Shown: positions 1 to 64,000 of the stretch, in pieces
Layout of the letters: each line of letters begins with the position of its first letter
How positions within the stretch are numbered: position 1 is the first letter of the stretch
Source of the DNA: Parapedobacter tibetensis
Lineage (GTDB): Bacteria > Bacteroidota > Bacteroidia > Sphingobacteriales > Sphingobacteriaceae
Reading direction: 5' to 3'
DNA: 64,000 nucleotides
Assembly (NCBI RefSeq): GCF_024704835.1
Contig: NZ_JAMXBE010000001.1
Coordinates: 248,001 to 312,000, forward strand
Notes under the pieces: generated by a model
What the model was told of the DNA's origin: nothing
The model's database searches: none
The model's input: only the letters and a program-made list of their open reading frames with translations
Program-made: the position numbers and the translations under genes

Positions 1-551
1 TCCACTACCCATCGAATACCGGATAGCCCGGAAAGCTCCTGGTTTTCATTGGCCCAGGTAACCACTTGCTTGATGGAATCGATATGTGTAGTGTCGGCAC
101 CGGCAGCTTTGGCCACCAGTGAGGCCCCTCCTGTGTAAGCAAAGAGGTTCAACACTTTAGGGCTGGGTGTCTTGAAGGATTTTATGGTATTGGATATAAA
201 ATCCCAATTGACCGCCTGTTCGGGGAAAACCCCTACATGCTTGAATGCGGTGAGGCCAAGACGTAGCTTGATGGTTATATCAGCGTTTTTGTAGCTTATA
301 TGCCAACGGTCGGGTATTTTGGGGTTCTTTTTAAGCCAATCTCCACTCGTGGCAGACCGCCCTTTGAAACGAATATCATGGCGCTTGTTCCATTCGGATT
401 CGGGCAGCGCTTTGGGCCATATAGCTTGGGGTTCAGGGCGTATCAGCACCACGTTGCCAAAGCGTTCGAGCTTTTCGAAATCACCACAATCAATGAGTTC
501 ATAATCTTCCCAGTGCTTTGGGGTGAGGAGTTGGATGTTGTTTGATGCCAA
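1..551 (-). CDS. Class I SAM-dependent methyltransferase, RlmI/oxidoreductase-like (partial, 3' end outside window)
   Basis: Translating the minus strand gives an open frame running off the window edge. The fragment carries a WP(K)ALPE segment, then a predicted beta-rich region, then FKHVGVFPEQAVNWDF and VLNLFAYTGGAS, the SAM-binding motif I of the RlmI/YccW-like 23S rRNA (cytosine-C5) methyltransferase group. Target specificity cannot be fixed without the C-terminal half. The frame has a TGA two codons upstream of a TTG at 549-551 and no ATG before the conserved sequence, so TTG is the likely start. A TATCTTTG box at 570-577 sits a few bases upstream, which fits a very short leader. Confidence 0.8.
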   Translation of the reverse strand, partial: MASNNIQLLTPKHWEDYELIDCGDFEKLERFGNVVLIRPEPQAIWPKALPESEWNKRHDIRFKGRSATSGDWLKKNPKIPDRWHISYKNADITIKLRLGLTAFKHVGVFPEQAVNWDFISNTIKSFKTPSPKVLNLFAYTGGASLVAKAAGADTTHIDSIKQVVTWANENQELSGLSGIRWVV

Positions 552-569
552 GTGTCAAGTATTTTGTGG

Positions 570-577
570 CAAAGATA
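570..577 (-). promoter_or_regulatory. Candidate -7 box TATCTTTG for the methyltransferase
   Basis: Matches the Bacteroidota -7 consensus TAnnTTTG and lies 18 bases before the proposed TTG start. No TTG is seen 20 bases upstream, so the -33 element is weak or absent. Confidence 0.5.
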
Positions 578-582
578 AAGAT

Positions 583-688
583 ATCACGCTGTTTCTCGCA
601 GAGAACGCTAAGGATTTCGCAAAGTCCGCTTAGAACTCCCCTTTGCGAGCTCCACGTGAAAAAACTTCGCGTCCTTTGCGTGAAATAC
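583..688 (-). repeat. Degenerate CGCAAAG/CTTTGCG intergenic repeat
   Basis: Between the mlaF stop codon and the methyltransferase promoter, the minus strand reads as a run of related words: CACGCAAAGGACGCGAAG, then GCTCGCAAAGG, then CTTTGCGAAATCC and GCGTTCTCTGCGAGAAA. The first half has CGCAAAG words and the second half their complements, so the element is a loose inverted repeat that could fold. It carries no open reading frame and looks like a low-complexity dispersed repeat. Confidence 0.6.
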
Positions 689-1441
689 TCAAAACCGCTC
701 CTTCGCCACTTTCATAAATGGGCTGGCAAACACGAAGTTATTCAATTCTTCCAAATCCGAATGGGTGATTTCCTTATTGGAGCCCTCCCACCATTTTTGG
801 CCCTGGTGTAAAAAGAGAATATAATTCCCAATACCCATCACCGAATTCATATCATGTGTTACCACCACGGTAGTGCATTGATACTCTTCCGTTAGTTCCG
901 CTATCAATTCATCAATCACAATGGCGGTCTCGGGATCGAGGCCTGAGTTGGGCTCATCTACAAAAAGATATTTTGGGCTCATGCTGATGGCACGGGCAAT
1001 ACCCACGCGCTTTTTCATCCCGCCAGAAAGCTCCGCTGGATATAATTTGTTGTTCCCCACAAGGTTCACCCGTTCCAAACAAAAGTTGGCCCGGTCTATT
1101 TTCTCGCTTCTACTCATTTCGGTGAACATCTCCAGCGGAAAAATAATGTTCTGCTCCACGGTCATCGAATCAAACAGTGCCGAGTTTTGAAAAAGCATAC
1201 CGATTTCCTTACGGATGGGAATGCGGGTCTCAAAGTCCATACGTGTGAAATCTTCGCCCTGATAGAGCACCTTGCCTTGCTCCGGCGCATGTAACCCCAC
1301 CATGCATTTCAATAATGTGCTCTTCCCCGAACCCGAGCCACCAATGATCAAACTGATCTTACCGGCTTCGAATTTCGCGTCAATACCCCTTAATACATGG
1401 TTATCGCCAAATGATTTATGGATATTCTGGATTTCAATCAT
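689..1441 (-). CDS. mlaF: ABC transporter ATP-binding protein, Mla/Ttg2 lipid-transport type
   Basis: A 250-residue cytoplasmic ATPase. Walker A GGSGSGKST at residues 34-42, Q-loop glutamine near 85, signature LSGGM at 138-142, Walker B YLFVDEP at 158-164 and H-loop histidine near 196 are all present, so it should be active. The MKKRVGIARA form of the signature helix and the MlaE permease gene 37 bases upstream on the same strand assign it to the Mla/Mkl family, which moves phospholipids between the membranes. No MCE-domain (MlaD) gene lies in the window, so the substrate-binding partner must be encoded elsewhere. The stop codon directly abuts the repeat at 583-688. Confidence 0.9.
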   Translation of the reverse strand: MIEIQNIHKSFGDNHVLRGIDAKFEAGKISLIIGGSGSGKSTLLKCMVGLHAPEQGKVLYQGEDFTRMDFETRIPIRKEIGMLFQNSALFDSMTVEQNIIFPLEMFTEMSRSEKIDRANFCLERVNLVGNNKLYPAELSGGMKKRVGIARAISMSPKYLFVDEPNSGLDPETAIVIDELIAELTEEYQCTTVVVTHDMNSVMGIGNYILFLHQGQKWWEGSNKEITHSDLEELNNFVFASPFMKVAKERF

Positions 1442-1478
1442 AAAGAAAAAGAAACTAAAACTAAAAATGATAATCGGC

Positions 1479-2213
1479 CTAAAGCATCAATGCTGTAACG
1501 ATATAATCGGCCACCAAAATGGTAATGCAGCTGATAACCACACCACGAGTACTGGCCTGCCCGACTTCCAATGCTCCACCCCGCACATAAAATCCCTTGA
1601 AAGCCGAAACAGTTGTAATAATAAACCCAAAAACAAAGGCCTTAACCAACGCTACTGCAACTGTGTAGCCTCTGAAACCATCCGTAATACCATTGATATA
1701 ATCTTCGGGGGTAACGGCACCAGATAGTGACCCACCCAAAAGCCCACCAGTTAAAGCAAGGAAAATGGATATAATTACCAATGCCGGAATCATGGTAATG
1801 CCCGCCAATATCTTGGGGAGAATAAGGTACCCCGGAGCATTGATCCCCATGATTTCAAGGGCATCGATTTGCTCTGTCACCCGCATGGACCCGATCTGGG
1901 AAGAAATGGACGACCCCACTTTACCGGCCAATACCAAGGCGGTGATGGTAGGGCTCAGTTCCAGGATGCTCGAATCACGGTTGATCTGTCCGATAACGGA
2001 ATTGGGAATGAGATCAGAAACCAATTGAAACGCTATCTGCATGGTCATTACTGCGCCTACAAAAGTGGAAATGATGGCAACCAGACCAAGTGACCCAACA
2101 CCAATCTCATTCATCTCATGGATTATTTCTTTCCAATAAATTTTCCATTTTTCCGGTCGCCTGAAGACCGCTTTCAACAAGAGCAGGTACCTGCCAAAGT
2201 AGGTGAAAAACAT
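1479..2213 (-). CDS. mlaE: ABC transporter permease, MlaE/YrbE family
   Basis: A 244-residue integral membrane protein with about five hydrophobic segments. It has the family hallmarks: an amphipathic N-terminus (MFFTYFGRYLLLLKAVFRRP), a GAVMTMQIA segment and the TEQIDALEIMGINAPGYLI region that contacts the ATPase. It forms the membrane channel of the phospholipid transporter with the downstream ATPase gene, and the two are co-transcribed. Length and motif order are normal for the family. A full promoter (TTG-N20-TAAGTTTG) lies about 105 bases upstream, so this is the first gene of the transcript. Confidence 0.9.
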   Translation of the reverse strand: MFFTYFGRYLLLLKAVFRRPEKWKIYWKEIIHEMNEIGVGSLGLVAIISTFVGAVMTMQIAFQLVSDLIPNSVIGQINRDSSILELSPTITALVLAGKVGSSISSQIGSMRVTEQIDALEIMGINAPGYLILPKILAGITMIPALVIISIFLALTGGLLGGSLSGAVTPEDYINGITDGFRGYTVAVALVKAFVFGFIITTVSAFKGFYVRGGALEVGQASTRGVVISCITILVADYIVTALML

Positions 2214-2319
2214 AAATTTCCGTTCTATATTCCGATAAATATAAATGTTTTATGCGGAAGCGAAAATAATATTGTTGCCGAAGTGGTATTTTCCCATCCC
2301 ATAGCATCACAGGACAAAA

Positions 2320-2350
2320 CAAACTTAGATAAACTTGGTTTTATATACAA
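2320..2350 (-). promoter_or_regulatory. Promoter for mlaE-mlaF (TTG-N20-TAAGTTTG)
   Basis: On the minus strand TTG at 2348-2350 is followed after exactly 20 bases by TAAGTTTG at 2320-2327. This is a full match to the Bacteroidota -33/-7 arrangement and predicts a leader of roughly 100 bases before mlaE. Confidence 0.7.
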
Positions 2351-2412
2351 GCGACGATTTATCCACCAGCATGAGCAACAAGTTTTATAATTGAAAAATA
2401 AGCATGCCGTTG

Positions 2413-2446
2413 TTTGACTATCCCCACAATAAACTTCTTATTTTTG
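2413..2446 (+). promoter_or_regulatory. Promoter for the SDR-PspC-LiaF-RDD run
   Basis: TTTG at 2413-2416 and TATTTTTG at 2439-2446, spacing 22. The predicted transcription start near 2453 lies downstream of the in-frame codon at 2414, which argues for translation starting at the ATG at 2468. Confidence 0.6.
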
Positions 2447-2467
2447 GAATCAATAGAACATGCTAAA

Positions 2468-3187
2468 ATGTCAAAATTAACTAATCAGACGGCTTTGATT
2501 ACGGGCGCCACCAAAGGGATGGGACTTGCCATCGCTAAAAAACTTGCCCAACTGGGCTGTAACTTGTTACTCGCCGCGCGCAACAGTGATGCATTGAAAG
2601 CACTTAAAGTCAATTTGGAAAAATCCACCCCCAATATCAACGTGCAGTATTTTGTATGTGATTTCTCAGATAGAACCCAACTTGACGGATTGACACAATG
2701 GGTTGATCAAATAGCCCCCCATCTGGATATCCTCATCAACAATGTGGGAATATTTCATGCGGTTTCCATATTGGATGAGTCAGACGAAGATTTTGACTTG
2801 CAAATGAGTATCAACTATTACACACCCCATCTGCTCTCGCGCTCCGTGGCGCGCAATATGCGCAGAAATAGCAAGGGCCATATCTTCAACATCAGCTCTA
2901 TTGCCAGCCGAGAACCCGTATCATCCGCGGGTACCTACACTGTAACAAAATATGCGGTGATGGGTCTAACTCATGTATTGCGGGATGAATTGAGGCCCTA
3001 TGGAGTAAAAGTGACTGAAATCATACCCGGATCTACATTGACTTCCTCATGGGAAGGTACGGCTATCCCTGCTGACCAGTTTGTACTACCGGAAGATATT
3101 GCAGCGGCCATAGCCACATGCTTAACGATGAGTGAGGGGGCTAATGTGGATGAAATAGTAATAAAACCAAGATATGGTAACATTTAA
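2468..3187 (+). CDS. SDR family oxidoreductase (3-ketoacyl-ACP reductase-like)
   Basis: A 239-residue Rossmann-fold dehydrogenase. It has TGATKGMG (TGxxxGxG, residues 12-19) for the dinucleotide, NNVG in the middle, a catalytic serine in NISSIAS and a YTVTK (YxxxK) catalytic pair. Length is typical of classical SDRs and the substrate cannot be told from sequence. An 18-codon N-terminal extension is open from 2414, but the promoter places the RNA start downstream of it and the family begins at MSKLTNQTALITG. It is followed after 11 bases by the PspC gene, so it heads a four-gene run of otherwise membrane-stress type proteins. A functional link to them is not evident. Confidence 0.88.
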   Translation: MSKLTNQTALITGATKGMGLAIAKKLAQLGCNLLLAARNSDALKALKVNLEKSTPNINVQYFVCDFSDRTQLDGLTQWVDQIAPHLDILINNVGIFHAVSILDESDEDFDLQMSINYYTPHLLSRSVARNMRRNSKGHIFNISSIASREPVSSAGTYTVTKYAVMGLTHVLRDELRPYGVKVTEIIPGSTLTSSWEGTAIPADQFVLPEDIAAAIATCLTMSEGANVDEIVIKPRYGNI

Positions 3188-3198
3188 AATAAGATAAA

Positions 3199-3789
3199 AT
3201 GGAAAGGAAACTTCAGCGAATACCCCATGAAGGGGCGGTGGCAGGTGTTTGCGCTGGCTTGGGAGAATATTTTGGTATAGACAAAACATGGATAAGGTTA
3301 GCGTTTATCATCAGTGTCTTTTTCTCTGGGTATATGGGTGTTGGGCTTCTCGGGCCGATTGTATATATCGTGCTGTGGATTGTGTTGCCCATAAAATCAT
3401 TTTCATTACCTCATGATCCATTTGATGTGGATTATCGAGCTTCGCAAAACCAAAAATCCACGGATTATGAAGCTGGCTACCCGTATAATTGGAATGTAGG
3501 GGGTAAAGCACAAACATTCAAGCAATCAAAGGATAGGTATATTGCGGGCTTAATTCTCTTGGCCGTAGGATTATTTTTCCTGTTGCATCAATTGGATGTT
3601 TTGTATTGGCGTGACTTTGCACGGTACTGGCCGGTATTGATCATCATCATGGGGCTGGCCAGCATCTTTGGCGCATTCACTAATAAAAAAGAGCAAACTT
3701 ATCCTCATGAAAAAGAAGAGGAATATACCCAGGATCCCGAGCAACCAACCAATGGTGACAATGAGGAGGGACATGCTTACACCAAATAA
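3199..3789 (+). CDS. PspC domain-containing membrane protein with a C-terminal DUF5668-like segment
   Basis: 196 residues. The N-terminal 60 residues are a PspC domain (RKLQRIPHEGAVAGVCAGLGEYF, then a hydrophobic helix ending in IVLWIVLP). A polar linker follows, then a two-helix membrane unit (YIAGLILLAVGLFFLLHQLDVLYWRDFARYWPVLIIIMGL) of the type found in LiaI/LiaF-like proteins, and an acidic tail. PspC proteins sense or transmit envelope stress. The next gene has the same two-helix unit at its N-terminus and begins 9 bases downstream, so the two products probably interact in the inner membrane. Confidence 0.85.
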   Translation: MERKLQRIPHEGAVAGVCAGLGEYFGIDKTWIRLAFIISVFFSGYMGVGLLGPIVYIVLWIVLPIKSFSLPHDPFDVDYRASQNQKSTDYEAGYPYNWNVGGKAQTFKQSKDRYIAGLILLAVGLFFLLHQLDVLYWRDFARYWPVLIIIMGLASIFGAFTNKKEQTYPHEKEEEYTQDPEQPTNGDNEEGHAYTK

Positions 3790-3798
3790 CCTAAAGTC

Positions 3799-4752
3799 AT
3801 GAACAAAGAAAAATTAAGTTGGGGACTCATCCTGCTTTTTGTAGGGGGCATCCTATTGCTGGATAACCTGAATGTTATCAACTTTTATTGGCGCTCTGTC
3901 TTAAGTATGTGGCCAGTTATCCTTATTGTCATTGGCGTAAACCTTTTGGTACCCAAACGTGGAATTGGCAGTGCTGTTTCCATCATAGTCACCATAGTTG
4001 CCTTGGCTTTTCTGGCCTATCGAGGCACTTTCCCACCCCGCAGCAACTGGTGGGTATTTAACAAAAGCTGGGACATGGACATGGACAGAAAGCCCGCCGG
4101 CGAGCCGAAACATATGGGTGCCTCCAAAGGCACATTTAGCCATGAATACGATAGCGCTGTTACCACGGCCCACCTGAACGTCAAGGGCGGGGCGATTGAA
4201 TATGAAATTGAAGGGGTTACGGATAAGCTCTTCAGTGCAGAGGCCGGTAGTACCATTGGTTCTCATGAGTTAAAAACCATAATCACAGATGCCAAGGCAG
4301 ACCTCACATTCAGTATGAAAGGTACCAAGAATGGCAACTGGAAAGGGAATGTGGATGAAAATTGGGCCAAAATAAGCCTCAATGCCAACCCGATATGGCA
4401 TATCACCCTTGACATGGGAGCTGGTGCTGCAGAATTCGACCTGACTGAATATAAAGTGGCCAGCCTCAACTTCAATGGTGGCGCTGCATCATTCGAGGCC
4501 AAACTGGGCATGCCACTACAGGAAACCATCATCAGCGCAGAATCTGGAGTGGCCAGCGTGGAAATTGAAATACCACGGGCGGCTGCCTGCAGGATTGTGG
4601 TCAAATCGGGGCTCTCATCCAAGGATTTTCCCGGCTTCACCAAACAGGGAGACGGTTCTTATACGACTGAAGGTTATGAAAATGCAAGCAACAAGTTTAC
4701 GATCAACCTCCAGGGTGGGTTAAGCTCCTTCTCGGTGAAACGATATAATTAA
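3799..4752 (+). CDS. LiaF-like membrane protein with toast-rack domain
   Basis: 317 residues. The first 80 hold a two-helix membrane unit (LSWGLILLFVGGILLLDNLNVINFYWRSVLSMWPVILIVIGV), and a third hydrophobic stretch (IIVTIVALAFLAYRG) follows. The rest is a repetitive beta-rich domain with GGA and GAG turns (LDMGAGAAEFDLTEY, LNFNGGAASFEAK) typical of the LiaF/DUF4097 toast-rack fold. In Firmicutes LiaF restrains an envelope-stress sensor; in Bacteroidota the role is untested. It sits tightly between the PspC and RDD genes, which suggests a shared envelope function. Confidence 0.8.
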   Translation: MNKEKLSWGLILLFVGGILLLDNLNVINFYWRSVLSMWPVILIVIGVNLLVPKRGIGSAVSIIVTIVALAFLAYRGTFPPRSNWWVFNKSWDMDMDRKPAGEPKHMGASKGTFSHEYDSAVTTAHLNVKGGAIEYEIEGVTDKLFSAEAGSTIGSHELKTIITDAKADLTFSMKGTKNGNWKGNVDENWAKISLNANPIWHITLDMGAGAAEFDLTEYKVASLNFNGGAASFEAKLGMPLQETIISAESGVASVEIEIPRAAACRIVVKSGLSSKDFPGFTKQGDGSYTTEGYENASNKFTINLQGGLSSFSVKRYN

Positions 4753-4756
4753 TAAC

Positions 4757-5374
4757 GTGGATAACCATCCCGACCGATATTATGTGGTCATCCAAGGGAA
4801 ACCCCAAGGTCCATTCACATTGGATGAATTGCGAGGCATGGACCTCCGCCCCACGGACTTCGTGAAGCCTGTGGAGCAACCAGAATTTAAGGAACTAAGG
4901 GAGCTTGCCGAGTTGAGCAAGCTATTAAACATCCAATATCAAGCTACCCTACCTCAGTATTTTGCCACATTGGATACACGCCTCCTCTCCACAGCTATCG
5001 ATTATTTCATCGCATTATGTATATATGCTGTTTTGGCCGCAGTGTATCTAGGAGGAGCAACGAATACACAGGAAAGCATCCCGACGCTCATCATGGGGCT
5101 GGCTCTTGTGCCTATTTTCAAATTTATCCTATGCGTGGCAACTGAAGGGTCCAAAAAGCAAGCTTCCATAGGTAAAATGCTCATCGGCGTTAAAGTAACG
5201 GACGAGGAGGGCAAACCCATTGGATATGGGCAGGCGTTATTACGAAATATTGCCAAGCTTGTAGGTGTCATTACACTCGGTATTGGGTTTTTCACTGGTT
5301 TTTTTGACCGTAGGCAGCAATGCCTGCACGATAAGATCGCCGGAACGCTGGTCATCAAGGATAGGTTGATTTGA
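4757..5374 (+). CDS. GYF_2 and RDD domain membrane protein
   Basis: 205 residues. The N-terminal 50 form a GYF_2 (DUF4339) module (YYVVIQGKPQGPFTLDELRG), normally a peptide-binding domain. An RDD domain follows, opening with LDTRLLSTAIDYFIA and containing three hydrophobic helices and the SIGKMLIGVKVTD and RRQQCLHDKIAGT segments typical of the family. The start is GTG at 4757, four bases after the previous stop; no in-frame ATG precedes the GYF module. It closes the run begun at 2468. The transported or bound partner is unknown. Confidence 0.82.
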   Translation: MDNHPDRYYVVIQGKPQGPFTLDELRGMDLRPTDFVKPVEQPEFKELRELAELSKLLNIQYQATLPQYFATLDTRLLSTAIDYFIALCIYAVLAAVYLGGATNTQESIPTLIMGLALVPIFKFILCVATEGSKKQASIGKMLIGVKVTDEEGKPIGYGQALLRNIAKLVGVITLGIGFFTGFFDRRQQCLHDKIAGTLVIKDRLI

Positions 5375-5423
5375 AATAAACGCCATCTTAATTTCTAACA
5401 AATAATATATTAATCATTATTCC

Positions 5424-5431
5424 TAACTTTG
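5424..5431 (+). promoter_or_regulatory. Candidate -7 box TAACTTTG for ispG
   Basis: Perfect TAnnTTTG ending two bases before an ATG at 5433. Transcription would then begin around 5437, which excludes 5433 and favours the in-frame ATG at 5448. No clear -33 element 20 bases upstream. Confidence 0.55.
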
Positions 5432-5447
5432 TATGTTGAACGACAAC

Positions 5448-7448
5448 ATGGATATTAGAATCGGAAATACCTTGCCGGGTGGCTACTGCAATTCGCTGAC
5501 GGAATATTCACGATGGCGCACCCGTGAAGTGTCCATTGGCAATATACCTCTAGGTGGGAATAACCCCATCCGTATCCAAAGTATGACCACCGTGGATACG
5601 ATGGATACTATTGGATCCGTAGAACAAGCCATCCGTATGGCCGATGCTGGCTGTGAATACGTGCGCATCACCGCCCCTAGTATCAAGGAATCCAATAATC
5701 TTGCCGAAATCAAAAAGGAACTACGCAAGCGGGGGTATGATATCCCATTAGTAGCTGATATCCACTTTACTCCGAATGCTGCAGAAGTGGCTGCACGAAT
5801 CGTGGAAAAGGTGCGTATCAACCCTGGCAATTATGCCGATAAAAAGAAATTTGACCAACTAAACTATAGCGAGGAAGCATATAAAGCTGAATTGGAACGT
5901 ATATATATCAAATTTGCACCATTGGTGAAAATTTGTAAAGAATACGGCACAGCTATGCGTATCGGCACTAACCATGGCTCCCTTTCGGACCGTATCATGA
6001 GCCATTATGGTGACACCCCTGAGGGGATGGTAGAATCGGCCATGGAATTTATCCGCATCTGCGAAGACCTTAATTATTACAACCTCGTTATCTCGATGAA
6101 ATCCAGCAATCCACAGGTGATGGTACGCGCATATCGCCTGTTGGTGGAAAAGATGGTGGCTGAAGGAATGAACTATCCCTTGCATCTCGGTGTAACCGAA
6201 GCGGGCGATGGCGAAGATGGACGCATCAAATCTGCTGTGGGCATAGGCACCTTGCTCGAAGATGGCTTAGGCGACACCGTACGGGTATCCCTTACCGAAG
6301 AGCCCGAATTTGAAGCTCCAGTGGCTATTGCCTTAGTAAACCGGTATACCAAACGCCAACAAGATACCCAAGGCAGGGCTTCTACCGCTACTTCCCTGAC
6401 ATTCACCCGTCATGATATCAAACCCCATGTTTCCGCAGAAGTAAGCGCGTTCATCGGCGGATCGTTAGTGCCACGAGTCGTGGTGGATATATCACACAAA
6501 AATCTGAGGGATCCAGCTATTCTCAGCGATGTTGGATACAAATATGACCCCTTGCTCGATAAATACCACATGGGTGAACAGTCCGTGGATTTTGTCTATC
6601 TAGCGGATGAGCTACCCTCCTTTACTATGCCGGGTAATTTAAAACAGCTGTATAATTACCGTATCTGGGTGGGCCTCAAGAACAGGATCAATATCCATCC
6701 GGTTTATACGTTACGTGAATTTGTGGAAACAAGTCTGCATGATACTGACCTCAATTTAGTAAGGATAAATAATATCGATCTAGGAACAGTCCTTTTTGAA
6801 ACACTACCATTGGACAAAACCATCGTCTTCGTATTGGAAACCGATGAACCTCATGGCATGGCAGACCAGCGCTTATTTTTTTCGACCTTATCTGAATTGG
6901 GGCTTGACAATCCGGTCATCATCCGTCGTCTTTATCCTTCAGAGGAATTTTCTACCCCCTCAGGCAATCTGATGGATCCAGAAGAGCCTATTTCTAAACT
7001 GCAATTATATGCTGCCACGGATATGGGCGCATTACTTGTAGACGGTATGGGCAATGGTGTATGGGTAGATGCACCAGCCATTCCTATGGACAAGCTGGTA
7101 TCGGCGTCCTTTGGAATCTTACAGGCAACCCGCTCACGGATTTCCAAGACGGAATACATCTCTTGTCCAAGCTGTGGACGCACCTTATTTGACTTACAGG
7201 AAACCACCCATATGATACGTAGTCGTACTAACCACCTGAAAGGACTCAAAATAGGAATAATGGGCTGTATCGTAAATGGTCCTGGGGAAATGGCCGACGC
7301 CGATTATGGATATGTAGGCGCTGGGCCGGACAAGATTACGCTATACCGGGGTAAGGAAGTAGTCAAACGTAATGTCAGTTCGGCCAATGCACTCGATGAA
7401 TTAATTGAAATTATACGTGAAGATGGGCGTTGGATAAATCCAGAATAG
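5448..7448 (+). CDS. ispG: (E)-4-hydroxy-3-methylbut-2-enyl-diphosphate synthase, long Bacteroidota/plant form
   Basis: IspG makes HMBPP from MEcPP in the non-mevalonate isoprenoid pathway, using a 4Fe-4S cluster. The N-terminal TIM-barrel part is clear (IPLGGNNPIRIQSMTTVDT; VADIHFTPNAAEVAA; RINPGNYADKK). The C-terminal part has the cluster cysteines in SCPSCGRTLFD and GIMGCIVNGPGE. At about 666 residues it is far longer than the 370-residue E. coli enzyme, because an extra domain of roughly 250 residues lies between barrel and cluster domain, as in plants, Chlamydia and other Bacteroidota. I chose ATG 5448 over 5433 because of the -7 box at 5424. The gene stands alone. Confidence 0.95.
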   Translation: MDIRIGNTLPGGYCNSLTEYSRWRTREVSIGNIPLGGNNPIRIQSMTTVDTMDTIGSVEQAIRMADAGCEYVRITAPSIKESNNLAEIKKELRKRGYDIPLVADIHFTPNAAEVAARIVEKVRINPGNYADKKKFDQLNYSEEAYKAELERIYIKFAPLVKICKEYGTAMRIGTNHGSLSDRIMSHYGDTPEGMVESAMEFIRICEDLNYYNLVISMKSSNPQVMVRAYRLLVEKMVAEGMNYPLHLGVTEAGDGEDGRIKSAVGIGTLLEDGLGDTVRVSLTEEPEFEAPVAIALVNRYTKRQQDTQGRASTATSLTFTRHDIKPHVSAEVSAFIGGSLVPRVVVDISHKNLRDPAILSDVGYKYDPLLDKYHMGEQSVDFVYLADELPSFTMPGNLKQLYNYRIWVGLKNRINIHPVYTLREFVETSLHDTDLNLVRINNIDLGTVLFETLPLDKTIVFVLETDEPHGMADQRLFFSTLSELGLDNPVIIRRLYPSEEFSTPSGNLMDPEEPISKLQLYAATDMGALLVDGMGNGVWVDAPAIPMDKLVSASFGILQATRSRISKTEYISCPSCGRTLFDLQETTHMIRSRTNHLKGLKIGIMGCIVNGPGEMADADYGYVGAGPDKITLYRGKEVVKRNVSSANALDELIEIIREDGRWINPE

Positions 7449-7470
7449 GGAAACCGACAATAAAAAACAC

Positions 7471-7983
7471 TTATAATACAGAGATTCGTTTCACCACGGT
7501 TTCGGCACCTGCCGAAACTCGGATAAAATAAAACCCGTTAGTAAGTTTGTTGTTAGTCTCAAAAGCGTGGCTTTGGTTTCCGGCTTCCAGCTCCTGGTTA
7601 AGCAGTGTCATCACTTCATTCCCTAACGCGTCCATTACCTTAATCGATACTGAACTTTGTTTACCAAGGCTGAATGACAGGTTAATCTGCTCGGAAATGG
7701 GATTTGGGAAAATCTTTACATTACTTAACAATTTATCGTTTTCTGAATTGTTAACCCGAAACGGAAAGAAATTTCTGAAAGAAGAGAAGAAAGATCGTTG
7801 TGAATTACGATTATTAGCAGCGGAAATGCGCAAAGCTTCGTCCTTAACTTCGCTTCTACTCATCACGCTGTTAGTATCTACTGCCACCTTAGTCGTCGGT
7901 AGCAATGCTGCATTCACGTTGCCTATGAACGTGATGGCGCCTACAGCCAAAATGATAATTATGTAACGTAAAAACTTCCTCAT
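7471..7983 (-). CDS. Small secreted protein with type IX secretion (Por) sorting domain
   Basis: About 170 residues. The N-terminus (MRKFLRYIIIILAVGAITFIG) is a signal peptide ending near NVNA-A. A polar Ser/Asn/Arg-rich linker of about 60 residues follows, then a complete T9SS type A C-terminal sorting domain of about 80 residues (NVKIFPNPISEQINLSF through GFYFIRVSAG to VVKRISVL). No catalytic or binding domain can be seen between signal and sorting domain. The open frame extends six codons upstream, but MRKF is the better signal-peptide start. Expected at the cell surface or secreted. Function unknown. Confidence 0.8.
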   Translation of the reverse strand: MRKFLRYIIIILAVGAITFIGNVNAALLPTTKVAVDTNSVMSRSEVKDEALRISAANNRNSQRSFFSSFRNFFPFRVNNSENDKLLSNVKIFPNPISEQINLSFSLGKQSSVSIKVMDALGNEVMTLLNQELEAGNQSHAFETNNKLTNGFYFIRVSAGAETVVKRISVL

Positions 7984-8056
7984 ACAGTATCGGTTTGACA
8001 AACGTCGTAATCAGAGGTTTAATTTAAAATGTTTTTCTCCCTCTCCCTTATCAGAA

Positions 8057-8064
8057 CAAATGTA
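8057..8064 (-). promoter_or_regulatory. Candidate -7 box TACATTTG for the T9SS cargo gene
   Basis: TAnnTTTG match on the minus strand about 75 bases upstream of the start; no convincing -33 element. Confidence 0.45.
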
Positions 8065-8212
8065 GGACAAAATTGCTATATTCCCTATAATAGAGGATGA
8101 AAAAAAAATATTTTAACAATTTTTAACATGTTTGAGCGCTACAGCCTCCAATATTAACACCAAATTACTTTTAATGGCCGTTAATCTGCGTTTGTTGATA
8201 ATTTGAGGAGGT

Positions 8213-9916
8213 TTATTCTATTGGAATATCCACGGGTTTATTCAATTTTGAGTGTCGGTAACCATAACAAAAATAAACCACCAAACCAATAGCTAACCAT
8301 ACAAGGAAAATGAACCAATTGCTTGCCCCTAGTTGCGACATCAGGTAGAGGTTGACTAGAATCCCTGCTACGGGCAATAGCGAAAACCGGTAGATGTATC
8401 CCATCACACTTAGCACAATCCAAACCAACCAAAATAAGATGATCAGTATTTTATGTTCCAGTATCTGCTGAATTGATAATTGTTGCCATTCCATAATCGT
8501 GTCCTGTCCATAGTAATAAACACAAAATACAGCGGCCAATAGCGCCATTGTAATCAGATACTTCCCATTGATATAGGGCACTCGAAATTTAGCTTGCTTT
8601 GAAATGCCCGAATAATCCATATACAACACCCCCGCACATACCAATATGAACGCAAAAAAGGTACCCACACTGGTGAGGTCGACAAAGAAATCCATCTTGA
8701 AAAACAACGCGGGTATGGCCACCATAAATCCCGTGATAATCGTGGCAAAAGACGGAGTCTTATACTTGGGGTGTATCGTGGCAAATCTTTTCCATAGCAA
8801 ACCATCGCGGCTCATTGTCATCCAAATACGAGGTTGGGCCAGCTGGAAAACCAATAGCGCACTAGTAATGGCCACTACAGACGTCACCGAAATAATCCCA
8901 GCCATATAATCGACACCCACATATTCGAATACATAAGCTAGTGGATCTTTGACATTTAATTCCGTATGATGCACCATTCCGGTCAACACCAATGTAATGA
9001 GGATATATAAAACGGCGCAGATAAGCAAGCATATCATCATTGCCCGCGGCAAATCGCGTTGTGGGTTTTTACATTCCTCTGCTGTAGTAGAAATGGAGTC
9101 AAACCCAATAAAGGCAAAGAACACAGCTGCAACACCAGTCATCACTCCTTTAATGCCGTTGGGCGCAAAAGGCGTCCAATTATCGGGTTTAATGAAAAAA
9201 GCGCCACCGATAATGACCAGTAGAATTACCCCCACTTTGACCACAACCATGATGTTGCTGGCCGTGCGCGACTCCTTGATGCCGATGTAGACCAACCAAG
9301 TGACCAAAACCGTAATGAGACCCGCAGGCAAATCAAAAATGACAGGGATGTCTCCCAATTTCGGGGCTTGCTCATAAGCCATGGCGGCCGTCTGCTCCAC
9401 CCTTGTCAACGATTCCATGCCTTGTGACTGCAACTTGGCATAGGCCTCGGAAGCATAAGCGGGGGCCATCGTGAGCCAGCCAGGCATGTTAATGCCAAAC
9501 CCTGCCAACATGCCTCCAAAATATTGCGACCATGAAATAGCCACTACCATATTGGAAACAGCATATTCCAAAATCAGTGCCCAGCCAATAATCCATGCAA
9601 ACAGTTCACCAAATGCCACATACGCATAAGTATATGCGCTCCCAGATACAGGTACGGCACTGGCAAATTGCGCATAGGACAATGCTGTGAACACGCACGC
9701 GACTGCTACAAAGACAAACAACATAGATACAGCAGGTCCGCCATTGAAACTGGCCAATCCAATTGTGCTGAAGATACCCGCACCAACAATGGCAGCTATC
9801 CCCAATGACACCAAATCACGTACACCCAATACTTTCGCAAGCCCACCGGCCTTCGTTGATTGCGACGCACTTAAAATCTGCTCTATAGTTTTTTTGCGGA
9901 AAAGTCTATTTGCCAT
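8213..9916 (-). CDS. APC superfamily amino acid permease (cationic amino acid transporter-like)
   Basis: 567 residues with about 12-14 hydrophobic helices. The N-terminal signature is typical of the APC family: VLGVRDLVSLGIAAIVGAGIFSTIGLAS, followed by SGSAYTYAYVAFGELFAWIIGWALILEY. The later FAFIGFDSISTTAEECKNPQRDLPRAM segment is the hallmark of the cationic amino acid transporter (CAT, YfnA-like) branch. It is an inner membrane symporter or exchanger, and the exact amino acid cannot be told. A long periplasmic loop (ASEAYAKLQSQGMESLTRVEQ) separates helices 4 and 5. The leader contains a perfect 9-bp inverted repeat (9933-9959). Monocistronic. Confidence 0.9.
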   Translation of the reverse strand: MANRLFRKKTIEQILSASQSTKAGGLAKVLGVRDLVSLGIAAIVGAGIFSTIGLASFNGGPAVSMLFVFVAVACVFTALSYAQFASAVPVSGSAYTYAYVAFGELFAWIIGWALILEYAVSNMVVAISWSQYFGGMLAGFGINMPGWLTMAPAYASEAYAKLQSQGMESLTRVEQTAAMAYEQAPKLGDIPVIFDLPAGLITVLVTWLVYIGIKESRTASNIMVVVKVGVILLVIIGGAFFIKPDNWTPFAPNGIKGVMTGVAAVFFAFIGFDSISTTAEECKNPQRDLPRAMMICLLICAVLYILITLVLTGMVHHTELNVKDPLAYVFEYVGVDYMAGIISVTSVVAITSALLVFQLAQPRIWMTMSRDGLLWKRFATIHPKYKTPSFATIITGFMVAIPALFFKMDFFVDLTSVGTFFAFILVCAGVLYMDYSGISKQAKFRVPYINGKYLITMALLAAVFCVYYYGQDTIMEWQQLSIQQILEHKILIILFWLVWIVLSVMGYIYRFSLLPVAGILVNLYLMSQLGASNWFIFLVWLAIGLVVYFCYGYRHSKLNKPVDIPIE

Positions 9917-9932
9917 ACGCGTACCTATTGGG

Positions 9933-9959
9933 TTTGGCTGATTACCAACCAGCCAAACT
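9933..9959 (-). promoter_or_regulatory. Inverted repeat in the APC permease leader
   Basis: GTTTGGCTG at 9933-9941 and CAGCCAAAC at 9951-9959 form a perfect 9-bp arm pair around a 9-base loop, 17-43 bases upstream of the permease start. It could be an operator or an RNA hairpin close to the ribosome binding region. No regulator is encoded next to it. Confidence 0.55.
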
Positions 9960-10053
9960 TATAAAAAAAAATTTACGAAGGAGGTTTAGTGGCTGTTTAA
10001 AATTTATATATATTTCTTGCAGCAAAGTAGGCTGGTATAAAAAGCGGATAGCC

Positions 10054-10728
10054 TTACGGCAGCTGGGCACGTATTTCATCAAATATATGATGGAAATTCC
10101 CCGCTAATTCCTTTACATAAGCAGTAATGGCCGTCGTTATCTGTTCCTTTTGCTTGGCCGTCAGCTCAACAACCCACAGCCGGCGGCAAATATTGATCAT
10201 AGCAAACGTAATTTGGTCAAATGTTCGATAACTTCCTACATACTGTGCACGCATGAAGCTGTTGAAATAGGTAAAAAAGAATAAGGTATCCTTAACGTCG
10301 CATAGCTTCAGAAATCTATCCGTCATATCACGGTCTGCCGCCGCTAGATACTCATAAAAATCCGATTCATGCACCCAATTGTTGTGGAGTAGTAAGTGGT
10401 CAAGTAGCAATTCAAGTGCGATGTGCGACAAAAAGGAAGGTCTTATCGCTGTACTTTCTACAATAGGGGCAAGTACTGCTTTCAACTCATGTGTATGGCT
10501 ATAGAAAAAAGTGGAATTATGAAAATAACGGTCGGCTTCTATATGCCTCACCCAGCCGCGATAAATACTTTGGAGTTTAGGATTGTTGCCAAATCGATCT
10601 TCGTATTTATGGGGCAGCACATTAATATTCCTGTCTGCATTTTTAATCAAATCGGGCAGTACACTCCCCAATACCAATTCAGGATCGTGACTGTATCGTT
10701 CAAAATAATAATGCGAAAGAAAATTCAT
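10054..10728 (-). CDS. ACP phosphodiesterase-like (DUF479-type) protein
   Basis: 224 residues, mostly helical. The opening MNFLSHYYFERYSHDPELVLGSVLPDLIKN resembles the MNFLAHxxL...GNxLxDxxKG start of acyl carrier protein phosphodiesterase (AcpH), an HD-like phosphohydrolase that removes phosphopantetheine from ACP. Later RHIEADRYFHN and HIALELLLDHLLL supply further His/Asp pairs. The match is distant, so this could be a Bacteroidota family with a different substrate. The frame is open nine codons upstream, but MNFLSHYY is the conserved start. Divergent from tyrS. Confidence 0.55.
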   Translation of the reverse strand: MNFLSHYYFERYSHDPELVLGSVLPDLIKNADRNINVLPHKYEDRFGNNPKLQSIYRGWVRHIEADRYFHNSTFFYSHTHELKAVLAPIVESTAIRPSFLSHIALELLLDHLLLHNNWVHESDFYEYLAAADRDMTDRFLKLCDVKDTLFFFTYFNSFMRAQYVGSYRTFDQITFAMINICRRLWVVELTAKQKEQITTAITAYVKELAGNFHHIFDEIRAQLP

Positions 10729-10805
10729 GCAGCACTCTTTCCTGTTATAATACACTTATTGTGCCAATATAGCGAATTTCAACGATAATTTACGGCAGAT
10801 TCTAC

Positions 10806-10813
10806 TATCTTTG
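10806..10813 (+). promoter_or_regulatory. Candidate -7 box TATCTTTG for tyrS
   Basis: TAnnTTTG match 32 bases upstream of the tyrS ATG; -33 element not obvious. Confidence 0.5.
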
Positions 10814-10845
10814 CCGTCACATTAATCACTCGATTTTAATAGTAC

Positions 10846-12135
10846 ATGAAGATGAATTTTGTTGAGGAATTGCGTTGGCGGGGCATGTTACAGGATATGA
10901 TACCGGATACCGAAGAATTGCTGAACAAGGGGCCCGCGGCTGGTTATATTGGCTTTGACCCCACAGGCGATTCTTTGCATGTGGGGCATCTGACCCAAAT
11001 CATGACGCTTATCCATTTTCAGCGTGCAGGGCATCAACCCATCGCATTGGTGGGTGGAGCCACAGGGATGATTGGAGACCCATCCTTCAAGTCGGCCGAA
11101 CGTAACTTACTTGACGAAGAGACCTTACGGCACAATGTGAGCTGCCTCGAAGAGCAACTGCGTAGGTTCTTGAGCTTTGATGAAGGGGCAAACCCTGCCA
11201 AAATGGTGAATAACTACGACTGGTTCAAAGATTTCAAGTTTTTGGATTTCATCCGCGACGTTGGAAAATTGATTACTGTCAACTATATGATGGCCAAGGA
11301 TTCGGTAAAGAGTCGTTTGGAAAGTGAAAACGGGCTTTCATTCACCGAGTTTTCATATCAGCTTATCCAAGGCTATGACTTTTATTACCTATGGAAGAAC
11401 CACAATTGCCAGTTACAGATGGGTGGTTCGGATCAATGGGGTAATATTGTGACGGGAGCCGAGTTTATCCGTAGGCAAGATGGTGGTACAGCATACGGGC
11501 TTACTACCCGACTCATCAAGAAGGCCGACGGCAACAAATTTGGAAAAACCGAAAGCGGAGCCGTTTGGCTGGACGCCAACAAGACCTCTCCATACCGATA
11601 TTACCAATTCTGGCTCAATGCTAGTGACGATGATGCCAAAAACTGGATTAAGATTTTCACCTTGAAATCCAAGGAAGAAATCGATGCCATCATTGCCGAA
11701 CATGAGACTGCTCCTCATCTTCGCACGGTGCAAAGGGCGCTGGCCAAGGATATCACCACCCGTACACATTCCGAATCGGACTTTGAAACAGCCGTGAAAA
11801 CCTCCGAATTTCTATTTGGCAATGGCCCTTTGGAATTTCTGAATGGCATGGAGCATACAGCGGTGTTGGATATTTTTGATGGCGTACCCCAGTTCCATAT
11901 CGCTAAAGACCAACTGTCCGCCGGAATCAATGCAATGGACCTGCTGGCTGTTTCCACTTCGGTTTTTCCATCGAAAGGGGAAGCACGCAAAATGATACAA
12001 GGCGGTGGCGTATCTATCAATAAGGCAAAAATTGGTGACATTGATCAAATTTTTTCCTTGGATGACTTGATAAATGGCAGTTATTTAATAGTCCAACGGG
12101 GTAAGAAAAACTATTTCTTGCTGATAGCAGCGTAA
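10846..12135 (+). CDS. tyrS: Tyrosine--tRNA ligase
   Basis: 429 residues, the normal size for bacterial TyrRS type 1. [17 protein letters not shown] holds the HIGH-type class I motif near residue 45. The tyrosine-binding [12 protein letters not shown] and [11 protein letters not shown] segments follow, and KFGKT, near residue 231, replaces KMSKS as usual in this family. The last 70 residues are an S4 RNA-binding domain ([20 protein letters not shown]). It charges tRNA-Tyr; one such tRNA gene lies in this window at 33322. Starts [11 protein letters not shown]; the second ATG three codons in is possible. Confidence 0.97.
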
Positions 12136-12162
12136 AAAAACCGCCCCCGGGGAGGGAGCGGC
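12134..12162 (-). terminator. Intrinsic terminator of the DUF4397 lipoprotein gene
   Basis: Read on the minus strand, a GC-rich hairpin (CCGCTCC paired with GGGGCGG) is followed by seven T. It lies downstream of the minus-strand gene ending at 12226. An adjacent hairpin, TCCGCC-AATA-GGCGGA (12165-12180), may serve tyrS on the other strand. Confidence 0.7.
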
Positions 12163-12225
12163 AATCCGCCAATAGGCGGACTTCAATCAACCTAAACTTT
12201 ATGGAGAAAATTGTGACCCATGTTT

Positions 12226-12951
12226 TTAATGGGTAATGATACCATGACCAAAACCTAACGAATCATCATTCGTGTTTTCAAGCAAGCCCTTAGCCCATAT
12301 GGTATAAATCATACCGCTTGCTGGTGTAAAATCAAAGCTATGCACAACCTCATCACTACCATATTCAATGATGTTGAATGTATAGGTATCGCCAGCATCT
12401 ATAACAGAAAACTCCGTGACTTCCTTAAACTTCTTATTGCTCGCCAACAACGTATCGACTTCTTCCACTTCTAAATCCAAAGCCGGAGCATCAGGGCTCA
12501 GGTGAAGAAACCGGATCTTTGCCTTTCCCTCGCTTGGGTTCGACAAGTCATCTTCTGTAACCATCAATTGGATCTCTTCATAACCCACCACATACAACGA
12601 ATAGAATTTGCCAGGGGTAAAATCAACAGTTCCTTGAGCCAAAGGCGGCGTGGTTTGATTACGATTGGGATCGAACACCCTTACAAGTCTCCTTCCTGAA
12701 TATGCATTTTTGTATGGTAATGTATCACCATAAGCGAATTCCTCGCCCAAAACCCTATTGTTTAGTTGGTTTTGGTCTAGTCCAATATCCAACCCTTCAG
12801 ATCCAGGCACAGCATTAAGCGCCGCCGTGGCTGAAATCTGGCTTAATCCATTATCGCCATCCTTTAAGCATGCATTCAATGCAATAAAACTCACCACAAT
12901 AGCCGCTATGATAAGACCTAAACGGCGTCTTTTTATTTTTCTTTCCATCAA
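12226..12951 (-). CDS. DUF4397 domain lipoprotein
   Basis: 241 residues. The basic N-terminus MMERKIKRRRLG and hydrophobic LIIAAIVVSFIALNAC give a signal peptide with a cysteine at the lipobox position (ALNAC). The mature part contains KIRFLHLSPDAPALDLEVE, the characteristic DUF4397 motif of a beta-sandwich domain, followed by a second strand-rich half ending in TPASGMIYTIWAKG. Exported and probably anchored in the outer membrane. The function of DUF4397 is not established. A strong terminator lies directly downstream, so it is monocistronic. Confidence 0.75.
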   Translation of the reverse strand: MMERKIKRRRLGLIIAAIVVSFIALNACLKDGDNGLSQISATAALNAVPGSEGLDIGLDQNQLNNRVLGEEFAYGDTLPYKNAYSGRRLVRVFDPNRNQTTPPLAQGTVDFTPGKFYSLYVVGYEEIQLMVTEDDLSNPSEGKAKIRFLHLSPDAPALDLEVEEVDTLLASNKKFKEVTEFSVIDAGDTYTFNIIEYGSDEVVHSFDFTPASGMIYTIWAKGLLENTNDDSLGFGHGIITH

Positions 12952-13118
12952 AATTTACAGTAATTCCTTAATACAAATAACTAAATGGTGATCCAATTCG
13001 TATCACCGTTTTCATCATATAAAACGTGTCTAGTATGCAAAGTGCTACAACCTATCGGAAAAATTATCTGAAAATGCGATCCATGAATCATTGAAATCAT
13101 TTATCTATAAAAATTCCG

Positions 13119-13126
13119 TAAGTTTG
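13119..13126 (+). promoter_or_regulatory. Candidate -7 box TAAGTTTG for ftsK
   Basis: TAnnTTTG match 25 bases upstream of the ftsK ATG; a TTG is present at 13091 but at a spacing of 25, so the -33 box is uncertain. Confidence 0.5.
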
Positions 13127-13151
13127 TCTCAAACAAAATGTATCCTTATAG

Positions 13152-15695
13152 ATGTCTGGAAAAGGAAATTCTTTTAGGAAGAATGTACAGCATGATACGG
13201 AAGTCAGATCATCCACACGAAAGAAACGGGAGCGTAAATCGAAGGCTAGTTCACTATCTGGGCGCGGTCTAGGTGATAAAATCATAAAAATAACTGGTCT
13301 ATTTCTGTTGATATTGGCGGTGTACTTCCTTATCGCCTTCATTTCTTATCTGTTTACCTGGCAGGAGGACCAAAGTTATGTCTCCGCGGCCAACGGTGGA
13401 TGGAACACCTTATTCAAGAGTCGTGAAGAACTTGCCCTTGCCGGTATCGAGCATCCGGTGGTACAAAACTGGATGGGAAAATTTGGAGCTTTGCTTGCCC
13501 ATCAGTTTGTTTACAAGTGGTTTGGAATTGCGTCTTTCCTTTTTATAGGCATCTTGTTCGTTATTGGATATCGCTTACTATTCAAGGTAAAAATTATTTC
13601 CATTTGGAAAGTTTTGGGCTACTCCTTGTTCGCATTAGTTTTCATATCCATTACATTGGGCTTTATCCATGGGTTTATCAGCAATTATCCTCATTTTCTG
13701 GAAGGCGAGTTCGGATTTTGGTCCAACAGATTGCTTCAAGCCCAGATTGGTGTGCCAGGGGTAGGAGGATTATTAATTTTTGTCATCCTTACTGTGCTGA
13801 TTATCATCTATAACTTGGACTTTAAGTTGGGTGCGCGTCGCTCTAAGGATAGCAGCAATACCCCTGAGGCAGATAGTGCATCAGGAAATTCCCTCCGCAA
13901 TGGAGAGCGTTATATGCAGGAGTCGGAATATCGGGTAGACCCTGTGGAATTCAACCTCAACCGGATGAAGGAATCCGAATCGCAGGAAGAAAAATTGCCA
14001 CAAAACATCAATGCGCCTAAGCATGAATCCGCCGAGGATAAACCGGGACCCGATTTTACTGTCGAGGCACTCCGGGAAAAAACGGAAGCCAAGAACGAAA
14101 TAAAAAACCCTCCGCTTACCGTATCAGCCATTAAGGAAGAAAAAAACATTACAGCAGATGAATTGGTTGAAAAAGTAGGCCAATATGACCCAAAACTGGA
14201 TTTATCGGGTTACAAATACCCCCCCCTTGATTTGCTCCGTGATTACGGCTCAGGCAAAATCACTGTAAACAATCATGAGCTGGAGGAAAATAAGGACAAA
14301 ATTGTCGATACACTTGGCAACTATAACATCGAGATAGCCAAAATAAAAGCCACCATAGGCCCTACGGTTACGTTGTACGAAATTATCCCGAAACCGGGTG
14401 TACGTATTTCCAAAATCAAGAATTTAGAAGACGATATTGCGCTGAGTTTAGCTGCCCTTGGTATCCGAATCATTGCCCCAATGCCCGGCAAAGGCACTAT
14501 AGGCATTGAGGTGCCGAACAGCCACCCGGAGATGGTATCTATGCGGTCGGTATTGGCAACGGAGAAGTTCCAACACACGGATATGGACCTGCCAATCGCC
14601 TTAGGGAGAACGATTTCGAACGAAGTATACATCGCTGATCTTGCCAAAATGCCCCACCTGCTCGTGGCAGGAGCTACAGGGCAAGGTAAATCGGTAGGTA
14701 TCAATGCGATCCTTACCTCCCTGCTCTACAAGAAGCATCCTGCTGAACTCAAGCTCGTGCTGGTAGACCCCAAAAAGGTAGAATTATCGTTGTTCAAAAA
14801 AATAGAACGCCATTTTCTGGCCAAGCTACCTGGCGAAGAGGATGCCATCATTACCGACACTAAAAAGGTAATCAATACACTCAATTCCCTATGTATTGAG
14901 ATGGATGCCCGCTATGACTTGTTGAAAAATGGTCAAGTGCGCAATCTCAAGGAATACAATGTCAAGTTCATCAATCGTAGGCTTAATCCTGAAGAAGGCC
15001 ACCGTTTCCTTCCCTTCATTGTGCTTATCATTGATGAATTTGCTGACCTAATGATGACAGCAGGCAAGGAAGTGGAAACACCGATAGCCCGATTGGCACA
15101 ACTAGCGCGTGCTGTTGGAATCCATTTGGTCATTGCTACTCAACGACCGTCTGTAAACATCATTACAGGTACCATCAAGGCCAATTTCCCTGCGCGTTTG
15201 GCATTCCGTGTGCTTTCTAAAGTGGATTCGCGTACCATCCTCGACTCGGGAGGTGCTGATCAATTGATTGGAAGAGGTGATATGCTATTGGCTACTGGCA
15301 GCGAATTGATACGGATACAATGCGCTTTTGTGGACACCCCAGAGGTGGATGAAGTATCCGATTTCATAGGCAGCCAACGAGGTTATCCTTCGGCAATGTT
15401 GCTTCCCGAATACATCGATGAAAATAGTGAAAGCTCTGCGGGCGACTTTGATATCAGCGATCGTGATGCCATGTTTGAAGATGCCGCCAGGCTCATCGTC
15501 CTGCATCAACAAGGCTCAACTTCGCTCATCCAACGCAAACTCAAGCTTGGGTACAATCGTGCCGGGCGGATCATCGATCAATTGGAGGCAGCTGGCGTGG
15601 TGGGACCATTTGAAGGTAGTAAGGCCCGTGAGGTATTATTTCCTGATGAATATTCATTGGAACAGTTTTTGGATGGATTGAAGAAAGATGTATAG
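13152..15695 (+). CDS. ftsK: DNA translocase FtsK
   Basis: 847 residues. A basic cytoplasmic N-terminus is followed by about four membrane helices (residues 50-225), a variable charged linker to about residue 340, and then the alpha-beta motor. Walker A is GATGQGKS near residue 505, Walker B is FIVLIIDEFADLMM, and ARAVGIHLVIATQRPSV is conserved. The C-terminal 65 residues are the winged-helix gamma domain that reads polar DNA motifs (SLIQRKLKLGYNRAGRIIDQ). It clears and resolves chromosome ends at the division septum. The linker is short compared with E. coli, as usual in Bacteroidota. It is translationally linked to the LolA-like gene. Confidence 0.96.
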   Translation: MSGKGNSFRKNVQHDTEVRSSTRKKRERKSKASSLSGRGLGDKIIKITGLFLLILAVYFLIAFISYLFTWQEDQSYVSAANGGWNTLFKSREELALAGIEHPVVQNWMGKFGALLAHQFVYKWFGIASFLFIGILFVIGYRLLFKVKIISIWKVLGYSLFALVFISITLGFIHGFISNYPHFLEGEFGFWSNRLLQAQIGVPGVGGLLIFVILTVLIIIYNLDFKLGARRSKDSSNTPEADSASGNSLRNGERYMQESEYRVDPVEFNLNRMKESESQEEKLPQNINAPKHESAEDKPGPDFTVEALREKTEAKNEIKNPPLTVSAIKEEKNITADELVEKVGQYDPKLDLSGYKYPPLDLLRDYGSGKITVNNHELEENKDKIVDTLGNYNIEIAKIKATIGPTVTLYEIIPKPGVRISKIKNLEDDIALSLAALGIRIIAPMPGKGTIGIEVPNSHPEMVSMRSVLATEKFQHTDMDLPIALGRTISNEVYIADLAKMPHLLVAGATGQGKSVGINAILTSLLYKKHPAELKLVLVDPKKVELSLFKKIERHFLAKLPGEEDAIITDTKKVINTLNSLCIEMDARYDLLKNGQVRNLKEYNVKFINRRLNPEEGHRFLPFIVLIIDEFADLMMTAGKEVETPIARLAQLARAVGIHLVIATQRPSVNIITGTIKANFPARLAFRVLSKVDSRTILDSGGADQLIGRGDMLLATGSELIRIQCAFVDTPEVDEVSDFIGSQRGYPSAMLLPEYIDENSESSAGDFDISDRDAMFEDAARLIVLHQQGSTSLIQRKLKLGYNRAGRIIDQLEAAGVVGPFEGSKAREVLFPDEYSLEQFLDGLKKDV

Positions 15696-15696
15696 A

Positions 15697-16368
15697 ATGA
15701 ATATGATGTTAAGAAAATATATCGGTAACATAGCGCTGCTCCCTTTCCTATTAATTATTGCTTCGCATGGCTACGCGCAAACAGATGTCGCGGCAAAATC
15801 CTTGCTCAATAAGGTCAGCAAAACCTACGAAGGTTACAAAACCATACAGGCAGACTTCACCATTGCCGTTCAGCAGCCGCAGCAAACCGCAAATCATTCA
15901 GAATCGGGCACCATCTACATGGAGGCCGCAGCTGGTAAGTACCACATATCAATGAATAGCCAAGACCTGATTAGCGATGGGAAAACGCAGTGGACCATAC
16001 TCAAGGAAGAACAGGAGGTTCAGGTGACTGAAGCAAACAACGATTCGGAAGCCATCTCTCCTATCAACATTTTCTCCTTCTATAACCAAGGTTATAAATA
16101 TGTATCGGCATCTGATGAAAACGCTGGAAATATCCGATTGCGTGTGGTGGAACTGTCACCGGAAGACCCCCATGCACCTTATTTCAAAATCAAGTTGCGC
16201 ATCAATGCATCCTCCAACCTGATACATGATGCAACCATTTTTGACAAAGGTGGGATCAAGTACATGTACACCATCAAAAACACAAAAGCCAATCCGCAAA
16301 TTGCTGCAGATAAGTTTACATTTAATCAAAACAAGTATCCCGGGATGGAAATAGTGGATTTGAGGTAA
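15697..16368 (+). CDS. LolA-like outer membrane lipoprotein carrier
   Basis: About 223 residues with a signal peptide (IALLPFLLIIASHGYAQ). The mature protein has the LolA pattern: KVSKTYEGYKTIQADFTIAV near the start, then ESGTIYMEAAAGKYHI, and KIKLRINASSNLIHDATIFDKGG. LolA ferries lipoproteins across the periplasm. In Bacteroidota LolA-fold proteins next to ftsK are common and this one is a good candidate for the principal carrier. The chosen ATG is two bases after the ftsK stop; an earlier in-frame ATG at 15688 overlaps it. The pair ftsK-lolA is conserved in many bacteria. Confidence 0.8.
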   Translation: MNMMLRKYIGNIALLPFLLIIASHGYAQTDVAAKSLLNKVSKTYEGYKTIQADFTIAVQQPQQTANHSESGTIYMEAAAGKYHISMNSQDLISDGKTQWTILKEEQEVQVTEANNDSEAISPINIFSFYNQGYKYVSASDENAGNIRLRVVELSPEDPHAPYFKIKLRINASSNLIHDATIFDKGGIKYMYTIKNTKANPQIAADKFTFNQNKYPGMEIVDLR

Positions 16369-16395
16369 TTCTCTCTGAATCTTATAGCTTATAAA

Positions 16396-16424
16396 GGGGG
16401 CAAGGACTATAATTCACCTTGCCC
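16396..16424. terminator. Inverted repeat at the convergent ends of the LolA-like and SLT genes
   Basis: GGGCAAGG and CCTTGCCC form an 8-bp stem around a short AT-rich loop between converging genes, with a T-run a few bases beyond on the plus strand. It overlaps the last codons of the transglycosylase gene. Likely a weak terminator for the LolA-like gene. Confidence 0.45.
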
Positions 16425-17216
16425 TTGGCGTTTTTCATCCGTTGCATCAGCCAATAGAATTTTGCTCTTCCTGTAGCCATGTTGCCTAGGATTTTCGATG
16501 ATTTCCTTGACCGAGATAAGCTTATAAACATAGCTTCCAGTTTCCTTGTTGAGCTTCAGCTTGAAATAATTATCTTCATGTTGATTATTGATAGCGCGCT
16601 GAAGATTCCCCTCACCAATATTAAAAGCGGCAGCCACCAATGTCCAGCTATTGAATTCCCGATATAACGCCTTGATGTATTTGGCTGCGGCCAGTGTAGA
16701 TTTCTCTATGTCTTGCCGTTCGTCTACCAAACTATCCACGCGCAACCCAAAAGCTCTCGCCGTATTAGGCATAAATTGCCAATACCCGGATGCACCACGG
16801 TGTGAGGTCGTGCCGCTGGTAAACCCGCTTTCTACTAAAGGGATGTATTTGAAATCCACGGGAATCCCCTGCTTACTTAAAATCGCTGCAACCCGTGGCA
16901 AAGCACCCCGCGCCTTTCGGTGCAGTCGGTAAGACCGACGCTTATTATACGAATATTCTTTGAGGTATCGCATCATCCTATTTTCAATTTGCTTATCACC
17001 CAAAGGCAGGTTTTCATTAGCAAAATTTAATGATGCAAAGTAAGGAGTGTTGCGGACATTACTTATATCTTCCAGCAACAATGCTCCATGGAATAAGGAG
17101 TTATGTTGTAATACATCATTTGTTTCAGTGTTGGCTGCCACACGGTACGTGTACAACTTTGAAAGCAACACCAACAGCAAAACAGCACTACAACAGAACA
17201 GTTGTTTTTTTATCAT
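16407..17216 (-). CDS. Lytic transglycosylase (SLT domain)
   Basis: 269 residues with an N-terminal membrane or signal segment (QLFCCSAVLLLVLLSKLYTY). The SLT domain spans about 110-225: IPVDFKYIPLVESGF holds the catalytic glutamate in the ES motif, GASGYWQFMPNTARAFGL is the GxxQxM motif, and AAFNIGEGNLQRAI (AYNxG-type) closes the fold. It cleaves peptidoglycan glycan strands in the periplasm, producing anhydro-muropeptides. No LysM repeats are present. It stands alone with a full-consensus promoter about 70 bases upstream. Confidence 0.9.
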   Translation of the reverse strand: MIKKQLFCCSAVLLLVLLSKLYTYRVAANTETNDVLQHNSLFHGALLLEDISNVRNTPYFASLNFANENLPLGDKQIENRMMRYLKEYSYNKRRSYRLHRKARGALPRVAAILSKQGIPVDFKYIPLVESGFTSGTTSHRGASGYWQFMPNTARAFGLRVDSLVDERQDIEKSTLAAAKYIKALYREFNSWTLVAAAFNIGEGNLQRAINNQHEDNYFKLKLNKETGSYVYKLISVKEIIENPRQHGYRKSKILLADATDEKRQGQGEL

Positions 17217-17286
17217 TCATCACCTTCCTGCAATACATGGCACACAATAATTAACGCCATGGATTACTTGATTCAAAAGTCGGCTG

Positions 17287-17318
17287 CAAAAGTAAAAATT
17301 ATATTGTTAATATACAAA
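17287..17318 (-). promoter_or_regulatory. Promoter of the transglycosylase gene (TTTG-N20-TACTTTTG)
   Basis: Minus strand TTTG at 17315-17318, 20-base spacer, TACTTTTG at 17287-17294. Complete match to the Bacteroidota consensus. Confidence 0.7.
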
Positions 17319-17335
17319 TAGTTATAACAATACCC

Positions 17336-17367
17336 TTTGACTTTTAACAAAAATTAACGTACCTTTT
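17336..17367 (+). promoter_or_regulatory. Upstream promoter of the pseudouridine synthase gene
   Basis: TTTG at 17336-17339, 20-base spacer, TACCTTTT at 17360-17367 (one mismatch in the last base of the -7 box). A second -7 box follows at 17424-17431 (TACCTTTG), so the gene may have tandem promoters. Confidence 0.5.
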
Positions 17368-17423
17368 CAGGTTATTTCTATGTAAATAATCATGGCTATG
17401 GCAATTAAACGCATATTTTTAAC

Positions 17424-17431
17424 TACCTTTG
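17424..17431 (+). promoter_or_regulatory. Proximal -7 box TACCTTTG of the pseudouridine synthase gene
   Basis: TAnnTTTG match 28 bases upstream of the ATG at 17460; -33 element not seen at the expected spacing. Confidence 0.45.
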
Positions 17432-17459
17432 TTGCTCACATTTTTTCGCGGTAAAAATC

Positions 17460-18572
17460 ATGCCATTAAGTAACAAAAGGAACAGTCGTGACGACAAATC
17501 CAAACAATCAGGAAAATCAACCTCTAGTTTTTCCAATACAGGTGGCCGTAAATTCCGTAGCCGAAATACTCAAGACAACGACAAAAGTCCTTCAGACAGA
17601 AAACCAAGTGATTCAGGAAGGAACCGTTCTGATTCAAACAGACCATCTAATACTGATTCGGGGAGAAACCGTTCTGATTCAGACCGGTCATCCAACAGGG
17701 ACCAAGAAAGACCGTACGGAAAGGGCGGGCAAAAGCGACCATATAGCGGCGATAAACGTCCATTCAGCAACAAATCACCTTACGACCCTTCGAAGAAACG
17801 CCGTGAACGGACCGATTCTTCATCAAAACCATTTCAACGGGATCCCGAGGATGACGGATTGATAAGGCTTAACCGATATATTTCCAATGCTGGCATCTGC
17901 TCAAGGCGCAAGGCCGATGAATTGATTGAAGCAGGTGTCATTACTGTAAATGGGAATGTCATCACCGAACTGGGCGTCAAAGTAGACCCCATGAAAGACG
18001 AAGTCCGGTATAACGGAGAGCGCCTGAAACGCGAAAAAATGATCTATGTGCTTTTAAATAAACCAAAAGACTATATCACCACAACAGACGATCCCCAGGA
18101 AAGACGTACAGTGATGCATTTGGTGGCCAAGGCAACCAGAGAACGGATATATCCTGTTGGCAGGCTTGACCGCAACACCACCGGGCTCCTCTTGTTGACC
18201 AATGATGGCAACCTTGCCGAAAAGCTTTCGCATCCACGCAATAATATCAGCAAGATTTACAATGTAGAGCTAGATAAGAACCTCGCACAGGGCGACTTTA
18301 ATAAAATCGCTTTTGGAATTGAACTCGAGGATGGACTTGTGAAACCTGATGTCATAAGCTATGTCCAAGGGGGAAGCAAACGTGAAGTCGGCATTCAGAT
18401 CCATAGCGGGAAAAACCGTATCGTAAGACGTATTTTTGAGCACTTGGGTTATAACGTGATTAAATTGGATAGGGTAGTCTATGCCAACCTCACAAAAAAA
18501 GATCTTCCTCGTGGAAGATGGCGCTATCTGGAGGAAAAGGAAATTATCCAACTCAAGCATTTTATTAAATAA
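17460..18572 (+). CDS. rRNA pseudouridine synthase, RluB/RsuA family, with disordered basic N-terminus
   Basis: 370 residues. The first 135 are a low-complexity Arg/Ser/Asp/Asn-rich tail that includes a 15-residue unit repeated twice. An S4 RNA-binding domain follows (RLNRYISNAGICSRRKADELIEAG), then the catalytic domain with GRLDRNTTGLLLLTNDG, which holds the catalytic aspartate, and the HSGKNRIVRRIFEHLGY motif. It isomerises uridines in rRNA, probably 23S by similarity to RluB, but the site cannot be told. Such tails are frequent in Bacteroidota RluB-type proteins and probably bind rRNA non-specifically. Core length is normal. Confidence 0.9.
   Translation: MPLSNKRNSRDDKSKQSGKSTSSFSNTGGRKFRSRNTQDNDKSPSDRKPSDSGRNRSDSNRPSNTDSGRNRSDSDRSSNRDQERPYGKGGQKRPYSGDKRPFSNKSPYDPSKKRRERTDSSSKPFQRDPEDDGLIRLNRYISNAGICSRRKADELIEAGVITVNGNVITELGVKVDPMKDEVRYNGERLKREKMIYVLLNKPKDYITTTDDPQERRTVMHLVAKATRERIYPVGRLDRNTTGLLLLTNDGNLAEKLSHPRNNISKIYNVELDKNLAQGDFNKIAFGIELEDGLVKPDVISYVQGGSKREVGIQIHSGKNRIVRRIFEHLGYNVIKLDRVVYANLTKKDLPRGRWRYLEEKEIIQLKHFIK
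17610..17699 (+). repeat. Two-copy 45-bp in-frame tandem repeat in the pseudouridine synthase tail
   Basis: The unit encoding DSGRNRSDSNRPSNT recurs as DSGRNRSDSDRSSNR exactly 45 bases later. The DNA copies have diverged mainly at silent positions, so the duplication is not recent. Confidence 0.7.
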
Positions 18573-18580
18573 ATAAACCC

Positions 18581-18600
18581 TAGAGGTTTTTGAAACCTTT
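18581..18600. repeat. Short inverted repeat after the pseudouridine synthase gene
   Basis: AGGTTT (18584-18589) and AAACCT (18593-18598) form a small hairpin in a T-rich context between the pseudouridine synthase and MazG-like genes. It may be a weak terminator or a member of a dispersed hairpin family. Confidence 0.4.
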
Positions 18601-18635
18601 GAAGTTTTGTACTATTTTAGCCAAATTTTTTGATT

Positions 18636-19103
18636 ATGACCGATCCGAAAACTTTGACGGCCGTTGCCGAGTTTCATAAAACATTTAAACATCCCATTCT
18701 GCAAACTCCAACCATACCTGATGAGAAACGCTGCCAGCTACGCGTATCGCTTATTGGCGAAGAACTTAAAGAGCTTGAAGAAGCCATTTCCGACAAAAAT
18801 ATAACGGAAGTGGCTGACGCACTTTGCGACATACAGTACGTACTTTCTGGCGCCGTGCTGGAATTTGGATTGGCGGATAAGTTCAGCCAGTTATTTGATG
18901 AGGTGCAACGCTCCAATATGAGCAAAGCTTGCAATACCGTGCAGGAAGCTGAAGACACAGTAGCCCATTATCAGCAAAAAGGTGTGGAATGCTTTTATGA
19001 AGAAGCCGACGGACACTACCTCGTGTATCGTGCAGCAGACCGGAAAACACTCAAATCTGTGCACTATTCACCAGCAGACCTGAAAGGGATTTTAGAAGAT
19101 TAA
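18636..19103 (+). CDS. MazG-like nucleoside triphosphate pyrophosphohydrolase
   Basis: 155 residues, all-alpha. It has the MazG-type metal-binding pattern: EELKELEEA (ExxE) and, 20 residues on, EVADALCDIQYV (ExxD). The first residues up to LQTPTIPDE and a C-terminal extension of 50 residues (CFYEEADGHYLVYRAADRKTLKS) resemble the integron/phage-type NTP-PPase group. Such enzymes hydrolyse NTPs or dNTPs to monophosphates and clear damaged nucleotides; the substrate here is unknown. An in-frame TTG lies two codons earlier, but ATG 18636 is the better start. Convergent with the radical SAM gene 13 bases away. Confidence 0.82.
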   Translation: MTDPKTLTAVAEFHKTFKHPILQTPTIPDEKRCQLRVSLIGEELKELEEAISDKNITEVADALCDIQYVLSGAVLEFGLADKFSQLFDEVQRSNMSKACNTVQEAEDTVAHYQQKGVECFYEEADGHYLVYRAADRKTLKSVHYSPADLKGILED

Positions 19104-19116
19104 TCACGATTGAATC

Positions 19117-20064
19117 CTACGCTTGGTACTTGCTCCCTTGGTAGGCTCCCCTTCTCTCCAATTCCTTATCGATATAGGTCTGGATAGCTGATTTCCCCTT
19201 GCCCCAGATAGGCGCTATTAGCAATTCCTGATCGGCTAGTCCAAACAACCGTTGGATGACGATGTCGGGTCTAAGCAAGGGTATAAATTCGCATAAGAAA
19301 TCCGTATATTCCTCCAAGCTAAACACATGGAAAGGTTGCCGCTTATATTGGACACCCATAATGGATCCCTCAACGATATGAAGGTGGTGCAACTTCACAA
19401 ATTTGATTTGTGGGAATCGATTGATTTCATCCGCATAGCGTAACATCATCTCCTTCGTTTCCCAAGGGAAACCAAAGATGGTGTGTACACAAATATCCAA
19501 TGGGCTATCGCTCACCAGGCTTAGGGCTGCCCCCAGCTCCTCATGCGAGCAGCCTCTGTTTATCCGGCTAAGCGTATCGTTGTAAATGGATTCCATACCC
19601 ATCTCCAAATCCACATCATAACGATCGGTATAGCTTTCAAGCAAAGCCACCTTTTCAGAATCGATACAATCGGGCCTAGTGCCCACCGATAATCCAACCA
19701 CATTTTCCGGCGCTACATTCAACGCCTCATCATACATGGCCTTCAGGTAGTGGGTAGGGGCGTATGTATTGGTATTGGGCTGAAAATAAATCACGAATTT
19801 TTCGGCACCATAACCATTGATTGCGCGCTGGATACCCTCTTCCACCTGTTCGCGGATGGTGGGTAGTTTACGGGCTGAATCAGGCGTGAATGAATCTACA
19901 TTGCAATAGGAACATCCACCATACCCCTTACTCCCATCGCGGTTTGGGCAGGTAAAATTGCCATCTACAATGATCTTGAATACGCGCTTACCTTCATGTT
20001 TAGCACGCAAATAAGCGCCGTAATGATTGTAAGGCTTTTGTCCGATATCCAATAAGGTGCCCAT
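19117..20064 (-). CDS. TIGR01212-family radical SAM protein (YhcC-like)
   Basis: 315 residues. The cluster-binding cysteines lie in FTCPNRDGSKGYGGCSYC (CxxxxxxxxxCxxC type), and the family motifs VGLSVGTRPDCI, LEMGMESIYNDTLSRINRGCSHEE and ICVHTIFGFPWET follow. Homologous to E. coli YhcC, whose reaction is not defined; the C-terminal half contacts an unknown substrate. Monocistronic. Its -7 box lies only 8 bases upstream of the ATG, so the mRNA leader is nearly absent. Confidence 0.9.
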   Translation of the reverse strand: MGTLLDIGQKPYNHYGAYLRAKHEGKRVFKIIVDGNFTCPNRDGSKGYGGCSYCNVDSFTPDSARKLPTIREQVEEGIQRAINGYGAEKFVIYFQPNTNTYAPTHYLKAMYDEALNVAPENVVGLSVGTRPDCIDSEKVALLESYTDRYDVDLEMGMESIYNDTLSRINRGCSHEELGAALSLVSDSPLDICVHTIFGFPWETKEMMLRYADEINRFPQIKFVKLHHLHIVEGSIMGVQYKRQPFHVFSLEEYTDFLCEFIPLLRPDIVIQRLFGLADQELLIAPIWGKGKSAIQTYIDKELERRGAYQGSKYQA

Positions 20065-20072
20065 AATAGGTG

Positions 20073-20080
20073 CAAAGATA
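20073..20080 (-). promoter_or_regulatory. Candidate -7 box TATCTTTG for the radical SAM gene
   Basis: TAnnTTTG match immediately downstream of the rpoC terminator and 8 bases upstream of the ATG at 20064. The T-tract of the terminator lies where the promoter spacer would be. Confidence 0.55.
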
Positions 20081-20081
20081 C

Positions 20082-20119
20082 AACAAAAAAACCCGTCAGG
20101 CGTTATACCTGACGGGTTT
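20082..20119 (-). terminator. Intrinsic terminator of the rpoBC operon
   Basis: A perfect 12-bp stem, AAACCCGTCAGG paired with CCTGACGGGTTT, with a 7-base loop. On the minus strand it is followed by a T-run. It lies 22 bases after the rpoC stop. Confidence 0.9.
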
Positions 20120-20141
20120 AATCCTAATGACTGACAGCCAA

Positions 20142-23100
20142 CTAATCTTCTTCTTTGGAAGCCAATAGTTGGTCGTATTCTTCCTGGGAGCCAACAATGA
20201 TACGTTCGTAAGTGCGCAATCCCGTGCCAGATGGTATCAAGTGGCCTACGATTACGTTCTCTTTCAAACCTAACAAGTTATCACGCTTCCCAGCTATAGC
20301 GGCTTCGTTCAACACCTTGGTCGTTTCCTGGAAGGATGCAGCAGAGATGAACGATTTGGTACCTAAGGAAGCACGAGTGATCCCTTGGAGCAATGGGCTG
20401 GACGTAGCCGGTATGGCATCCCGAACTTCCACCAACTTCAAGTCGCGGCGTTTCAAGCTGGAATTCACATCCCTTAATTTACGCAGCGACACAATCTGTC
20501 CGGGTTTCAACTCGTTGGAATCTCCGGCCTCCACCACGACCTTCTTGTCGTAGATGGCGTCGTTTTCGATCACAAAGTCCCACCTATTCACTGCTTCTTT
20601 CTCCAAGAAACGGGTATCTCCCGGATCTTCGATTTCTACCTTCTGCATCATTTGGTGCACGATGGTTTCAAAGTGCTTATCATTGATTTTCACCCCTTGC
20701 AAACGGTAAACCTCCTGAATACCGTTGACCAAGTATTCCTGCACTGCCGATGGGCCTTTAATAGCCAGGATATCGGCAGGTGAAATGGAGCCATCAGACA
20801 ATGGCATACCGGCTTTGACGAAGTCATTGTCTTGGACAAGGATGTGTTTGGACAGCGGCACCAAGTATTTCTTGATCTGTCCATCGCGCGATTCAATCGA
20901 GATTTCCCGATTACCGCGTTTCACACCGCCTAAGGTTACCACACCGTCTATTTCGGTCACCACCGCTGGGTTGGATGGATTACGGGCTTCGAACAACTCA
21001 GTCACCCGAGGCAAGCCACCCGTTATATCGCGGGTTTTACCGGTAGAACGTGGTATTTTGGCAAGGATTACACCCTCTTTCACCTCAACCCCGTCGTTAA
21101 CGGAAACGTGTGCCCCTACTGGAATGTTGTAGGTACGGATAACCGCCCCTTTCTTATCAAGTATCTTGATAGCTGGGTTTTTCGTTTTATCACGTGTATC
21201 GATAATTACCTTTTCACGGTGCCCGGTTTGTTCATCGGATTCTTCACGGAAAGTTACACCTTCAATGATGGCTTCAAACTCTACCTTACCTGCAAATTCA
21301 GAAATGATGACAGCATTGTAAGGATCCCAAGAACAAATACGTTGTCCTTTTGTAACCTTATCTCCAGCTTTGACGTAGAGGAATGATCCGTAAGGGATGT
21401 TGGTGGTCATCACCACTTTGTTGGATTCTGTATCGACAATCCGGAACTCGCCCGAACGGCCAATAACCACTTCATCCGGTCCTTCCTCTCCTACATGGGG
21501 TACCGAGCGGATATTCTCCAGTTCAATAATACCATCAAATTTGGCTAGAATTTGAGATTCAGCAGCAATATTCGATGCCGTACCACCCACGTGGAATGTA
21601 CGTAGTGTAAGCTGCGTTCCCGGCTCACCGATGGACTGAGCGGCAATAACACCTACGGCCTCGCCGGCCTGTACACGCTTGCCCGTGGCCAAGTTGCGCC
21701 CGTAGCAAAGGGCGCAGACACCACGCCTGCTCTCACAGGTCAATACCGATCGGATTTCCAAACCTTCCACCGGAGAATTTTCAATCTTCGATGCAATTAC
21801 CTCATCGATATCCTGATCAGCGTTTACCAATAGCTCACCGGATATTGGGTCATATACATCGTGCAGGGATACCCTACCCAATATACGATCATATAGTGGC
21901 TCAATGACATCTTCATTATCCTTCAATGCCGTGGTATATACACCTCTCAATCCACCGCAGTCCTCATCCACCACAATCATATCTTGGGCCACGTCATGCA
22001 GACGTCTTGTGAGGTAACCCGCGTCGGCCGTTTTCAAGGCCGTATCCGCAAGTCCCTTACGTGCACCGTGTGTAGAAATAAAGTATTCCAATACAGACAG
22101 TCCTTCCTTGAAGTTCGAAAGGATAGGGTTTTCGATGATTTCACCTCCTGAAGAACCCGATTTCTGTGGTTTGGCCATCAATCCACGCATGCCGCAAAGC
22201 TGGCGAATCTGCTCCTTTGAGCCCCGTGCCCCAGAATCGAGCATCATGTACACAGAATTGAAACCTTGGTTGTCGGTAGACAGGATTTCCATCACATTTG
22301 CCGTCAACCTATTGTTGATACGTGTCCAGATATCGATGATTTGGTTGTAGCGCTCGTTGTTGGTAATGAAGCCCATATTATAGTTGTTCTTCACTTCTTC
22401 CACCTCCTTGGTGGCCAATTCGATCAAATCTATTTTGGCATCCGGGATATTCAAATCCTGCAGGTTGAAAGACAATCCTCCTCTAAACGCCATCAGGAAG
22501 CCTAATTCCTTAATATCGTCAAGGAACTTGGCTCCTTGCGCCATTCCGGATATTTTCACCACCAGGCCAATGGTATCCCGCAAAGATTTCTTGGTCAATA
22601 ACTCATTGACGTATCCGATTTCCTCGGGAACCACTTGGTTGAACAATACGCGTCCCACCGTCGTTTCGATGATGCGTTCCTCGAACTTACCTTCCTTGTC
22701 TTTTACGGTAGCTCTCACGTTGATAAAAGCATGAAGGTCTATGCGTTTCTCATTATAGGCAATGATCACTTCTTCGGCAGAGTAGAATGTCATGTCTTCT
22801 CCTTTCATCACTCGATTCTCATCCGTCTTGCGACCTTTGGTCATGTAATAAAGACCCAATACCATGTCTTGCGAAGGTACGGTAATAGGCGTACCATTTG
22901 CAGGGTTAAGGATATTGTGCGATGCAAGCATAAGGATTTGGGCTTCCAATATGGCTGCATTACCCAAAGGAAGATGCACGGCCATTTGGTCACCGTCAAA
23001 GTCAGCGTTGAAAGCCGTACACACCAGCGGATGTAGTTGAATGGCTTTACCTTCCACCAATATCGGTTGGAAAGCCTGAATACCCAAGCGGTGTAATGTA

Positions 23101-24422
23101 GGCGCACGATTGAGCAGTACGGGGTGTCCTTTCAAAACATTTTCGAGAATATCCCATACTACAGGATCCTTGCGGTCCACGATTTTTTTCGCAGACTTCA
23201 CGGTTTTCACGATCCCCCGTTCAATCATCTTGCGGATAATAAACGGCTTATATAATTCAGCGGCCATATCTTTCGGTAAGCCACATTCATGCATTTTCAG
23301 GTTTGGTCCAACCACGATGACCGAACGCGCGGAATAATCCACACGTTTACCCAGCAAGTTTTGGCGGAAACGACCTTGCTTGCCTTTCAGAATATCCGAA
23401 AGTGATTTCAACGCACGATTACCTTCCGTCTTCACGGCGTTCACCTTGCGCGAGTTGTCAAACAAAGAATCTACAGCTTCCTGCAACATTCGTTTTTCAT
23501 TCCGCAGAATTACTTCCGGCGCCTTAATTTCCATCAGGCGTTTCAAGCGGTTATTACGGATAATCACACGGCGGTACAAATCATTCAAATCCGAAGTAGC
23601 AAAACGTCCCCCTTCCAAAGGCACCAACGGGCGCAGTTCGGGTGGGATGATGGGCACAATCTTTACAATCATCCATTCAGGCCGGTTTTCTATCCGGTCT
23701 CTGGAACCGCGGAATGCTTCAACAACCTGTAGGCGCTTCAACGCTTCATTTTTACGTTGCTGCGACGTTTCATTGGCTGCCTGGTGGCGCAAATTGTAGG
23801 AGAGTTGGTCCAAATCAAGCCTTCTCAACAGCTCCTCCAATGCTTCGGCGCCCATTTTGGCGATGAATTTTTGTGGATCTGTGTCGTCAAGGAATTGATT
23901 TTCCTTCGGCAATGTATCTAAAATATCAAGGTATTCTTCCTCGGTAAGGAAATCCATATACTGGATACCATCCTCTTCCTTCACACCTGCCTGGATCACT
24001 GCATAACGCTCATAGTAGATGATCATATCGAGTTTTTTGGTGGGCAAGCCCAACAAATAACCAATTTTATTCGGCAACGAACGGAAGTACCAGATATGCG
24101 CTACGGGTACCACCAAACTGATGTGTCCCATGCGTTCACGGCGTACCTTCTTTTCGGTTACCTCCACCCCACAGCGGTCACAGACGATACCTTTATAACG
24201 GATACGCTTGTATTTACCACAGTGGCATTCGTAATCCTTTACCGGACCAAAGATACGTTCGCAAAACAAACCATCGCGCTCGGGCTTATACGTCCGGTAA
24301 TTGATGGTTTCAGGTTTCACTACTTCACCACTCGAACGCTCCAAAATCGTTTCTGGAGACGCCAAACTAATGGTAATGGAAGTGAAGTTGCTCTTTATTT
24401 TATTATCTTTCTTGTAAGACAT
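20142..24422 (-). CDS. rpoC: DNA-directed RNA polymerase subunit beta'
   Basis: 1426 residues, the usual size in Bacteroidota. The N-terminal zinc-binding [20 protein letters not shown] is intact, the catalytic Mg-binding loop [12 protein letters not shown] is present, and the second zinc site ([15 protein letters not shown]) and trigger-loop region ([25 protein letters not shown]) are conserved. With RpoB it forms the active centre of transcription. It follows rpoB after 30 bases and ends at a strong terminator. The C-terminal SKEED tail is acidic. Confidence 0.98.
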
Positions 24423-24452
24423 ACTTTTCTTAAATTAAAGCTCAAAGCTTGA

Positions 24453-27400
24453 TTAATCCAACGTGATATCCAACCCTAATCCACGCAACTCATGTACCAA
24501 TACATTGAATGATTCAGGTACAGACGGTGTCGGCAAGTTATTACCTTTGACGATGGATTCATATGTTTTGGCTCTACCCACCACGTCGTCAGACTTGACC
24601 GTGAGGATTTCCTGAAGGATGTTCGACGCACCGAAAGCTTCCAATGCCCAAACCTCCATCTCACCAAAACGCTGTCCACCGAACTGTGCCTTACCGCCAA
24701 GGGGTTGCTGGGTAATGAGTGAATAGGGACCAATGGAACGCGCATGCATCTTATCATCCACCATGTGTCCGAGTTTCAGCATGTAGATCACACCCACCGT
24801 TGTTGGTTGGTCGAAACGCTCACCCGTCAACCCGTTATACAGGTACGTACGTCCAGAAGCAGGAAGTTCGGCTTTTTCAACCCATCCTTCCACCTCCTCA
24901 GTGGATGCACCGTCAAAAATTGGCGTCGCAAACTTGACACCCAATTTCTGCCCAGCCCAACCCAGCACGGTCTCGTAGATCTGCCCAAGGTTCATCCGCG
25001 AAGGTACGCCCAATGGGTTCAACACAATATCTACCGGTGTACCATCCTCAAGGAAAGGCATATCTTCGTCACGTACAATACGTGCTACAATACCTTTATT
25101 CCCGTGACGGCCGGCCATTTTGTCTCCTACTTTGAGTTTTCGCTTCTTGGCAATAAACACCTTGGCCATTTGTACGATGCCTGAAGGTAGTTCGTCTCCT
25201 ACGCTGATGGCAAATTTATCCCGTTTGTATGCGCCAAGTTCTTCGTTCAACTTGATGTTGTAGAAATGGAGCGTTTGTTTAATCAATTCATTTTTGTCCT
25301 CGTCGGTGGTCCATCCAGCAGGATTGATATTCACGTAATCCAGATCCATAAGGATTTTCTGGGTGAATTTGGCTCCCTTAGCCAGCAGAAGCTCCTTGTA
25401 CACGTTGTACACACCTTGTGAGGTTTTACCATTGACAATGACAAACAATTTGTCCACCAATCTATCTTTCAATGCCTTCAAGGCTTTTACGTGTTGAGTA
25501 TCCAGCTGATCGAGTGCTTTTTTCTCTTCTTCCTTGCCTACTTTTTTGGCCCGCGAGAACAATTTGGTATCGATGACTACCCCATGGATAGATGGCGGGG
25601 TCTTCAAGGAAGCATCCTTTACATCCCCTGCCTTATCACCAAAGATGGCACGCAGCAACTTCTCCTCAGGAGAAGGATCAGACTCACCTTTAGGCGTAAT
25701 CTTACCGATCAGGATGTCTCCTTCACGTACTTCTGCACCAATACGGATGATACCGTTTTCATCCAAGTCTTTCGTTGCTTCTTCGGATACGTTAGGGATA
25801 TCGGCAGTTAGCTCCTCTTCCCCACGTTTAGTATCACGCACCTCCAGCTCAAATTCCTCGATGTGCAACGAAGTGAAGATATCTTGGCTCACCACACGTT
25901 CCGAAATCACAATCGCATCCTCGAAATTGAACCCTTGCCAAGGCATGAAAGCCACTTTAAGGTTACGTCCAAGTGCCAATTCCCCGTTTTGGGTAGCATA
26001 GCCCTCGCACAATACCTGGCCCTTTTCTACCTTTTGCCCAGTTTTCACGATGGGTTTAAGGTTGATACAGGTGCTTTGGTTCGTCTTCGCGAATTTGATG
26101 AGCCTATAGGTTCTTACATCGTTATCAAACGACACGAGTCTTTCATCCTCATTACGTTCGTAACGGATTTTGATTTCCTCTGCATCTACATATTCCACCA
26201 CTCCATTAGCCTCCGCATTGATCAATGTACGCGAATCACGTGCCACACGTCCTTCCAAACCTGTGCCAACCACAGGGGCCTCAGGCCGCAATAGGGGCAC
26301 CGCCTGGCGCTGCATGTTTGATCCCATGAGGGCACGGTTTGCATCGTCATGCTCGAGGAAAGGAATCAGCGAGGCTGCGATGGAAGTAATCTGGTTAGGT
26401 GCTATGTCCATCAAATCCAATTTCTCAGGTTCGATAACAGGGAAATCCCCTTCATACCTCGCTTTTACTTTCGGCGTAATGAAATTACCTTTATCATCGT
26501 ACTCGGCGTTGGCTTGGGCAATGGTTTTGCCGTCTTCATCCTCAGCTGAGAGGTAAATCACAGGCTCTTCAACGACTACCCTTCCTTTGTCAACCTTACG
26601 GTAAGGGGTCTCGATAAACCCTAAGTTATTGATTTTCGCATGTACACAAAGTGATGAAATCAATCCGATATTGGGTCCTTCCGGTGTTTCGATCGTACAA
26701 AGCCGACCATAATGCGTATAGTGCACGTCACGAACCTCGAAACCTGCACGTTCACGTGATAAACCACCGGGTCCCAATGCTGAAAGGCGACGCTTGTGCG
26801 TAATCTCCGCCAATGGGTTGGTTTGATCCATGAATTGCGACAGCTGATTCGTTCCGAAGAACGAATTGATCACGGACGACAAGGTCCGTGCATTAATCAG
26901 GTCGGTAGGCGTAAACACCTCGTTATCGCGGATGTTCATCCGTTCACGGATGGTACGTGCCATACGAGATAATCCCACACCAAATTGCGAGTACAATTGC
27001 TCACCCACCGTACGTACACGACGGTTGGACAGGTGGTCGATATCATCGACCTCAGCCTTGGAGTTGATCAAATTAATCAGGTACTTCACGATGGCGATGA
27101 TATCCTCACGGGTCAATACCTTAGTCTCATCAGGCGTACCCAATTGCAATTTACGGTTGATCCGATACCTACCCACATCTCCGAGATCGTATCGTTTGTC
27201 CGAGAAGAACAACCGCTCTATAATACCACGGGCAGTTTCCTCATCAGGTGGTTCTGCATTACGCAATTGCCTGTAGATATGTTCCACAGCTTCCTTCTCC
27301 GAGTTGGAGGTATCTTTTTGCAAGGTATTGTAGATGATGGAGTAATCGGCATTGTTAGACGCATCTTCCTTGGTCAGGATGATGGACTTAACCCCAGCAT

Positions 27401-28262
27401 CAATGATCAAATCAACATGATCTTCTTCCAGCACGGTTTCGCGCTCCAATACCACCTCATTCCGGTCGATAGACACTACCTCACCGGTATCTTCATCCAC
27501 GAAGTCTTCAATCCATTTCTTCAACACCCTTGCGGCCAGTTTACGGCCCACATATTTCTTGAGCCCGGATTTGCTCACTTTCACTTCATCAGCCAGTTCA
27601 AACAGCTCCAGAATATCCTTGTCGGAATCGTAGCCGATGGCCCTTAAAAGTGTGGTTACCGGGAATTTTTTCTTACGGTCAATATAGGCGTACATCACGT
27701 TATTCACGTCCGTGGCGAATTCAATCCACGAACCCTTGAATGGGATGACCCGCGCTGAATACAGCTTTGTGCCGTTGGTGTGACGGCTTTGGCCGAAAAA
27801 CACACCTGGTGAGCGGTGCAATTGAGATACGATGACGCGTTCGGCGCCATTGATCACAAATGTCCCTTTCGGTGTCATGTAGGGGATTGTTCCTAAATAG
27901 ACATCCTGTACGATGGTCTCAAAATCCTCATGTTCCTCATCATTGCAAGACAGGCGAAGTTTTGCTTTGAGTGGGACACTATAGGTCAGTCCACGTTCGA
28001 TACACTCCTGGATACCATAACGAGGCGGATCGATGAAATAATCCAAAAACTCAAGCACGAAAATGTTCCTTGAATCAGAAATGGGGAAGTTTTCTGAAAA
28101 TACCTTGAACAGCCCTTCCTGGTGGCGGTTGTCCGAAGTTGTTTCTAGCTGAAAAAACTCCTTGAAAGATTGCAATTGCACATCCAGAAAATCAGGGTAA
28201 TCAAGTACCTTTTTACTGCTTGCAAAATTCACTCTTTCGTTTTGAATACTTTTGTTTGCCAA
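24453..28262 (-). CDS. rpoB: DNA-directed RNA polymerase subunit beta
   Basis: 1269 residues. The rifampicin-binding cluster near residue 470 reads [20 protein letters not shown] followed by LSALGPGG, with the Asp, His and Ser positions where resistance mutations arise all wild type. The C-terminal [17 protein letters not shown] segment is typical of beta subunits. It lies 175 bases downstream of rplL, separated by a strong hairpin that may adjust polymerase relative to ribosomal protein output. Long open frames on the opposite strand are codon-bias shadows. Confidence 0.98.
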
Positions 28263-28276
28263 GGGAATAAGAATTT

Positions 28277-28290
28277 AGTTTAATTAAACT
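28277..28290. repeat. Perfect 14-bp palindrome in the rpoB leader
   Basis: AGTTTAATTAAACT equals its own reverse complement and lies 15 bases upstream of rpoB. It could be an RNA hairpin near the ribosome binding region or a protein site. Confidence 0.4.
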
Positions 28291-28378
28291 GTGCATATGG
28301 TGCTGTTTTTACCGTGTACCGGCGTCCATGTACAGCAGAGACATGACTGGAAGAAGAGGAGAAGTCATAAACAGGAAT

Positions 28379-28406
28379 AGACTCTGACGAAATCACGTCA
28401 GAGTCT
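28379..28406 (-). terminator. Strong hairpin between rplL and rpoB (attenuator or processing site)
   Basis: AGACTCTGACG and CGTCAGAGTCT form a perfect 11-bp stem with a 6-base loop. No T-tract follows on the minus strand, so complete termination is unlikely. The position matches the E. coli rplL-rpoB attenuator/RNase III region. Confidence 0.65.
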
Positions 28407-28436
28407 AACCCATTTAGGTACGTTGTATGAGCTGAA

Positions 28437-28814
28437 TTAGTTGATCTCAACAACAGCTCCCGCTTCTTCAAGTTGCTTTTTCAAAGCTTCGGCTTCGTCT
28501 TTAGCAACACCTGTTTTGATTTCTTTAGGTGCACCGTCAACCAAGTCTTTTGCTTCTTTCAGGCCAAGGCCTGTCAAATCTTTAACAAGCTTAACAACAG
28601 CCAATTTCTGGCCACCGGCTTCTTTCAAGATTACGTCAAAGGAAGTTTTTTCCTCAGCAGCAGGGGCATCAGCACCCGCGGCCGGACCGGCAACTGCAAC
28701 TGCGGCTGCTGCTGGCTCAATACCATATTCATCCTTCAAGATTTGAGCTAACTCGTTAACTTCTTTTACTGTCAAGTTTACCAACTGCTCAGCAAACGCT
28801 TTTAAATCTGCCAT
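28437..28814 (-). CDS. rplL: 50S ribosomal protein L7/L12
   Basis: 125 residues. The N-terminal helical dimerisation domain ([22 protein letters not shown]) is followed by an Ala/Gly/Pro hinge and the C-terminal domain ([25 protein letters not shown], then [15 protein letters not shown]). It forms the ribosomal stalk with L10 and recruits translation factors. It follows rplJ after 73 bases, as is nearly universal. High Ala content is normal. Confidence 0.98.
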
Positions 28815-28887
28815 TTTATTTTAAATTTTTGAATTTACTTTTGAAAATTATTAATAATCCTACGGACATTGTAATTTGGGTCTCCGT

Positions 28888-29406
28888 TTAACCCCTTTCT
28901 TGTAAAGTTTTAACCAGCCCAGCCAATGTATTGCCTCCGGACTGAAGACCGGAAATAACATTCTTGGCAGGGGATTGCAGCAATCCGATGATGTCGCCAA
29001 TGAGCTCATTTTTGGATTTAAGATTGCTCAGCGCATCGATTTGATTGTCTCCGATAAATACTGCCGCGTCAATGTATGCTCCTTTCAATACAGGCTTATC
29101 GCCTTCTTTACGAAGCTCTTTGATCAGTTTCGCGGGTGCATTTCCCGATTCGGAAAACAACATGGTAGAAGACCCTTTCAGCACGGTAAGTAATTCTTCT
29201 GAATCAACACCGGCCTCCTCAAGCGCCTTTCTAATCAATGTGTTTTTCACCACCTGGATTGAGATACCCTTATCGAAACATTTGCGGCGGATACCGTTGA
29301 TTTTAGCCACGGTCAAATCAGCAGTATCGGTAATATAAAAATTACCGTAAGATTTAATCTGCTCAGTTAAAGCTTTAACAATTTCTTGTTTTTCCTCTTT
29401 TTTCAT
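28888..29406 (-). CDS. rplJ: 50S ribosomal protein L10
   Basis: 172 residues. The N-terminal rRNA-binding domain (MKKEEKQEIVKALTEQIKSYGNFYI) and the C-terminal L7/L12-binding helix (NVISGLQSGGNTLAGLVKTL) are both present. It anchors L7/L12 dimers to the ribosome. In E. coli L10 represses translation of its own mRNA; the 59-base gap upstream may contain such a target, but I could not define one. Confidence 0.97.
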   Translation of the reverse strand: MKKEEKQEIVKALTEQIKSYGNFYITDTADLTVAKINGIRRKCFDKGISIQVVKNTLIRKALEEAGVDSEELLTVLKGSSTMLFSESGNAPAKLIKELRKEGDKPVLKGAYIDAAVFIGDNQIDALSNLKSKNELIGDIIGLLQSPAKNVISGLQSGGNTLAGLVKTLQERG

Positions 29407-29465
29407 TTGAATAAATTGCTTTTAAGCGGCTATAAAAGTTATCCCGATAGGGAGGACCTTCATGA

Positions 29466-30164
29466 TTAAATTCCTGCTACTGATTTAGTTTCTATTTGAA
29501 TACCAGGGCTCATCGTGGAAGAGATGTAAATACTCTTGAAATACGTCCCTTTTGCCGCAGAAGGCTTCAATTTGGAAATTGTCTGCAATACCTCCAAGGC
29601 ATTTTCATAGATCTTTTCCTGTGGAAAAGATGATTTGCCTATGGAAGTGTGGATAATCCCTGTCTTATCTACTTTGAAATCAATCTTACCTGCCTTCACT
29701 TCAGACACCGCTTTACCAATATCCGTGGTTACGGTACCAGTCTTGGGGTTTGGCATGAGGTTGCGTGGACCGAGAATACGGCCCAATTTACCAACCTTTG
29801 CCATCACGCTGGGCATGGTAATAATGATATCAATGTCGGTCCAACCACCTTCGATCTGGCTGATATAGTCGTCCAACCCCACATAGTCAGCTCCCGCGGC
29901 CTTAGCTTCTTCCTCCTTATCAGGTGTACAAAGCACTAGCACACGAACGGTCTTACCCGTGCCATGCGGCAATGTTGCGATACCACGTACCATTTGATTT
30001 GCTTTACGGGGATCCACGCCGAGGCGTACATCGATATCCACCGAAGAATCAAATTTGGTATTGGTAATGTCCTTCACTAGGGCAGATGCCTCTTGTAAAG
30101 AATACGTTTTACCAACTTCAATCTTGGATAGTGCCGCTTTTTGATTTTTTGTTAATCTTGCCAC
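29466..30164 (-). CDS. rplA: 50S ribosomal protein L1
   Basis: 232 residues, normal length. The conserved opening ([22 protein letters not shown]), [32 protein letters not shown] and the [18 protein letters not shown] segment identify L1. It forms the mobile L1 stalk at the E site. In many bacteria L1 represses the L11-L1 transcript; here rplK lies 22 bases upstream and a hairpin is present in the rplK leader. Confidence 0.98.
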
Positions 30165-30186
30165 TTTCTTAAATTGATTTCGTTAA

Positions 30187-30630
30187 TTAATTGTTCCAGG
30201 GCGCATTCCCGTTCACAGTGATACCCATACTACGCGCCGTGCCAGCAATCATACGCATGGCCGACTCTACAGTGAACGCATTTAAATCTGGCATTTTATC
30301 CTTCGCAATGGTCTCCACTTGTTCCCAAGTTACTGAACCCACTTTTCTTCGGTTGGGTTCACCGGAGCCACCCTTCAATCCCGAAGCTTCAATCAATTGA
30401 ACGGCAACCGGAGGGGTTTTGATGATAAAATCGAAAGATTTATCGCTATACACCGTAATGACAACAGGCAATACCTTGCCAGGCTTGTCTTGGGTACGTG
30501 CATTGAACTGCTTGCAAAATTCCATGATGTTCACCCCTTTTGCACCCAACGCGGGTCCAACTGGAGGTGATGGATTCGCAGCGCCGCCCTTCACTTGTAA
30601 TTTTACTAACGCACTGACTTCTTTTGCCAT
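30187..30630 (-). CDS. rplK: 50S ribosomal protein L11
   Basis: 147 residues. The N-terminal proline-rich switch ([25 protein letters not shown]) and the C-terminal rRNA-binding domain ([23 protein letters not shown]) are intact. It is part of the GTPase-associated centre and a thiostrepton contact. It is separated from nusG by 193 bases that hold a TACCTTTG box, so an L11-L1 promoter within the long block is likely. Confidence 0.98.
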
Positions 30631-30702
30631 TTCTCGATTTGAATTAAATTAATAAATGTTTGTTAGTAAGGTGGAAGCATTATAACGTAACATTTAGATT
30701 TT

Positions 30703-30754
30703 GAGGCACATTGTGCCAAACTGCACGAGCACCCCAAAATGGAGTGCAAAGGTA
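30703..30754 (-). promoter_or_regulatory. rplK promoter -7 box and leader hairpin
   Basis: On the minus strand TACCTTTG occupies 30747-30754. The leader then contains GGCAC-ATT... pairing with GTGCC as a compact hairpin at about 30704-30717. This hairpin may be part of an L1 autoregulatory target, by analogy with other bacteria; its sequence alone does not show that. Confidence 0.45.
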
Positions 30755-30823
30755 CAAAAAAAAATTAAAATATATAGCGTAAAAAAAATAAAGACCAATC
30801 TCTTCAAGATGGCCTTGCACATT

Positions 30824-31369
30824 TTACTCTTTCTCTACTTGTATATAGTTCAGTTCCAAGGGGGTTTTGCGGCCGAACACCTTCACCATTACCTTCAACT
30901 TTTTCTTTTCCTCGTTTACCTCTTCTATTTCACCTGTAAATCCATTGAACGGACCGTCATTGACTTTCACAAGCTCCCCGACATAGTAAGGTACATTCAT
31001 CATTTCACCTTGCTCAGACATTTCATCCACCTTGCCCAATATACGGTTGATCTCTGCTGGGCGAAGTGGTATCGGATTCCCTGCCTTATCGCCTAAAAAT
31101 CCTACAACGCTATTGATGTTCTTGATGATGTGTTCCAACTCACCATCCAGTGCAGCTTCTAATAACACATATCCCGGATAAAAATTACGCTCCTTAGCCA
31201 CCTTCTTCCCATCCCGCATCTGGTAATACTTCTCCATCGGAATCAACACTTGGGGAACAAGATGGTTGATTCCCAAACGGTTTACTTCCGATTCAATGTA
31301 TTGCTTTACTTTCTTTTCCTTTCCGCTTACGGCCCGTACAACGTACCATTTCAGAGCTTGATCTGCCAT
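30824..31369 (-). CDS. nusG: Transcription termination/antitermination protein NusG
   Basis: 181 residues. The NGN domain opens with KWYVVRAVSGKEKKVKQYIE and includes ERNFYPGYVLLEA. The C-terminal KOW domain contains GELVKVNDGPFNGFTGEIEE. It binds RNA polymerase, suppresses pausing and couples transcription to the ribosome or Rho. It follows secE after 18 bases. Confidence 0.97.
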   Translation of the reverse strand: MADQALKWYVVRAVSGKEKKVKQYIESEVNRLGINHLVPQVLIPMEKYYQMRDGKKVAKERNFYPGYVLLEAALDGELEHIIKNINSVVGFLGDKAGNPIPLRPAEINRILGKVDEMSEQGEMMNVPYYVGELVKVNDGPFNGFTGEIEEVNEEKKKLKVMVKVFGRKTPLELNYIQVEKE

Positions 31370-31387
31370 TTTTTCTTTCCCAACAAG

Positions 31388-31582
31388 TTAAGACGCAATA
31401 TTATAGAACAATTCCAGCACGTTACTTGAAGCCTTATCCATCGCAAAGATGACCAATGCGATGATAACAGATGCTACCAATACCACCACTGCAGAGCTTT
31501 GCAGCTGCGCCCAAGTAGGCCAAGTGACCTTTTGGCTCATCTCAGTATAGGAGTCTTTTACAAATTCTAGTACGTTTGCCAT
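31388..31582 (-). CDS. secE: Preprotein translocase subunit SecE
   Basis: 64 residues, the short single-helix form. FVKDSYTEMSQKVTWPTWAQLQ is the conserved amphipathic cytoplasmic helix and hinge; one membrane helix follows (SAVVVLVASVIIALVIFAMD). It clamps SecY in the Sec translocon. Its position just before nusG is conserved across bacteria and confirms this very small gene. Confidence 0.95.
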   Translation of the reverse strand: MANVLEFVKDSYTEMSQKVTWPTWAQLQSSAVVVLVASVIIALVIFAMDKASSNVLELFYNIAS

Positions 31583-31605
31583 GTTCTATGTTCTGTCAAT
31601 ATTTG

Positions 31606-31676
31606 CACGGGCACCAGGATTCGAACCCAGATCAAAGGTTTTGGAGACCTCTATTCTACCATTGAACTATGCCCGT
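31606..31676 (-). tRNA. tRNA-Trp (CCA)
   Basis: 71 bases. Acceptor ACGGGCA pairs with TGCCCGT, the anticodon loop reads TCTCCAAAA with anticodon CCA, and the T-loop GTTCGAATC is intact. Discriminator G, as expected for tRNA-Trp. The 3' CCA is not encoded. Located between tuf and secE. Confidence 0.95.
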
Positions 31677-31698
31677 GTAAGTGTTATTGTATTAGACA

Positions 31699-31736
31699 CG
31701 ATTAGCTAATCAGCTGGCTCGCTGATTAGCTAATCG
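31699..31736. repeat. Perfect 16-bp inverted repeat made of two palindromes, between tuf and tRNA-Trp
   Basis: CGATTAGCTAATCAGC and GCTGATTAGCTAATCG are perfect complements around the 6-base loop TGGCTC. Each arm also contains GATTAGCTAATC, which is itself palindromic, so the element is simultaneously a direct and an inverted repeat. It lies just after the tuf-upstream side of tRNA-Trp and lacks a T-tract. Confidence 0.75.
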
Positions 31737-31769
31737 GTTATGGAATAACAATCATCCCAAGGGGACTGA

Positions 31770-32957
31770 TTACTTAAGAATCTCAGTCACCTGTCCGGCA
31801 CCTACAGTCCTACCACCCTCACGGATAGCGAAACGAAGGCCTTTTTCCATTGCGATTGCGTTAATCAATTTCACTGTAATTGTAACGTTATCACCTGGCA
31901 TTACCATTTCTACACCATCTGGCAAGGCGATTTCGCCTGTCACATCTGTGGTACGGAAATAGAATTGTGGACGGTATTTGTTGAAGAACGGCGTGTGACG
32001 GCCACCTTCTGCTTTTGACAATACATATACCTCAGCCTTGAACTCGGTGTGCGGAGTTACCGAACCGGGTTTGCAGATAACCATACCACGGCGGATATCG
32101 GTTTTCTCAATACCACGCAACAACAAACCTACGTTATCACCAGCTTCGCCGTAATCCAAAATCTTACGGAACATTTCGACACCAGTAACAACTGATTTCA
32201 AGTTATCAGCACCCATACCCAGTATTTCCACCTGATCTCCAGAGTTGATTACACCACGCTCGATACGTCCTGTAGCTACAGTACCACGACCAGTGATGGA
32301 AAATACGTCTTCGATAGGCATCAAGAATGGAAGCTCAGTCAACCGTGGAGGAATGGGAATATGCTCATCTACTGCATCCATCAATTCCATGATTTTGTCT
32401 ACCCATTCAGTTTCGCCGTTCAAACCACCAAGAGCAGAACCACGAATCACAGGGATATCATCACCAGGGTATTCGTAGAATGACAATAACTCGCGGATTT
32501 CCATTTCAACCAAGTCCAATAACTCAGGGTCATCTACCAAGTCTACTTTATTCATGAAAACCACTAACGCAGGTACACCCACTTGGCGAGCCAAGAGGAT
32601 GTGCTCCCGTGTTTGAGGCATCGGGCCATCAGTAGCGGCCACAACGATGATGGCACCATCCATTTGTGCAGCACCAGTAACCATGTTTTTTACATAGTCA
32701 GCGTGACCAGGACAGTCAACGTGTGCATAGTGGCGACTTGCTGTCGAATACTCAACGTGTGCAGTATTAATAGTGATACCACGCTCTTTTTCTTCAGGAG
32801 CAGAGTCAATCGAGTCAAAAGAACGAGCTTCTGAAAGCCCTTTGTCTGACAATACTTTTGTAATTGCGGCGGTAGTCGTTGTTTTACCGTGGTCTACGTG
32901 ACCGATCGTACCAATGTTTAAGTGAGGTTTACTGCGGTCAAATTTCTCTTTTGCCAT
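31770..32957 (-). CDS. tuf: Elongation factor Tu
   Basis: 395 residues. All GTPase motifs are present: GHVDHGKTT (G1), RGITINTAH (G2), [12 protein letters not shown] (G3), NKVDLVDD (G4) and GSALGGLNG (G5 region). Domains 2 and 3 are complete and end in [14 protein letters not shown]. It delivers aminoacyl-tRNA to the ribosome. Only one tuf copy lies in this window. It is preceded by four tRNA genes as in the E. coli tufB locus and followed by tRNA-Trp and secE. Confidence 0.98.
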
Positions 32958-33027
32958 GTTTTATGCGAATTAGTAATTTAAAATTTTTAGTTGTTATGCT
33001 ATTTTCAATTAAAATAGTACCCTTACG

Positions 33028-33099
<72 letters not shown>

Positions 33100-33176
33100 T
33101 TTTGTGCTTACAATCCAATCCCTGTCAATATACCGAACTTGAGCGGTTTGACAGAGTATTTGACCAACACATGATG

Positions 33177-33249
33177 AGCGGAAGACGGGTCTCGAACCCG
33201 CAACCTATAGCTTGGAAGGCTATCGCTCTACCAATTGAGCTACTTCCGC
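33177..33249 (-). tRNA. tRNA-Gly (TCC)
   Basis: 73 bases. Acceptor GCGGAAG/CTTCCGC, anticodon stem ATAGC/GCTAT with loop CTTCCAA, anticodon TCC, T-loop GTTCGAGAC. No encoded CCA. Confidence 0.95.
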
Positions 33250-33254
33250 TTTTC

Positions 33255-33315
33255 TGATTTTAGGCTTACGATTTTAGATTTATTAGTCCATCGTAAATCT
33301 TCCAATCTAAAATCA
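33255..33315. repeat. Imperfect long hairpin between tRNA-Gly and tRNA-Tyr
   Basis: Outer arms TGATTTTAG (33255-33263) and CTAAAATCA (33307-33315) are perfectly complementary, and an inner pair TTACGAT/ATCGTAA extends the stem. GATTTTAG also occurs twice as a direct repeat. AT-rich, with no open frame. Confidence 0.6.
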
Positions 33316-33321
33316 ATATTG

Positions 33322-33402
33322 TGGGGGGAGAAGGATTCGAACCTTCGAAGCCGAAGCAACGGATTTACAGTCCGTCCCATTTGACCGCTCTGGAATCCCC
33401 CC
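33322..33402 (-). tRNA. tRNA-Tyr (GTA)
   Basis: 81 bases, class II with an extra arm. Acceptor GGGGGGA/TCCCCCC, anticodon loop ACTGTAAAT with anticodon GTA, T-loop GTTCGAATC, discriminator A. No encoded CCA. Confidence 0.95.
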
Positions 33403-33409
33403 TACTTAG

Positions 33410-33482
<73 letters not shown>

Positions 33483-33646
33483 AATATATCTTTTAAACAA
33501 CTTAGCTCTTCCCACGCTTGTTAGGCATTTCCTGAACCGTCCACCTATTGTTACTGCTTTAGTTCATACAGCTTTACTCAGCCAAACAAAGGCAATCTTT
33601 CACCTCAAAATCCTACTCCCAAATACCCCTTTTCCTTTAGGGACTG

Positions 33647-33676
33647 CAAAGATATACAAACTTGTATTAATTCAAA
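33647..33676 (-). promoter_or_regulatory. Promoter of the tRNA-tuf-secE-nusG block
   Basis: Minus strand TTTG at 33673-33676, 18-base spacer, TATCTTTG at 33647-33654. It predicts a leader of about 160 bases before tRNA-Thr(TGT); I see no gene in that leader. Confidence 0.65.
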
Positions 33677-33713
33677 AAAAATTTACAAAAATTAAAAGGG
33701 GGCAAGAAAACCG

Positions 33714-33721
33714 TATCTTCG
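33714..33721 (+). promoter_or_regulatory. Candidate -7 box TATCTTCG for the Omp85-type protein
   Basis: One mismatch from TAnnTTTG, 17 bases upstream of the ATG at 33739. Divergent from the tRNA-tuf promoter. Confidence 0.4.
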
Positions 33722-33738
33722 CCGGACAAAATCGAGCT

Positions 33739-34896
33739 ATGAGGATTGCATTACGTTGTTTCGTTAGCATAATATGCTTGGGAATGTCGTTTCAATTTGT
33801 ATCGGCACAAGAGCAAAAAAGCCTTTGGGATCACAAACTTATCAAGCGGTTTGTTTCCACAGAGAAAGACAGCACACGGTCGGCAGGCTTTATGGTCATC
33901 CCCGCATTGGGGTATGCCCAGGAAACGGGATTAGAGTTTGGCCTGGCCAGTGTCTACAATTTTTATCTCAACAAAGCAGACACCACGATCCGAACCTCAA
34001 ACATCACCTTCATCGGTACATTCACCACCGAAAGGCAGACCAACCTTAAACTGGAATCTGATATTTGGACCACAGGCAATCAATACCATTACATCAGCGA
34101 GTTACGCTTCCGTAATTTTCCGTTCAACTTTTACGGGCTGGGCAATGCAACCTCCCAACAGAATGAGGATGTTGTACTCATGCAACTGGCACGTGTCAGG
34201 CTGGAAGGCGAACGTAAGTTGGCACCCAACTATTACTCGGGTCTCAATTTTGCTTTTGAAAATTTCTCCTTTTCCGACAAGGAACGTGGAGGAATATTCG
34301 ACAGCTTGCCACCATATGGACAGACGGGGGGCTGGCATTTCCTGTTTGGCCTCTCCCAATTGTATGATACACGTAATATTAATACGTATACGACCAAAGG
34401 CTATTATGCACGATTAAAATATGCGTATTCTCCCGGATTTGGGGGAGGCAGCCATTTCAAGGGAAGCATGGTAGATGCTGACCTGCGTGCGTTCTTCCCG
34501 CTAACAGGACAGCTCACCTTGGGGCTGAATGTCCTATACAAGACATCCTTTGGCCCACGGGTGCCATTTTATGTGTATCGTGAATTGGGTGGCGACATGA
34601 TGATGCGAGGGTATTACACTGGCCGCTACCGCGACCGCAGCTTGCTTGCCGCACAAAGCGAACTTCGCTATCGCTTCCACCCCCGCCTGGGAATTACCGC
34701 CTTTGCCAGTACAGGCTCTACGTATCAAAATGGCTTGCAGCATGCACGTTTCGTGCCGTCATATGGCGGTGGCCTTCGGTATTTCTTCGATCTGGAGCAC
34801 AACAGCAGCGTAAGGCTAGATTACGGATTTGGTGAACAACGCCCCGGAGAAAAGCGGCAGGGAGGGTTTTACTTGTCCTTGAGTGAGGCATTCTGA
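33739..34896 (+). CDS. BamA/TamA-family (surface antigen) outer membrane barrel without POTRA domains
   Basis: 385 residues. Signal peptide (CFVSIICLGMSFQFVSA), then a beta-barrel of alternating aromatic strands ending in a terminal phenylalanine (YLSLSEAF). Near the C-terminus MMRGYYTGRYRDRSLLAAQSELRYRF corresponds to the conserved RGY motif of the Omp85 barrel loop L6. No POTRA repeats precede the barrel, so it is the short barrel-only form common in Bacteroidota. It might transport or display a partner, or insert proteins or lipids; the substrate is unknown. It stands alone. Confidence 0.8.
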   Translation: MRIALRCFVSIICLGMSFQFVSAQEQKSLWDHKLIKRFVSTEKDSTRSAGFMVIPALGYAQETGLEFGLASVYNFYLNKADTTIRTSNITFIGTFTTERQTNLKLESDIWTTGNQYHYISELRFRNFPFNFYGLGNATSQQNEDVVLMQLARVRLEGERKLAPNYYSGLNFAFENFSFSDKERGGIFDSLPPYGQTGGWHFLFGLSQLYDTRNINTYTTKGYYARLKYAYSPGFGGGSHFKGSMVDADLRAFFPLTGQLTLGLNVLYKTSFGPRVPFYVYRELGGDMMMRGYYTGRYRDRSLLAAQSELRYRFHPRLGITAFASTGSTYQNGLQHARFVPSYGGGLRYFFDLEHNSSVRLDYGFGEQRPGEKRQGGFYLSLSEAF

Positions 34897-34928
34897 GCCT
34901 GATTAAAAATCATACGCAATAGATTTTA

Positions 34929-36032
34929 CTATGCACCATGGACTAGCTCCGGGGGATGATTTGACAAGGGATTATCCATTTCTATTCGGGTTTTCGATAA
35001 GCTTTCTGGGTAATGCGCCTGTATAAAGTCAATGAGTTTTTCCCTGATGTAGCACCTCAAATCCCAAGCGTCTCCTGAATTGCGGCAACTCATAAGCGCC
35101 CGCACTTCCATGGTTCGTTCCTTTAAATCAGTGACCTGTAATATGTCCACTTGGCCGTCCCACAACGGATGGCCCTTGAGCAATCGGCTCAATTCTTCCC
35201 GTAAAGGTGCGAGGGGTACCGTGTAGTCTACATAAATAGACACCGTACCCAACATCTCGGCCGACGTGCGCGTCCAGTTCTGAAAAGGCTTTTCAATAAA
35301 GTACTGGATGGGCAATACCAACCGTCGCTTATCCCAGATATTGAGTACGACATATGTAAGATTTATTTCCTCAATCTTTCCCCACTCCCCTTCCACGACC
35401 AGCACGTCATCTATGCGAATAGGCTGTGTAAAGGCGATCTGGAATCCCGCCAATAAATTGCCCAATGATTTCTGTGCCGCAAACCCGATGATGATCCCAC
35501 CAAGTCCCACGCCGGTCAACAAGCCCGCTCCGATGCGCTGCATGCTATCAAAACTAAGCAATATGATCGCGACGGTGATGATCACAACGATGACAATAAG
35601 CAATTGCCGGATAAACTGAATCTGCGTGCGGACTTTTCTTGCCCGGAGATTGTCTGACATACGATAATCAAACCGATGATTAAAGTAATCTTCCGCAATG
35701 CGAATAATCCGGATCAAGACAACCGAAAAACAACAAATAAGGGCAATTTCAATCGCTTTATTGACTAGATTATGCTCCTCGGCCGAAAGCCGCATAAAAG
35801 GGATGAGCGAATTGAAAAACAACAGAGGCAACAAGACATTCACTATTTTATTAAGATGCCTTACCGCTGACCTGAAAAGTGAATACACACCATCATCGAT
35901 GGCTTTTAGTCTCAACAAAGGAATCAAGATCACTTTAAGCAAAAATCCGGCTAAGATGGCCAAACCGATTATCAGCAGGTTCCATACAATATCAGGGGTA
36001 TCAGCAAAAAAATCATTTAAGTATGTCATCAT
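34929..36032 (-). CDS. Mechanosensitive ion channel family protein (MscS-like)
   Basis: 367 residues. About four or five membrane helices up to residue 190, the pore-lining helix with GAGLLTGVGLGGIIIGFAAQKSLGNLLAG (the AxGxAxG-type TM3), then the cytoplasmic beta domain (IDDVLVVEGEWGKIEEINLTYVVL). The C-terminus is extended and polar. Such channels release solutes on hypo-osmotic shock. A second, shorter MscS-type gene is at 63009, with little resemblance outside the core. Confidence 0.88.
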   Translation of the reverse strand: MMTYLNDFFADTPDIVWNLLIIGLAILAGFLLKVILIPLLRLKAIDDGVYSLFRSAVRHLNKIVNVLLPLLFFNSLIPFMRLSAEEHNLVNKAIEIALICCFSVVLIRIIRIAEDYFNHRFDYRMSDNLRARKVRTQIQFIRQLLIVIVVIITVAIILLSFDSMQRIGAGLLTGVGLGGIIIGFAAQKSLGNLLAGFQIAFTQPIRIDDVLVVEGEWGKIEEINLTYVVLNIWDKRRLVLPIQYFIEKPFQNWTRTSAEMLGTVSIYVDYTVPLAPLREELSRLLKGHPLWDGQVDILQVTDLKERTMEVRALMSCRNSGDAWDLRCYIREKLIDFIQAHYPESLSKTRIEMDNPLSNHPPELVHGA

Positions 36033-36183
36033 TATCTCCTATCGAATGTGGTCCGCTATAAAGTAAACCGAGACCATCCATTATTGTTTAGGTTCATCAG
36101 GATTATCATACCAACATTGCTTAAGATATTTGCCCAAACTCGGTTTGATGGAAATAGCTATAGCGAGTGTCGAGGGCTGAAGG

Positions 36184-37695
36184 TCAGAAACTCCCCTCCA
36201 CCGTATCGTCCCAATCTGTGCCAATTGCAATGTCAAAGCCATTAATTCTACCGATATCACCGAGCAAGCGCCCTGTGAAAACCAAACGCACGTTATTAGG
36301 TATTTGGTGAGACACGGCCACGGTATTCAGCACTTCACCGTCTTCTCCGTAAGCGATAAGTTCATAACTTACCTGTTCTAAATCAGTTAACTGCCCTAAA
36401 AATTGATTGAACTCAATTAATGCAGAAACATTACCAAATGTGATAGACTGCGCATTAGACATTGGTATATTTTCCGGAATGCCGAAAGGTGTATAGAAAA
36501 AATCCTCATGTAGCCGCTTCAGTACAATTTCTTTAACCGTCAGCAGGTCGCTTGGGTGGTCTGTAAAATTGAACTCCACCAAACTATAGCATCTTTTCAA
36601 GACCGCCGATTCTTGTGTATCCTGATCATCCACCTCTATACTTTCCATGAGCAGGGAATAAATGACAGCTTCGGGATCATCGAAATGCTGGCCAAGGTAG
36701 AGCTGACTGGCATTGGTCAGATTTTGCGGCAACAACACACCTTTATCTGAACGATAAGCCACGAAAAGCACATCGTAGATTCCGTTTTCCAAGCGCACTT
36801 CGAGCAGCCCATCCTGCAGTTCGCTCATTGGCATTTGCCGTTGTTGCACCATACTTCCATCTTCCTGTGAGAAAACGTAATATTGCAAGGTGCTGGGTGC
36901 CGAATGATTGCCTCCTCCACCTTCGGCATTATAGACGCCAGACAGACGGATATTATCAAATCTAACTGTTCCCTGCGTTGGATTGTAATCGCTAGCCTCA
37001 TCACGATTACCGGCAAGAAATTCAAACTTCAGTTTCAATACTGCGGCTCCAACCATCTCCGAAAAACCACTGAGATCAACGCTGTACGTATTCCGCGACT
37101 GACTCCCCATGTTTTCAAACTGGTTTGTTGCGCTGAGGGCTTCATACGTAGTGCCGCCGTCTGTGGAATAGGATAATAAAAAATCCTTCGGCCCCGTATC
37201 CGAGCTGCTAATATCAAATGCAAAGGATTCCAAGGCAGGCACCCCTGTCAATGGCAATGATACTTCCATGCTACTTGCGCCACGTAAACTCATGGCCTGA
37301 CCTGCTGCGAAGGGCCCAAAAGCAAAACCGGCATAGTACAAAGGTTGTTCTGCCGCTGCCTCAAACGATATCCCTGCCCCAACTTCATCTACGGCGATAT
37401 CAGGCGCAAGCGTTTCGTCGTTGAACGACCAATAATAAAGGAATTGCGGTTCAAGGTCAGGCTCGATGTTCTTCAGGGCCATGAGGTCCGCGCCTTTCCA
37501 TGCGATCTTTTCGGAACCTACCTCTCGCCCACTGAGCGGAGAAACGCTGGTTTCAAAGCCCGATATCCTGAATGCCACGCTACGCATCCCGTCCACTTTG
37601 GGTAGCGGAGCATCACGTTTGCATCCTGAAAACAAGACAAAACCAATCAATAAAAGATAAAATGGAAAAATCGATAATTGCTTTAGGCACTTCAT
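36184..37695 (-). CDS. Large lipoprotein with jelly-roll-like and fimbrillin-anchor-like regions
   Basis: 503 residues from the chosen start. Signal peptide FPFYLLLIGFVLFSGC has a clear lipobox (LFSGC). Residues of about 70-270 resemble a lectin or LamG-type beta sandwich (YYWSFNDETLAPD, then DFLLSYSTDGGTTYEAL, FDNIRLSGVY). The C-terminal half (GLLEVRLENGIYDVLFVAYRSD, ...YSLVEFNFTDHPSDLLTVKEIVLKRL) resembles Mfa2/FimB-type fimbrial anchor proteins. No fimbrillin gene is nearby. The open frame extends 16 codons upstream to 37743, but the lipoprotein start at 37695 is convincing. Likely outer-surface exposed. Function not recognised. Confidence 0.65.
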   Translation of the reverse strand: MKCLKQLSIFPFYLLLIGFVLFSGCKRDAPLPKVDGMRSVAFRISGFETSVSPLSGREVGSEKIAWKGADLMALKNIEPDLEPQFLYYWSFNDETLAPDIAVDEVGAGISFEAAAEQPLYYAGFAFGPFAAGQAMSLRGASSMEVSLPLTGVPALESFAFDISSSDTGPKDFLLSYSTDGGTTYEALSATNQFENMGSQSRNTYSVDLSGFSEMVGAAVLKLKFEFLAGNRDEASDYNPTQGTVRFDNIRLSGVYNAEGGGGNHSAPSTLQYYVFSQEDGSMVQQRQMPMSELQDGLLEVRLENGIYDVLFVAYRSDKGVLLPQNLTNASQLYLGQHFDDPEAVIYSLLMESIEVDDQDTQESAVLKRCYSLVEFNFTDHPSDLLTVKEIVLKRLHEDFFYTPFGIPENIPMSNAQSITFGNVSALIEFNQFLGQLTDLEQVSYELIAYGEDGEVLNTVAVSHQIPNNVRLVFTGRLLGDIGRINGFDIAIGTDWDDTVEGSF

Positions 37696-38028
37696 AAATA
37701 TAGTATTTAAAGGTAAAAAAATACAAAACCAGAGCAGCTCCACCTCTTCATCTCCTATATCACATTAGTATTGCTAAGCCCAACGGTTCAGAAGGCAGAA
37801 GCTTAAGTCAACTCGAAAATAGGTAATTTACAAGCCAATAGTACATATCAGCGGAAACGTAATACATTATTTACATCAATATAAAAAAACAATAATTACT
37901 TGGAAAAGTAGTGATTTTCTAATTAAGCAGGTATCCAATTCCTATGTAAAAACCGGCCTTGCAAAAATTTTGTAGTCCATGTTGATAAATTTTAGATTAA
38001 TGATATATTGAAATCTTAAAAAACTTGG
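37696..38028. other. AT-rich intergenic stretch without recognisable gene
   Basis: 333 bases between the lipoprotein start and the end of the next minus-strand gene. Markedly AT-rich, with poly-A tracts. I see no open frame, RNA gene or clear promoter here, although the lipoprotein must have one. Confidence 0.5.
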
Positions 38029-38664
38029 TTAACAATCACATCCGATGCCACCATCGCTTTCTCCTTTGTCGGTAGCATGAATAGTTTCCTTGATTGCATC
38101 AGTACTCGCTTTGGGATAACTATCCTTTAAGTGCCGGATTTCATATATAAGGAAAATCGCCTCCACCAATTTTTCAAAGTAATCCATGGTTTTAAACGGT
38201 TTGTCCGCATAGTCAAAAAAACCTTCACCCCCCTCTTTATAGGCATAAATCAACAAATCATCCAAAAGTTCATGCCATCCATCCAAATCCTTATATCCAA
38301 AGAAATCATCCAGAAATACCCGAAGATTATTTCTTTCGTCCCTTTCCAGGCATTTATAACTATTTTCATAGTTTCGGATATTTCCCGGTTTCAAGTCCAT
38401 ATCAGCGTGATGCAGAACATACATAGTTTCAATAACCTTGATGAGCTGCTTTTGGCTGTAGGCATAGTTTGAGTTACACCCCGCAAGGAACGTTTCGTCG
38501 TAAGAAAATGCGGTTTTTATCAGATACAATGTGTCCCTCCTGAAGTAGTACATTTCCGTCTCCTTCTCACAAAACTCATTGATGTAGATAAACGGATTCT
38601 CAATCTCCTCCGCTTTTAAATACCTGAAATGCGTTTGATCTAACGATGTTTGTTTCGTTTCCAT
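38029..38664 (-). CDS. Conserved hypothetical protein, mostly helical, C-terminal CDC
   Basis: 211 residues. I do not recognise a characterised family, although similar proteins opening with a RYLKAEEIENPFIYINEFCEKE-like stretch occur in Sphingobacteriaceae. The protein is acidic and rich in aromatic residues, with no signal peptide or membrane helix, so it is probably cytoplasmic. It ends GGIGCDC, a cysteine pair that could bind metal or be modified. Base composition is more AT-rich than the neighbours. A full-consensus promoter lies 38 bases upstream, so it is expressed on its own. Confidence 0.6.
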   Translation of the reverse strand: METKQTSLDQTHFRYLKAEEIENPFIYINEFCEKETEMYYFRRDTLYLIKTAFSYDETFLAGCNSNYAYSQKQLIKVIETMYVLHHADMDLKPGNIRNYENSYKCLERDERNNLRVFLDDFFGYKDLDGWHELLDDLLIYAYKEGGEGFFDYADKPFKTMDYFEKLVEAIFLIYEIRHLKDSYPKASTDAIKETIHATDKGESDGGIGCDC

Positions 38665-38703
38665 GGTTTAGTAGATTTAAGTTTAACAAATAAGTTGACG
38701 AAA

Positions 38704-38734
38704 CAAAGATACTATCTTTTGATATATAAAACAA
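38704..38734 (-). promoter_or_regulatory. Promoter of the 38029 hypothetical gene (TTG-N20-TATCTTTG)
   Basis: Minus strand TTG at 38732-38734, exactly 20 bases, then TATCTTTG at 38704-38711. Complete consensus match. Confidence 0.7.
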
Positions 38735-38815
38735 TATCAAAAATATATTTTTCACCAAACTAACCGCCAAAAGCCTAATACTCAGGCTCGAAAAAAATTT
38801 TCTTGTGCAAAACAT

Positions 38816-39586
38816 TCAATCCTCATCCCATTTGACGATCTTTACGTTTGGAGCTTCGGGTTGAGACGCGGTTTTAGGGGCCTGCTCCCCTTCAAACACG
38901 ACCACCTCACCATTCTTCACATACGCCGCCTCTGCCAGATATGCGGCGTAATACTTCCTATTGTTGCTTATCAATCCATCGCCGCCCGCTCCATCCGTCC
39001 GGAGGAATGATACACCTACGGCTACCAATGCCAAGCGGTCTTCCATGTTCTCGATTGGCACCACGGCCGACCGCTGCTGTTGTTTTTTCTTATGGCCGTA
39101 AGCAAAAGCCAACGGCTCAAGGGCATAAACATCAACTGTTAATTCCCGGACATCCAGCACTATGCAACGTATAGAAAGATAAGCCTCTGCCCCCCTTTCC
39201 GGCCATTTGAAGTTATCCCTGCCCATGGCGGGCAATTGAATCTTGATCCCGTCCGGTATCGGGACAATATCGGCCTTGATGAAGATGGCATGTGTCAGCC
39301 ATGAAAAACTGGTATACGGATTAAGCTCCAACCCCTTTAGCAAGGCTAAATTTCCATCAGCCAATGTCCGCTCGCCTTTCTTCTCAGTCGGCCCCGTGCT
39401 GAGCACCGCGATAATGCGCGACTGCAACCGTTTATGCAGCTCATTGCCATAGTTGCCAAACACCAGTGGAGACAATGCCGTTTTCAGCGCGGAGGCTAAA
39501 CGCGTGGCGTAGCTAAATTCCTTACTGGTTTTTAAGGTCTCGTCGCTGTACCGGTAGTTTATCGATTTTTTATTCTTTTCGGACAT
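38816..39586 (-). CDS. Conserved hypothetical protein of a Bacteroidota family
   Basis: 256 residues, no signal peptide. The pattern FSYATRLASALKTALSPLVFGNYGNELHKRLQSRI, then LLKGLELNPYTSF and IKIQLPAM, belongs to a family I have seen as hypothetical proteins in Bacteroidota; no function is known to me. A C-terminal tail is rich in Ala/Pro/Glu. GHKKKQQQRSA in the middle is strongly basic. Upstream lie a TATCTTTA box (39648-39655) and the repeat array at 39692. It may belong to a mobile or lineage-specific set. Confidence 0.6.
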   Translation of the reverse strand: MSEKNKKSINYRYSDETLKTSKEFSYATRLASALKTALSPLVFGNYGNELHKRLQSRIIAVLSTGPTEKKGERTLADGNLALLKGLELNPYTSFSWLTHAIFIKADIVPIPDGIKIQLPAMGRDNFKWPERGAEAYLSIRCIVLDVRELTVDVYALEPLAFAYGHKKKQQQRSAVVPIENMEDRLALVAVGVSFLRTDGAGGDGLISNNRKYYAAYLAEAAYVKNGEVVVFEGEQAPKTASQPEAPNVKIVKWDED

Positions 39587-39615
39587 CTTAAATCGGCAGT
39601 TTTGGGCGGATTTCG

Positions 39616-39623
39616 TAACTTTG
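39616..39623 (+). promoter_or_regulatory. Unpaired -7 box TAACTTTG pointing away from any plus-strand gene
   Basis: Perfect TAnnTTTG on the plus strand in a gap with only minus-strand genes on both sides. A transcript from here would cross the 39692 repeat array and then run antisense to the truncated methyltransferase gene. It may be a chance match, since no -33 element is clear. Confidence 0.3.
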
Positions 39624-39691
39624 CATAATCATCCATTCCGGTTGAGGTAAAGATACCTTACTCCATCCAAATCTCATAAAAAATCTGATAT

Positions 39692-39746
39692 AAAGTCCGT
39701 ACAGACTCCGTTGAAAGTCCGTTCAAGTCCGTTAGAAATCCGTTAT
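39692..39746. repeat. Five-copy AAAGTCCGTT array with 10-11 base period
   Basis: The core CCGT begins at 39697, 39708, 39719, 39729 and 39740, that is at steps of 11, 11, 10 and 11 bases, each preceded by AGT, ACT or AAT. The copies therefore face the same side of the DNA helix. The rest of the 329-base gap (39587-39915) holds no gene that I can see. Confidence 0.75.
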
Positions 39747-39915
39747 ATCTTCGATGCCCCTCCAATCTCCCTCCGTTACCTCTACGTTCATACTATAGGA
39801 TATAGGGATGGTATATGCAACGGCTACATCGTGTCTATGTACCAAAGGGAAAACGGATAAGGGTCGCTTATCGGATATATAACATAGGCGATACCATCAA
39901 ATGGATTCCATATCG

Positions 39916-40392
39916 TCAATACTTGATCTTGAAATCCTCCTTGGCCTGCCCGTAGTGGAAGAACACCAAGCCAAGGTGGAATAGATCGATCGTAACGGTC
40001 ACATCTGGTTTGGTTTTCATGGATCGCCAAAGCCGTTTCATGCTCGCATTACAGTATATACCGCTCAAAACTAGCACGCTCCCCAGATGCAATTGAGGCC
40101 AAAGTAGCTGAAGTTGGTGGGATGTCGTTTCGGTGTTTTTTCCTTCAATAAGGATGAAATCCAATTGTCCTGTGGGCAACTGGTCACCCAACTTATATAT
40201 TTGTTTGGGTTTAATCCATGCTGTCAGTCGAGCCGTTAGCCGTTTGACCTTATCCTGTGCCTCATTTGATCGTCGCTTAGCATAAACCACTTCATCCACC
40301 AAGCAATACACGAAAGGCGAATGTGTACCATGTCTTGTTTTGGATGACAGGAAGTGCATAAAGTAATCAAGGTAAAAGCGCCATGAATGCAT
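39916..40392 (-). CDS. Truncated class I methyltransferase-like protein lacking the SAM-binding core
   Basis: 158 residues. The N-terminus (FLSSKTRHGTHSPFVYCLVDEVVYA) and the C-terminus (VTVTIDLFHLGLVFFHYGQAKEDF) match the two ends of a Bacteroidota SAM-dependent methyltransferase family that is normally about 240-260 residues. Between them IKPKQIYKLGD, where ILELGT would be motif I, runs almost directly into LDFILIEGKN, so most of the Rossmann core is missing. The frame is intact with no stop or frameshift. The open frame extends to 40431, but homologues begin near MHSWRF. It is the last gene of the sigma/FecR operon. Methyl transfer is unlikely; a structural role or decay are both possible. 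Confidence 0.65.
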   Translation of the reverse strand: MHSWRFYLDYFMHFLSSKTRHGTHSPFVYCLVDEVVYAKRRSNEAQDKVKRLTARLTAWIKPKQIYKLGDQLPTGQLDFILIEGKNTETTSHQLQLLWPQLHLGSVLVLSGIYCNASMKRLWRSMKTKPDVTVTIDLFHLGLVFFHYGQAKEDFKIKY

Positions 40393-40443
40393 GCTGGCAA
40401 AGATAAGGGAAACTACCCTCATGTGCTTCATGCAATGGGGTTT

Positions 40444-41382
40444 TCATTTCCACCTGCGATGCGACCACAACCAATAAGTGGGATTTTTGTTGACGGTTTG
40501 CTGCAGCAATTCCCCAAAACATTGGGTTATCTCGCCTTCTACCGTATCTTTAGCCTTATCGGTAATCAAGGAAAAATACACATCCCAACCATCGTCGGGT
40601 TTCCTTTCCAGTTCGATATAAAAAACCACTGCATTGATGGCTTTGGCCAACTTTTCAGCACCATCAAACATGGAAGTAGTTTGGTTCAGGAACTCCAACT
40701 GACATCCCTTATTCGAACCTGGGAATTGATCGGCGATAAAGAGGTTGAGGGAGACATCATTCTTCGCCTTCACCAATTGCCTTAAGGCTTTCCCTGCGGG
40801 AATGAGCTGCATCCCAAACCTCGACCTAATGCGCCTCACAATGCCGCATAGCATCGTATTAGACAGTGGTTTATACAACGCATTTACCGGAAATGGAAGT
40901 TTGCTGGGAAGGATGTTTAGGCTTTCCCAATTACCATAATGACCAAGTAAGGCTACCATGGGCCTTCCCTCGGCTTGATACTGGTTTATTAAATCCATGT
41001 TGGTTATTCGAATCTTGGCAGCCAACTGTCTCTTACTAATGGAAATCGATTTGATAACCTCTACCACTAGACAGGAAAAATGCCAATAAAATCCCTTTGC
41101 CAACGCATGTATTTCCGAATAAGGTTTATCGGGAAAAGAACGCGACAGGTTTTGAAGCACCACATGGTAACGGTACCGCATAATGGAGTAAGCCAAAAAA
41201 TAACAGCAGCGGCCGATGGTGGCTCGTAATAAAGCGTATGGAAGTAGGCTGAGCAGTGTAATGGGAATCTGCATGGCGGTATAAAATGTCGCTTTTAAAA
41301 GAGCCATCACATGTGAGCGCCAATCGGCTGAATAACTTTGGCTTTTGTTCAAGCCCTTGATGTATAGTTGTGAAACATTCAT
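40444..41382 (-). CDS. Lysophospholipid/lipid A acyltransferase (LpxL/HtrB family)
   Basis: 312 residues. An N-terminal membrane helix (FYTAMQIPITLLSLLPYALL) is followed by the HxxxxE catalytic motif GHYGNWE at about residue 148 and the conserved FPVNALYKPLSN and FIADQFPG segments. The family adds the late acyl chains to lipid A or to ornithine-type lipids at the inner membrane. The start follows the previous stop as TAAAATG, so translation is coupled; an upstream ATG at 41406 would overlap that gene. The position inside a sigma/anti-sigma operon suggests regulated acylation. Confidence 0.85.
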   Translation of the reverse strand: MNVSQLYIKGLNKSQSYSADWRSHVMALLKATFYTAMQIPITLLSLLPYALLRATIGRCCYFLAYSIMRYRYHVVLQNLSRSFPDKPYSEIHALAKGFYWHFSCLVVEVIKSISISKRQLAAKIRITNMDLINQYQAEGRPMVALLGHYGNWESLNILPSKLPFPVNALYKPLSNTMLCGIVRRIRSRFGMQLIPAGKALRQLVKAKNDVSLNLFIADQFPGSNKGCQLEFLNQTTSMFDGAEKLAKAINAVVFYIELERKPDDGWDVYFSLITDKAKDTVEGEITQCFGELLQQTVNKNPTYWLWSHRRWK

Positions 41383-41383
41383 T

Positions 41384-43051
41384 TTACCAGCGATAAAGCA
41401 ACCCACTATATATACCCATGTACAGGGCTTTTCCCGTCTCCGTATTATGGTACCATTTCCATCCGGGGATAACGGAGGATACCGTAGCTCCTTTATCCGG
41501 ATAGGTATAGTTAACCGTCGGCCCAGCTATGATACCCAAGTGCCGCCCCAAGTATACTTGCGAAAGCAGCCTGAATGATAATCTGGGCTCGCTATGTTTC
41601 TTGAAATCCGTGCTGGCCCGGTTGACCATTTCGGCATCAAGGTTGAATGGTCCCCGCCGCAGAATATGGACTCCTATTCCTGTTTCGATAGCGTATTTCA
41701 TTGGGTTTCCATTCAAGTAATAGCCTGCACCAATCAGCCCATACAACACGCGGCCACCAGAGCGGAAAGCAACCTGTGCCATGCTCGATTCATCCATTGC
41801 AACAGAAAGCCCTTTGCTTCCTTGTTTAATAAGATTGATAAGTCCTATGGGGTAGTCACTGCTATCGGCCATATTTACCAAGCCCGCCAACTGGATGCCT
41901 TTAACTTTACCGGCAATATTCACGCCACCCGCAATCTGATTACCCGTTTCGCCAACGGATTTGTTTATTACACCAGTGACCTGTATACCGCGTATATTCT
42001 CCGCAACATTAAACATGCCGGATAGTTGTACTCCTTTTACATCGCTACCCCAATTGCCCAACCCGGCCAGCTGCATCCCGGAAACGCTGTGCATGACGAT
42101 ATTAGATGCTCCTGCCAGCTGCAGCCCTTGGGCATGGCGGCCCACCACATTGAATAAACCTGCTATTTGGAGGTCTCTAGCATCCTTTTGATTGATATTG
42201 AACCCGCCAGCAATCTCAACCCCATTTACCCCTGCGGTATACCCACCGATGAGATTCAGCGATACTTGGTTGACCACCTGGCTATTGAACATGCCATGCG
42301 AACTTAATCCAGGTGTGACGGACACTTGATAGGGACTATATGCAAAAAATCCTCCAAGGTTGACGCTTTGGATGCGTTGCTTCGAACTGATGAAAAATCG
42401 GCCGAATGCCGTACCTTCCAACCCACTGCCCTCGCTATCATCTGGATAATATCTATAACGGCTCCATTTATTTTTCGGTTTCACTTGCACGGGAGGTAGC
42501 AACATTACCGTGGTATCTCGGTAGTTTTCCTTGCTAATGGTAAGCCATATGGTTTCGCCCGGTCGTTTGATTGTCAATTTGAAATTCCCCCCAGGATCGG
42601 AAAGCGTAGATACTAATATGTTCCGTTCATAAATGCTAGCAAGATGCACACCCTTGTCATTGCTTGCATCTTTGATTTTTCCTTCCACTACCAGGGGGTT
42701 CCCCCGATCTTTCTCAACGTGAAAGGTCAATTCCATGGAGCCAGGTGCGTAGCGGATGATGACATATCCGGGGCTCTCCTTAAATTCATAATCACGGCCA
42801 AGGGTACTTTCCAGGAAATCCACAAGTCTACCCCGGAAATCCGATAACGTAATGACACTATCGGCCGCTATAGCGTTACTGTTATAGGCAAAATAGAACC
42901 CTTGGTTTTTGCTGATATCATCCAATAAATCTCCAACACGTTGATTGCCGATATCCTCAATGGTGATTTCACGCATAAGGTAGTTCTGTGCTGTGCATAC
43001 CGCTGTTAATGCAAGCGGTGAACAGGTTAAAAACAACCTAACAAATAGCAT
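41384..43051 (-). CDS. STN-domain surface protein with carboxypeptidase-like and LA_2272 repeat domains
   Basis: About 555 residues. Signal peptide (LFVRLFLTCSPLALTAVCTA), then an STN (secretin/TonB N-terminal) domain (ITIEDIGNQRVGDLLDDISKNQGFYFAYNS), a CarboxypepD_reg-like domain around VEGKIKDASNDKGVHLASIY, and from about residue 230 a series of roughly 20-residue repeats (GLQLAGASNIV, GMQLAGLGNWG, GVQLSGMFNVA, GIQLAGLVNMA), the LA_2272-type surface repeat. The C-terminus ends in tryptophan after aromatic strands. It stands where a SusC-type receptor is normally found behind FecR, and lacks TonB-receptor plug and barrel motifs. Confidence 0.75.
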   Translation of the reverse strand: MLFVRLFLTCSPLALTAVCTAQNYLMREITIEDIGNQRVGDLLDDISKNQGFYFAYNSNAIAADSVITLSDFRGRLVDFLESTLGRDYEFKESPGYVIIRYAPGSMELTFHVEKDRGNPLVVEGKIKDASNDKGVHLASIYERNILVSTLSDPGGNFKLTIKRPGETIWLTISKENYRDTTVMLLPPVQVKPKNKWSRYRYYPDDSEGSGLEGTAFGRFFISSKQRIQSVNLGGFFAYSPYQVSVTPGLSSHGMFNSQVVNQVSLNLIGGYTAGVNGVEIAGGFNINQKDARDLQIAGLFNVVGRHAQGLQLAGASNIVMHSVSGMQLAGLGNWGSDVKGVQLSGMFNVAENIRGIQVTGVINKSVGETGNQIAGGVNIAGKVKGIQLAGLVNMADSSDYPIGLINLIKQGSKGLSVAMDESSMAQVAFRSGGRVLYGLIGAGYYLNGNPMKYAIETGIGVHILRRGPFNLDAEMVNRASTDFKKHSEPRLSFRLLSQVYLGRHLGIIAGPTVNYTYPDKGATVSSVIPGWKWYHNTETGKALYMGIYSGLLYRW

Positions 43052-43090
43052 GTTGAAGGAAGGGATTATGGTCATTCTGAGTGATCTGAA

Positions 43091-44065
43091 CTATTTCAAT
43101 ATGATATTGTTTCCCTGTTTCTCCACGGTTATCCTCAATGTCTTGGCAATGAGATGGAGCATATCTTCCAAGGTATTCTGGTGTAAGGTTGTGGTCATCG
43201 GCAAGTTACGGATTTTATCGTTAACTATGATGATTTCTACGCCATAAGCTTCTCTCAAGACTTCTACAACACGCCAAAGTGGCGTATTATCCAACACAAA
43301 CTGATTGCTTACATAATAATTATGAAGTAGGTCATCCACCATACCTTCGTCAAACTGTTGGGTTTGCGTATTGATCGTTACCTTTTGTCGTGGCCCCAAT
43401 TCCACCATCCTACTCAATCCTTCCACTTTTACTTGTCCGCTTTCTACGATAACCTCCGTCTCATCTCCTTTCCGTTTTACGTGGAATGAAGTACCGAGAA
43501 CGGTGACGGTTACTTTCCCCGACTCGATGACAAACGGTTTATTGTGGTTTGGCGCTACCCTAAAAAACACCTCCCCCTCACGCAGTTCAGCCAGCCTTTT
43601 CCCCTGGAAAGGACCTTGGGAAAACCGCAACGTAGCATATTTGTTTAGCGTGATTATTGAACCATCGGCAAGGGTGTCTGTATTTACCGCGTTGGCTGTT
43701 TCATAGGTCGATCCATATCGTTGGCTCCCATTTTGCACCAGGAAGTAATAGCCAATAAGGCTGGCTCCTGACACGAAGATGAGTGTGGCGGCAATGCGCA
43801 ACCAACCTAGACGCCGGATCAGACCTTTAGATTGCCAGCTGAGGGAGGGATTTACACGTTCCCGCCTTTGCATAAAGCGCAGCCATGCTTCATGTTCATC
43901 CACATCACTTTTGCCCGCGAGCGTTTGACTAGCATCCCATACCAATCGGAGTTGTGAATAATGCTTCTCGTTATCTGGGTGCGCCGCAATCCACTTGCGA
44001 ACCGCGGCGGTTTCCTCCTCGCTCGTTTCCTTCAGCAAATATTTTGTCAATAAAACTTCATCCAT
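43091..44065 (-). CDS. FecR family anti-sigma factor (FecR plus DUF4974)
   Basis: 324 residues. The N-terminal cytoplasmic part (LLTKYLLKETSEEETAAVRKWI) binds sigma. One membrane helix follows (IAATLIFVSGASLIGYYFLV), then the periplasmic FecR domain (LADGSIITLNKYATLRF; REGEVFFRVAPNHNKPFVIESG; VTVLGTSFHVK) and a C-terminal DUF4974 domain (VLDNTPLWRVVEVLREAYGVEI). It transmits an outer-membrane signal to the ECF sigma factor. The ATG at 44065 is four bases after the sigma gene stop; an upstream start at 44089 would overlap it. Confidence 0.92.
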   Translation of the reverse strand: MDEVLLTKYLLKETSEEETAAVRKWIAAHPDNEKHYSQLRLVWDASQTLAGKSDVDEHEAWLRFMQRRERVNPSLSWQSKGLIRRLGWLRIAATLIFVSGASLIGYYFLVQNGSQRYGSTYETANAVNTDTLADGSIITLNKYATLRFSQGPFQGKRLAELREGEVFFRVAPNHNKPFVIESGKVTVTVLGTSFHVKRKGDETEVIVESGQVKVEGLSRMVELGPRQKVTINTQTQQFDEGMVDDLLHNYYVSNQFVLDNTPLWRVVEVLREAYGVEIIIVNDKIRNLPMTTTLHQNTLEDMLHLIAKTLRITVEKQGNNIILK

Positions 44066-44069
44066 AGCT

Positions 44070-44636
44070 TCATATAATGGGTAGTACAATAATCAGAAAA
44101 GGCAGGAAATCCGACAGCTTCAGCCGCAATAACTTCAATGCCTTTCCCATGTGGCTTTCCACGGTTTTAAGGGAAATACCCAGTTTGTCTGCGATTTCCT
44201 GGTATTTCAGTTCCTCAAACCGACTAAGTTGGAAAACAGTGCGGCATTTTTCAGGAAGCTGCCGGAGTGCCTCTTTTAAGTGACGACGCAGTTCCTTATC
44301 TTCCATATCCATCTCCGTTTGTTTTTGCTTATATTCAACCACCGCTCCCTCCATATATTTTTGTTGAACCTTTTTATGTTTCAGGTAATTCAGGCTCTCA
44401 TGGTATACTGATTTATACAGATATGCCCGTAACGAAGTATGTATTGACAACCGTTCCCTGTTTTCCCATAGCTTCAAAAAAACGGTTTGTACAATTTCTT
44501 CTGCCATGCTTTCATCCTGTAGGATGGTATACGAATAGGCATGTAATGCCTTGAAATTGCTTTTAAATGCTTCTTCAAAAGCAGTCTCATGACCGAGGTT
44601 TACTGGCATTTCATTTTTGGCCAAATTTACTTCCAT
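44070..44636 (-). CDS. ECF RNA polymerase sigma-70 factor
   Basis: 188 residues. Sigma region 2 (FKSNFKALHAYSYTILQDESMAEEIVQTVFLKLWEN) and region 4 (LPEKCRTVFQLSRFEELKYQEIADKLGISLKTVESHMGKAL) are present, with the short linker typical of ECF factors of the Bacteroidota FecR-paired group. It is the first gene of the five-gene operon. I see no TAnnTTTG promoter upstream, which fits autoregulation by an ECF-specific promoter. Confidence 0.92.
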   Translation of the reverse strand: MEVNLAKNEMPVNLGHETAFEEAFKSNFKALHAYSYTILQDESMAEEIVQTVFLKLWENRERLSIHTSLRAYLYKSVYHESLNYLKHKKVQQKYMEGAVVEYKQKQTEMDMEDKELRRHLKEALRQLPEKCRTVFQLSRFEELKYQEIADKLGISLKTVESHMGKALKLLRLKLSDFLPFLIIVLPII

Positions 44637-44824
44637 TTAGCGTTATACATATAATCATTTCCTCCCTTTCCCCTGTTCTATCACGTTTTCATGAGCTATG
44701 ACAACTTAGCTAGTCTTTACCCTCATTCAAAAGATTTTTTTATTTCTTGATAAAGAGGAATGCCTCTTACGGCATATGTGACTACCTTCGTGGGTAAAGG
44801 TAAACGTAATCGGCAAGTTTTTTG

Positions 44825-44832
44825 TAACTTTG
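44825..44832 (+). promoter_or_regulatory. -7 box TAACTTTG at the start of the transglutaminase-like gene
   Basis: Perfect TAnnTTTG ending six bases before an ATG at 44839. The predicted RNA start coincides with or touches the start codon, so the mRNA may be leaderless. Confidence 0.5.
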
Positions 44833-44838
44833 TGTATC

Positions 44839-45696
44839 ATGATGAATGAGGTAGAATTAGATTCGTTAATCAAATTGCTCGACGATCCGGATGCCGAAGT
44901 ATTCCAGCATGTGGAGCAAAAACTGATTACCATGGGACCAGCCGTCATCACACGGTTGGAGTCTGTGTGGGAGCAGTCTTTTGACATGCTGTTGCAGGCA
45001 CGTATCGAAAACCTCATTCATAAGATACAATTTGAAGATGTGCTTCAAGAACTGGAACTTTGGAAGTTGAGCGGTTCATTCGATTTATTGCAGGGCCTAA
45101 TTATTGTGAACAAATACCAGTATCCCGATATGGATGAGCAGAAAGTCATCAACCAGATCGAAGCCATCAAACGGGATGCTTGGCTGGAGATGATTTACAG
45201 CATGAGCGCAGTAGAAAAGGTGCGTCTGCTCAACAACATCATTTACAATGCCCATGGATTTTCGGGCAATACCAGCAACTACCACGACCCGCAAAATTCT
45301 TACATTGGCCAGGTATTGGAAACCCGCAAAGGCAATCCCATTCTTTTGGCATGTATCTACAGCATCATTGCCCAGAAACTTGACATTCCTATCTATGGGG
45401 TAAACCTACCTAAGCATTTCATTCTGGCTTATACGGAAGACCATACCCCGGTGGAAAACAAACATGGAATCTTGTTTTATATCAATGCATTCAACCGCGG
45501 CCAAATATTTGGCCGGCATGATGTCATTGCATTCCTCAAACAGCTCAACCTCTCCCCTAGTGATAATTTTATCATGCCGTGCAGCAATCTCGATATTATC
45601 GCACGGGTATTGCGCAATTTAGTAGCCGCCTATTCACAGGCCAGCAATGCCAGCAAAACGGAGGAAATCAATAGGATGTTGGATCTCGTTTCATAA
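44839..45696 (+). CDS. Transglutaminase-like SirB1 family protein
   Basis: 285 residues. The second half contains RKGNPILLACIYSIIAQKLDIPIYGVNLPKHFILAY, the conserved SirB1/transglutaminase-like motif. The usual catalytic cysteine position carries no clear nucleophile apart from the Cys in LLACIYS. The N-terminal 100 residues are helical, HEAT-like (LDSLIKLLDDPDAEVFQHVEQKL). Cytoplasmic. Enzymatic activity has not been shown for the family. The start is one of two adjacent ATG codons at 44839/44842. Convergent with the next gene, 7 bases apart. Confidence 0.8.
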   Translation: MMNEVELDSLIKLLDDPDAEVFQHVEQKLITMGPAVITRLESVWEQSFDMLLQARIENLIHKIQFEDVLQELELWKLSGSFDLLQGLIIVNKYQYPDMDEQKVINQIEAIKRDAWLEMIYSMSAVEKVRLLNNIIYNAHGFSGNTSNYHDPQNSYIGQVLETRKGNPILLACIYSIIAQKLDIPIYGVNLPKHFILAYTEDHTPVENKHGILFYINAFNRGQIFGRHDVIAFLKQLNLSPSDNFIMPCSNLDIIARVLRNLVAAYSQASNASKTEEINRMLDLVS

Positions 45697-45703
45697 TGGC
45701 GCC

Positions 45704-46771
45704 CTATTGCGCGGAGCCTCTTGCATCGAGGAAGATACCGAATGGTACGCGATCTTGGAATGTTATCGGCGCATGTTGCGGGGCCACATTCCCATTGTCT
45801 GATAGGTTAAACTTTGAAACCGTACCATTATTGCCATTTTTTCGATCTGCCACATAAATTGTCTTTTTATTCTCCCTTGGGTCTATGGCTACATCGACCG
45901 GTTTGAATATGCCCGTTGCCGATCCGCTAATTGTCCGCGTGGGTACCACCGTGGGCGACGGTTGGGCCAAGTAGCTTTTTATGCCTTCAATAATATACAC
46001 ACGCCCATCATCCGTACCTTCTTGTGTTCCATAATCAGCTGCGACCAAAATATCCAGTGAGTCGATGAACGCAATGCCGCGGATGCTCGTGGCTCCTTCT
46101 ATACGTATCGTAGAAATGGCCGTAAAATTCGTTACTACAGAGTCAGCTTGAGATAAATTTTCATACAAAGACACCCCCCCATTTACCCCTGCATTGGATA
46201 CCAACAAATTATCACCCCACATTACAAGCCCCCATGGACGCATGGAGGTTTCCAGCTGCAAATCCTTGTCGGGAATGGTGAACCCCCTGCGGTTCATGGG
46301 TTGGTAAAAGCCGAAAATCCGATTTGTTGTAGTATTGCTAGCCACATACAGCATCTGGGAAGGCTGATGGAAGACAAGACCACGCATCCTTTCAAGGACG
46401 CTGTTGCCAATGTTGCCTGAAGTGGCTAATACACCCAAATTACTTACTGTCATCAACCGGATGGTCGTATCCAATCGTCCGGCCTGAAACACCCTACCCG
46501 CTAATGGGTTAAAATGGATGCCGCTGCCACCCATTGCGCCAGAATCGAATCTGAGTGAATCGAACACCGTCGAATCAGCCGGATCAATGATGACAACATT
46601 TCTGACAGCACCTGCCAATGGATCGGTCACATCATTATAATTCTCGATAGATACGTATAAGCGGGCTATGGGCCGCGTAGGCAATATAGGTTCGTCGTCA
46701 TTGCGTATGCAACCACCAACGGCCAGTAACATGCCAAGCGCCACCACCAGAAAACTAGGCGATTTCTTCAT
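45704..46771 (-). CDS. Lipoprotein with predicted beta-propeller (YncE-like) fold
   Basis: 355 residues. Signal peptide with lipobox LAVGGC (MKKSPSFLVVALGMLLAVGGC). The mature part has repeated segments such as GIHFNPLAGRVFQAGR, MRGLVFHQPSQMLYVASN, RPWGLVMWGDNLLVSNA and PVDVAIDPRENKKTIYVADR, which recur at 45-60 residue spacing as propeller blades do. No catalytic motif. Probably anchored in the outer membrane. Function unknown. Confidence 0.68.
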   Translation of the reverse strand: MKKSPSFLVVALGMLLAVGGCIRNDDEPILPTRPIARLYVSIENYNDVTDPLAGAVRNVVIIDPADSTVFDSLRFDSGAMGGSGIHFNPLAGRVFQAGRLDTTIRLMTVSNLGVLATSGNIGNSVLERMRGLVFHQPSQMLYVASNTTTNRIFGFYQPMNRRGFTIPDKDLQLETSMRPWGLVMWGDNLLVSNAGVNGGVSLYENLSQADSVVTNFTAISTIRIEGATSIRGIAFIDSLDILVAADYGTQEGTDDGRVYIIEGIKSYLAQPSPTVVPTRTISGSATGIFKPVDVAIDPRENKKTIYVADRKNGNNGTVSKFNLSDNGNVAPQHAPITFQDRVPFGIFLDARGSAQ

Positions 46772-46787
46772 TCAACAGGGTTTTGGA

Positions 46788-46795
46788 CAAAGTTA
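46788..46795 (-). promoter_or_regulatory. -7 box TAACTTTG of the propeller lipoprotein gene
   Basis: TAnnTTTG match on the minus strand 16 bases before the ATG at 46771, in the short gap after the pirin gene. Confidence 0.5.
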
Positions 46796-46815
46796 TGAAT
46801 TTTCAGGGTAGAAAC

Positions 46816-47703
46816 CTATGAGGCTTTAGTCGTTTGCTCCGGCAACGGCACAAAGTCCGTCTCTCCCGGTACGTGGTCAAACCGTTGTTCCAGCCACCGT
46901 TGTTTCGCCGCCTCGATTTTCTCCCGGCTGCTTGACACAAAATTCCAATAGATGAAGCGTTCTTCAGGGAAGGATTCACCTCCAAAAATGTAGACACTGG
47001 TATCTTCATTGATGGTAAACTCGCATAACGTGGAATCTTTGGCCACCAAAACCTGTTTGGGTGTATAGGTATGTCCATCACTTTCGATACTCCCTTTGAG
47101 TATGTACAGGCCCGACTCCCCAAACAGTTCATGGCCAATGCTCAGCCGTTGCTTGGTAGTGCTATGGATTTCCAGAAAAAACTGCTTGCTATATACGGGT
47201 ACGGGCGATCTACGGCCGAACGCCTCCCCAGCAATAAGCCTGAATGCCACATCACCCTCCTCCCAATAGGGAACGTCCTTGGCCTCCACATGGTGGAAGG
47301 AGGGGTCCGTGTCTTCTAGTTCCTTTGGCATGGCCACCCAGATCTGCAAGCCATGCAGGTTTTTATCCGAATGGCGCAGGTATTCGGGGGTTCGCTCGGA
47401 GTGGACGACGCCACGGCCCGCCGTCATCCAGTTGACCGCCCCGGGCTGTATTTCCACTTCCGTGCCTAAGCTATCGCGGTGTAGCATGCTGCCTTCAAAG
47501 AGATAAGTCAACGTGGATAGCCCAATATGTGGGTGCGGGGGCACATCTACATTTTCCCTATCGTTAAGCTTAGCAGGTCCCATGTGGTCAATGAAAATAT
47601 ATGGTCCCACCATCCGTTTACCCCGAAAAGGCAGGAGGCGGCCCACCATGAAATTGCCGATATTAGCCGGCCTTTCTTCGATGATCATTCCAACGTTTGA
47701 CAT
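46816..47703 (-). CDS. Pirin family protein
   Basis: 295 residues, two cupin domains. The N-terminal cupin has the metal ligands in VPPHPHIGLSTLTYLFEG, a later histidine in GRGVVHSER, and a Glu between them in the EIQPGAVNW region. The C-terminal cupin (LSIGHELFGESGLYILKGSIES) lacks a full ligand set, as is normal. Pirins are Fe-binding, and some are quercetinases or redox-sensing regulators; which applies here is not clear. A -7 box TAACTTTG lies at 47743-47750. Divergent from queH. Confidence 0.88.
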   Translation of the reverse strand: MSNVGMIIEERPANIGNFMVGRLLPFRGKRMVGPYIFIDHMGPAKLNDRENVDVPPHPHIGLSTLTYLFEGSMLHRDSLGTEVEIQPGAVNWMTAGRGVVHSERTPEYLRHSDKNLHGLQIWVAMPKELEDTDPSFHHVEAKDVPYWEEGDVAFRLIAGEAFGRRSPVPVYSKQFFLEIHSTTKQRLSIGHELFGESGLYILKGSIESDGHTYTPKQVLVAKDSTLCEFTINEDTSVYIFGGESFPEERFIYWNFVSSSREKIEAAKQRWLEQRFDHVPGETDFVPLPEQTTKAS

Positions 47704-47742
47704 AACGTTTCTATTTTAGCTCCATGAAATGTATTAGTTACG

Positions 47743-47750
47743 CAAAGTTA
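47743..47750 (-). promoter_or_regulatory. -7 box TAACTTTG of the pirin gene
   Basis: TAnnTTTG match on the minus strand 40 bases before the ATG at 47703; -33 element not evident. Confidence 0.5.
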
Positions 47751-47842
47751 AGGATAAACGATGATAATTAGCCATCCTCATGAATTTGCAATAACCCCTC
47801 TTTTTTAGTAATATTGCACCATCAAAACAAGTTGATATCAAG

Positions 47843-48496
47843 ATGGATAACGCGGAATTCAAACGGGAAAAACTGGAATTGCCCAATGGTGAAAACAAAT
47901 TGCTATTGCACTCCTGCTGTGCGCCATGCTCCGGCGAGGTGATGGAGGCAATGATAGCTTCGGACATCAATTTTACCATCTACTTCTACAACCCCAACAT
48001 ACATCCCCGTAAGGAATATGACTTACGTAAAGATGAGAATATCCGCTTTGCCGAAAAATATAATATCCCTTTTGTGGATGCCGACTATGATGTAGACAAC
48101 TGGTTTAGCCGTGCCAAAGGGATGGAACAGGAACCCGAGCGTGGCATCCGCTGTACCATGTGTTTCGACATGCGCTTTGAACGCACGGCCCTCTATGCTT
48201 ACGAAAACGGATTCCCTACAATTACCAGCTCGTTGGGCATCTCCCGTTGGAAAAATTTCGACCAAATTAATGACTGCGGTATCCGGGCGGCGGGGCATTA
48301 TCCCGGTATCACATACTGGACATTCAACTGGCGTAAAAAAGGCGGCTCATCACGTATGCTGGAAATCAGTAAGCGGGAGCAATTCTATATGCAGGAGTAT
48401 TGCGGATGTGCCTATTCCCTGCGCGATACAAACCATTGGCGCTTAGCGAATGGCCGGGAACGCATCGAACTCGGAAAGCAATATTACGGCGATTAA
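47843..48496 (+). CDS. queH: Epoxyqueuosine reductase QueH (DUF208)
   Basis: 217 residues. [16 protein letters not shown] provides the adjacent cysteine pair, and later [11 protein letters not shown] and EYCGCAYS add the further conserved cysteines that bind the 4Fe-4S cluster and a second metal. It performs the last step in making queuosine in tRNAs with GUN anticodons (the tRNA-Tyr GTA in this window would be a substrate). It is the non-orthologous replacement of QueG. Stands alone. Confidence 0.92.
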
Positions 48497-48568
48497 ACAC
48501 GGATAAGGCTGATGTGCTCCATAATCAAATAAGCTTTACAAAAAATTTCATATCTTACATTTTATAGT

Positions 48569-48576
48569 TACCTTTG
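48569..48576 (+). promoter_or_regulatory. -7 box TACCTTTG of the DUF177-rpmF gene pair
   Basis: TAnnTTTG match 16 bases before the ATG at 48593. Predicted leader about 10 bases. Confidence 0.5.
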
Positions 48577-48592
48577 CAGGCTCAATTGTGGG

Positions 48593-49132
48593 ATGGTGAA
48601 TTATTTGAAGCGATATCGAATCCCTTTTTCGGGGTTGAGTTTGGGCACGCACGACTTTGAGTTTGACATTGACAAGGCGTTCTTTGATTGTTATGAATAC
48701 TCCATTATAAAAAATGGCAATCTTAACGTTCTGGTCAATTTGCACAAGCAGGAAAACATGATGGTGCTGCGGTTCCATATTACGGGTACCACTACACTCA
48801 CATGTGATGTATGCTTGTCAGCTTTCGAGGCTAAGACTGACATTGAGGAAAGACTCATTGTCAAATTTGTGGATGAAGACATGGCTGAAAGTACTGAGGA
48901 AATTATCGTGCTTGCCAAACATGAGCATGAGCTGGACATCGCCGGGTTGCTGTATGAATACATCAACGTACACATACCGCATTACATCAAGTGCAGTGAA
49001 CAAGGCGACAACATCAAATGTGATGAAACGGTATTGGCCAAGTTGAATGGTCTTACATCGAAGCAAGAGGAAACAAAACAAACAGATCCCCGTTGGGAAG
49101 CACTGAAAAATATAAAATATAATCAAAATTAA
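48593..49132 (+). CDS. DUF177 (YceD) family protein
   Basis: 179 residues. Conserved features are LTCDVCLSAFEAKTDIEERL and, 60 residues later, a second Cys pair around HYIKCSEQGDNIKCDE. DUF177 proteins precede rpmF in most bacteria and are implicated in 23S rRNA accumulation. Here rpmF begins 9 bases after this stop, which confirms the assignment. Confidence 0.85.
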   Translation: MVNYLKRYRIPFSGLSLGTHDFEFDIDKAFFDCYEYSIIKNGNLNVLVNLHKQENMMVLRFHITGTTTLTCDVCLSAFEAKTDIEERLIVKFVDEDMAESTEEIIVLAKHEHELDIAGLLYEYINVHIPHYIKCSEQGDNIKCDETVLAKLNGLTSKQEETKQTDPRWEALKNIKYNQN

Positions 49133-49141
49133 CAGTACGAG

Positions 49142-49333
49142 ATGGCACATCCGAAACGTAAAACCTCCAAATCAAGGAGAGACAAAAGAAGGACACATTA
49201 TAAAGCTGAGCGACCTAGCTTGACGACGTGCAAGGAAACCGGTGCGGTACACTTGCCACACCGCGCATATATGGTAGATGGCAACCTCTATTACAATGGC
49301 AAACTGATTATCGAAAACACTGCCTCCGTCTAA
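49142..49333 (+). CDS. rpmF: 50S ribosomal protein L32
   Basis: 63 residues. [20 protein letters not shown] is the conserved bL32 opening. The protein has a single cysteine ([16 protein letters not shown]), where the zinc form has a CxxC...CxxC set, so this is a zinc-independent version. Start of the usual rpmF-plsX-fabH fatty acid cluster. Confidence 0.93.
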
Positions 49334-49435
49334 TTTGACCTTTCAAAAAATTGAACATCCCATAACGTGTAACTGGTTTTTTATGCGTTACTTTGGGGTG
49401 TTTTTGCGTATTATTGGATTAAAAAACAATAACGG

Positions 49436-50374
49436 ATGAAGATTGGTTTAGACATACTGGGAGGGGATTTTGCGCCTGAAGCCACCATACAAGGGGCCAT
49501 CCTGGCGTCGAAGCAACTTTCGGAAAACCAGAAAATCGTACTCATTGGCGACCAACACATTGCTAAGCAACGCATTGAACAAGCAGGCGAAAATCCTGCT
49601 TTTTTTGAATACGTACATGCGCCGGATAACATTGGCATGGGCGAACATCCCACTAAGGCCATTGCTCAAAAGCCCAATTCGAGCATCAGCAAAGGGTTTC
49701 AATTGCTTAAGGAGGGAATGATCGATTCGTTCGCTTCTGCCGGCAATACAGGAGCAATGCTGGTTGGATCGGTATTCAGCGTGAAAACGATCCCCGGTGT
49801 CATTCGACCGGCCATTGCTACCAATGTACCCAAAATCAAGAGTGGTTTCGGCATCCTCCTTGATGTGGGAGCCAATGCAGACTGTAAACCTGAAATGCTT
49901 CCCCAGTTCGGATTGCTTGGCAGCCTTTTCGCCGAACATGTTTATGGCATCCAAAATCCTTCCGTGGGCCTACTCAATATTGGAGAAGAGGAAGAGAAGG
50001 GCAACATGCTCACATTGGCTGCTTATCCCCTCATGAAGGAAAGCAAACGCATTCGTTTTGTAGGCAATATCGAAGGACGAGAACTGTTTGATGATAAGGC
50101 CGAGGTGATGGTATGCGATGGGTTTGTGGGCAATGTGGTACTCAAGCTTGCCGAATCCTTTTATGTGTTGACACGGAAAAAAGGGTTCAACGACTCGTTT
50201 TTCGACCGATTCAACTATGAACAATATGGAGGAAGCCCCATTTTAGGAGTAAACGCACCCGTCATCATCGGCCACGGTATTTCTAGCCCCGAAGCCATCA
50301 AGAACATGGTTTTGCTTTCCAAAACCATGATTGAATCCAATATCATCGAAAAAATCAAATCCGCTTTCAATTAA
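49436..50374 (+). CDS. plsX: Phosphate acyltransferase PlsX
   Basis: 312 residues. [21 protein letters not shown] opens the family-typical fold; [13 protein letters not shown] and [17 protein letters not shown] are conserved. It makes acyl-phosphate from acyl-ACP for PlsY in phospholipid synthesis. Followed by fabH after 8 bases, an arrangement conserved in many bacteria. A 102-base gap separates it from rpmF. Confidence 0.95.
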
Positions 50375-50382
50375 ACGCAATT

Positions 50383-51378
50383 ATGTCAAAAATTCATGCT
50401 GCCATCACGGCTGTAAACGGATACGTACCGGATTATATCCTTACCAACGATGAACTTGCGACCATGGTGGACACCAATGATGAATGGATAACGACACGTA
50501 CAGGCATCAAAGAACGGAGGATACTGAAAGAAGAAGGCAAGGCCACATCCGATATGGCGGTACCCGCTGTGATGGGTTTGCTGGAAAAGCGGGGTATCGG
50601 GGCCGAGGAGATCGACCTGATTATCTTCTGCACCTGCACCCCGGATATGCCCTTCCCAGCCACGGCCAATATCCTAGCCGATAAAATAGGCGCTGTGAAT
50701 GCATGGGGGTATGATTTACAGGCAGCATGCTCGGGTTTTATCTTTGGACTGACTACGGGTGCCCAATTCATCGAATCAGGTAAGCATAAAAAAGTATTGG
50801 TGGTAGGCGGAGACAAGATGTCTTCCATCATCAACTATAAGGATCGCACCACCTGCATCATCTTTGGCGATGGCTGCGGTGCTGTATTACTTGAACCAAA
50901 CGAAGAGGGATTGGGCGTCATCGATTCTATACTCAAGAGTGATGGATCAGGCTGTCCTTACCTCAACATCAAAGCCGGAGGCTCGCTATATCCCGCTTCC
51001 CATCAGACGGTAGACGCAGCTATGCATTTCGCATACCAAGAGGGACGTACAGTTTTTAAATTCGCGGTGACCAACATGGCTGAAGTTGCTGCTGACATCA
51101 TGAAGCGCAACAACCTTACCGCAAACGAGGTCACTTGGCTAGTGCCTCACCAAGCCAACAAACGCATCATCGATGCTACAGCTGAACGCATGGGCATAGG
51201 TGAAGAAAAAGTGATGGTAAACATCCAACGCTATGGCAATACCACCGCCGGCACCATCCCGCTTTGCCTGTGGGAATGGGAAAACCAACTGAAAAAGGGG
51301 GACAACCTAGTGTTGGCAGCATTCGGTGGAGGATTCACTTGGGGTTCCGTATATCTCAAATGGGCATACGGAACCTGA
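50383..51378 (+). CDS. fabH: 3-oxoacyl-ACP synthase III
   Basis: 331 residues. The catalytic triad is complete: Cys in [12 protein letters not shown], His in [14 protein letters not shown] and Asn in [12 protein letters not shown]. It condenses acetyl-CoA (or branched acyl-CoA) with malonyl-ACP to begin fatty acid elongation. Normal length. Co-transcribed with plsX. Confidence 0.96.
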
Positions 51379-51403
51379 CTGCGGTAAGCAGGCAAGCTTC
51401 ATC

Positions 51404-51422
51404 GCCTTAAAAAGGCAATTTT
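51404..51422 (+). terminator. Weak terminator-like hairpin after fabH
   Basis: GCCTT-AAA-AAGGC is followed by a short T-run (AATTTTG). The stem is only 5 bp. A new promoter follows at 51450. Confidence 0.4.
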
Positions 51423-51449
51423 GTGGATGAAAAATAAATCCCAATTTAA

Positions 51450-51480
51450 TTGTTAAATAATAGATTAGATTATATTTTTG
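51450..51480 (+). promoter_or_regulatory. Promoter of accB-accC (TTG-N20-TATTTTTG)
   Basis: TTG at 51450-51452, exactly 20 bases, TATTTTTG at 51473-51480 in a strongly AT-rich stretch, 31 bases before accB. Complete consensus match. Confidence 0.7.
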
Positions 51481-51510
51481 ATTATTATTACTATTATAAC
51501 CTACTAGACA

Positions 51511-51984
51511 ATGAGCATGGATATCAAACAAGTTCAAGACCTGATTAAGTTTGTGGCTAAATCAGGAGTGAATGAAGTATCTATCGAAGAGAAAGATTTC
51601 AAAATCACGATAAAAACAACCCATGAGCCAACCTATGTAACCGCGACGATTCCCGCACCGACAGCGCCTCCCGCACCACAAACCGTGTCTACCGCGGTGG
51701 AAGTACCTCCACCCGCGACCACCAAGGCAGAAGATACCTCACATTACGTGACGATAAAATCGCCCATGATCGGCACCTTCTATCGCTCGTCAAGTCCGGA
51801 TAAACCCGTATTTGTCAATATCGGGGACGAAATCACCGCCGGTAAAGTGGTATGCATCGTGGAAGCGATGAAGCTTTTCAATGAAATCGAGTCGGAAGTA
51901 TCCGGAAAAATAGTAAAGGTATTGGTAGATGATGCCCAGCCAGTAGAGTATGACCAACCCTTATTCTTGGTCGAACCGAAATAA
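51511..51984 (+). CDS. accB: Biotin carboxyl carrier protein of acetyl-CoA carboxylase
   Basis: 157 residues. An N-terminal helix (MDIKQVQDLIKFVAKSGVNEV), a Pro/Ala/Thr-rich linker at about 55-75, and the biotinyl domain with the lysine in VEAMKLFNE. It carries CO2 from AccC to AccAD. It is followed by accC after an 81-base gap, and the two are likely co-transcribed. Confidence 0.96.
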   Translation: MSMDIKQVQDLIKFVAKSGVNEVSIEEKDFKITIKTTHEPTYVTATIPAPTAPPAPQTVSTAVEVPPPATTKAEDTSHYVTIKSPMIGTFYRSSSPDKPVFVNIGDEITAGKVVCIVEAMKLFNEIESEVSGKIVKVLVDDAQPVEYDQPLFLVEPK

Positions 51985-52065
51985 CCCTACTTCGCTAAAT
52001 CCATTTTATTATTATACAAACGTTGTACGGCAATCATCCACTACCCATAGATTTATAGCTAATTC

Positions 52066-53406
52066 ATGTTCAAAAAGATACTAATAGCCAACCGAGGGGA
52101 AATCGCATTGCGTATCATCCGTACTTGCCGTGAGATGGGCATCAAAAGCGTAGCGGTGTATTCTACGGCCGATCGCGACAGCCTGCATGTACGCTTTGCG
52201 GATGAAGCCGTTTGCATAGGCCCCCCAGCCAGTAAAGAATCATACCTCAATATACCCAACATCATATCCGCCGCCGAATTGACTAATGCAGATGCCATAC
52301 ACCCCGGATACGGCTTTCTTTCTGAAAACGCCCGGTTTTCATCCATCTGTAGGCAATACGGCATCAAGTTCATTGGAGCCACAGCCGAACAAATCGAGCA
52401 AATGGGCGACAAGTCCTCGGCCAAGGATACCATGAAAACTGCTGGTGTTCCCACCATTCCCGGTTCGGATGGGTTGGTCAAAGATATAAAGGAAGGCATA
52501 AAAATAGCCAATGAGATTGGGTATCCAGTTATCCTTAAGGCAACGGCCGGTGGTGGCGGACGAGGTATGCGCATTGTATGGAAAGACGAGGAATTTGAGC
52601 CTGCTTGGGATTCCGCGCGACAGGAAGCCGGTGCCGCTTTCGGAAACGACGGCATCTATCTGGAGAAATTCGTTGAAGACCCACGGCATATCGAAATTCA
52701 AGTGGTGGGCGACCAATATGGGACGGTGTGCCACCTTTCCGAACGTGATTGCTCCATTCAACGGCGCCACCAAAAGCTGATTGAAGAGGCTCCCTCCCCT
52801 TTCATCACCCCCGAATTGCGCAGGGCAATGGGTGAAGCCGCCATCAAGGGAGCCAAGGCGGTCAGCTATGAAGGAGCTGGTACCATTGAATTTTTGGTCG
52901 ACAAGCATCGCAACTTTTACTTCATGGAGATGAATACCCGCATCCAAGTGGAACATCCCGTTACCGAAGAAGTCATCAACTTCGATCTGATCAAGGAACA
53001 AATTAAGGTAGCGGCGGGCATCCCCATTTCGGGCAATAACTACGAGCCCACGATGCATGCTATTGAATGTCGTATCAATGCCGAAGACCCGTTCAACAAT
53101 TTCAGGCCATCCCCCGGCAGAATCACTAATTTCCACTCACCGGGCGGACATGGTGTACGGGTGGATACCCATGCTTATTCTGGATATATGATCCCGTCCA
53201 ACTATGATTCCATGATCGCCAAACTGATTTGTACAGCCCAAACCCGGGAAGAAGCCATATCGACCATGGAGCGTGCCTTAAGCGAATTTATCATTGAAGG
53301 AGTCAAAACGACCATCCCTCTGCATATCCGTTTGATGCGCGATCCCAATTTTAGGGCTGGCAATTTCACGACCAAATTTATGGAAACATTTGATTTAAGC
53401 GAATAA
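52066..53406 (+). CDS. accC: Acetyl-CoA carboxylase biotin carboxylase subunit
   Basis: 446 residues. ATP-grasp enzyme: [18 protein letters not shown] at the N-terminus, the glycine loop [14 protein letters not shown], and the catalytic [17 protein letters not shown]. It carboxylates biotin on AccB. Normal length. Followed within 17 bases by a strong hairpin with a T-tract that ends the accBC transcript. Confidence 0.97.
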
Positions 53407-53422
53407 ATGTAATATACATGGT

Positions 53423-53458
53423 AAAAATACCATTCTTATCAATTGGAATGGTATTTTT
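53423..53458 (+). terminator. Intrinsic terminator of accBC
   Basis: AAAAATACCATTC and GAATGGTATTTTT form a perfect 13-bp stem with a 10-base loop, ending in the T-tract. The tract overlaps TATTTTTG (53452-53459), a possible -7 box for tatC. Confidence 0.85.
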
Positions 53459-53459
53459 G
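53452..53459 (+). promoter_or_regulatory. -7 box TATTTTTG for tatC inside the accBC terminator
   Basis: TAnnTTTG match formed by the 3' arm of the accBC terminator, 16 bases before the tatC ATG at 53475. No -33 box is clear. Confidence 0.4.
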
Positions 53460-53474
53460 CTTTTTATCGTCATC

Positions 53475-54359
53475 ATGAGCAAATTATCCGGAAAAAAACT
53501 AATCGATACCATCAAGAATAAAGGCAAGGGTCTCGAGGCCGAAATGTCATTTTTCGACCACCTTGAAGTACTACGATGGCACCTTATTCGGTCGGCTATT
53601 GCGGTGGTGATCTTTATGGTACTGGCTTTTGCCTTCTATGATTTTATCTTTGACGATATCATCATGGGGCCGAAAAGTCCGGATTTTTGGACTTATCGCA
53701 TGATGTGCAAGATTGGCGCTTTGTTAAATATCGAAGGGTTTTGCGTCACTGAAGTCCCCGGTACCATTATCAATACCCAAATGGCGGGGCAATTTATTAT
53801 GCAGATCAATTCTTCCCTATTAATCGCCGTAATGCTAGGTTTTCCTTACCTCCTGTATGAAGTATGGCTATTCGTGAAACCCGCGCTTAACGAGATCGAA
53901 CGTAAATCTGCAAGTGGCTTTGTCTTCTATGCCACTATATTATTTATGTTGGGGGTATTGTTTGGATATTATATTGTTGTGCCGTTGGCAATCAACTTCT
54001 TGGCTAATTATTCCATAAGTGATGATATCTCCAATACCATTACGATCAGCAACTATTTATCTTTTGTTGCCACACTATCGTTGGGTTGTGGCATCATATT
54101 CGAGTTGCCAATTATAATTTATATCCTATCGAAAATGGGCATCATGACGCCACAGTTCATGCGGGCATCCCGTCGTTATGCCGTGGTTATCATTTTGCTC
54201 GTCGCTGCGATCATCACGCCAACACCAGATATCATTACCATGATTACGGTGAGCTTACCCATGTTCTTGCTGTATGAACTAAGCATTATCGTGGCAGCCC
54301 GTGTATACAAGAAGCGGATGAAAACAGATGTGGATTTCTATAAAGGAGAAAATAAGTAA
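53475..54359 (+). CDS. tatC: Twin-arginine translocase subunit TatC
   Basis: 294 residues. EMSFFDHLEVLRWHLIRSAIAVV is the conserved N-terminus, six membrane helices follow, and the FYATILFMLGVLFGYYIVVPLAINFL and ITPTPDIITMI segments are typical. It receives folded Tat substrates. The frame is open upstream to 53418, but that stretch is the accBC terminator hairpin and the RNA would not be translated as a protein N-terminus, so the ATG at 53475 is chosen. No tatA gene lies in the window. Confidence 0.93.
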   Translation: MSKLSGKKLIDTIKNKGKGLEAEMSFFDHLEVLRWHLIRSAIAVVIFMVLAFAFYDFIFDDIIMGPKSPDFWTYRMMCKIGALLNIEGFCVTEVPGTIINTQMAGQFIMQINSSLLIAVMLGFPYLLYEVWLFVKPALNEIERKSASGFVFYATILFMLGVLFGYYIVVPLAINFLANYSISDDISNTITISNYLSFVATLSLGCGIIFELPIIIYILSKMGIMTPQFMRASRRYAVVIILLVAAIITPTPDIITMITVSLPMFLLYELSIIVAARVYKKRMKTDVDFYKGENK

Positions 54360-54370
54360 CAAACAAGACC

Positions 54371-54811
54371 ATGACAGCACGAAAAACGATTGCTATCGGT
54401 GGCGACCATGCTGGATTTGAGTACAAGTCGACGCTGGTGCAATTCCTCGAAGATGCAGGGTATGCCATCAAGGATTTCGGCACATACGCAGCCGATTCGG
54501 TCGATTATCCCGACTTTGCCCATCCGGTAGCCATATCGGTGGAGCAAGGTGAATTTGACCGAGGGATACTGGTTTGCGGTAGCGCCAATGGGGTAGCCAT
54601 CACGGCAAACAAACACCAGGGTATCCGCGCGGCCATCTGCTGGCGGGAGGAACTGGCTACTTTGGCCCGGCAGCACAACGATGCTAACATCGTATGTATC
54701 CCTGCCCGATTTATTGATATCGAACAGGCTAAGGCTATCATTGACAAATTTCTGACCACCGATTTTGAGGGTGGCCGCCATGCCAATAGGGTTGATAAGA
54801 TTTCCTGTTAA
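54371..54811 (+). CDS. rpiB: Ribose-5-phosphate isomerase B
   Basis: 146 residues. IAIGGDHAGFEYKSTL and the active-site cysteine in LVCGSANGVAITANKHQGIRAA are conserved; the histidine in RQHNDANIVCIPAR is the partner base. It interconverts ribose-5-phosphate and ribulose-5-phosphate. Begins 11 bases after tatC. Confidence 0.95.
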   Translation: MTARKTIAIGGDHAGFEYKSTLVQFLEDAGYAIKDFGTYAADSVDYPDFAHPVAISVEQGEFDRGILVCGSANGVAITANKHQGIRAAICWREELATLARQHNDANIVCIPARFIDIEQAKAIIDKFLTTDFEGGRHANRVDKISC

Positions 54812-54821
54812 GTCATAAGTC

Positions 54822-54851
54822 TCTAACCTCACGTCTCATATCTCACACCTA
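54822..54851 (+). repeat. Short CTCAyry heptamer repeat between rpiB and the M28 peptidase
   Basis: The gap holds three consecutive heptamer units, CTCACGT, CTCATAT and CTCACAC, after a related CTCTAAC. No open frame and no hairpin. Low-complexity dispersed repeat. Confidence 0.45.
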
Positions 54852-54863
54852 AAAACAAGCACT

Positions 54864-56438
54864 ATGAAGCGTATACTATCATTACTATTCTTTATCCCAG
54901 CTTTTTGCGGATGTATCATGGGCCAGGATCCGATACAGCAAAAATATGCCTCAGAAATCAGCCCAGAGACGGCCAAGGCACACTTGTCTATCCTGGCATC
55001 CGCTGAGTTTGAAGGGCGCGGCACTGGGGAACCCGGCGGCGAAAAAGCGGCGGCCTATATCATGGAAGAATTTAAGAAGCTGGGGCTGGCCGCGCCAGTA
55101 AACGGTTCGCACTTCCAGCCTGTAAAACTGTTGCGGACACGTTTTGATGTCAAAAAGTTTGCGATAGCAGGCAAATCGTTTGCCAATGGCAGGGATTTCT
55201 ATTTCGTGGGCGGCAGGGCCGAAACCAAGGTCAACACAAAAGATGTTGTATTCATTGGCTATGGAATCAGCGAAAGCAAGTATGACGATCTTAGCAGCGT
55301 CGATATCAAAGGCAAAGTGGTGTTGGTACTGAGCGAAGGTGAGCCCAAAGACCCCCAAGGCAATTCGTTGATCACCGGAACGGATACCCCGTCTGAATGG
55401 GTAACCTCCCGCACCAAACGCCTGCAAAACATCACAGCGAAAGGACCTAAACTAATCATAGCCGTATCAAGTGCCATCAAGGAATCGATCGAACGCTTCG
55501 GAAACCGCCTCACGCAACCCCGCATTGCATTGGAAGAAGAGACGGCTGCCACGTCGACTTCTAATACCACGCCCGTCGCCAATATCAGCACCGAAATGGC
55601 CGACCTGTTGCTGGCCAATGCTAAGACCACTGTCGGTGAATTGAAGGAAAAAATTGATCATACACAAAAAAGCCAAAGTAGAAACTACAAAGCCAAGCTC
55701 AATACGACGTTTGGTTCCATAACCGAACCGTTTATTTCCAACAACGTATTGGGATATCTCGAAGGTACCGACCTCAAAGATCAGCTACTGGTTATCACAG
55801 CGCACTATGACCATGAGGGAAACCAAAATGGCACGATATTCTTCGGAGCGGACGATAATGGTTCGGGCACTACGGGTGTATTGGAAATCGCCCGCGCCTT
55901 TGCCAAAGCAAAGGCAGACGGCCATGGGCCAAGGCGTAGTATACTTTTTATGACCGTTACGGCGGAGGAAAAAGGGCTATTGGGTTCGAACTATTATTCC
56001 CGCAATCCGGTGTTCCCATTAGAAAACACCGTGGTAAACCTGAATACGGATATGATTGGCAGGATCGATGATAAGCACTTACACGGCAACCATAATTATG
56101 TACATGCTATCGGCTCGGATAAACTGAGTTCCGAATTGAAGGTAATCAACGAGCATGCGAATGCGGAATATACCCATATGGAGCTGGATTATATGTATGA
56201 CAATCCGAAAGATCCGATGCGGATTTACTACCGTTCAGATCAATATAATTTTGCGAAGCACGGAATTCCAGTCATTTTTTATTTTAGCGGATTACATCCG
56301 GATTACCATACACCGGCAGATACCGTTGATAAAATCAATTTTAACATGCTGGCCAAGCGTGCACGCCTAGTCTTCCATACCGCATGGGAAGTAGCCAACC
56401 GAGACAAGCGGTTGGTTGTAGATTCGAATAAGCCGTAA
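54864..56438 (+). CDS. M28 family metallopeptidase with PA domain insert
   Basis: 524 residues. Signal peptide (ILSLLFFIPAFCGCIMG), possibly lipoprotein-type as a cysteine follows the hydrophobic core. The N-terminal part (AKAHLSILASAEFEGRGTGEPGG) leads to a PA-like insert, and the zinc site is complete: TAHYDHEG, GADDNGSGTTG, VTAEEKGLLGS, NTDMIGR, and FYFSGLHPDYHTPADT. The aminopeptidase probably acts in the periplasm or on the surface. Follows rpiB by 52 bases. Confidence 0.9.
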   Translation: MKRILSLLFFIPAFCGCIMGQDPIQQKYASEISPETAKAHLSILASAEFEGRGTGEPGGEKAAAYIMEEFKKLGLAAPVNGSHFQPVKLLRTRFDVKKFAIAGKSFANGRDFYFVGGRAETKVNTKDVVFIGYGISESKYDDLSSVDIKGKVVLVLSEGEPKDPQGNSLITGTDTPSEWVTSRTKRLQNITAKGPKLIIAVSSAIKESIERFGNRLTQPRIALEEETAATSTSNTTPVANISTEMADLLLANAKTTVGELKEKIDHTQKSQSRNYKAKLNTTFGSITEPFISNNVLGYLEGTDLKDQLLVITAHYDHEGNQNGTIFFGADDNGSGTTGVLEIARAFAKAKADGHGPRRSILFMTVTAEEKGLLGSNYYSRNPVFPLENTVVNLNTDMIGRIDDKHLHGNHNYVHAIGSDKLSSELKVINEHANAEYTHMELDYMYDNPKDPMRIYYRSDQYNFAKHGIPVIFYFSGLHPDYHTPADTVDKINFNMLAKRARLVFHTAWEVANRDKRLVVDSNKP

Positions 56439-56468
56439 ATTCCTTGGCAGTCTCCTCGCCCCAAAAAA

Positions 56469-57716
56469 TCACGGTGCCACCATTTGCATCAATATTCCAC
56501 AAAAGTATCCGGCATAGGTACCCAGGGCATAACTGAATACAGCGATGAATACCCCTACCGGAACCAATGCTGGATGGAATGCACCCGAGGTGACCGACGC
56601 GGAAGCCACTCCACCGATATTGGCCATACTGCCAATGGCGAAGAAAAAGAATGGGGCCTTGATGAGTTTCGCAACAACAAAAAGCAGCGCCGCATGGAAC
56701 AACAACCAGGTTACCCCTACCAGAAACAATGCTGGGTTATCCATAACCGCAAAAACATCCATCTGCATGCCGATGGTGGCGATAAGGATGTATAGAAAAA
56801 CGGTGGCCAAGCGTGAGGCGCCCATGCTTTCCAGCCTACGCACCTTCGTAAATGACAAGCCTATACCCATCGTGGTGGCCAATAGAATCAGCCAGAAAAA
56901 CCCTGAAGTGAGGCTAAATTTGTCAAGCTGGGGGGCATGGGTAGCAATATAATTTGCAATATTGCCTGATAATAGATGGGCAATACCTGTAACGCCAAAG
57001 GCAACACCTAACATCACGATATAATCCTTGGTTTCGGCAACTTTGGTTGTTTGTCCGCCATGTTCCTCCATCCGCTTGGTAAGCTCTTGCACTTCATTAC
57101 CACTGGCCTTGAAGTAACGGTCGAGTTGCGTTTGTTTGCCCGCGCCATAGAGCAAAATGGCCATCCAACCATAGGCTACAAACACATCTACGGCTACCGC
57201 CGCAGCAAAAATTTCCGGTGGCGGTTCGAAAATTCGAAACAAGGCCGCCTGATTAGCTCCGCCCCCTATCCAGGATCCAGCCAACGTGGCCAATCCTTTC
57301 CAAACCTCACCCGATACCACTTCCGGAGCAAACAGTGAAAACAGCCACACGGCAAACGGGCCACCCAACACGATGCCCACCATCCCCGTGAAGAATAACA
57401 GCCCCGCTTTCTTTCGTAGTTTCCATACTTCCCGGAAGTTGATATTGAGGGTGAACAACACCAAGCAGGCAGGTAATAAGTAGTTTGAACTCATCCCATA
57501 CAATTCGGAATCTTCGCCTGATATCACGCCGAACGAATTAAACAAACCCGGCACGAAATAGCAAAGCAGTAGGGGCGGAAGAATGGCATAAAATTTTCTA
57601 AAACCTGGATGCTTGCTATTCGACGTATAAAAAACCACAGCCAGTATGACCATCAGCAAGCCGAATACGGCTGCATCGTTGGTAATCCATGCCGCTGTGT
57701 CTGAGGTGTTGTCCAT
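56469..57716 (-). CDS. DUF819 family membrane protein
   Basis: 415 residues, about 11-12 hydrophobic helices. The family segments (GAWITNDAAVFGLLM near the start, LPACLVLFTLNINFREVWKL, GLATLAGSWIGGGANQAALF) are clear. A charged cytoplasmic loop (NEVQELTKRMEEHGGQTTKVAETKD) follows helix 6. The family has a transporter-like fold, but no substrate is established. Monocistronic. A TACCTTTG box at 57757-57764 lies upstream. Confidence 0.85.
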   Translation of the reverse strand: MDNTSDTAAWITNDAAVFGLLMVILAVVFYTSNSKHPGFRKFYAILPPLLLCYFVPGLFNSFGVISGEDSELYGMSSNYLLPACLVLFTLNINFREVWKLRKKAGLLFFTGMVGIVLGGPFAVWLFSLFAPEVVSGEVWKGLATLAGSWIGGGANQAALFRIFEPPPEIFAAAVAVDVFVAYGWMAILLYGAGKQTQLDRYFKASGNEVQELTKRMEEHGGQTTKVAETKDYIVMLGVAFGVTGIAHLLSGNIANYIATHAPQLDKFSLTSGFFWLILLATTMGIGLSFTKVRRLESMGASRLATVFLYILIATIGMQMDVFAVMDNPALFLVGVTWLLFHAALLFVVAKLIKAPFFFFAIGSMANIGGVASASVTSGAFHPALVPVGVFIAVFSYALGTYAGYFCGILMQMVAP

Positions 57717-57756
57717 GTTAGGTGATTGGGTCGTGAAAAATAATTTAGTATGTAGC

Positions 57757-57764
57757 CAAAGGTA
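57757..57764 (-). promoter_or_regulatory. -7 box TACCTTTG of the DUF819 gene
   Basis: TAnnTTTG match on the minus strand 40 bases before the ATG at 57716 and just downstream of the M56 gene terminator. Confidence 0.5.
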
Positions 57765-57778
57765 CTAAAAACGGACAA

Positions 57779-57806
57779 ATAAAAAACCCGGCTCATTGTC
57801 CGGGTT
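57779..57806 (-). terminator. Intrinsic terminator of the blaI-M56 operon
   Basis: AACCCGG and CCGGGTT form a perfect 7-bp stem with an 8-base loop, followed on the minus strand by a T-run. It lies 36 bases after the M56 gene stop. Confidence 0.75.
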
Positions 57807-57841
57807 CTCACATCGATCACCGACACACATCTTCGTCCTTG

Positions 57842-59518
57842 CTATGATTGGAGATTTAACCGGATCGGCAAGGTGTAGGCCACCCGCACCGATCTGCCGT
57901 TCTGAATGCCCGGGGACCACTTGCTGCTGCTTTGCAAGACGCGGATGGCCGCTTCACCTGTGCCATGACCCAAATCCCTCACCACCTTGATATCGGTGAG
58001 GCTACCGTCTCTTTCAACCACAAAGGAAACCTGCACCTGCCCGTTGACTTCCGCTTCTATTGCCTCCTGTGGATAATCGTAGTTTTTGCTAATATATTCC
58101 ATGAATGCGCGCATTCCACCTGGAGGTTCGGGGTTGACTTCAACAACTTGGAATAATACATCCGGATTGATTTCAACAACTTCTGGTTGCTCCACGTTGG
58201 CGGCACGCTGTTGATCCACCTTAGGTGGAAGTACTTGATCCTTTTGGCTCTTTACGTCGTTACCGCCGTTCCTGCTTGGCGATGGTTCCACGGGCGGAGG
58301 AGGAGGCAATTCAGGGGCGTATCCAATAATGACAATATCTCCCAATGAGGTATATTCAGCAGCAACGGGTGGCGGAGGGGACATATCGCTCGGTTCGACA
58401 CCCGATATCCTAAAAGTAATGATAAATAAGTTCTTGCCTTCGGGGGCTAATTGCGCTATTTCTTCCCGTTGAAGTGCCTTTAGCACTTCTTCTTCTTGGC
58501 CATGGCCAAATTCATTCAGGAATCGGATATCTTCCATCTTTCCCGCTGTCTTCTCAAATGTCACGGCTAATCTCCCCTGAACATTGTTTTGCATGGCCTC
58601 TCCACGATAATCAACGTGCCGACCCAATTCCTCTTTAAAGGCTTTGGCGTCGCCTGTTGCGGTTGTCACCGCTTCCGATGTGGTTTGGTTTGCCATACCC
58701 TTTCCCTGGTGGTTGCAGGCAATGGAAAAAACGATCATTCCGACCACGACCGGCAACAGCACCGTGTAGCGTAGCCAAATATATCTTGGAGACTTATCGC
58801 GCAATAACATGGATATACGACGTTTCAGTAATTTTTTGCTTGAAAATGAATTGGCCAAAACGGGGCCGCTCACTCCCATCGCCCGTGACACCAACAATTG
58901 TGCATAGGCCATTTGGTCGTCGGCTGCGGTCTTCCCATCGGCAATGTACTCATGTTGCAGTTTCAATGCGCGCTCGTATAGGTAAACCACGGGATTGAAC
59001 CAATTGAGAATCTTGACCAATTGTAGGATGACAACATCCGCACTGTGCCACTGCTGGGCATGTATCTGTTCATGAAAAGCGATTTTATGGCTTCCATAAG
59101 CCGCATGGTCTATACGGATGATTCCAAAAAAAGAATAAGCTTCCCCCGGATTTCGCTTTCTCAGGCCCCTTATCGTATACACCATATTCAGTATCACAAG
59201 GAGTGCCGCTATCGTGCAGCCGACTAGATATACTATGGGCACATACTCTTTTATGGAAGGTCGAGGCTCAGCTGTCGCAACACCCGCCACAAGTTGCTCC
59301 GTATCGGGATCTCCTAATTGGATGACAGGCAAACGGTATTGGTATACCACCGTATTGTCGAATTCGCCGTGTTCGACAAGCGGCAGCGTAAACGCCAATA
59401 ACAAACCGGCAAGCAAGTAAATCCGATTCCCTTGGAAGGAGGTTTCCCTACGTAAAAAAATATAGTAAAAACCGTAAAAAATACAAAGGTATAGGTTGGC
59501 GAGCAATAAGTACATCAT
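57842..59518 (-). CDS. M56 family metallopeptidase with C-terminal TonB domain (BlaR1-like)
   Basis: 558 residues. Three N-terminal membrane helices, then the zinc metalloprotease motif HEQIH at residues 149-153 with the third ligand Glu190 in QHEYIAD, and a fourth membrane helix (YTVLLPVVVGMIVFSIAC). The long periplasmic part has a Pro-rich linker and two TonB-like regions; the last 90 residues (PQEAIEAEVNGQVQVSFVVERDGS) are a TonB C-terminal domain. BlaR1-type proteins sense an envelope signal and cleave the BlaI repressor, and a blaI-like gene lies 38 bases upstream. No beta-lactamase gene is nearby. Confidence 0.85.
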   Translation of the reverse strand: MMYLLLANLYLCIFYGFYYIFLRRETSFQGNRIYLLAGLLLAFTLPLVEHGEFDNTVVYQYRLPVIQLGDPDTEQLVAGVATAEPRPSIKEYVPIVYLVGCTIAALLVILNMVYTIRGLRKRNPGEAYSFFGIIRIDHAAYGSHKIAFHEQIHAQQWHSADVVILQLVKILNWFNPVVYLYERALKLQHEYIADGKTAADDQMAYAQLLVSRAMGVSGPVLANSFSSKKLLKRRISMLLRDKSPRYIWLRYTVLLPVVVGMIVFSIACNHQGKGMANQTTSEAVTTATGDAKAFKEELGRHVDYRGEAMQNNVQGRLAVTFEKTAGKMEDIRFLNEFGHGQEEEVLKALQREEIAQLAPEGKNLFIITFRISGVEPSDMSPPPPVAAEYTSLGDIVIIGYAPELPPPPPVEPSPSRNGGNDVKSQKDQVLPPKVDQQRAANVEQPEVVEINPDVLFQVVEVNPEPPGGMRAFMEYISKNYDYPQEAIEAEVNGQVQVSFVVERDGSLTDIKVVRDLGHGTGEAAIRVLQSSSKWSPGIQNGRSVRVAYTLPIRLNLQS

Positions 59519-59556
59519 AACTTAGCGTGTTAATCGTGCATAATTCTGTTATTACG

Positions 59557-59937
59557 TCACTTCCGTTTCTTCCTTGCAGCCTCAAGCATCTTCAAAAGCT
59601 CATCCGCATCGTTGAGGTCAAGCTTTTGCTCTTCCAAAAAGAAAGACAGCATGTTTCTAGGCGAATTGTTGAAATAGCCATGCAGAAGCTTGCCTGTAGC
59701 AAATGTGCGGTACTCCTCCTTGGACACAAGGGGATAATACCGGTGACTCTTACCGAAAGCTTCATGAGCCACGAATCCCTTGGTTTCCAATATACGTATG
59801 ATGGTGGATACGGTATTGTATGCGGGTTTGGGAATGGGTAAGCGGTCAATGATATCTTTGACAAAAGCTTTATTCAATTCCCACAGTTCCTGCATAATCT
59901 GTTCCTCTGCACGGGTCAATTCTTTTAGTTCTTTCAT
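59557..59937 (-). CDS. BlaI/MecI/CopY family transcriptional repressor
   Basis: 126 residues. Winged-helix: ELTRAEEQIMQELWELNKAFVKDIID, then TVSTIIRILETKGFVAHEAFGKSHRYYPLVSKEEY. The C-terminal part is a helical dimerisation region. It pairs with the M56 peptidase, which probably cleaves it. The frame is open seven codons further upstream; MKELKELT is the better start. Its promoter carries a perfect palindrome in the spacer. Confidence 0.9.
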   Translation of the reverse strand: MKELKELTRAEEQIMQELWELNKAFVKDIIDRLPIPKPAYNTVSTIIRILETKGFVAHEAFGKSHRYYPLVSKEEYRTFATGKLLHGYFNNSPRNMLSFFLEEQKLDLNDADELLKMLEAARKKRK

Positions 59938-59977
59938 CTGTTTATTTTTAATTTTCAATGGCCAGATGGAACCTTTG

Positions 59978-59995
59978 ATGATTAAAAATAATCAT
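59978..59995. repeat. Palindrome ATGATTA-N4-TAATCAT in the blaI leader
   Basis: Perfect 7-bp arms around AAAA. A second copy with a 3-base spacer lies at 60060-60076. They could be operator sites or leader RNA hairpins. Confidence 0.55.
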
Positions 59996-60059
59996 TCCCC
60001 TGTGGGTTTAACTGCGAAGCATTCATGAACGCCGTTAAAAATAGACAGGAATGTGAATA

Positions 60060-60076
60060 ATGATTATTTTAATCAT
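60060..60076. repeat. Second palindrome ATGATTA-N3-TAATCAT in the blaI leader
   Basis: Same arms as the copy at 59978-59995, spacer TTT, 65 bases apart. Both lie between the blaI promoter and the gene. Confidence 0.55.
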
Positions 60077-60132
60077 GTCGGTTTCATTGGATAGTTATTA
60101 TAGCGTTAATAATGGGCCGTATGTTATTAAAG

Positions 60133-60163
60133 CAAATATATAACTAATATATTAGTTTCACAA
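60133..60163 (-). promoter_or_regulatory. blaI-M56 promoter with palindromic operator in its spacer
   Basis: Minus strand TTG at 60161-60163, exactly 20 bases, TATATTTG at 60133-60140. The spacer contains the perfect 16-bp palindrome AACTAATATATTAGTT at 60142-60157. A repressor bound there would block RNA polymerase, as expected for autoregulation by BlaI. The gap 59938-60334 contains no gene. Confidence 0.7.
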
Positions 60164-60334
60164 TTATTTCTTTAGTTTTTTAACGTTTACTGGAATCGCT
60201 AGGCAAATGGCCGGCAGATTTATTGGTTTCATGATGTAATTTCCTTACTAATATCCCAATCTTTTTACGTTCAGATGAACTACCCATCAAGAAATTTATC
60301 CGTATTTTGTATCCAATTTAATTCACGGGAGCAA

Positions 60335-61462
60335 ATGAAGATAGGCATTGTATGTTACCCCACCTTCGGTGGAAGTGGTGTGGTTGCCACGGAATTGGGC
60401 AAGGCTTTGGCGGCAAATGGCCATCAAATTCACTTTATCACCTACAGCCAGCCAGCCCGGCTGGATTTCTTTTCGGAAAATCTCTATTACCATGAGGTGG
60501 GCATATCCAAGTACCCATTGTTCGATTTCCCCCCTTACGAATTGGCCTTGGCCAGCAAATTGGTGGATGTGGTTAGGTTTGAAGAGCTGGATGTGCTCCA
60601 TGTTCATTACGCCATACCGCATGCTTCAGCAGCTTTCATGGCCAAGCAAATATTGGCCACCTATGGCATTCGCATTCCTGTAGTGACCACGCTACATGGT
60701 ACAGATATTACCTTAGTGGGCAAGGATGCAAGTTTCAGTCCGGTAGTTACGTTTTCCATCAACCAGTCTGATGGTGTAACTGCGGTATCACAGAACCTGA
60801 AGGAGGAGACATTGAGCCATTTTGATATCCAGCGCGAAATCCGCGTGATACCCAATTTCATTGACCTCAGCCGTTTCAGCCTCAAACCTCGTCAGCATTT
60901 CAAGCAGGCTATTGCTCCTGGCGATGAACGGGTACTGGTACACACCTCCAATTTCAGGAAAGTGAAACGCACGATGGACGTGATTCATATATTCAAAAAA
61001 GTACAGGAGAAAGTGGCCAGCAAATTGCTCATGGTGGGCGATGGCCCCGAGCGTACCAACGCCGAACAGTTGTCGCGTGAATTGGGTGTCTCCAACGACA
61101 TCCGTTTTCTGGGTAAACAGGATGCCATCGAGGAAATCCTCTCGGTATCTGATTTGTTCCTGATGCCATCGGGTTCCGAGAGTTTTGGTTTGGCGGCACT
61201 GGAAGCCATGGCTTGCAAAGTACCTGTCATTTCTTCCAATACGGGCGGGCTGCCCGAATTGAACGTGAATGGCGTGACGGGGTTCCTGAGCGAAGTAGGC
61301 GATGTGGACTCCATGGCTGCCAACGCCATCCATATCCTCGAAGACAACACGCGTTTGGAGCAATTCAAGGAAGCCGCCTTGGAGCGGGCCAAGGATTTTC
61401 AATTGGCCAATATCATGCCGCTATATGAGCAATATTACCAAGAAGTCATCGCGGGGGGGTGA
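60335..61462 (+). CDS. bshA: N-acetyl-alpha-D-glucosaminyl L-malate synthase BshA
   Basis: 375 residues, GT4 glycosyltransferase. MKIGIVCYPTFGGSGVVATEL is the family start; VSDLFLMPSGSESFGLAALEAMAC and NTGGLPELNVNGVTGFL hold the EX7E-type donor site. It makes the first intermediate of bacillithiol from UDP-GlcNAc and malate. bshB/bshC are not in the window. The frame is open 20 codons further upstream, but MKIGIVCYP is conserved. Confidence 0.93.
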   Translation: MKIGIVCYPTFGGSGVVATELGKALAANGHQIHFITYSQPARLDFFSENLYYHEVGISKYPLFDFPPYELALASKLVDVVRFEELDVLHVHYAIPHASAAFMAKQILATYGIRIPVVTTLHGTDITLVGKDASFSPVVTFSINQSDGVTAVSQNLKEETLSHFDIQREIRVIPNFIDLSRFSLKPRQHFKQAIAPGDERVLVHTSNFRKVKRTMDVIHIFKKVQEKVASKLLMVGDGPERTNAEQLSRELGVSNDIRFLGKQDAIEEILSVSDLFLMPSGSESFGLAALEAMACKVPVISSNTGGLPELNVNGVTGFLSEVGDVDSMAANAIHILEDNTRLEQFKEAALERAKDFQLANIMPLYEQYYQEVIAGG

Positions 61463-61481
61463 AGCGTATAAAAAAATCTCT

Positions 61482-61489
61482 TATCTTTG
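61482..61489 (+). promoter_or_regulatory. -7 box TATCTTTG of pyrH-frr
   Basis: TAnnTTTG match 35 bases before the pyrH ATG, in the gap after bshA; -33 element not clear. Confidence 0.5.
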
Positions 61490-61524
61490 GCGCTCAGAAT
61501 AGCTCTTCCAAGACTTAAGAATAT

Positions 61525-62232
61525 ATGAATTACAAACGCATCCTACTCAAACTCAGCGGAGAGGCCCTCATGGGCGACCAAAACTACGGTATCGATATCA
61601 ATCGTGTATCGCAATACGCCAAAGACATCAAGGAATTACATGATAAGGGCATGGAGATTGCCCTTGTCATCGGTGGTGGCAATATTTACCGGGGCCTCAG
61701 CGCGGAAAAGGCAGGGATGGATCGTGTACAGGCCGACTACATGGGCATGCTGGCCACAGTAATTAACAGCATGGCCTTGCAAGATGCCCTCGAAAAGGTG
61801 GATATCAAAACCCGATTGCTTACTGCCATCAAGATGGAACAAATTTGCGAACCGTTTATCCGGCGCCGTGCCGTACGTCACTTGGAGAAGGGGAGGGTGG
61901 TCATCTTCGGGGCAGGTACTGGCAACCCTTATTTTACCACGGATACCGCTGCTTCGCTTAGGGCCATCGAAATCAACGCCGATGTAGTGCTCAAAGGCAC
62001 TCGTGTGGATGGCATCTATACCGCTGACCCACTCAAGGATCCTACGGCCACCCGTTTCGATGAGATTTCTTTTCAGGACGTGTATAACCGTGGGCTAAAT
62101 GTGATGGACATGACCGCCTTCACCTTGTGCCAGGAAAACAAATTGCCTATCATCGTGTTTGACATGAATAAACCCGGCAACCTCATCCGCTTGGCCAATG
62201 GAGAACGCGTTGGGACTTTAGTGCGAGAATGA
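61525..62232 (+). CDS. pyrH: Uridylate kinase
   Basis: 235 residues. [23 protein letters not shown] and [23 protein letters not shown] are the conserved amino-acid-kinase motifs. It makes UDP from UMP. Followed by frr after 33 bases; pyrH-frr is conserved in many bacteria. Confidence 0.97.
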
Positions 62233-62265
62233 CTATTTTTGACCAAACCAAAAAAATGCATAACC

Positions 62266-62829
62266 ATGGACGAACTGATATCCTTACAACTGGACGACAG
62301 TGCCGAACAAATGAACAAAGCGGTGGCACATGCCGAGACCGAACTTACTAAAATCCGCGCAGGAAAGGCTATGCCTTCCATGCTCGATGGCATTCATGTG
62401 GATTACTATGGCACAAACACTCCCCTTTCACAGGTCAGTAACATCAACACGCCCGATGCACGCACGCTTGTGATACAGCCTTGGGAAAAGACACTCTTAG
62501 GTGTCATTGAAAAGGCCATCCTCGATGCCAATATCGGATTGACGCCCCAAAATGACGGCACGATCATCCGCCTCAATATCCCTCCACTGACCGAAGAACG
62601 CAGGCGAGACCTAGTTAAAAGGGTGAAGGAAGAGGCCGAGAAAGGACGCGTGGCAGTCCGGAATATCCGCAAAGATGCAAATGATGTGATCAAAAAGCTA
62701 AAAAGCGATGGTGTTTCCGAAGATGAGATCAAGGACGGGGAAACCGAGGTGCAGAAACTGACCGACAAATACACAGCTGATATAGACAGAATCGCCGAGG
62801 CCAAGGAAAAGGATATCATGACCGTATAA
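62266..62829 (+). CDS. frr: Ribosome recycling factor
   Basis: 187 residues. KIRAGKAMPSMLDGIHVDYYG, TLVIQPWEKTLLGVIEKAI and LTEERRRDLVKRVKEEAEKGRVAVRN identify RRF. It splits post-termination ribosomes with EF-G. The frame is open nine codons upstream from a TTG, but MDELISLQLDD is the conserved start. Confidence 0.97.
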   Translation: MDELISLQLDDSAEQMNKAVAHAETELTKIRAGKAMPSMLDGIHVDYYGTNTPLSQVSNINTPDARTLVIQPWEKTLLGVIEKAILDANIGLTPQNDGTIIRLNIPPLTEERRRDLVKRVKEEAEKGRVAVRNIRKDANDVIKKLKSDGVSEDEIKDGETEVQKLTDKYTADIDRIAEAKEKDIMTV

Positions 62830-62859
62830 GTTCCCTCACGTCAAAATCTAGCTAAAGAG

Positions 62860-62917
62860 GGTGTCCGCTGTGTTGAAGAACAAGTTTTCAGATGAGTTTT
62901 CCAACATAGCGGATACC
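62860..62917 (+). repeat. 16-bp long hairpin downstream of frr
   Basis: GGTGTCCGCTGTGTTG (62860-62875) pairs with CAACATAGCGGATACC (62902-62917); the two non-Watson-Crick positions are G-U in RNA, so the RNA stem is uninterrupted. Loop of 26 bases. A short T-rich stretch follows. Terminator or small mobile-element remnant. Confidence 0.6.
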
Positions 62918-63008
62918 TTACTTTTCCCACAGTAATTATCGGATGAACACTTTTTCTAAATGGGCTTTGCAGGCTGCCATATCCAATAGATAATAAAAGT
63001 AGTCCAAT

Positions 63009-63863
63009 ATGGAAATTCTGGATAAAATACAGCAAATCTTCCAATTCACCTTAGTCAAAACGGAAGACATTAACTTTACGGTGGGCGCTTTGCTCACATT
63101 GGTAGCTTCTTTTATCATCACGGCCTTTCTTCTTCGCATTATTCGAAAGGCGATAACCAAAAAGATTTCCCTGCAAGATAGAGGCAAGTTCATCAGCATC
63201 TTCCAATTTATCCAATACTTAGTCTACTTATTTGTAACCATGTTTACGTTGAATGCAATAGGCGTAAACATCAGTGTATTGCTTACCGCATCTGCCGCCA
63301 TTTTCCTGGGCTTGGGCTTTGCTTTGCAGCAACTCTTTCAGGATCTCATATCCGGTGTGCTGATTATCTTGGACCAATCACTTCGTGTCGGAGATATTAT
63401 TGAAATTGAAGGCTATGTCTGCAAAGTGGAGAAAGTAAGCCTTCGTTCCACCAAAGCGATCACTCCTGATGAACGGATGGTGATCATCCCCAACCACAAA
63501 TTCATGAGCGATATCATCTTCAACTGGACACAGAACAACCAAATCGTACGTTCAACGGTGAGTGTAGGCGTAGCCTACGGTTCGGATGTGGAGCTGGTGA
63601 AAAAAATCCTGCTCGATAGCGTACATGAAAACCCCGCTATATTGAAGCAACCCGAGCCATTTGTACTTTTCGAGGACTTTGGCGACTCTTCCCTCGATTT
63701 CAAGGTGTATTTTTATATCGACAATGGCTTCAGGGAACCGCGCGTCAGGAGCGCCATTCGCTTTGACATCGACAAACAGTTCCGTCAACACAATGTTTCC
63801 ATACCATTCCCACAACGTGATGTTCACCTGTTCCAGCAGAACAAGGAGCTGGGAGGTAATTAG
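63009..63863 (+). CDS. Mechanosensitive ion channel family protein (short MscS-like)
   Basis: 284 residues. Three membrane helices: (1) GALLTLVASFIITAFLLRII, (2) FIQYLVYLFVTMFTLNAIG, (3) the pore helix VLLTASAAIFLGLGFALQQLFQDLISGV. The beta domain (VGDIIEIEGYVCKVEKVSLRST, then PNHKFMSDIIFNW) and the alpha/beta domain follow. Length matches E. coli MscS. Alone on its transcript. Confidence 0.93.
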   Translation: MEILDKIQQIFQFTLVKTEDINFTVGALLTLVASFIITAFLLRIIRKAITKKISLQDRGKFISIFQFIQYLVYLFVTMFTLNAIGVNISVLLTASAAIFLGLGFALQQLFQDLISGVLIILDQSLRVGDIIEIEGYVCKVEKVSLRSTKAITPDERMVIIPNHKFMSDIIFNWTQNNQIVRSTVSVGVAYGSDVELVKKILLDSVHENPAILKQPEPFVLFEDFGDSSLDFKVYFYIDNGFREPRVRSAIRFDIDKQFRQHNVSIPFPQRDVHLFQQNKELGGN

Positions 63864-63865
63864 CT

Positions 63866-64000
63866 CTACATCAGAATATTATTAATCGGCTGTACCGGCT
63901 CAGGCAAGTTCGTCTCATCAAGCATATCCCGTAGGTCGATCTCTATGGTTCGGCTCAGTGAGGCCATCGGGATATCATTGGGCCCACCTTCAAACGGATT
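63866..64000 (-). CDS. Bestrophin family protein (C-terminal fragment)
   Basis: The last 44 codons of a minus-strand gene that runs out of the window. NPFEGGPNDIPMASLSRTIEIDL is the conserved C-terminal motif of bacterial bestrophins (UPF0187/YneE), chloride or cation channels. Stop TAG at 63866-63868. Only the fragment can be judged. Confidence 0.7.
   Translation of the reverse strand, partial: NPFEGGPNDIPMASLSRTIEIDLRDMLDETNLPEPVQPINNILM

Follow-up and report, generated by a model that had tools for sequence, protein, structure and literature searches.

The window analysed here is the whole 64,000-nucleotide stretch of DNA from Parapedobacter tibetensis, a soil bacterium. We identified five open reading frames in a row on its minus strand, separated by gaps of 4, 39, 1 and 51 nucleotides, the order and spacing that an earlier note on this DNA had reported. 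The first encodes an ECF sigma factor of the TIGR02985 type (44070..44636; TIGR02985, E 5e-52). After the gap of 4 lies the gene for a FecR anti-sigma factor (43091..44065), a protein of 324 aa that has its N-terminus in the cytoplasm, a single membrane helix recognised by eye, and FecR (E 2e-17) and STN-like FecR_C (E 6e-13) domains; these matches bear out the sigma/FecR assignment made previously. The third gene (41384..43075) encodes a predicted outer-membrane sensor protein and starts at 43075 or 43051, the gap of 39 being counted from the second ATG. It is coupled through TAA-A-ATG, as had been noted, to a gene for an LpxL/LpxM-like acyltransferase (40444..41382). Gene 5 (39916..40431) starts at 40431 or 40392, and the gap of 51 is again counted from the second ATG. 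A Transglut_core2 gene (44830..45696, plus strand) flanks the cluster and is not a member of it. A predicted promoter for the sigma factor, GGGTA-N15-GTC (44700..44722, minus strand), starts 86 nt 5' of the sigma ATG. Neither sigma70 promoters (14 versus 14.6 in shuffles) nor intrinsic terminators (6 versus 5.9) were in excess.

Architecture of the predicted sensor protein

The N-terminal region of the sensor, over about 190 residues, is homologous to the N-termini of two SusC/RagA receptors encoded in the same genome. The STN domain proposed earlier (about residues 34-112; 42740..42976) is retained as an STN-like segment on the basis of this homology and of secondary structure in the sensor model; none of the STN models, Pfam included, matched the protein at E<=1. 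A CarbopepD_reg-like domain follows (about residues 128-193; 42497..42694), with a Pfam match below the cut-off (E 4.5e-4, 20.6 bits versus 32.2) while profile comparison gave a weak hit (E 0.016) in the SusC homologue 9hfj, at its N-terminal domain. The C-terminal two thirds differ from SusC/RagA. No Plug or TonB receptor model matched the 563-aa sensor at E<=1, and the plug and TonB barrel are replaced by a predicted beta-solenoid of 15-residue repeats and an 8-strand OmpA-like barrel. The proposal that a SusC receptor has been replaced next to sigma/FecR is thus upheld, and a SusC-type N-terminus on a non-TonB outer-membrane protein is conserved across Sphingobacteriaceae.

The sensor model is of moderate confidence (pLDDT 78.5, pTM 0.52), and Foldseek searches with either structure model returned zero PDB matches at E<=0.001. 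The predicted C-terminal barrel (residues 418-563; 41387..41824) aligns with the OprF barrel (VIA Z 16.0, 122 residues, rmsd 2.3) and with OmpA (VIA Z 14.0, 117 residues, rmsd 2.6). The GxQxAGxxN repeats (about residues 267-410; 41846..42277) align with the right-handed antifreeze helix 3p4g (164 residues, rmsd 2.1, Z 15.1) and with HxuA (150 residues, rmsd 2.5, Z 13.7). The left-handed helices of GlmU and LpxD tied in Z (14.6) and were rejected by rmsd (near 9.5). Among 31 homologues the length of the repeat region steps by 15 residues, single steps included (148-149, 164-165, 180 and 195-197). The last eight strands fit closed 8-strand barrels, and this, together with the 15-residue steps in repeat length, led us to reject a single larger barrel built from the repeats and the C-terminus. 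The "repeat barrel-like" protein of the earlier note therefore does contain a predicted barrel, as a separate C-terminal domain, but its repeats form a predicted solenoid, which is probably periplasmic. Its LA_2272 label did not hold. LA_2272 repeat proteins carry similar G-x-Q..G..N repeats; however, gene 3 fails the curated 25-bit cut-off of NF047436, and no LA_2272 model matched it at E<=1. NF047436 matches another protein of the same genome, to which profile comparison gave only a distant link (probability 79).

Conservation of the module and its promoter signature

The genes for sigma, FecR and the STN protein are co-directional in 27 of 30 named Bacteroidota loci; in the other three, the STN gene is convergent (two) or the locus is cut by a contig end (one). 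The arrangement recurs in 17 of 18 loci inspected among the strongest matches of a relatives search, seven of the 18 being congeners already counted among the named loci. Since the order of these three genes is conserved, the cluster is beyond chance and, judged from the genomes compared, the trio is an old module. Conserved co-occurrence, which the earlier note proposed to check for all five families, is seen for this trio; the acyltransferase is found in 6/30 loci, and membership of gene 5 is not supported.

The signature GGGTA-N15-GTC precedes genes for the sigma factor, an OMP_b-brl_2 barrel (OMP), an STN-less solenoid/barrel protein and the LpxL-like acyltransferase. Within 200 bp upstream of each gene, it was present for 25/39 sigma, 21/24 OMP, 4/6 acyltransferase and 5/9 STN-less genes, versus 0/39 FecR, 0/40 STN, 0/14 other sigma, 0/5 methyltransferase and 1/343 other genes. 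The motif was first noticed upstream of sigma genes, and its spacing was settled once spacers of 12-20 had been scanned across every group, so a partly independent test comes only from the non-sigma families; pooled, these have it before 30/39 genes versus 1/441 other genes, counts that are uncorrected for kinship, many loci being close relatives. Spacers of 11-14 and 16-19 matched zero module genes and gave four matches among other genes. In six congeners the motif starts 34 nt upstream of sigma. Of the 14/39 sigma genes that lack the exact motif, five have a one-base variant, three are unexplained or cut, and six lie behind another module gene, which itself carries the motif in three cases.

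Across nine congeneric genomes an extended motif gave 22 sites, versus one for the reversed pattern and a total of 29 at 12 other spacers. Seventeen of the 22 precede sigma (7), OMP (2), acyltransferase (4) or STN-less (4) genes, four precede a gene for a PepSY-like lipoprotein, and the last, which lies in the window's genome, is followed by no gene. The PepSY-like gene, discovered through the motif, has it before six of seven matches, two of them new; it lies directly behind a second module in P. lycopersici and is absent from the window's genome. In that genome the short motif shows no enrichment: GGGTA/TTGTC occurs 15 times at the right spacing versus about 13 times at each of six others, with 110 matches to the reversed short pattern over all seven spacings; two further motif matches inside the window are at chance level. 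These DNA signals suggest a switch that activates further genes for the cell surface, one of them encoding an enzyme that probably alters outer-membrane fats.

The acyltransferase and alternative explanations

Membership of gene 4 in the lipid A late acyltransferase family, as first proposed, is confirmed by Pfam Lip_A_acyltrans (E 3e-34; 119 bits versus a cut-off of 22.3) and by an HX4E motif (H148/E153) that is invariant in six aligned sequences, including the window's. It is like LpxL/LpxM in family and motif; in a tree, however, the module acyltransferases form one clade (97/93), separate from the housekeeping LpxL-like copy that the genome also carries (the SYP-B3415 row is on a flagged long branch, and its placement is unsure). 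Most sensor carriers have no acyltransferase. The P. lycopersici gene is convergent to the module and that of P. koreensis stands alone on another contig, both with the promoter motif; apparent stops in the latter were dismissed, as its 249-aa frame is intact. The acyltransferase is therefore predicted to be under sigma control, as a lineage-specific regulon member and not a general part of the module. The window's copy has no motif of its own and would be transcribed from the sigma promoter.

A five-gene operon with a working methyltransferase, as the earlier note drew it, would fit the short gaps on a single strand but is highly improbable. In three congeners with no module at the site, gene 5 directly adjoins the transglutaminase gene in divergent orientation, with 33, 51 and 96 bp between matches; the pair is also divergent in two of three loci examined from other genera, and more than 4 kb apart in the third. 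Gene 5 is short in 9/9 congeners, the window's genome included, and AdoMet-binding motif I and the following core are missing from the window's copy and five aligned congeners; no methyltransferase model matched it above cut-off (best E 0.12). Both elements are present in two 261-aa relatives, and the one tested matches Methyltransf_24 at 7e-17. Gene 5 is thus a shortened methyltransferase relic, an old resident of the site before the module arrived, and a probable passenger that owes its downstream position solely to insertion of the module between the two resident genes. A chance position behind the module, outside the control of this sigma factor, might likewise be suspected for the acyltransferase, given its occurrence in only 6/30 loci and the motif-less copy in the window. 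We regard this as improbable, as the motif precedes the gene in 4/6 counted loci and in the solitary P. koreensis copy, and one clade stays with the module across differing gene arrangements.

The substrate of the enzyme is less firmly indicated, and there is an appreciable, if minor, chance that it is ornithine lipid, phospholipid or glycolipid. Phosphatidylinositol mannoside acyltransferases are among its solved relatives (E 0.0013) and a housekeeping copy exists, but a lipid A lauroyl acyltransferase is the closest relative with a solved structure (E 8e-12), in line with the Lip_A_acyltrans match. The STN protein, finally, may be mere cargo of an outer-membrane set controlled by sigma-FecR, the signal reaching FecR otherwise. 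FecR-type factors can be processed without transducer contact, according to PMC11637429, and the regulon is predicted to include STN-less relatives of gene 3, so such proteins would also be an output of the switch. We consider this reading unlikely, since the STN form stands beside sigma-FecR in 29/30 named loci (the 30th is cut), its gene never has its own motif (0/40), and it retains a SusC-type STN, which is missing from the cargo form.

Proposed mechanism and relation to known systems

The sequence directly shows a gene module, a domain swap and a fixed-spacing signature before sigma and a few envelope genes. We think it likely that they represent FecI/FecR-type cell-surface signalling in which the sensor is no TonB-dependent receptor and the predicted envelope regulon includes the acyltransferase. 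The sensor STN would dock on FecR_C and shield it; a change in the outer membrane would expose FecR to proteolysis; the sigma factor would then transcribe its own operon and regulon, and the acyltransferase may attach an acyl chain to lipid A, remodelling the envelope.

As described in PMC9249621 and PMC11637429, FecI/FecR/FecA and Fox signalling comprise an ECF sigma factor, FecR with an STN-like C-terminus and an outer-membrane STN partner. The present locus likewise has a sigma gene adjoining a FecR gene and, by homology and the barrel model, an outer-membrane partner with an N-terminal STN; this partner, however, has neither the plug nor the large barrel of a TonB-dependent receptor. Whereas fecIR is described in the former source as transcribed by sigma70, here the sigma gene itself carries the motif, and the predicted targets belong to the envelope rather than to uptake. 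The Bacteroidota Dma system, as described in PMC13088901, similarly couples an ECF sigma factor to an outer-membrane-reaching protein with envelope output, but Dma is one protein spanning both membranes, whereas the present locus encodes FecR and the barrel protein in separate genes, whose products would meet in the periplasm. We found no literature on this sigma/FecR/STN module or its regulon among open-licence PMC papers.

We read the locus, from its sequence features, as TonB-independent cell-surface signalling serving outer-membrane maintenance. More tentatively, it could be a Sphingobacteriaceae outer-membrane homeostasis switch, in which a SusC signalling N-terminus, fused to the solenoid and the OmpA-like barrel, would sense not an imported ligand but the condition of the outer membrane itself, either its lipid packing or its barrel assembly. 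Such a switch would respond with small barrels and the PepSY-like lipoprotein, joined in some lineages by a second lipid A acyltransferase, and would thereby parallel in Bacteroidota the sigma-E response of proteobacteria. Because of the promoter signature, the regulon can be put to a direct test. If the proposal is true, FecR-type signalling is not bound to TonB-dependent uptake, and the signalling domain of SusC can be carried over to other proteins; a compact regulon with its promoter code could then be assigned to remodelling of the envelope and probably of lipid A. This would bear on a bacterial group whose outer-membrane stress control is poorly understood.

A conserved three-gene module and its neighbours

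Re-reading the open reading frames of the window reproduced the five minus-strand genes within 39916-44636, with the gene order and gaps described in the earlier note. Family searches identified the first gene as an ECF sigma factor (TIGR02985), the second as FecR plus FecR_C, and the fourth as a lipid A-type acyltransferase. The third, a 563-aa protein that we predict to be the sensor, gave only a weak match to CarbopepD_reg_2, and the fifth (171 aa) matched no family above the cut-off. Elsewhere in the window, five tRNA genes (Trp, Thr, Gly, Tyr, Thr) lie on the minus strand at 31605-33482.

Co-occurrence across relatives was borne out for the first three genes. The 563-aa protein found matches in 23 of 60 genomes, its own included, although part of these are SusC N-termini alone. 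The sigma, FecR and STN genes adjoin in 17 of 18 loci examined among the strongest matches (seven of the 18 come from congeners that also appear in the named set below), and the single exception carries an STN-less relative instead. Among 30 named Bacteroidota loci, the three genes share a strand in 27; the STN gene is convergent in two (Pedobacter sp. SYP-B3415 and Mucilaginibacter dorajii) and one locus is cut by a contig end. Two of the 30, from Lunatibacter and Pleomorphovibrio (L121 and L133), belong to the Cyclobacteriaceae, order Cytophagales, and their modules are 40-43% identical to that of the window, which hints at transfer between orders. A profile of the 563-aa protein matches 129 of 296 genomes of the phylum, many through a SusC-like N-terminus or the repeat part alone. 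At three loci of other genera (L083, L086, L087), a head-GIN (DUF2807) lipoprotein gene separates the STN-less solenoid/barrel gene from sigma.

The fifth gene (39916-40431), previously counted as a cluster member, is best read instead as a bystander. Three congeners lack the module at this site; in them the fifth gene and a transglutaminase gene are directly divergent, with 33, 51 and 96 bp between matches, and the pair recurs in two of three other-genus loci examined; this arrangement argues that the module came in between and that the fifth gene was the resident. It is the sole match of its family in the window's genome. In other genera the family is about 260 aa long with a Methyltransf_24 domain; the gene is short in all nine Parapedobacter, and the AdoMet-binding segment is missing in all six aligned. 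The genus-wide shortening of this conserved single-copy methyltransferase (also at L091, L092 and L095) removed the core and kept both ends, and a short form also occurs in another genus (L100).

Predicted promoter motif and regulon

The motif GGGTA-N15-GTC first emerged from an alignment of sigma upstream regions from seven Parapedobacter, the window included; in the window it lies at 44700..44722 on the minus strand. A scan of spacers from 12 to 20 placed it before other neighbourhood genes too, with a spacer of 15 every time. Within 200 bp upstream of genes at 42 loci, close relatives included, it precedes sigma (25/39), the OMP_b-brl_2 barrel (OMP; 21/24), the acyltransferase (4/6) and the STN-less solenoid/barrel protein (5/9). 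At the same loci it was not found before FecR (0/39), the STN gene (0/40), other sigma genes (0/14) or the methyltransferase (0/5). Only one of the 343 remaining genes has it, a 776-aa CarbopepD_reg gene divergent from sigma (L081:11041-13371). Pooled counts, from which relatedness was not removed, are 55/78 for the motif families versus 1/441 for others, 30/39 with sigma excluded, and 14/17 versus 0/96 in Parapedobacter only. At spacers of 11-14 and 16-19, no module gene of the 42 loci is preceded by the motif; the 343 remaining genes give four hits.

The extended pattern TAAGGGTA-N14-TGTCW has 22 sites in nine genomes versus one for the reversed pattern; across spacers 8-20 it gives 51 hits, thus 29 over the 12 other spacers, and the reversed pattern 26. 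The 22 sites precede sigma (7), OMP (2), the acyltransferase (4), the STN-less protein (4) and a PepSY_like lipoprotein (4), while one, in the window's genome, has no gene behind it. The pattern misses the window's sigma site and the OMP site of the same genome, where the flanks deviate. The short motif is unenriched in that genome (15 at the right spacing versus about 13 at others), which indicates a small regulon. The OMP gene there is on contig C8, with the motif starting 52 nt upstream. This motif-bearing OMP_b-brl_2 gene is followed (L146:7992-8907) by a 72-aa stand-alone FecR N-terminal domain, which aligns at 45-47% with the window's FecR over about residues 1-73; no further FecR match lies behind it, and it may be either an independent anti-sigma domain or a remnant.

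The PepSY_like gene, which came to light through the extended motif, is a predicted further regulon member (loci L182:1032-1466, L186, L194, L197, L205 and L206). It encodes a lipoprotein of 144-154 aa (Pfam E 5e-23 for one copy) and was found in six of nine congeneric genomes, the window's lacking it. Two more motif-bearing copies add support; one of them, in P. lycopersici (contig C17, L206), directly follows a second sigma-FecR-STN module.

In a tree of 25 sequences, module-type acyltransferases form one clade (support 97/93), separate from the housekeeping copy on contig C45 and from a third group. Its members are from the window, P. pyrenivorans, luteus, indicus, defluvii, lycopersici, koreensis and, on a long branch, Pedobacter SYP-B3415. 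In Parapedobacter the gene stands behind the STN or OMP gene; other placements are convergent (P. lycopersici), behind FecR (SYP-B3415) and alone (P. koreensis). The STN-acyltransferase gap contains the motif in P. luteus, indicus and defluvii, and the motif plus an OMP gene in P. pyrenivorans. In our reading, the OMP gene once stood between the two genes and has been lost, and the window has lost the promoter there too, hence its remaining TAA-A-ATG junction. P. composti has the module with no module-type acyltransferase, and none occurs in the named Sphingobacterium loci.

Architecture of the predicted sensor and a proposed mechanism

In sequence searches, sensor residues ~1-190 are akin to the N-termini of long ORFs, two of which, tested in the window's genome, are SusC/RagA receptors (TIGR04056, E 8e-270 and 3e-255); beyond these residues the sensor differs from such receptors. 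An AlphaFold2 model on 31 homologues (pLDDT 78.5, pTM 0.52) begins with STN-like and strand-rich domains, followed by a repeat region and, at the C-terminus, eight strands. In structure comparisons of the model, these strands match designed and natural 8-strand barrels, including 6x9z (Z 16.4, 111 residues, rmsd 1.7), OprF (Z 16.0, 122 residues, rmsd 2.3) and OmpA (Z 14.0, 117 residues, rmsd 2.6). The repeat region modelled by itself (pLDDT 84.4) resembles an antifreeze protein with a beta-helical fold (Z 15.1; rmsd 2.1 over 164 residues), and its length varies among the 31 homologues by 15-residue steps, as expected if each repeat forms one turn of a solenoid. Because both ends of a small barrel lie in the periplasm, the solenoid is probably periplasmic. 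A 222-aa protein that, unlike the sensor, matches the LA_2272 repeat model is encoded away from the module, on contig C23 of the window's genome (L147:4945-5613).

In the Fox system, the FecR-type factor stays bound to, and shielded by, the STN of the outer-membrane partner until a signal arrives (PMC11637429). Going past the DNA evidence, we infer from this precedent that the sensor would sit in the outer membrane with its STN on FecR_C, and that an outer-membrane change would lead to release. Sigma would then read its own operon plus a small regulon. The promoter code gives real support to the link between the sensor and lipid acylation proposed in the earlier note, with the acyltransferase as a predicted lineage-specific target of the module.
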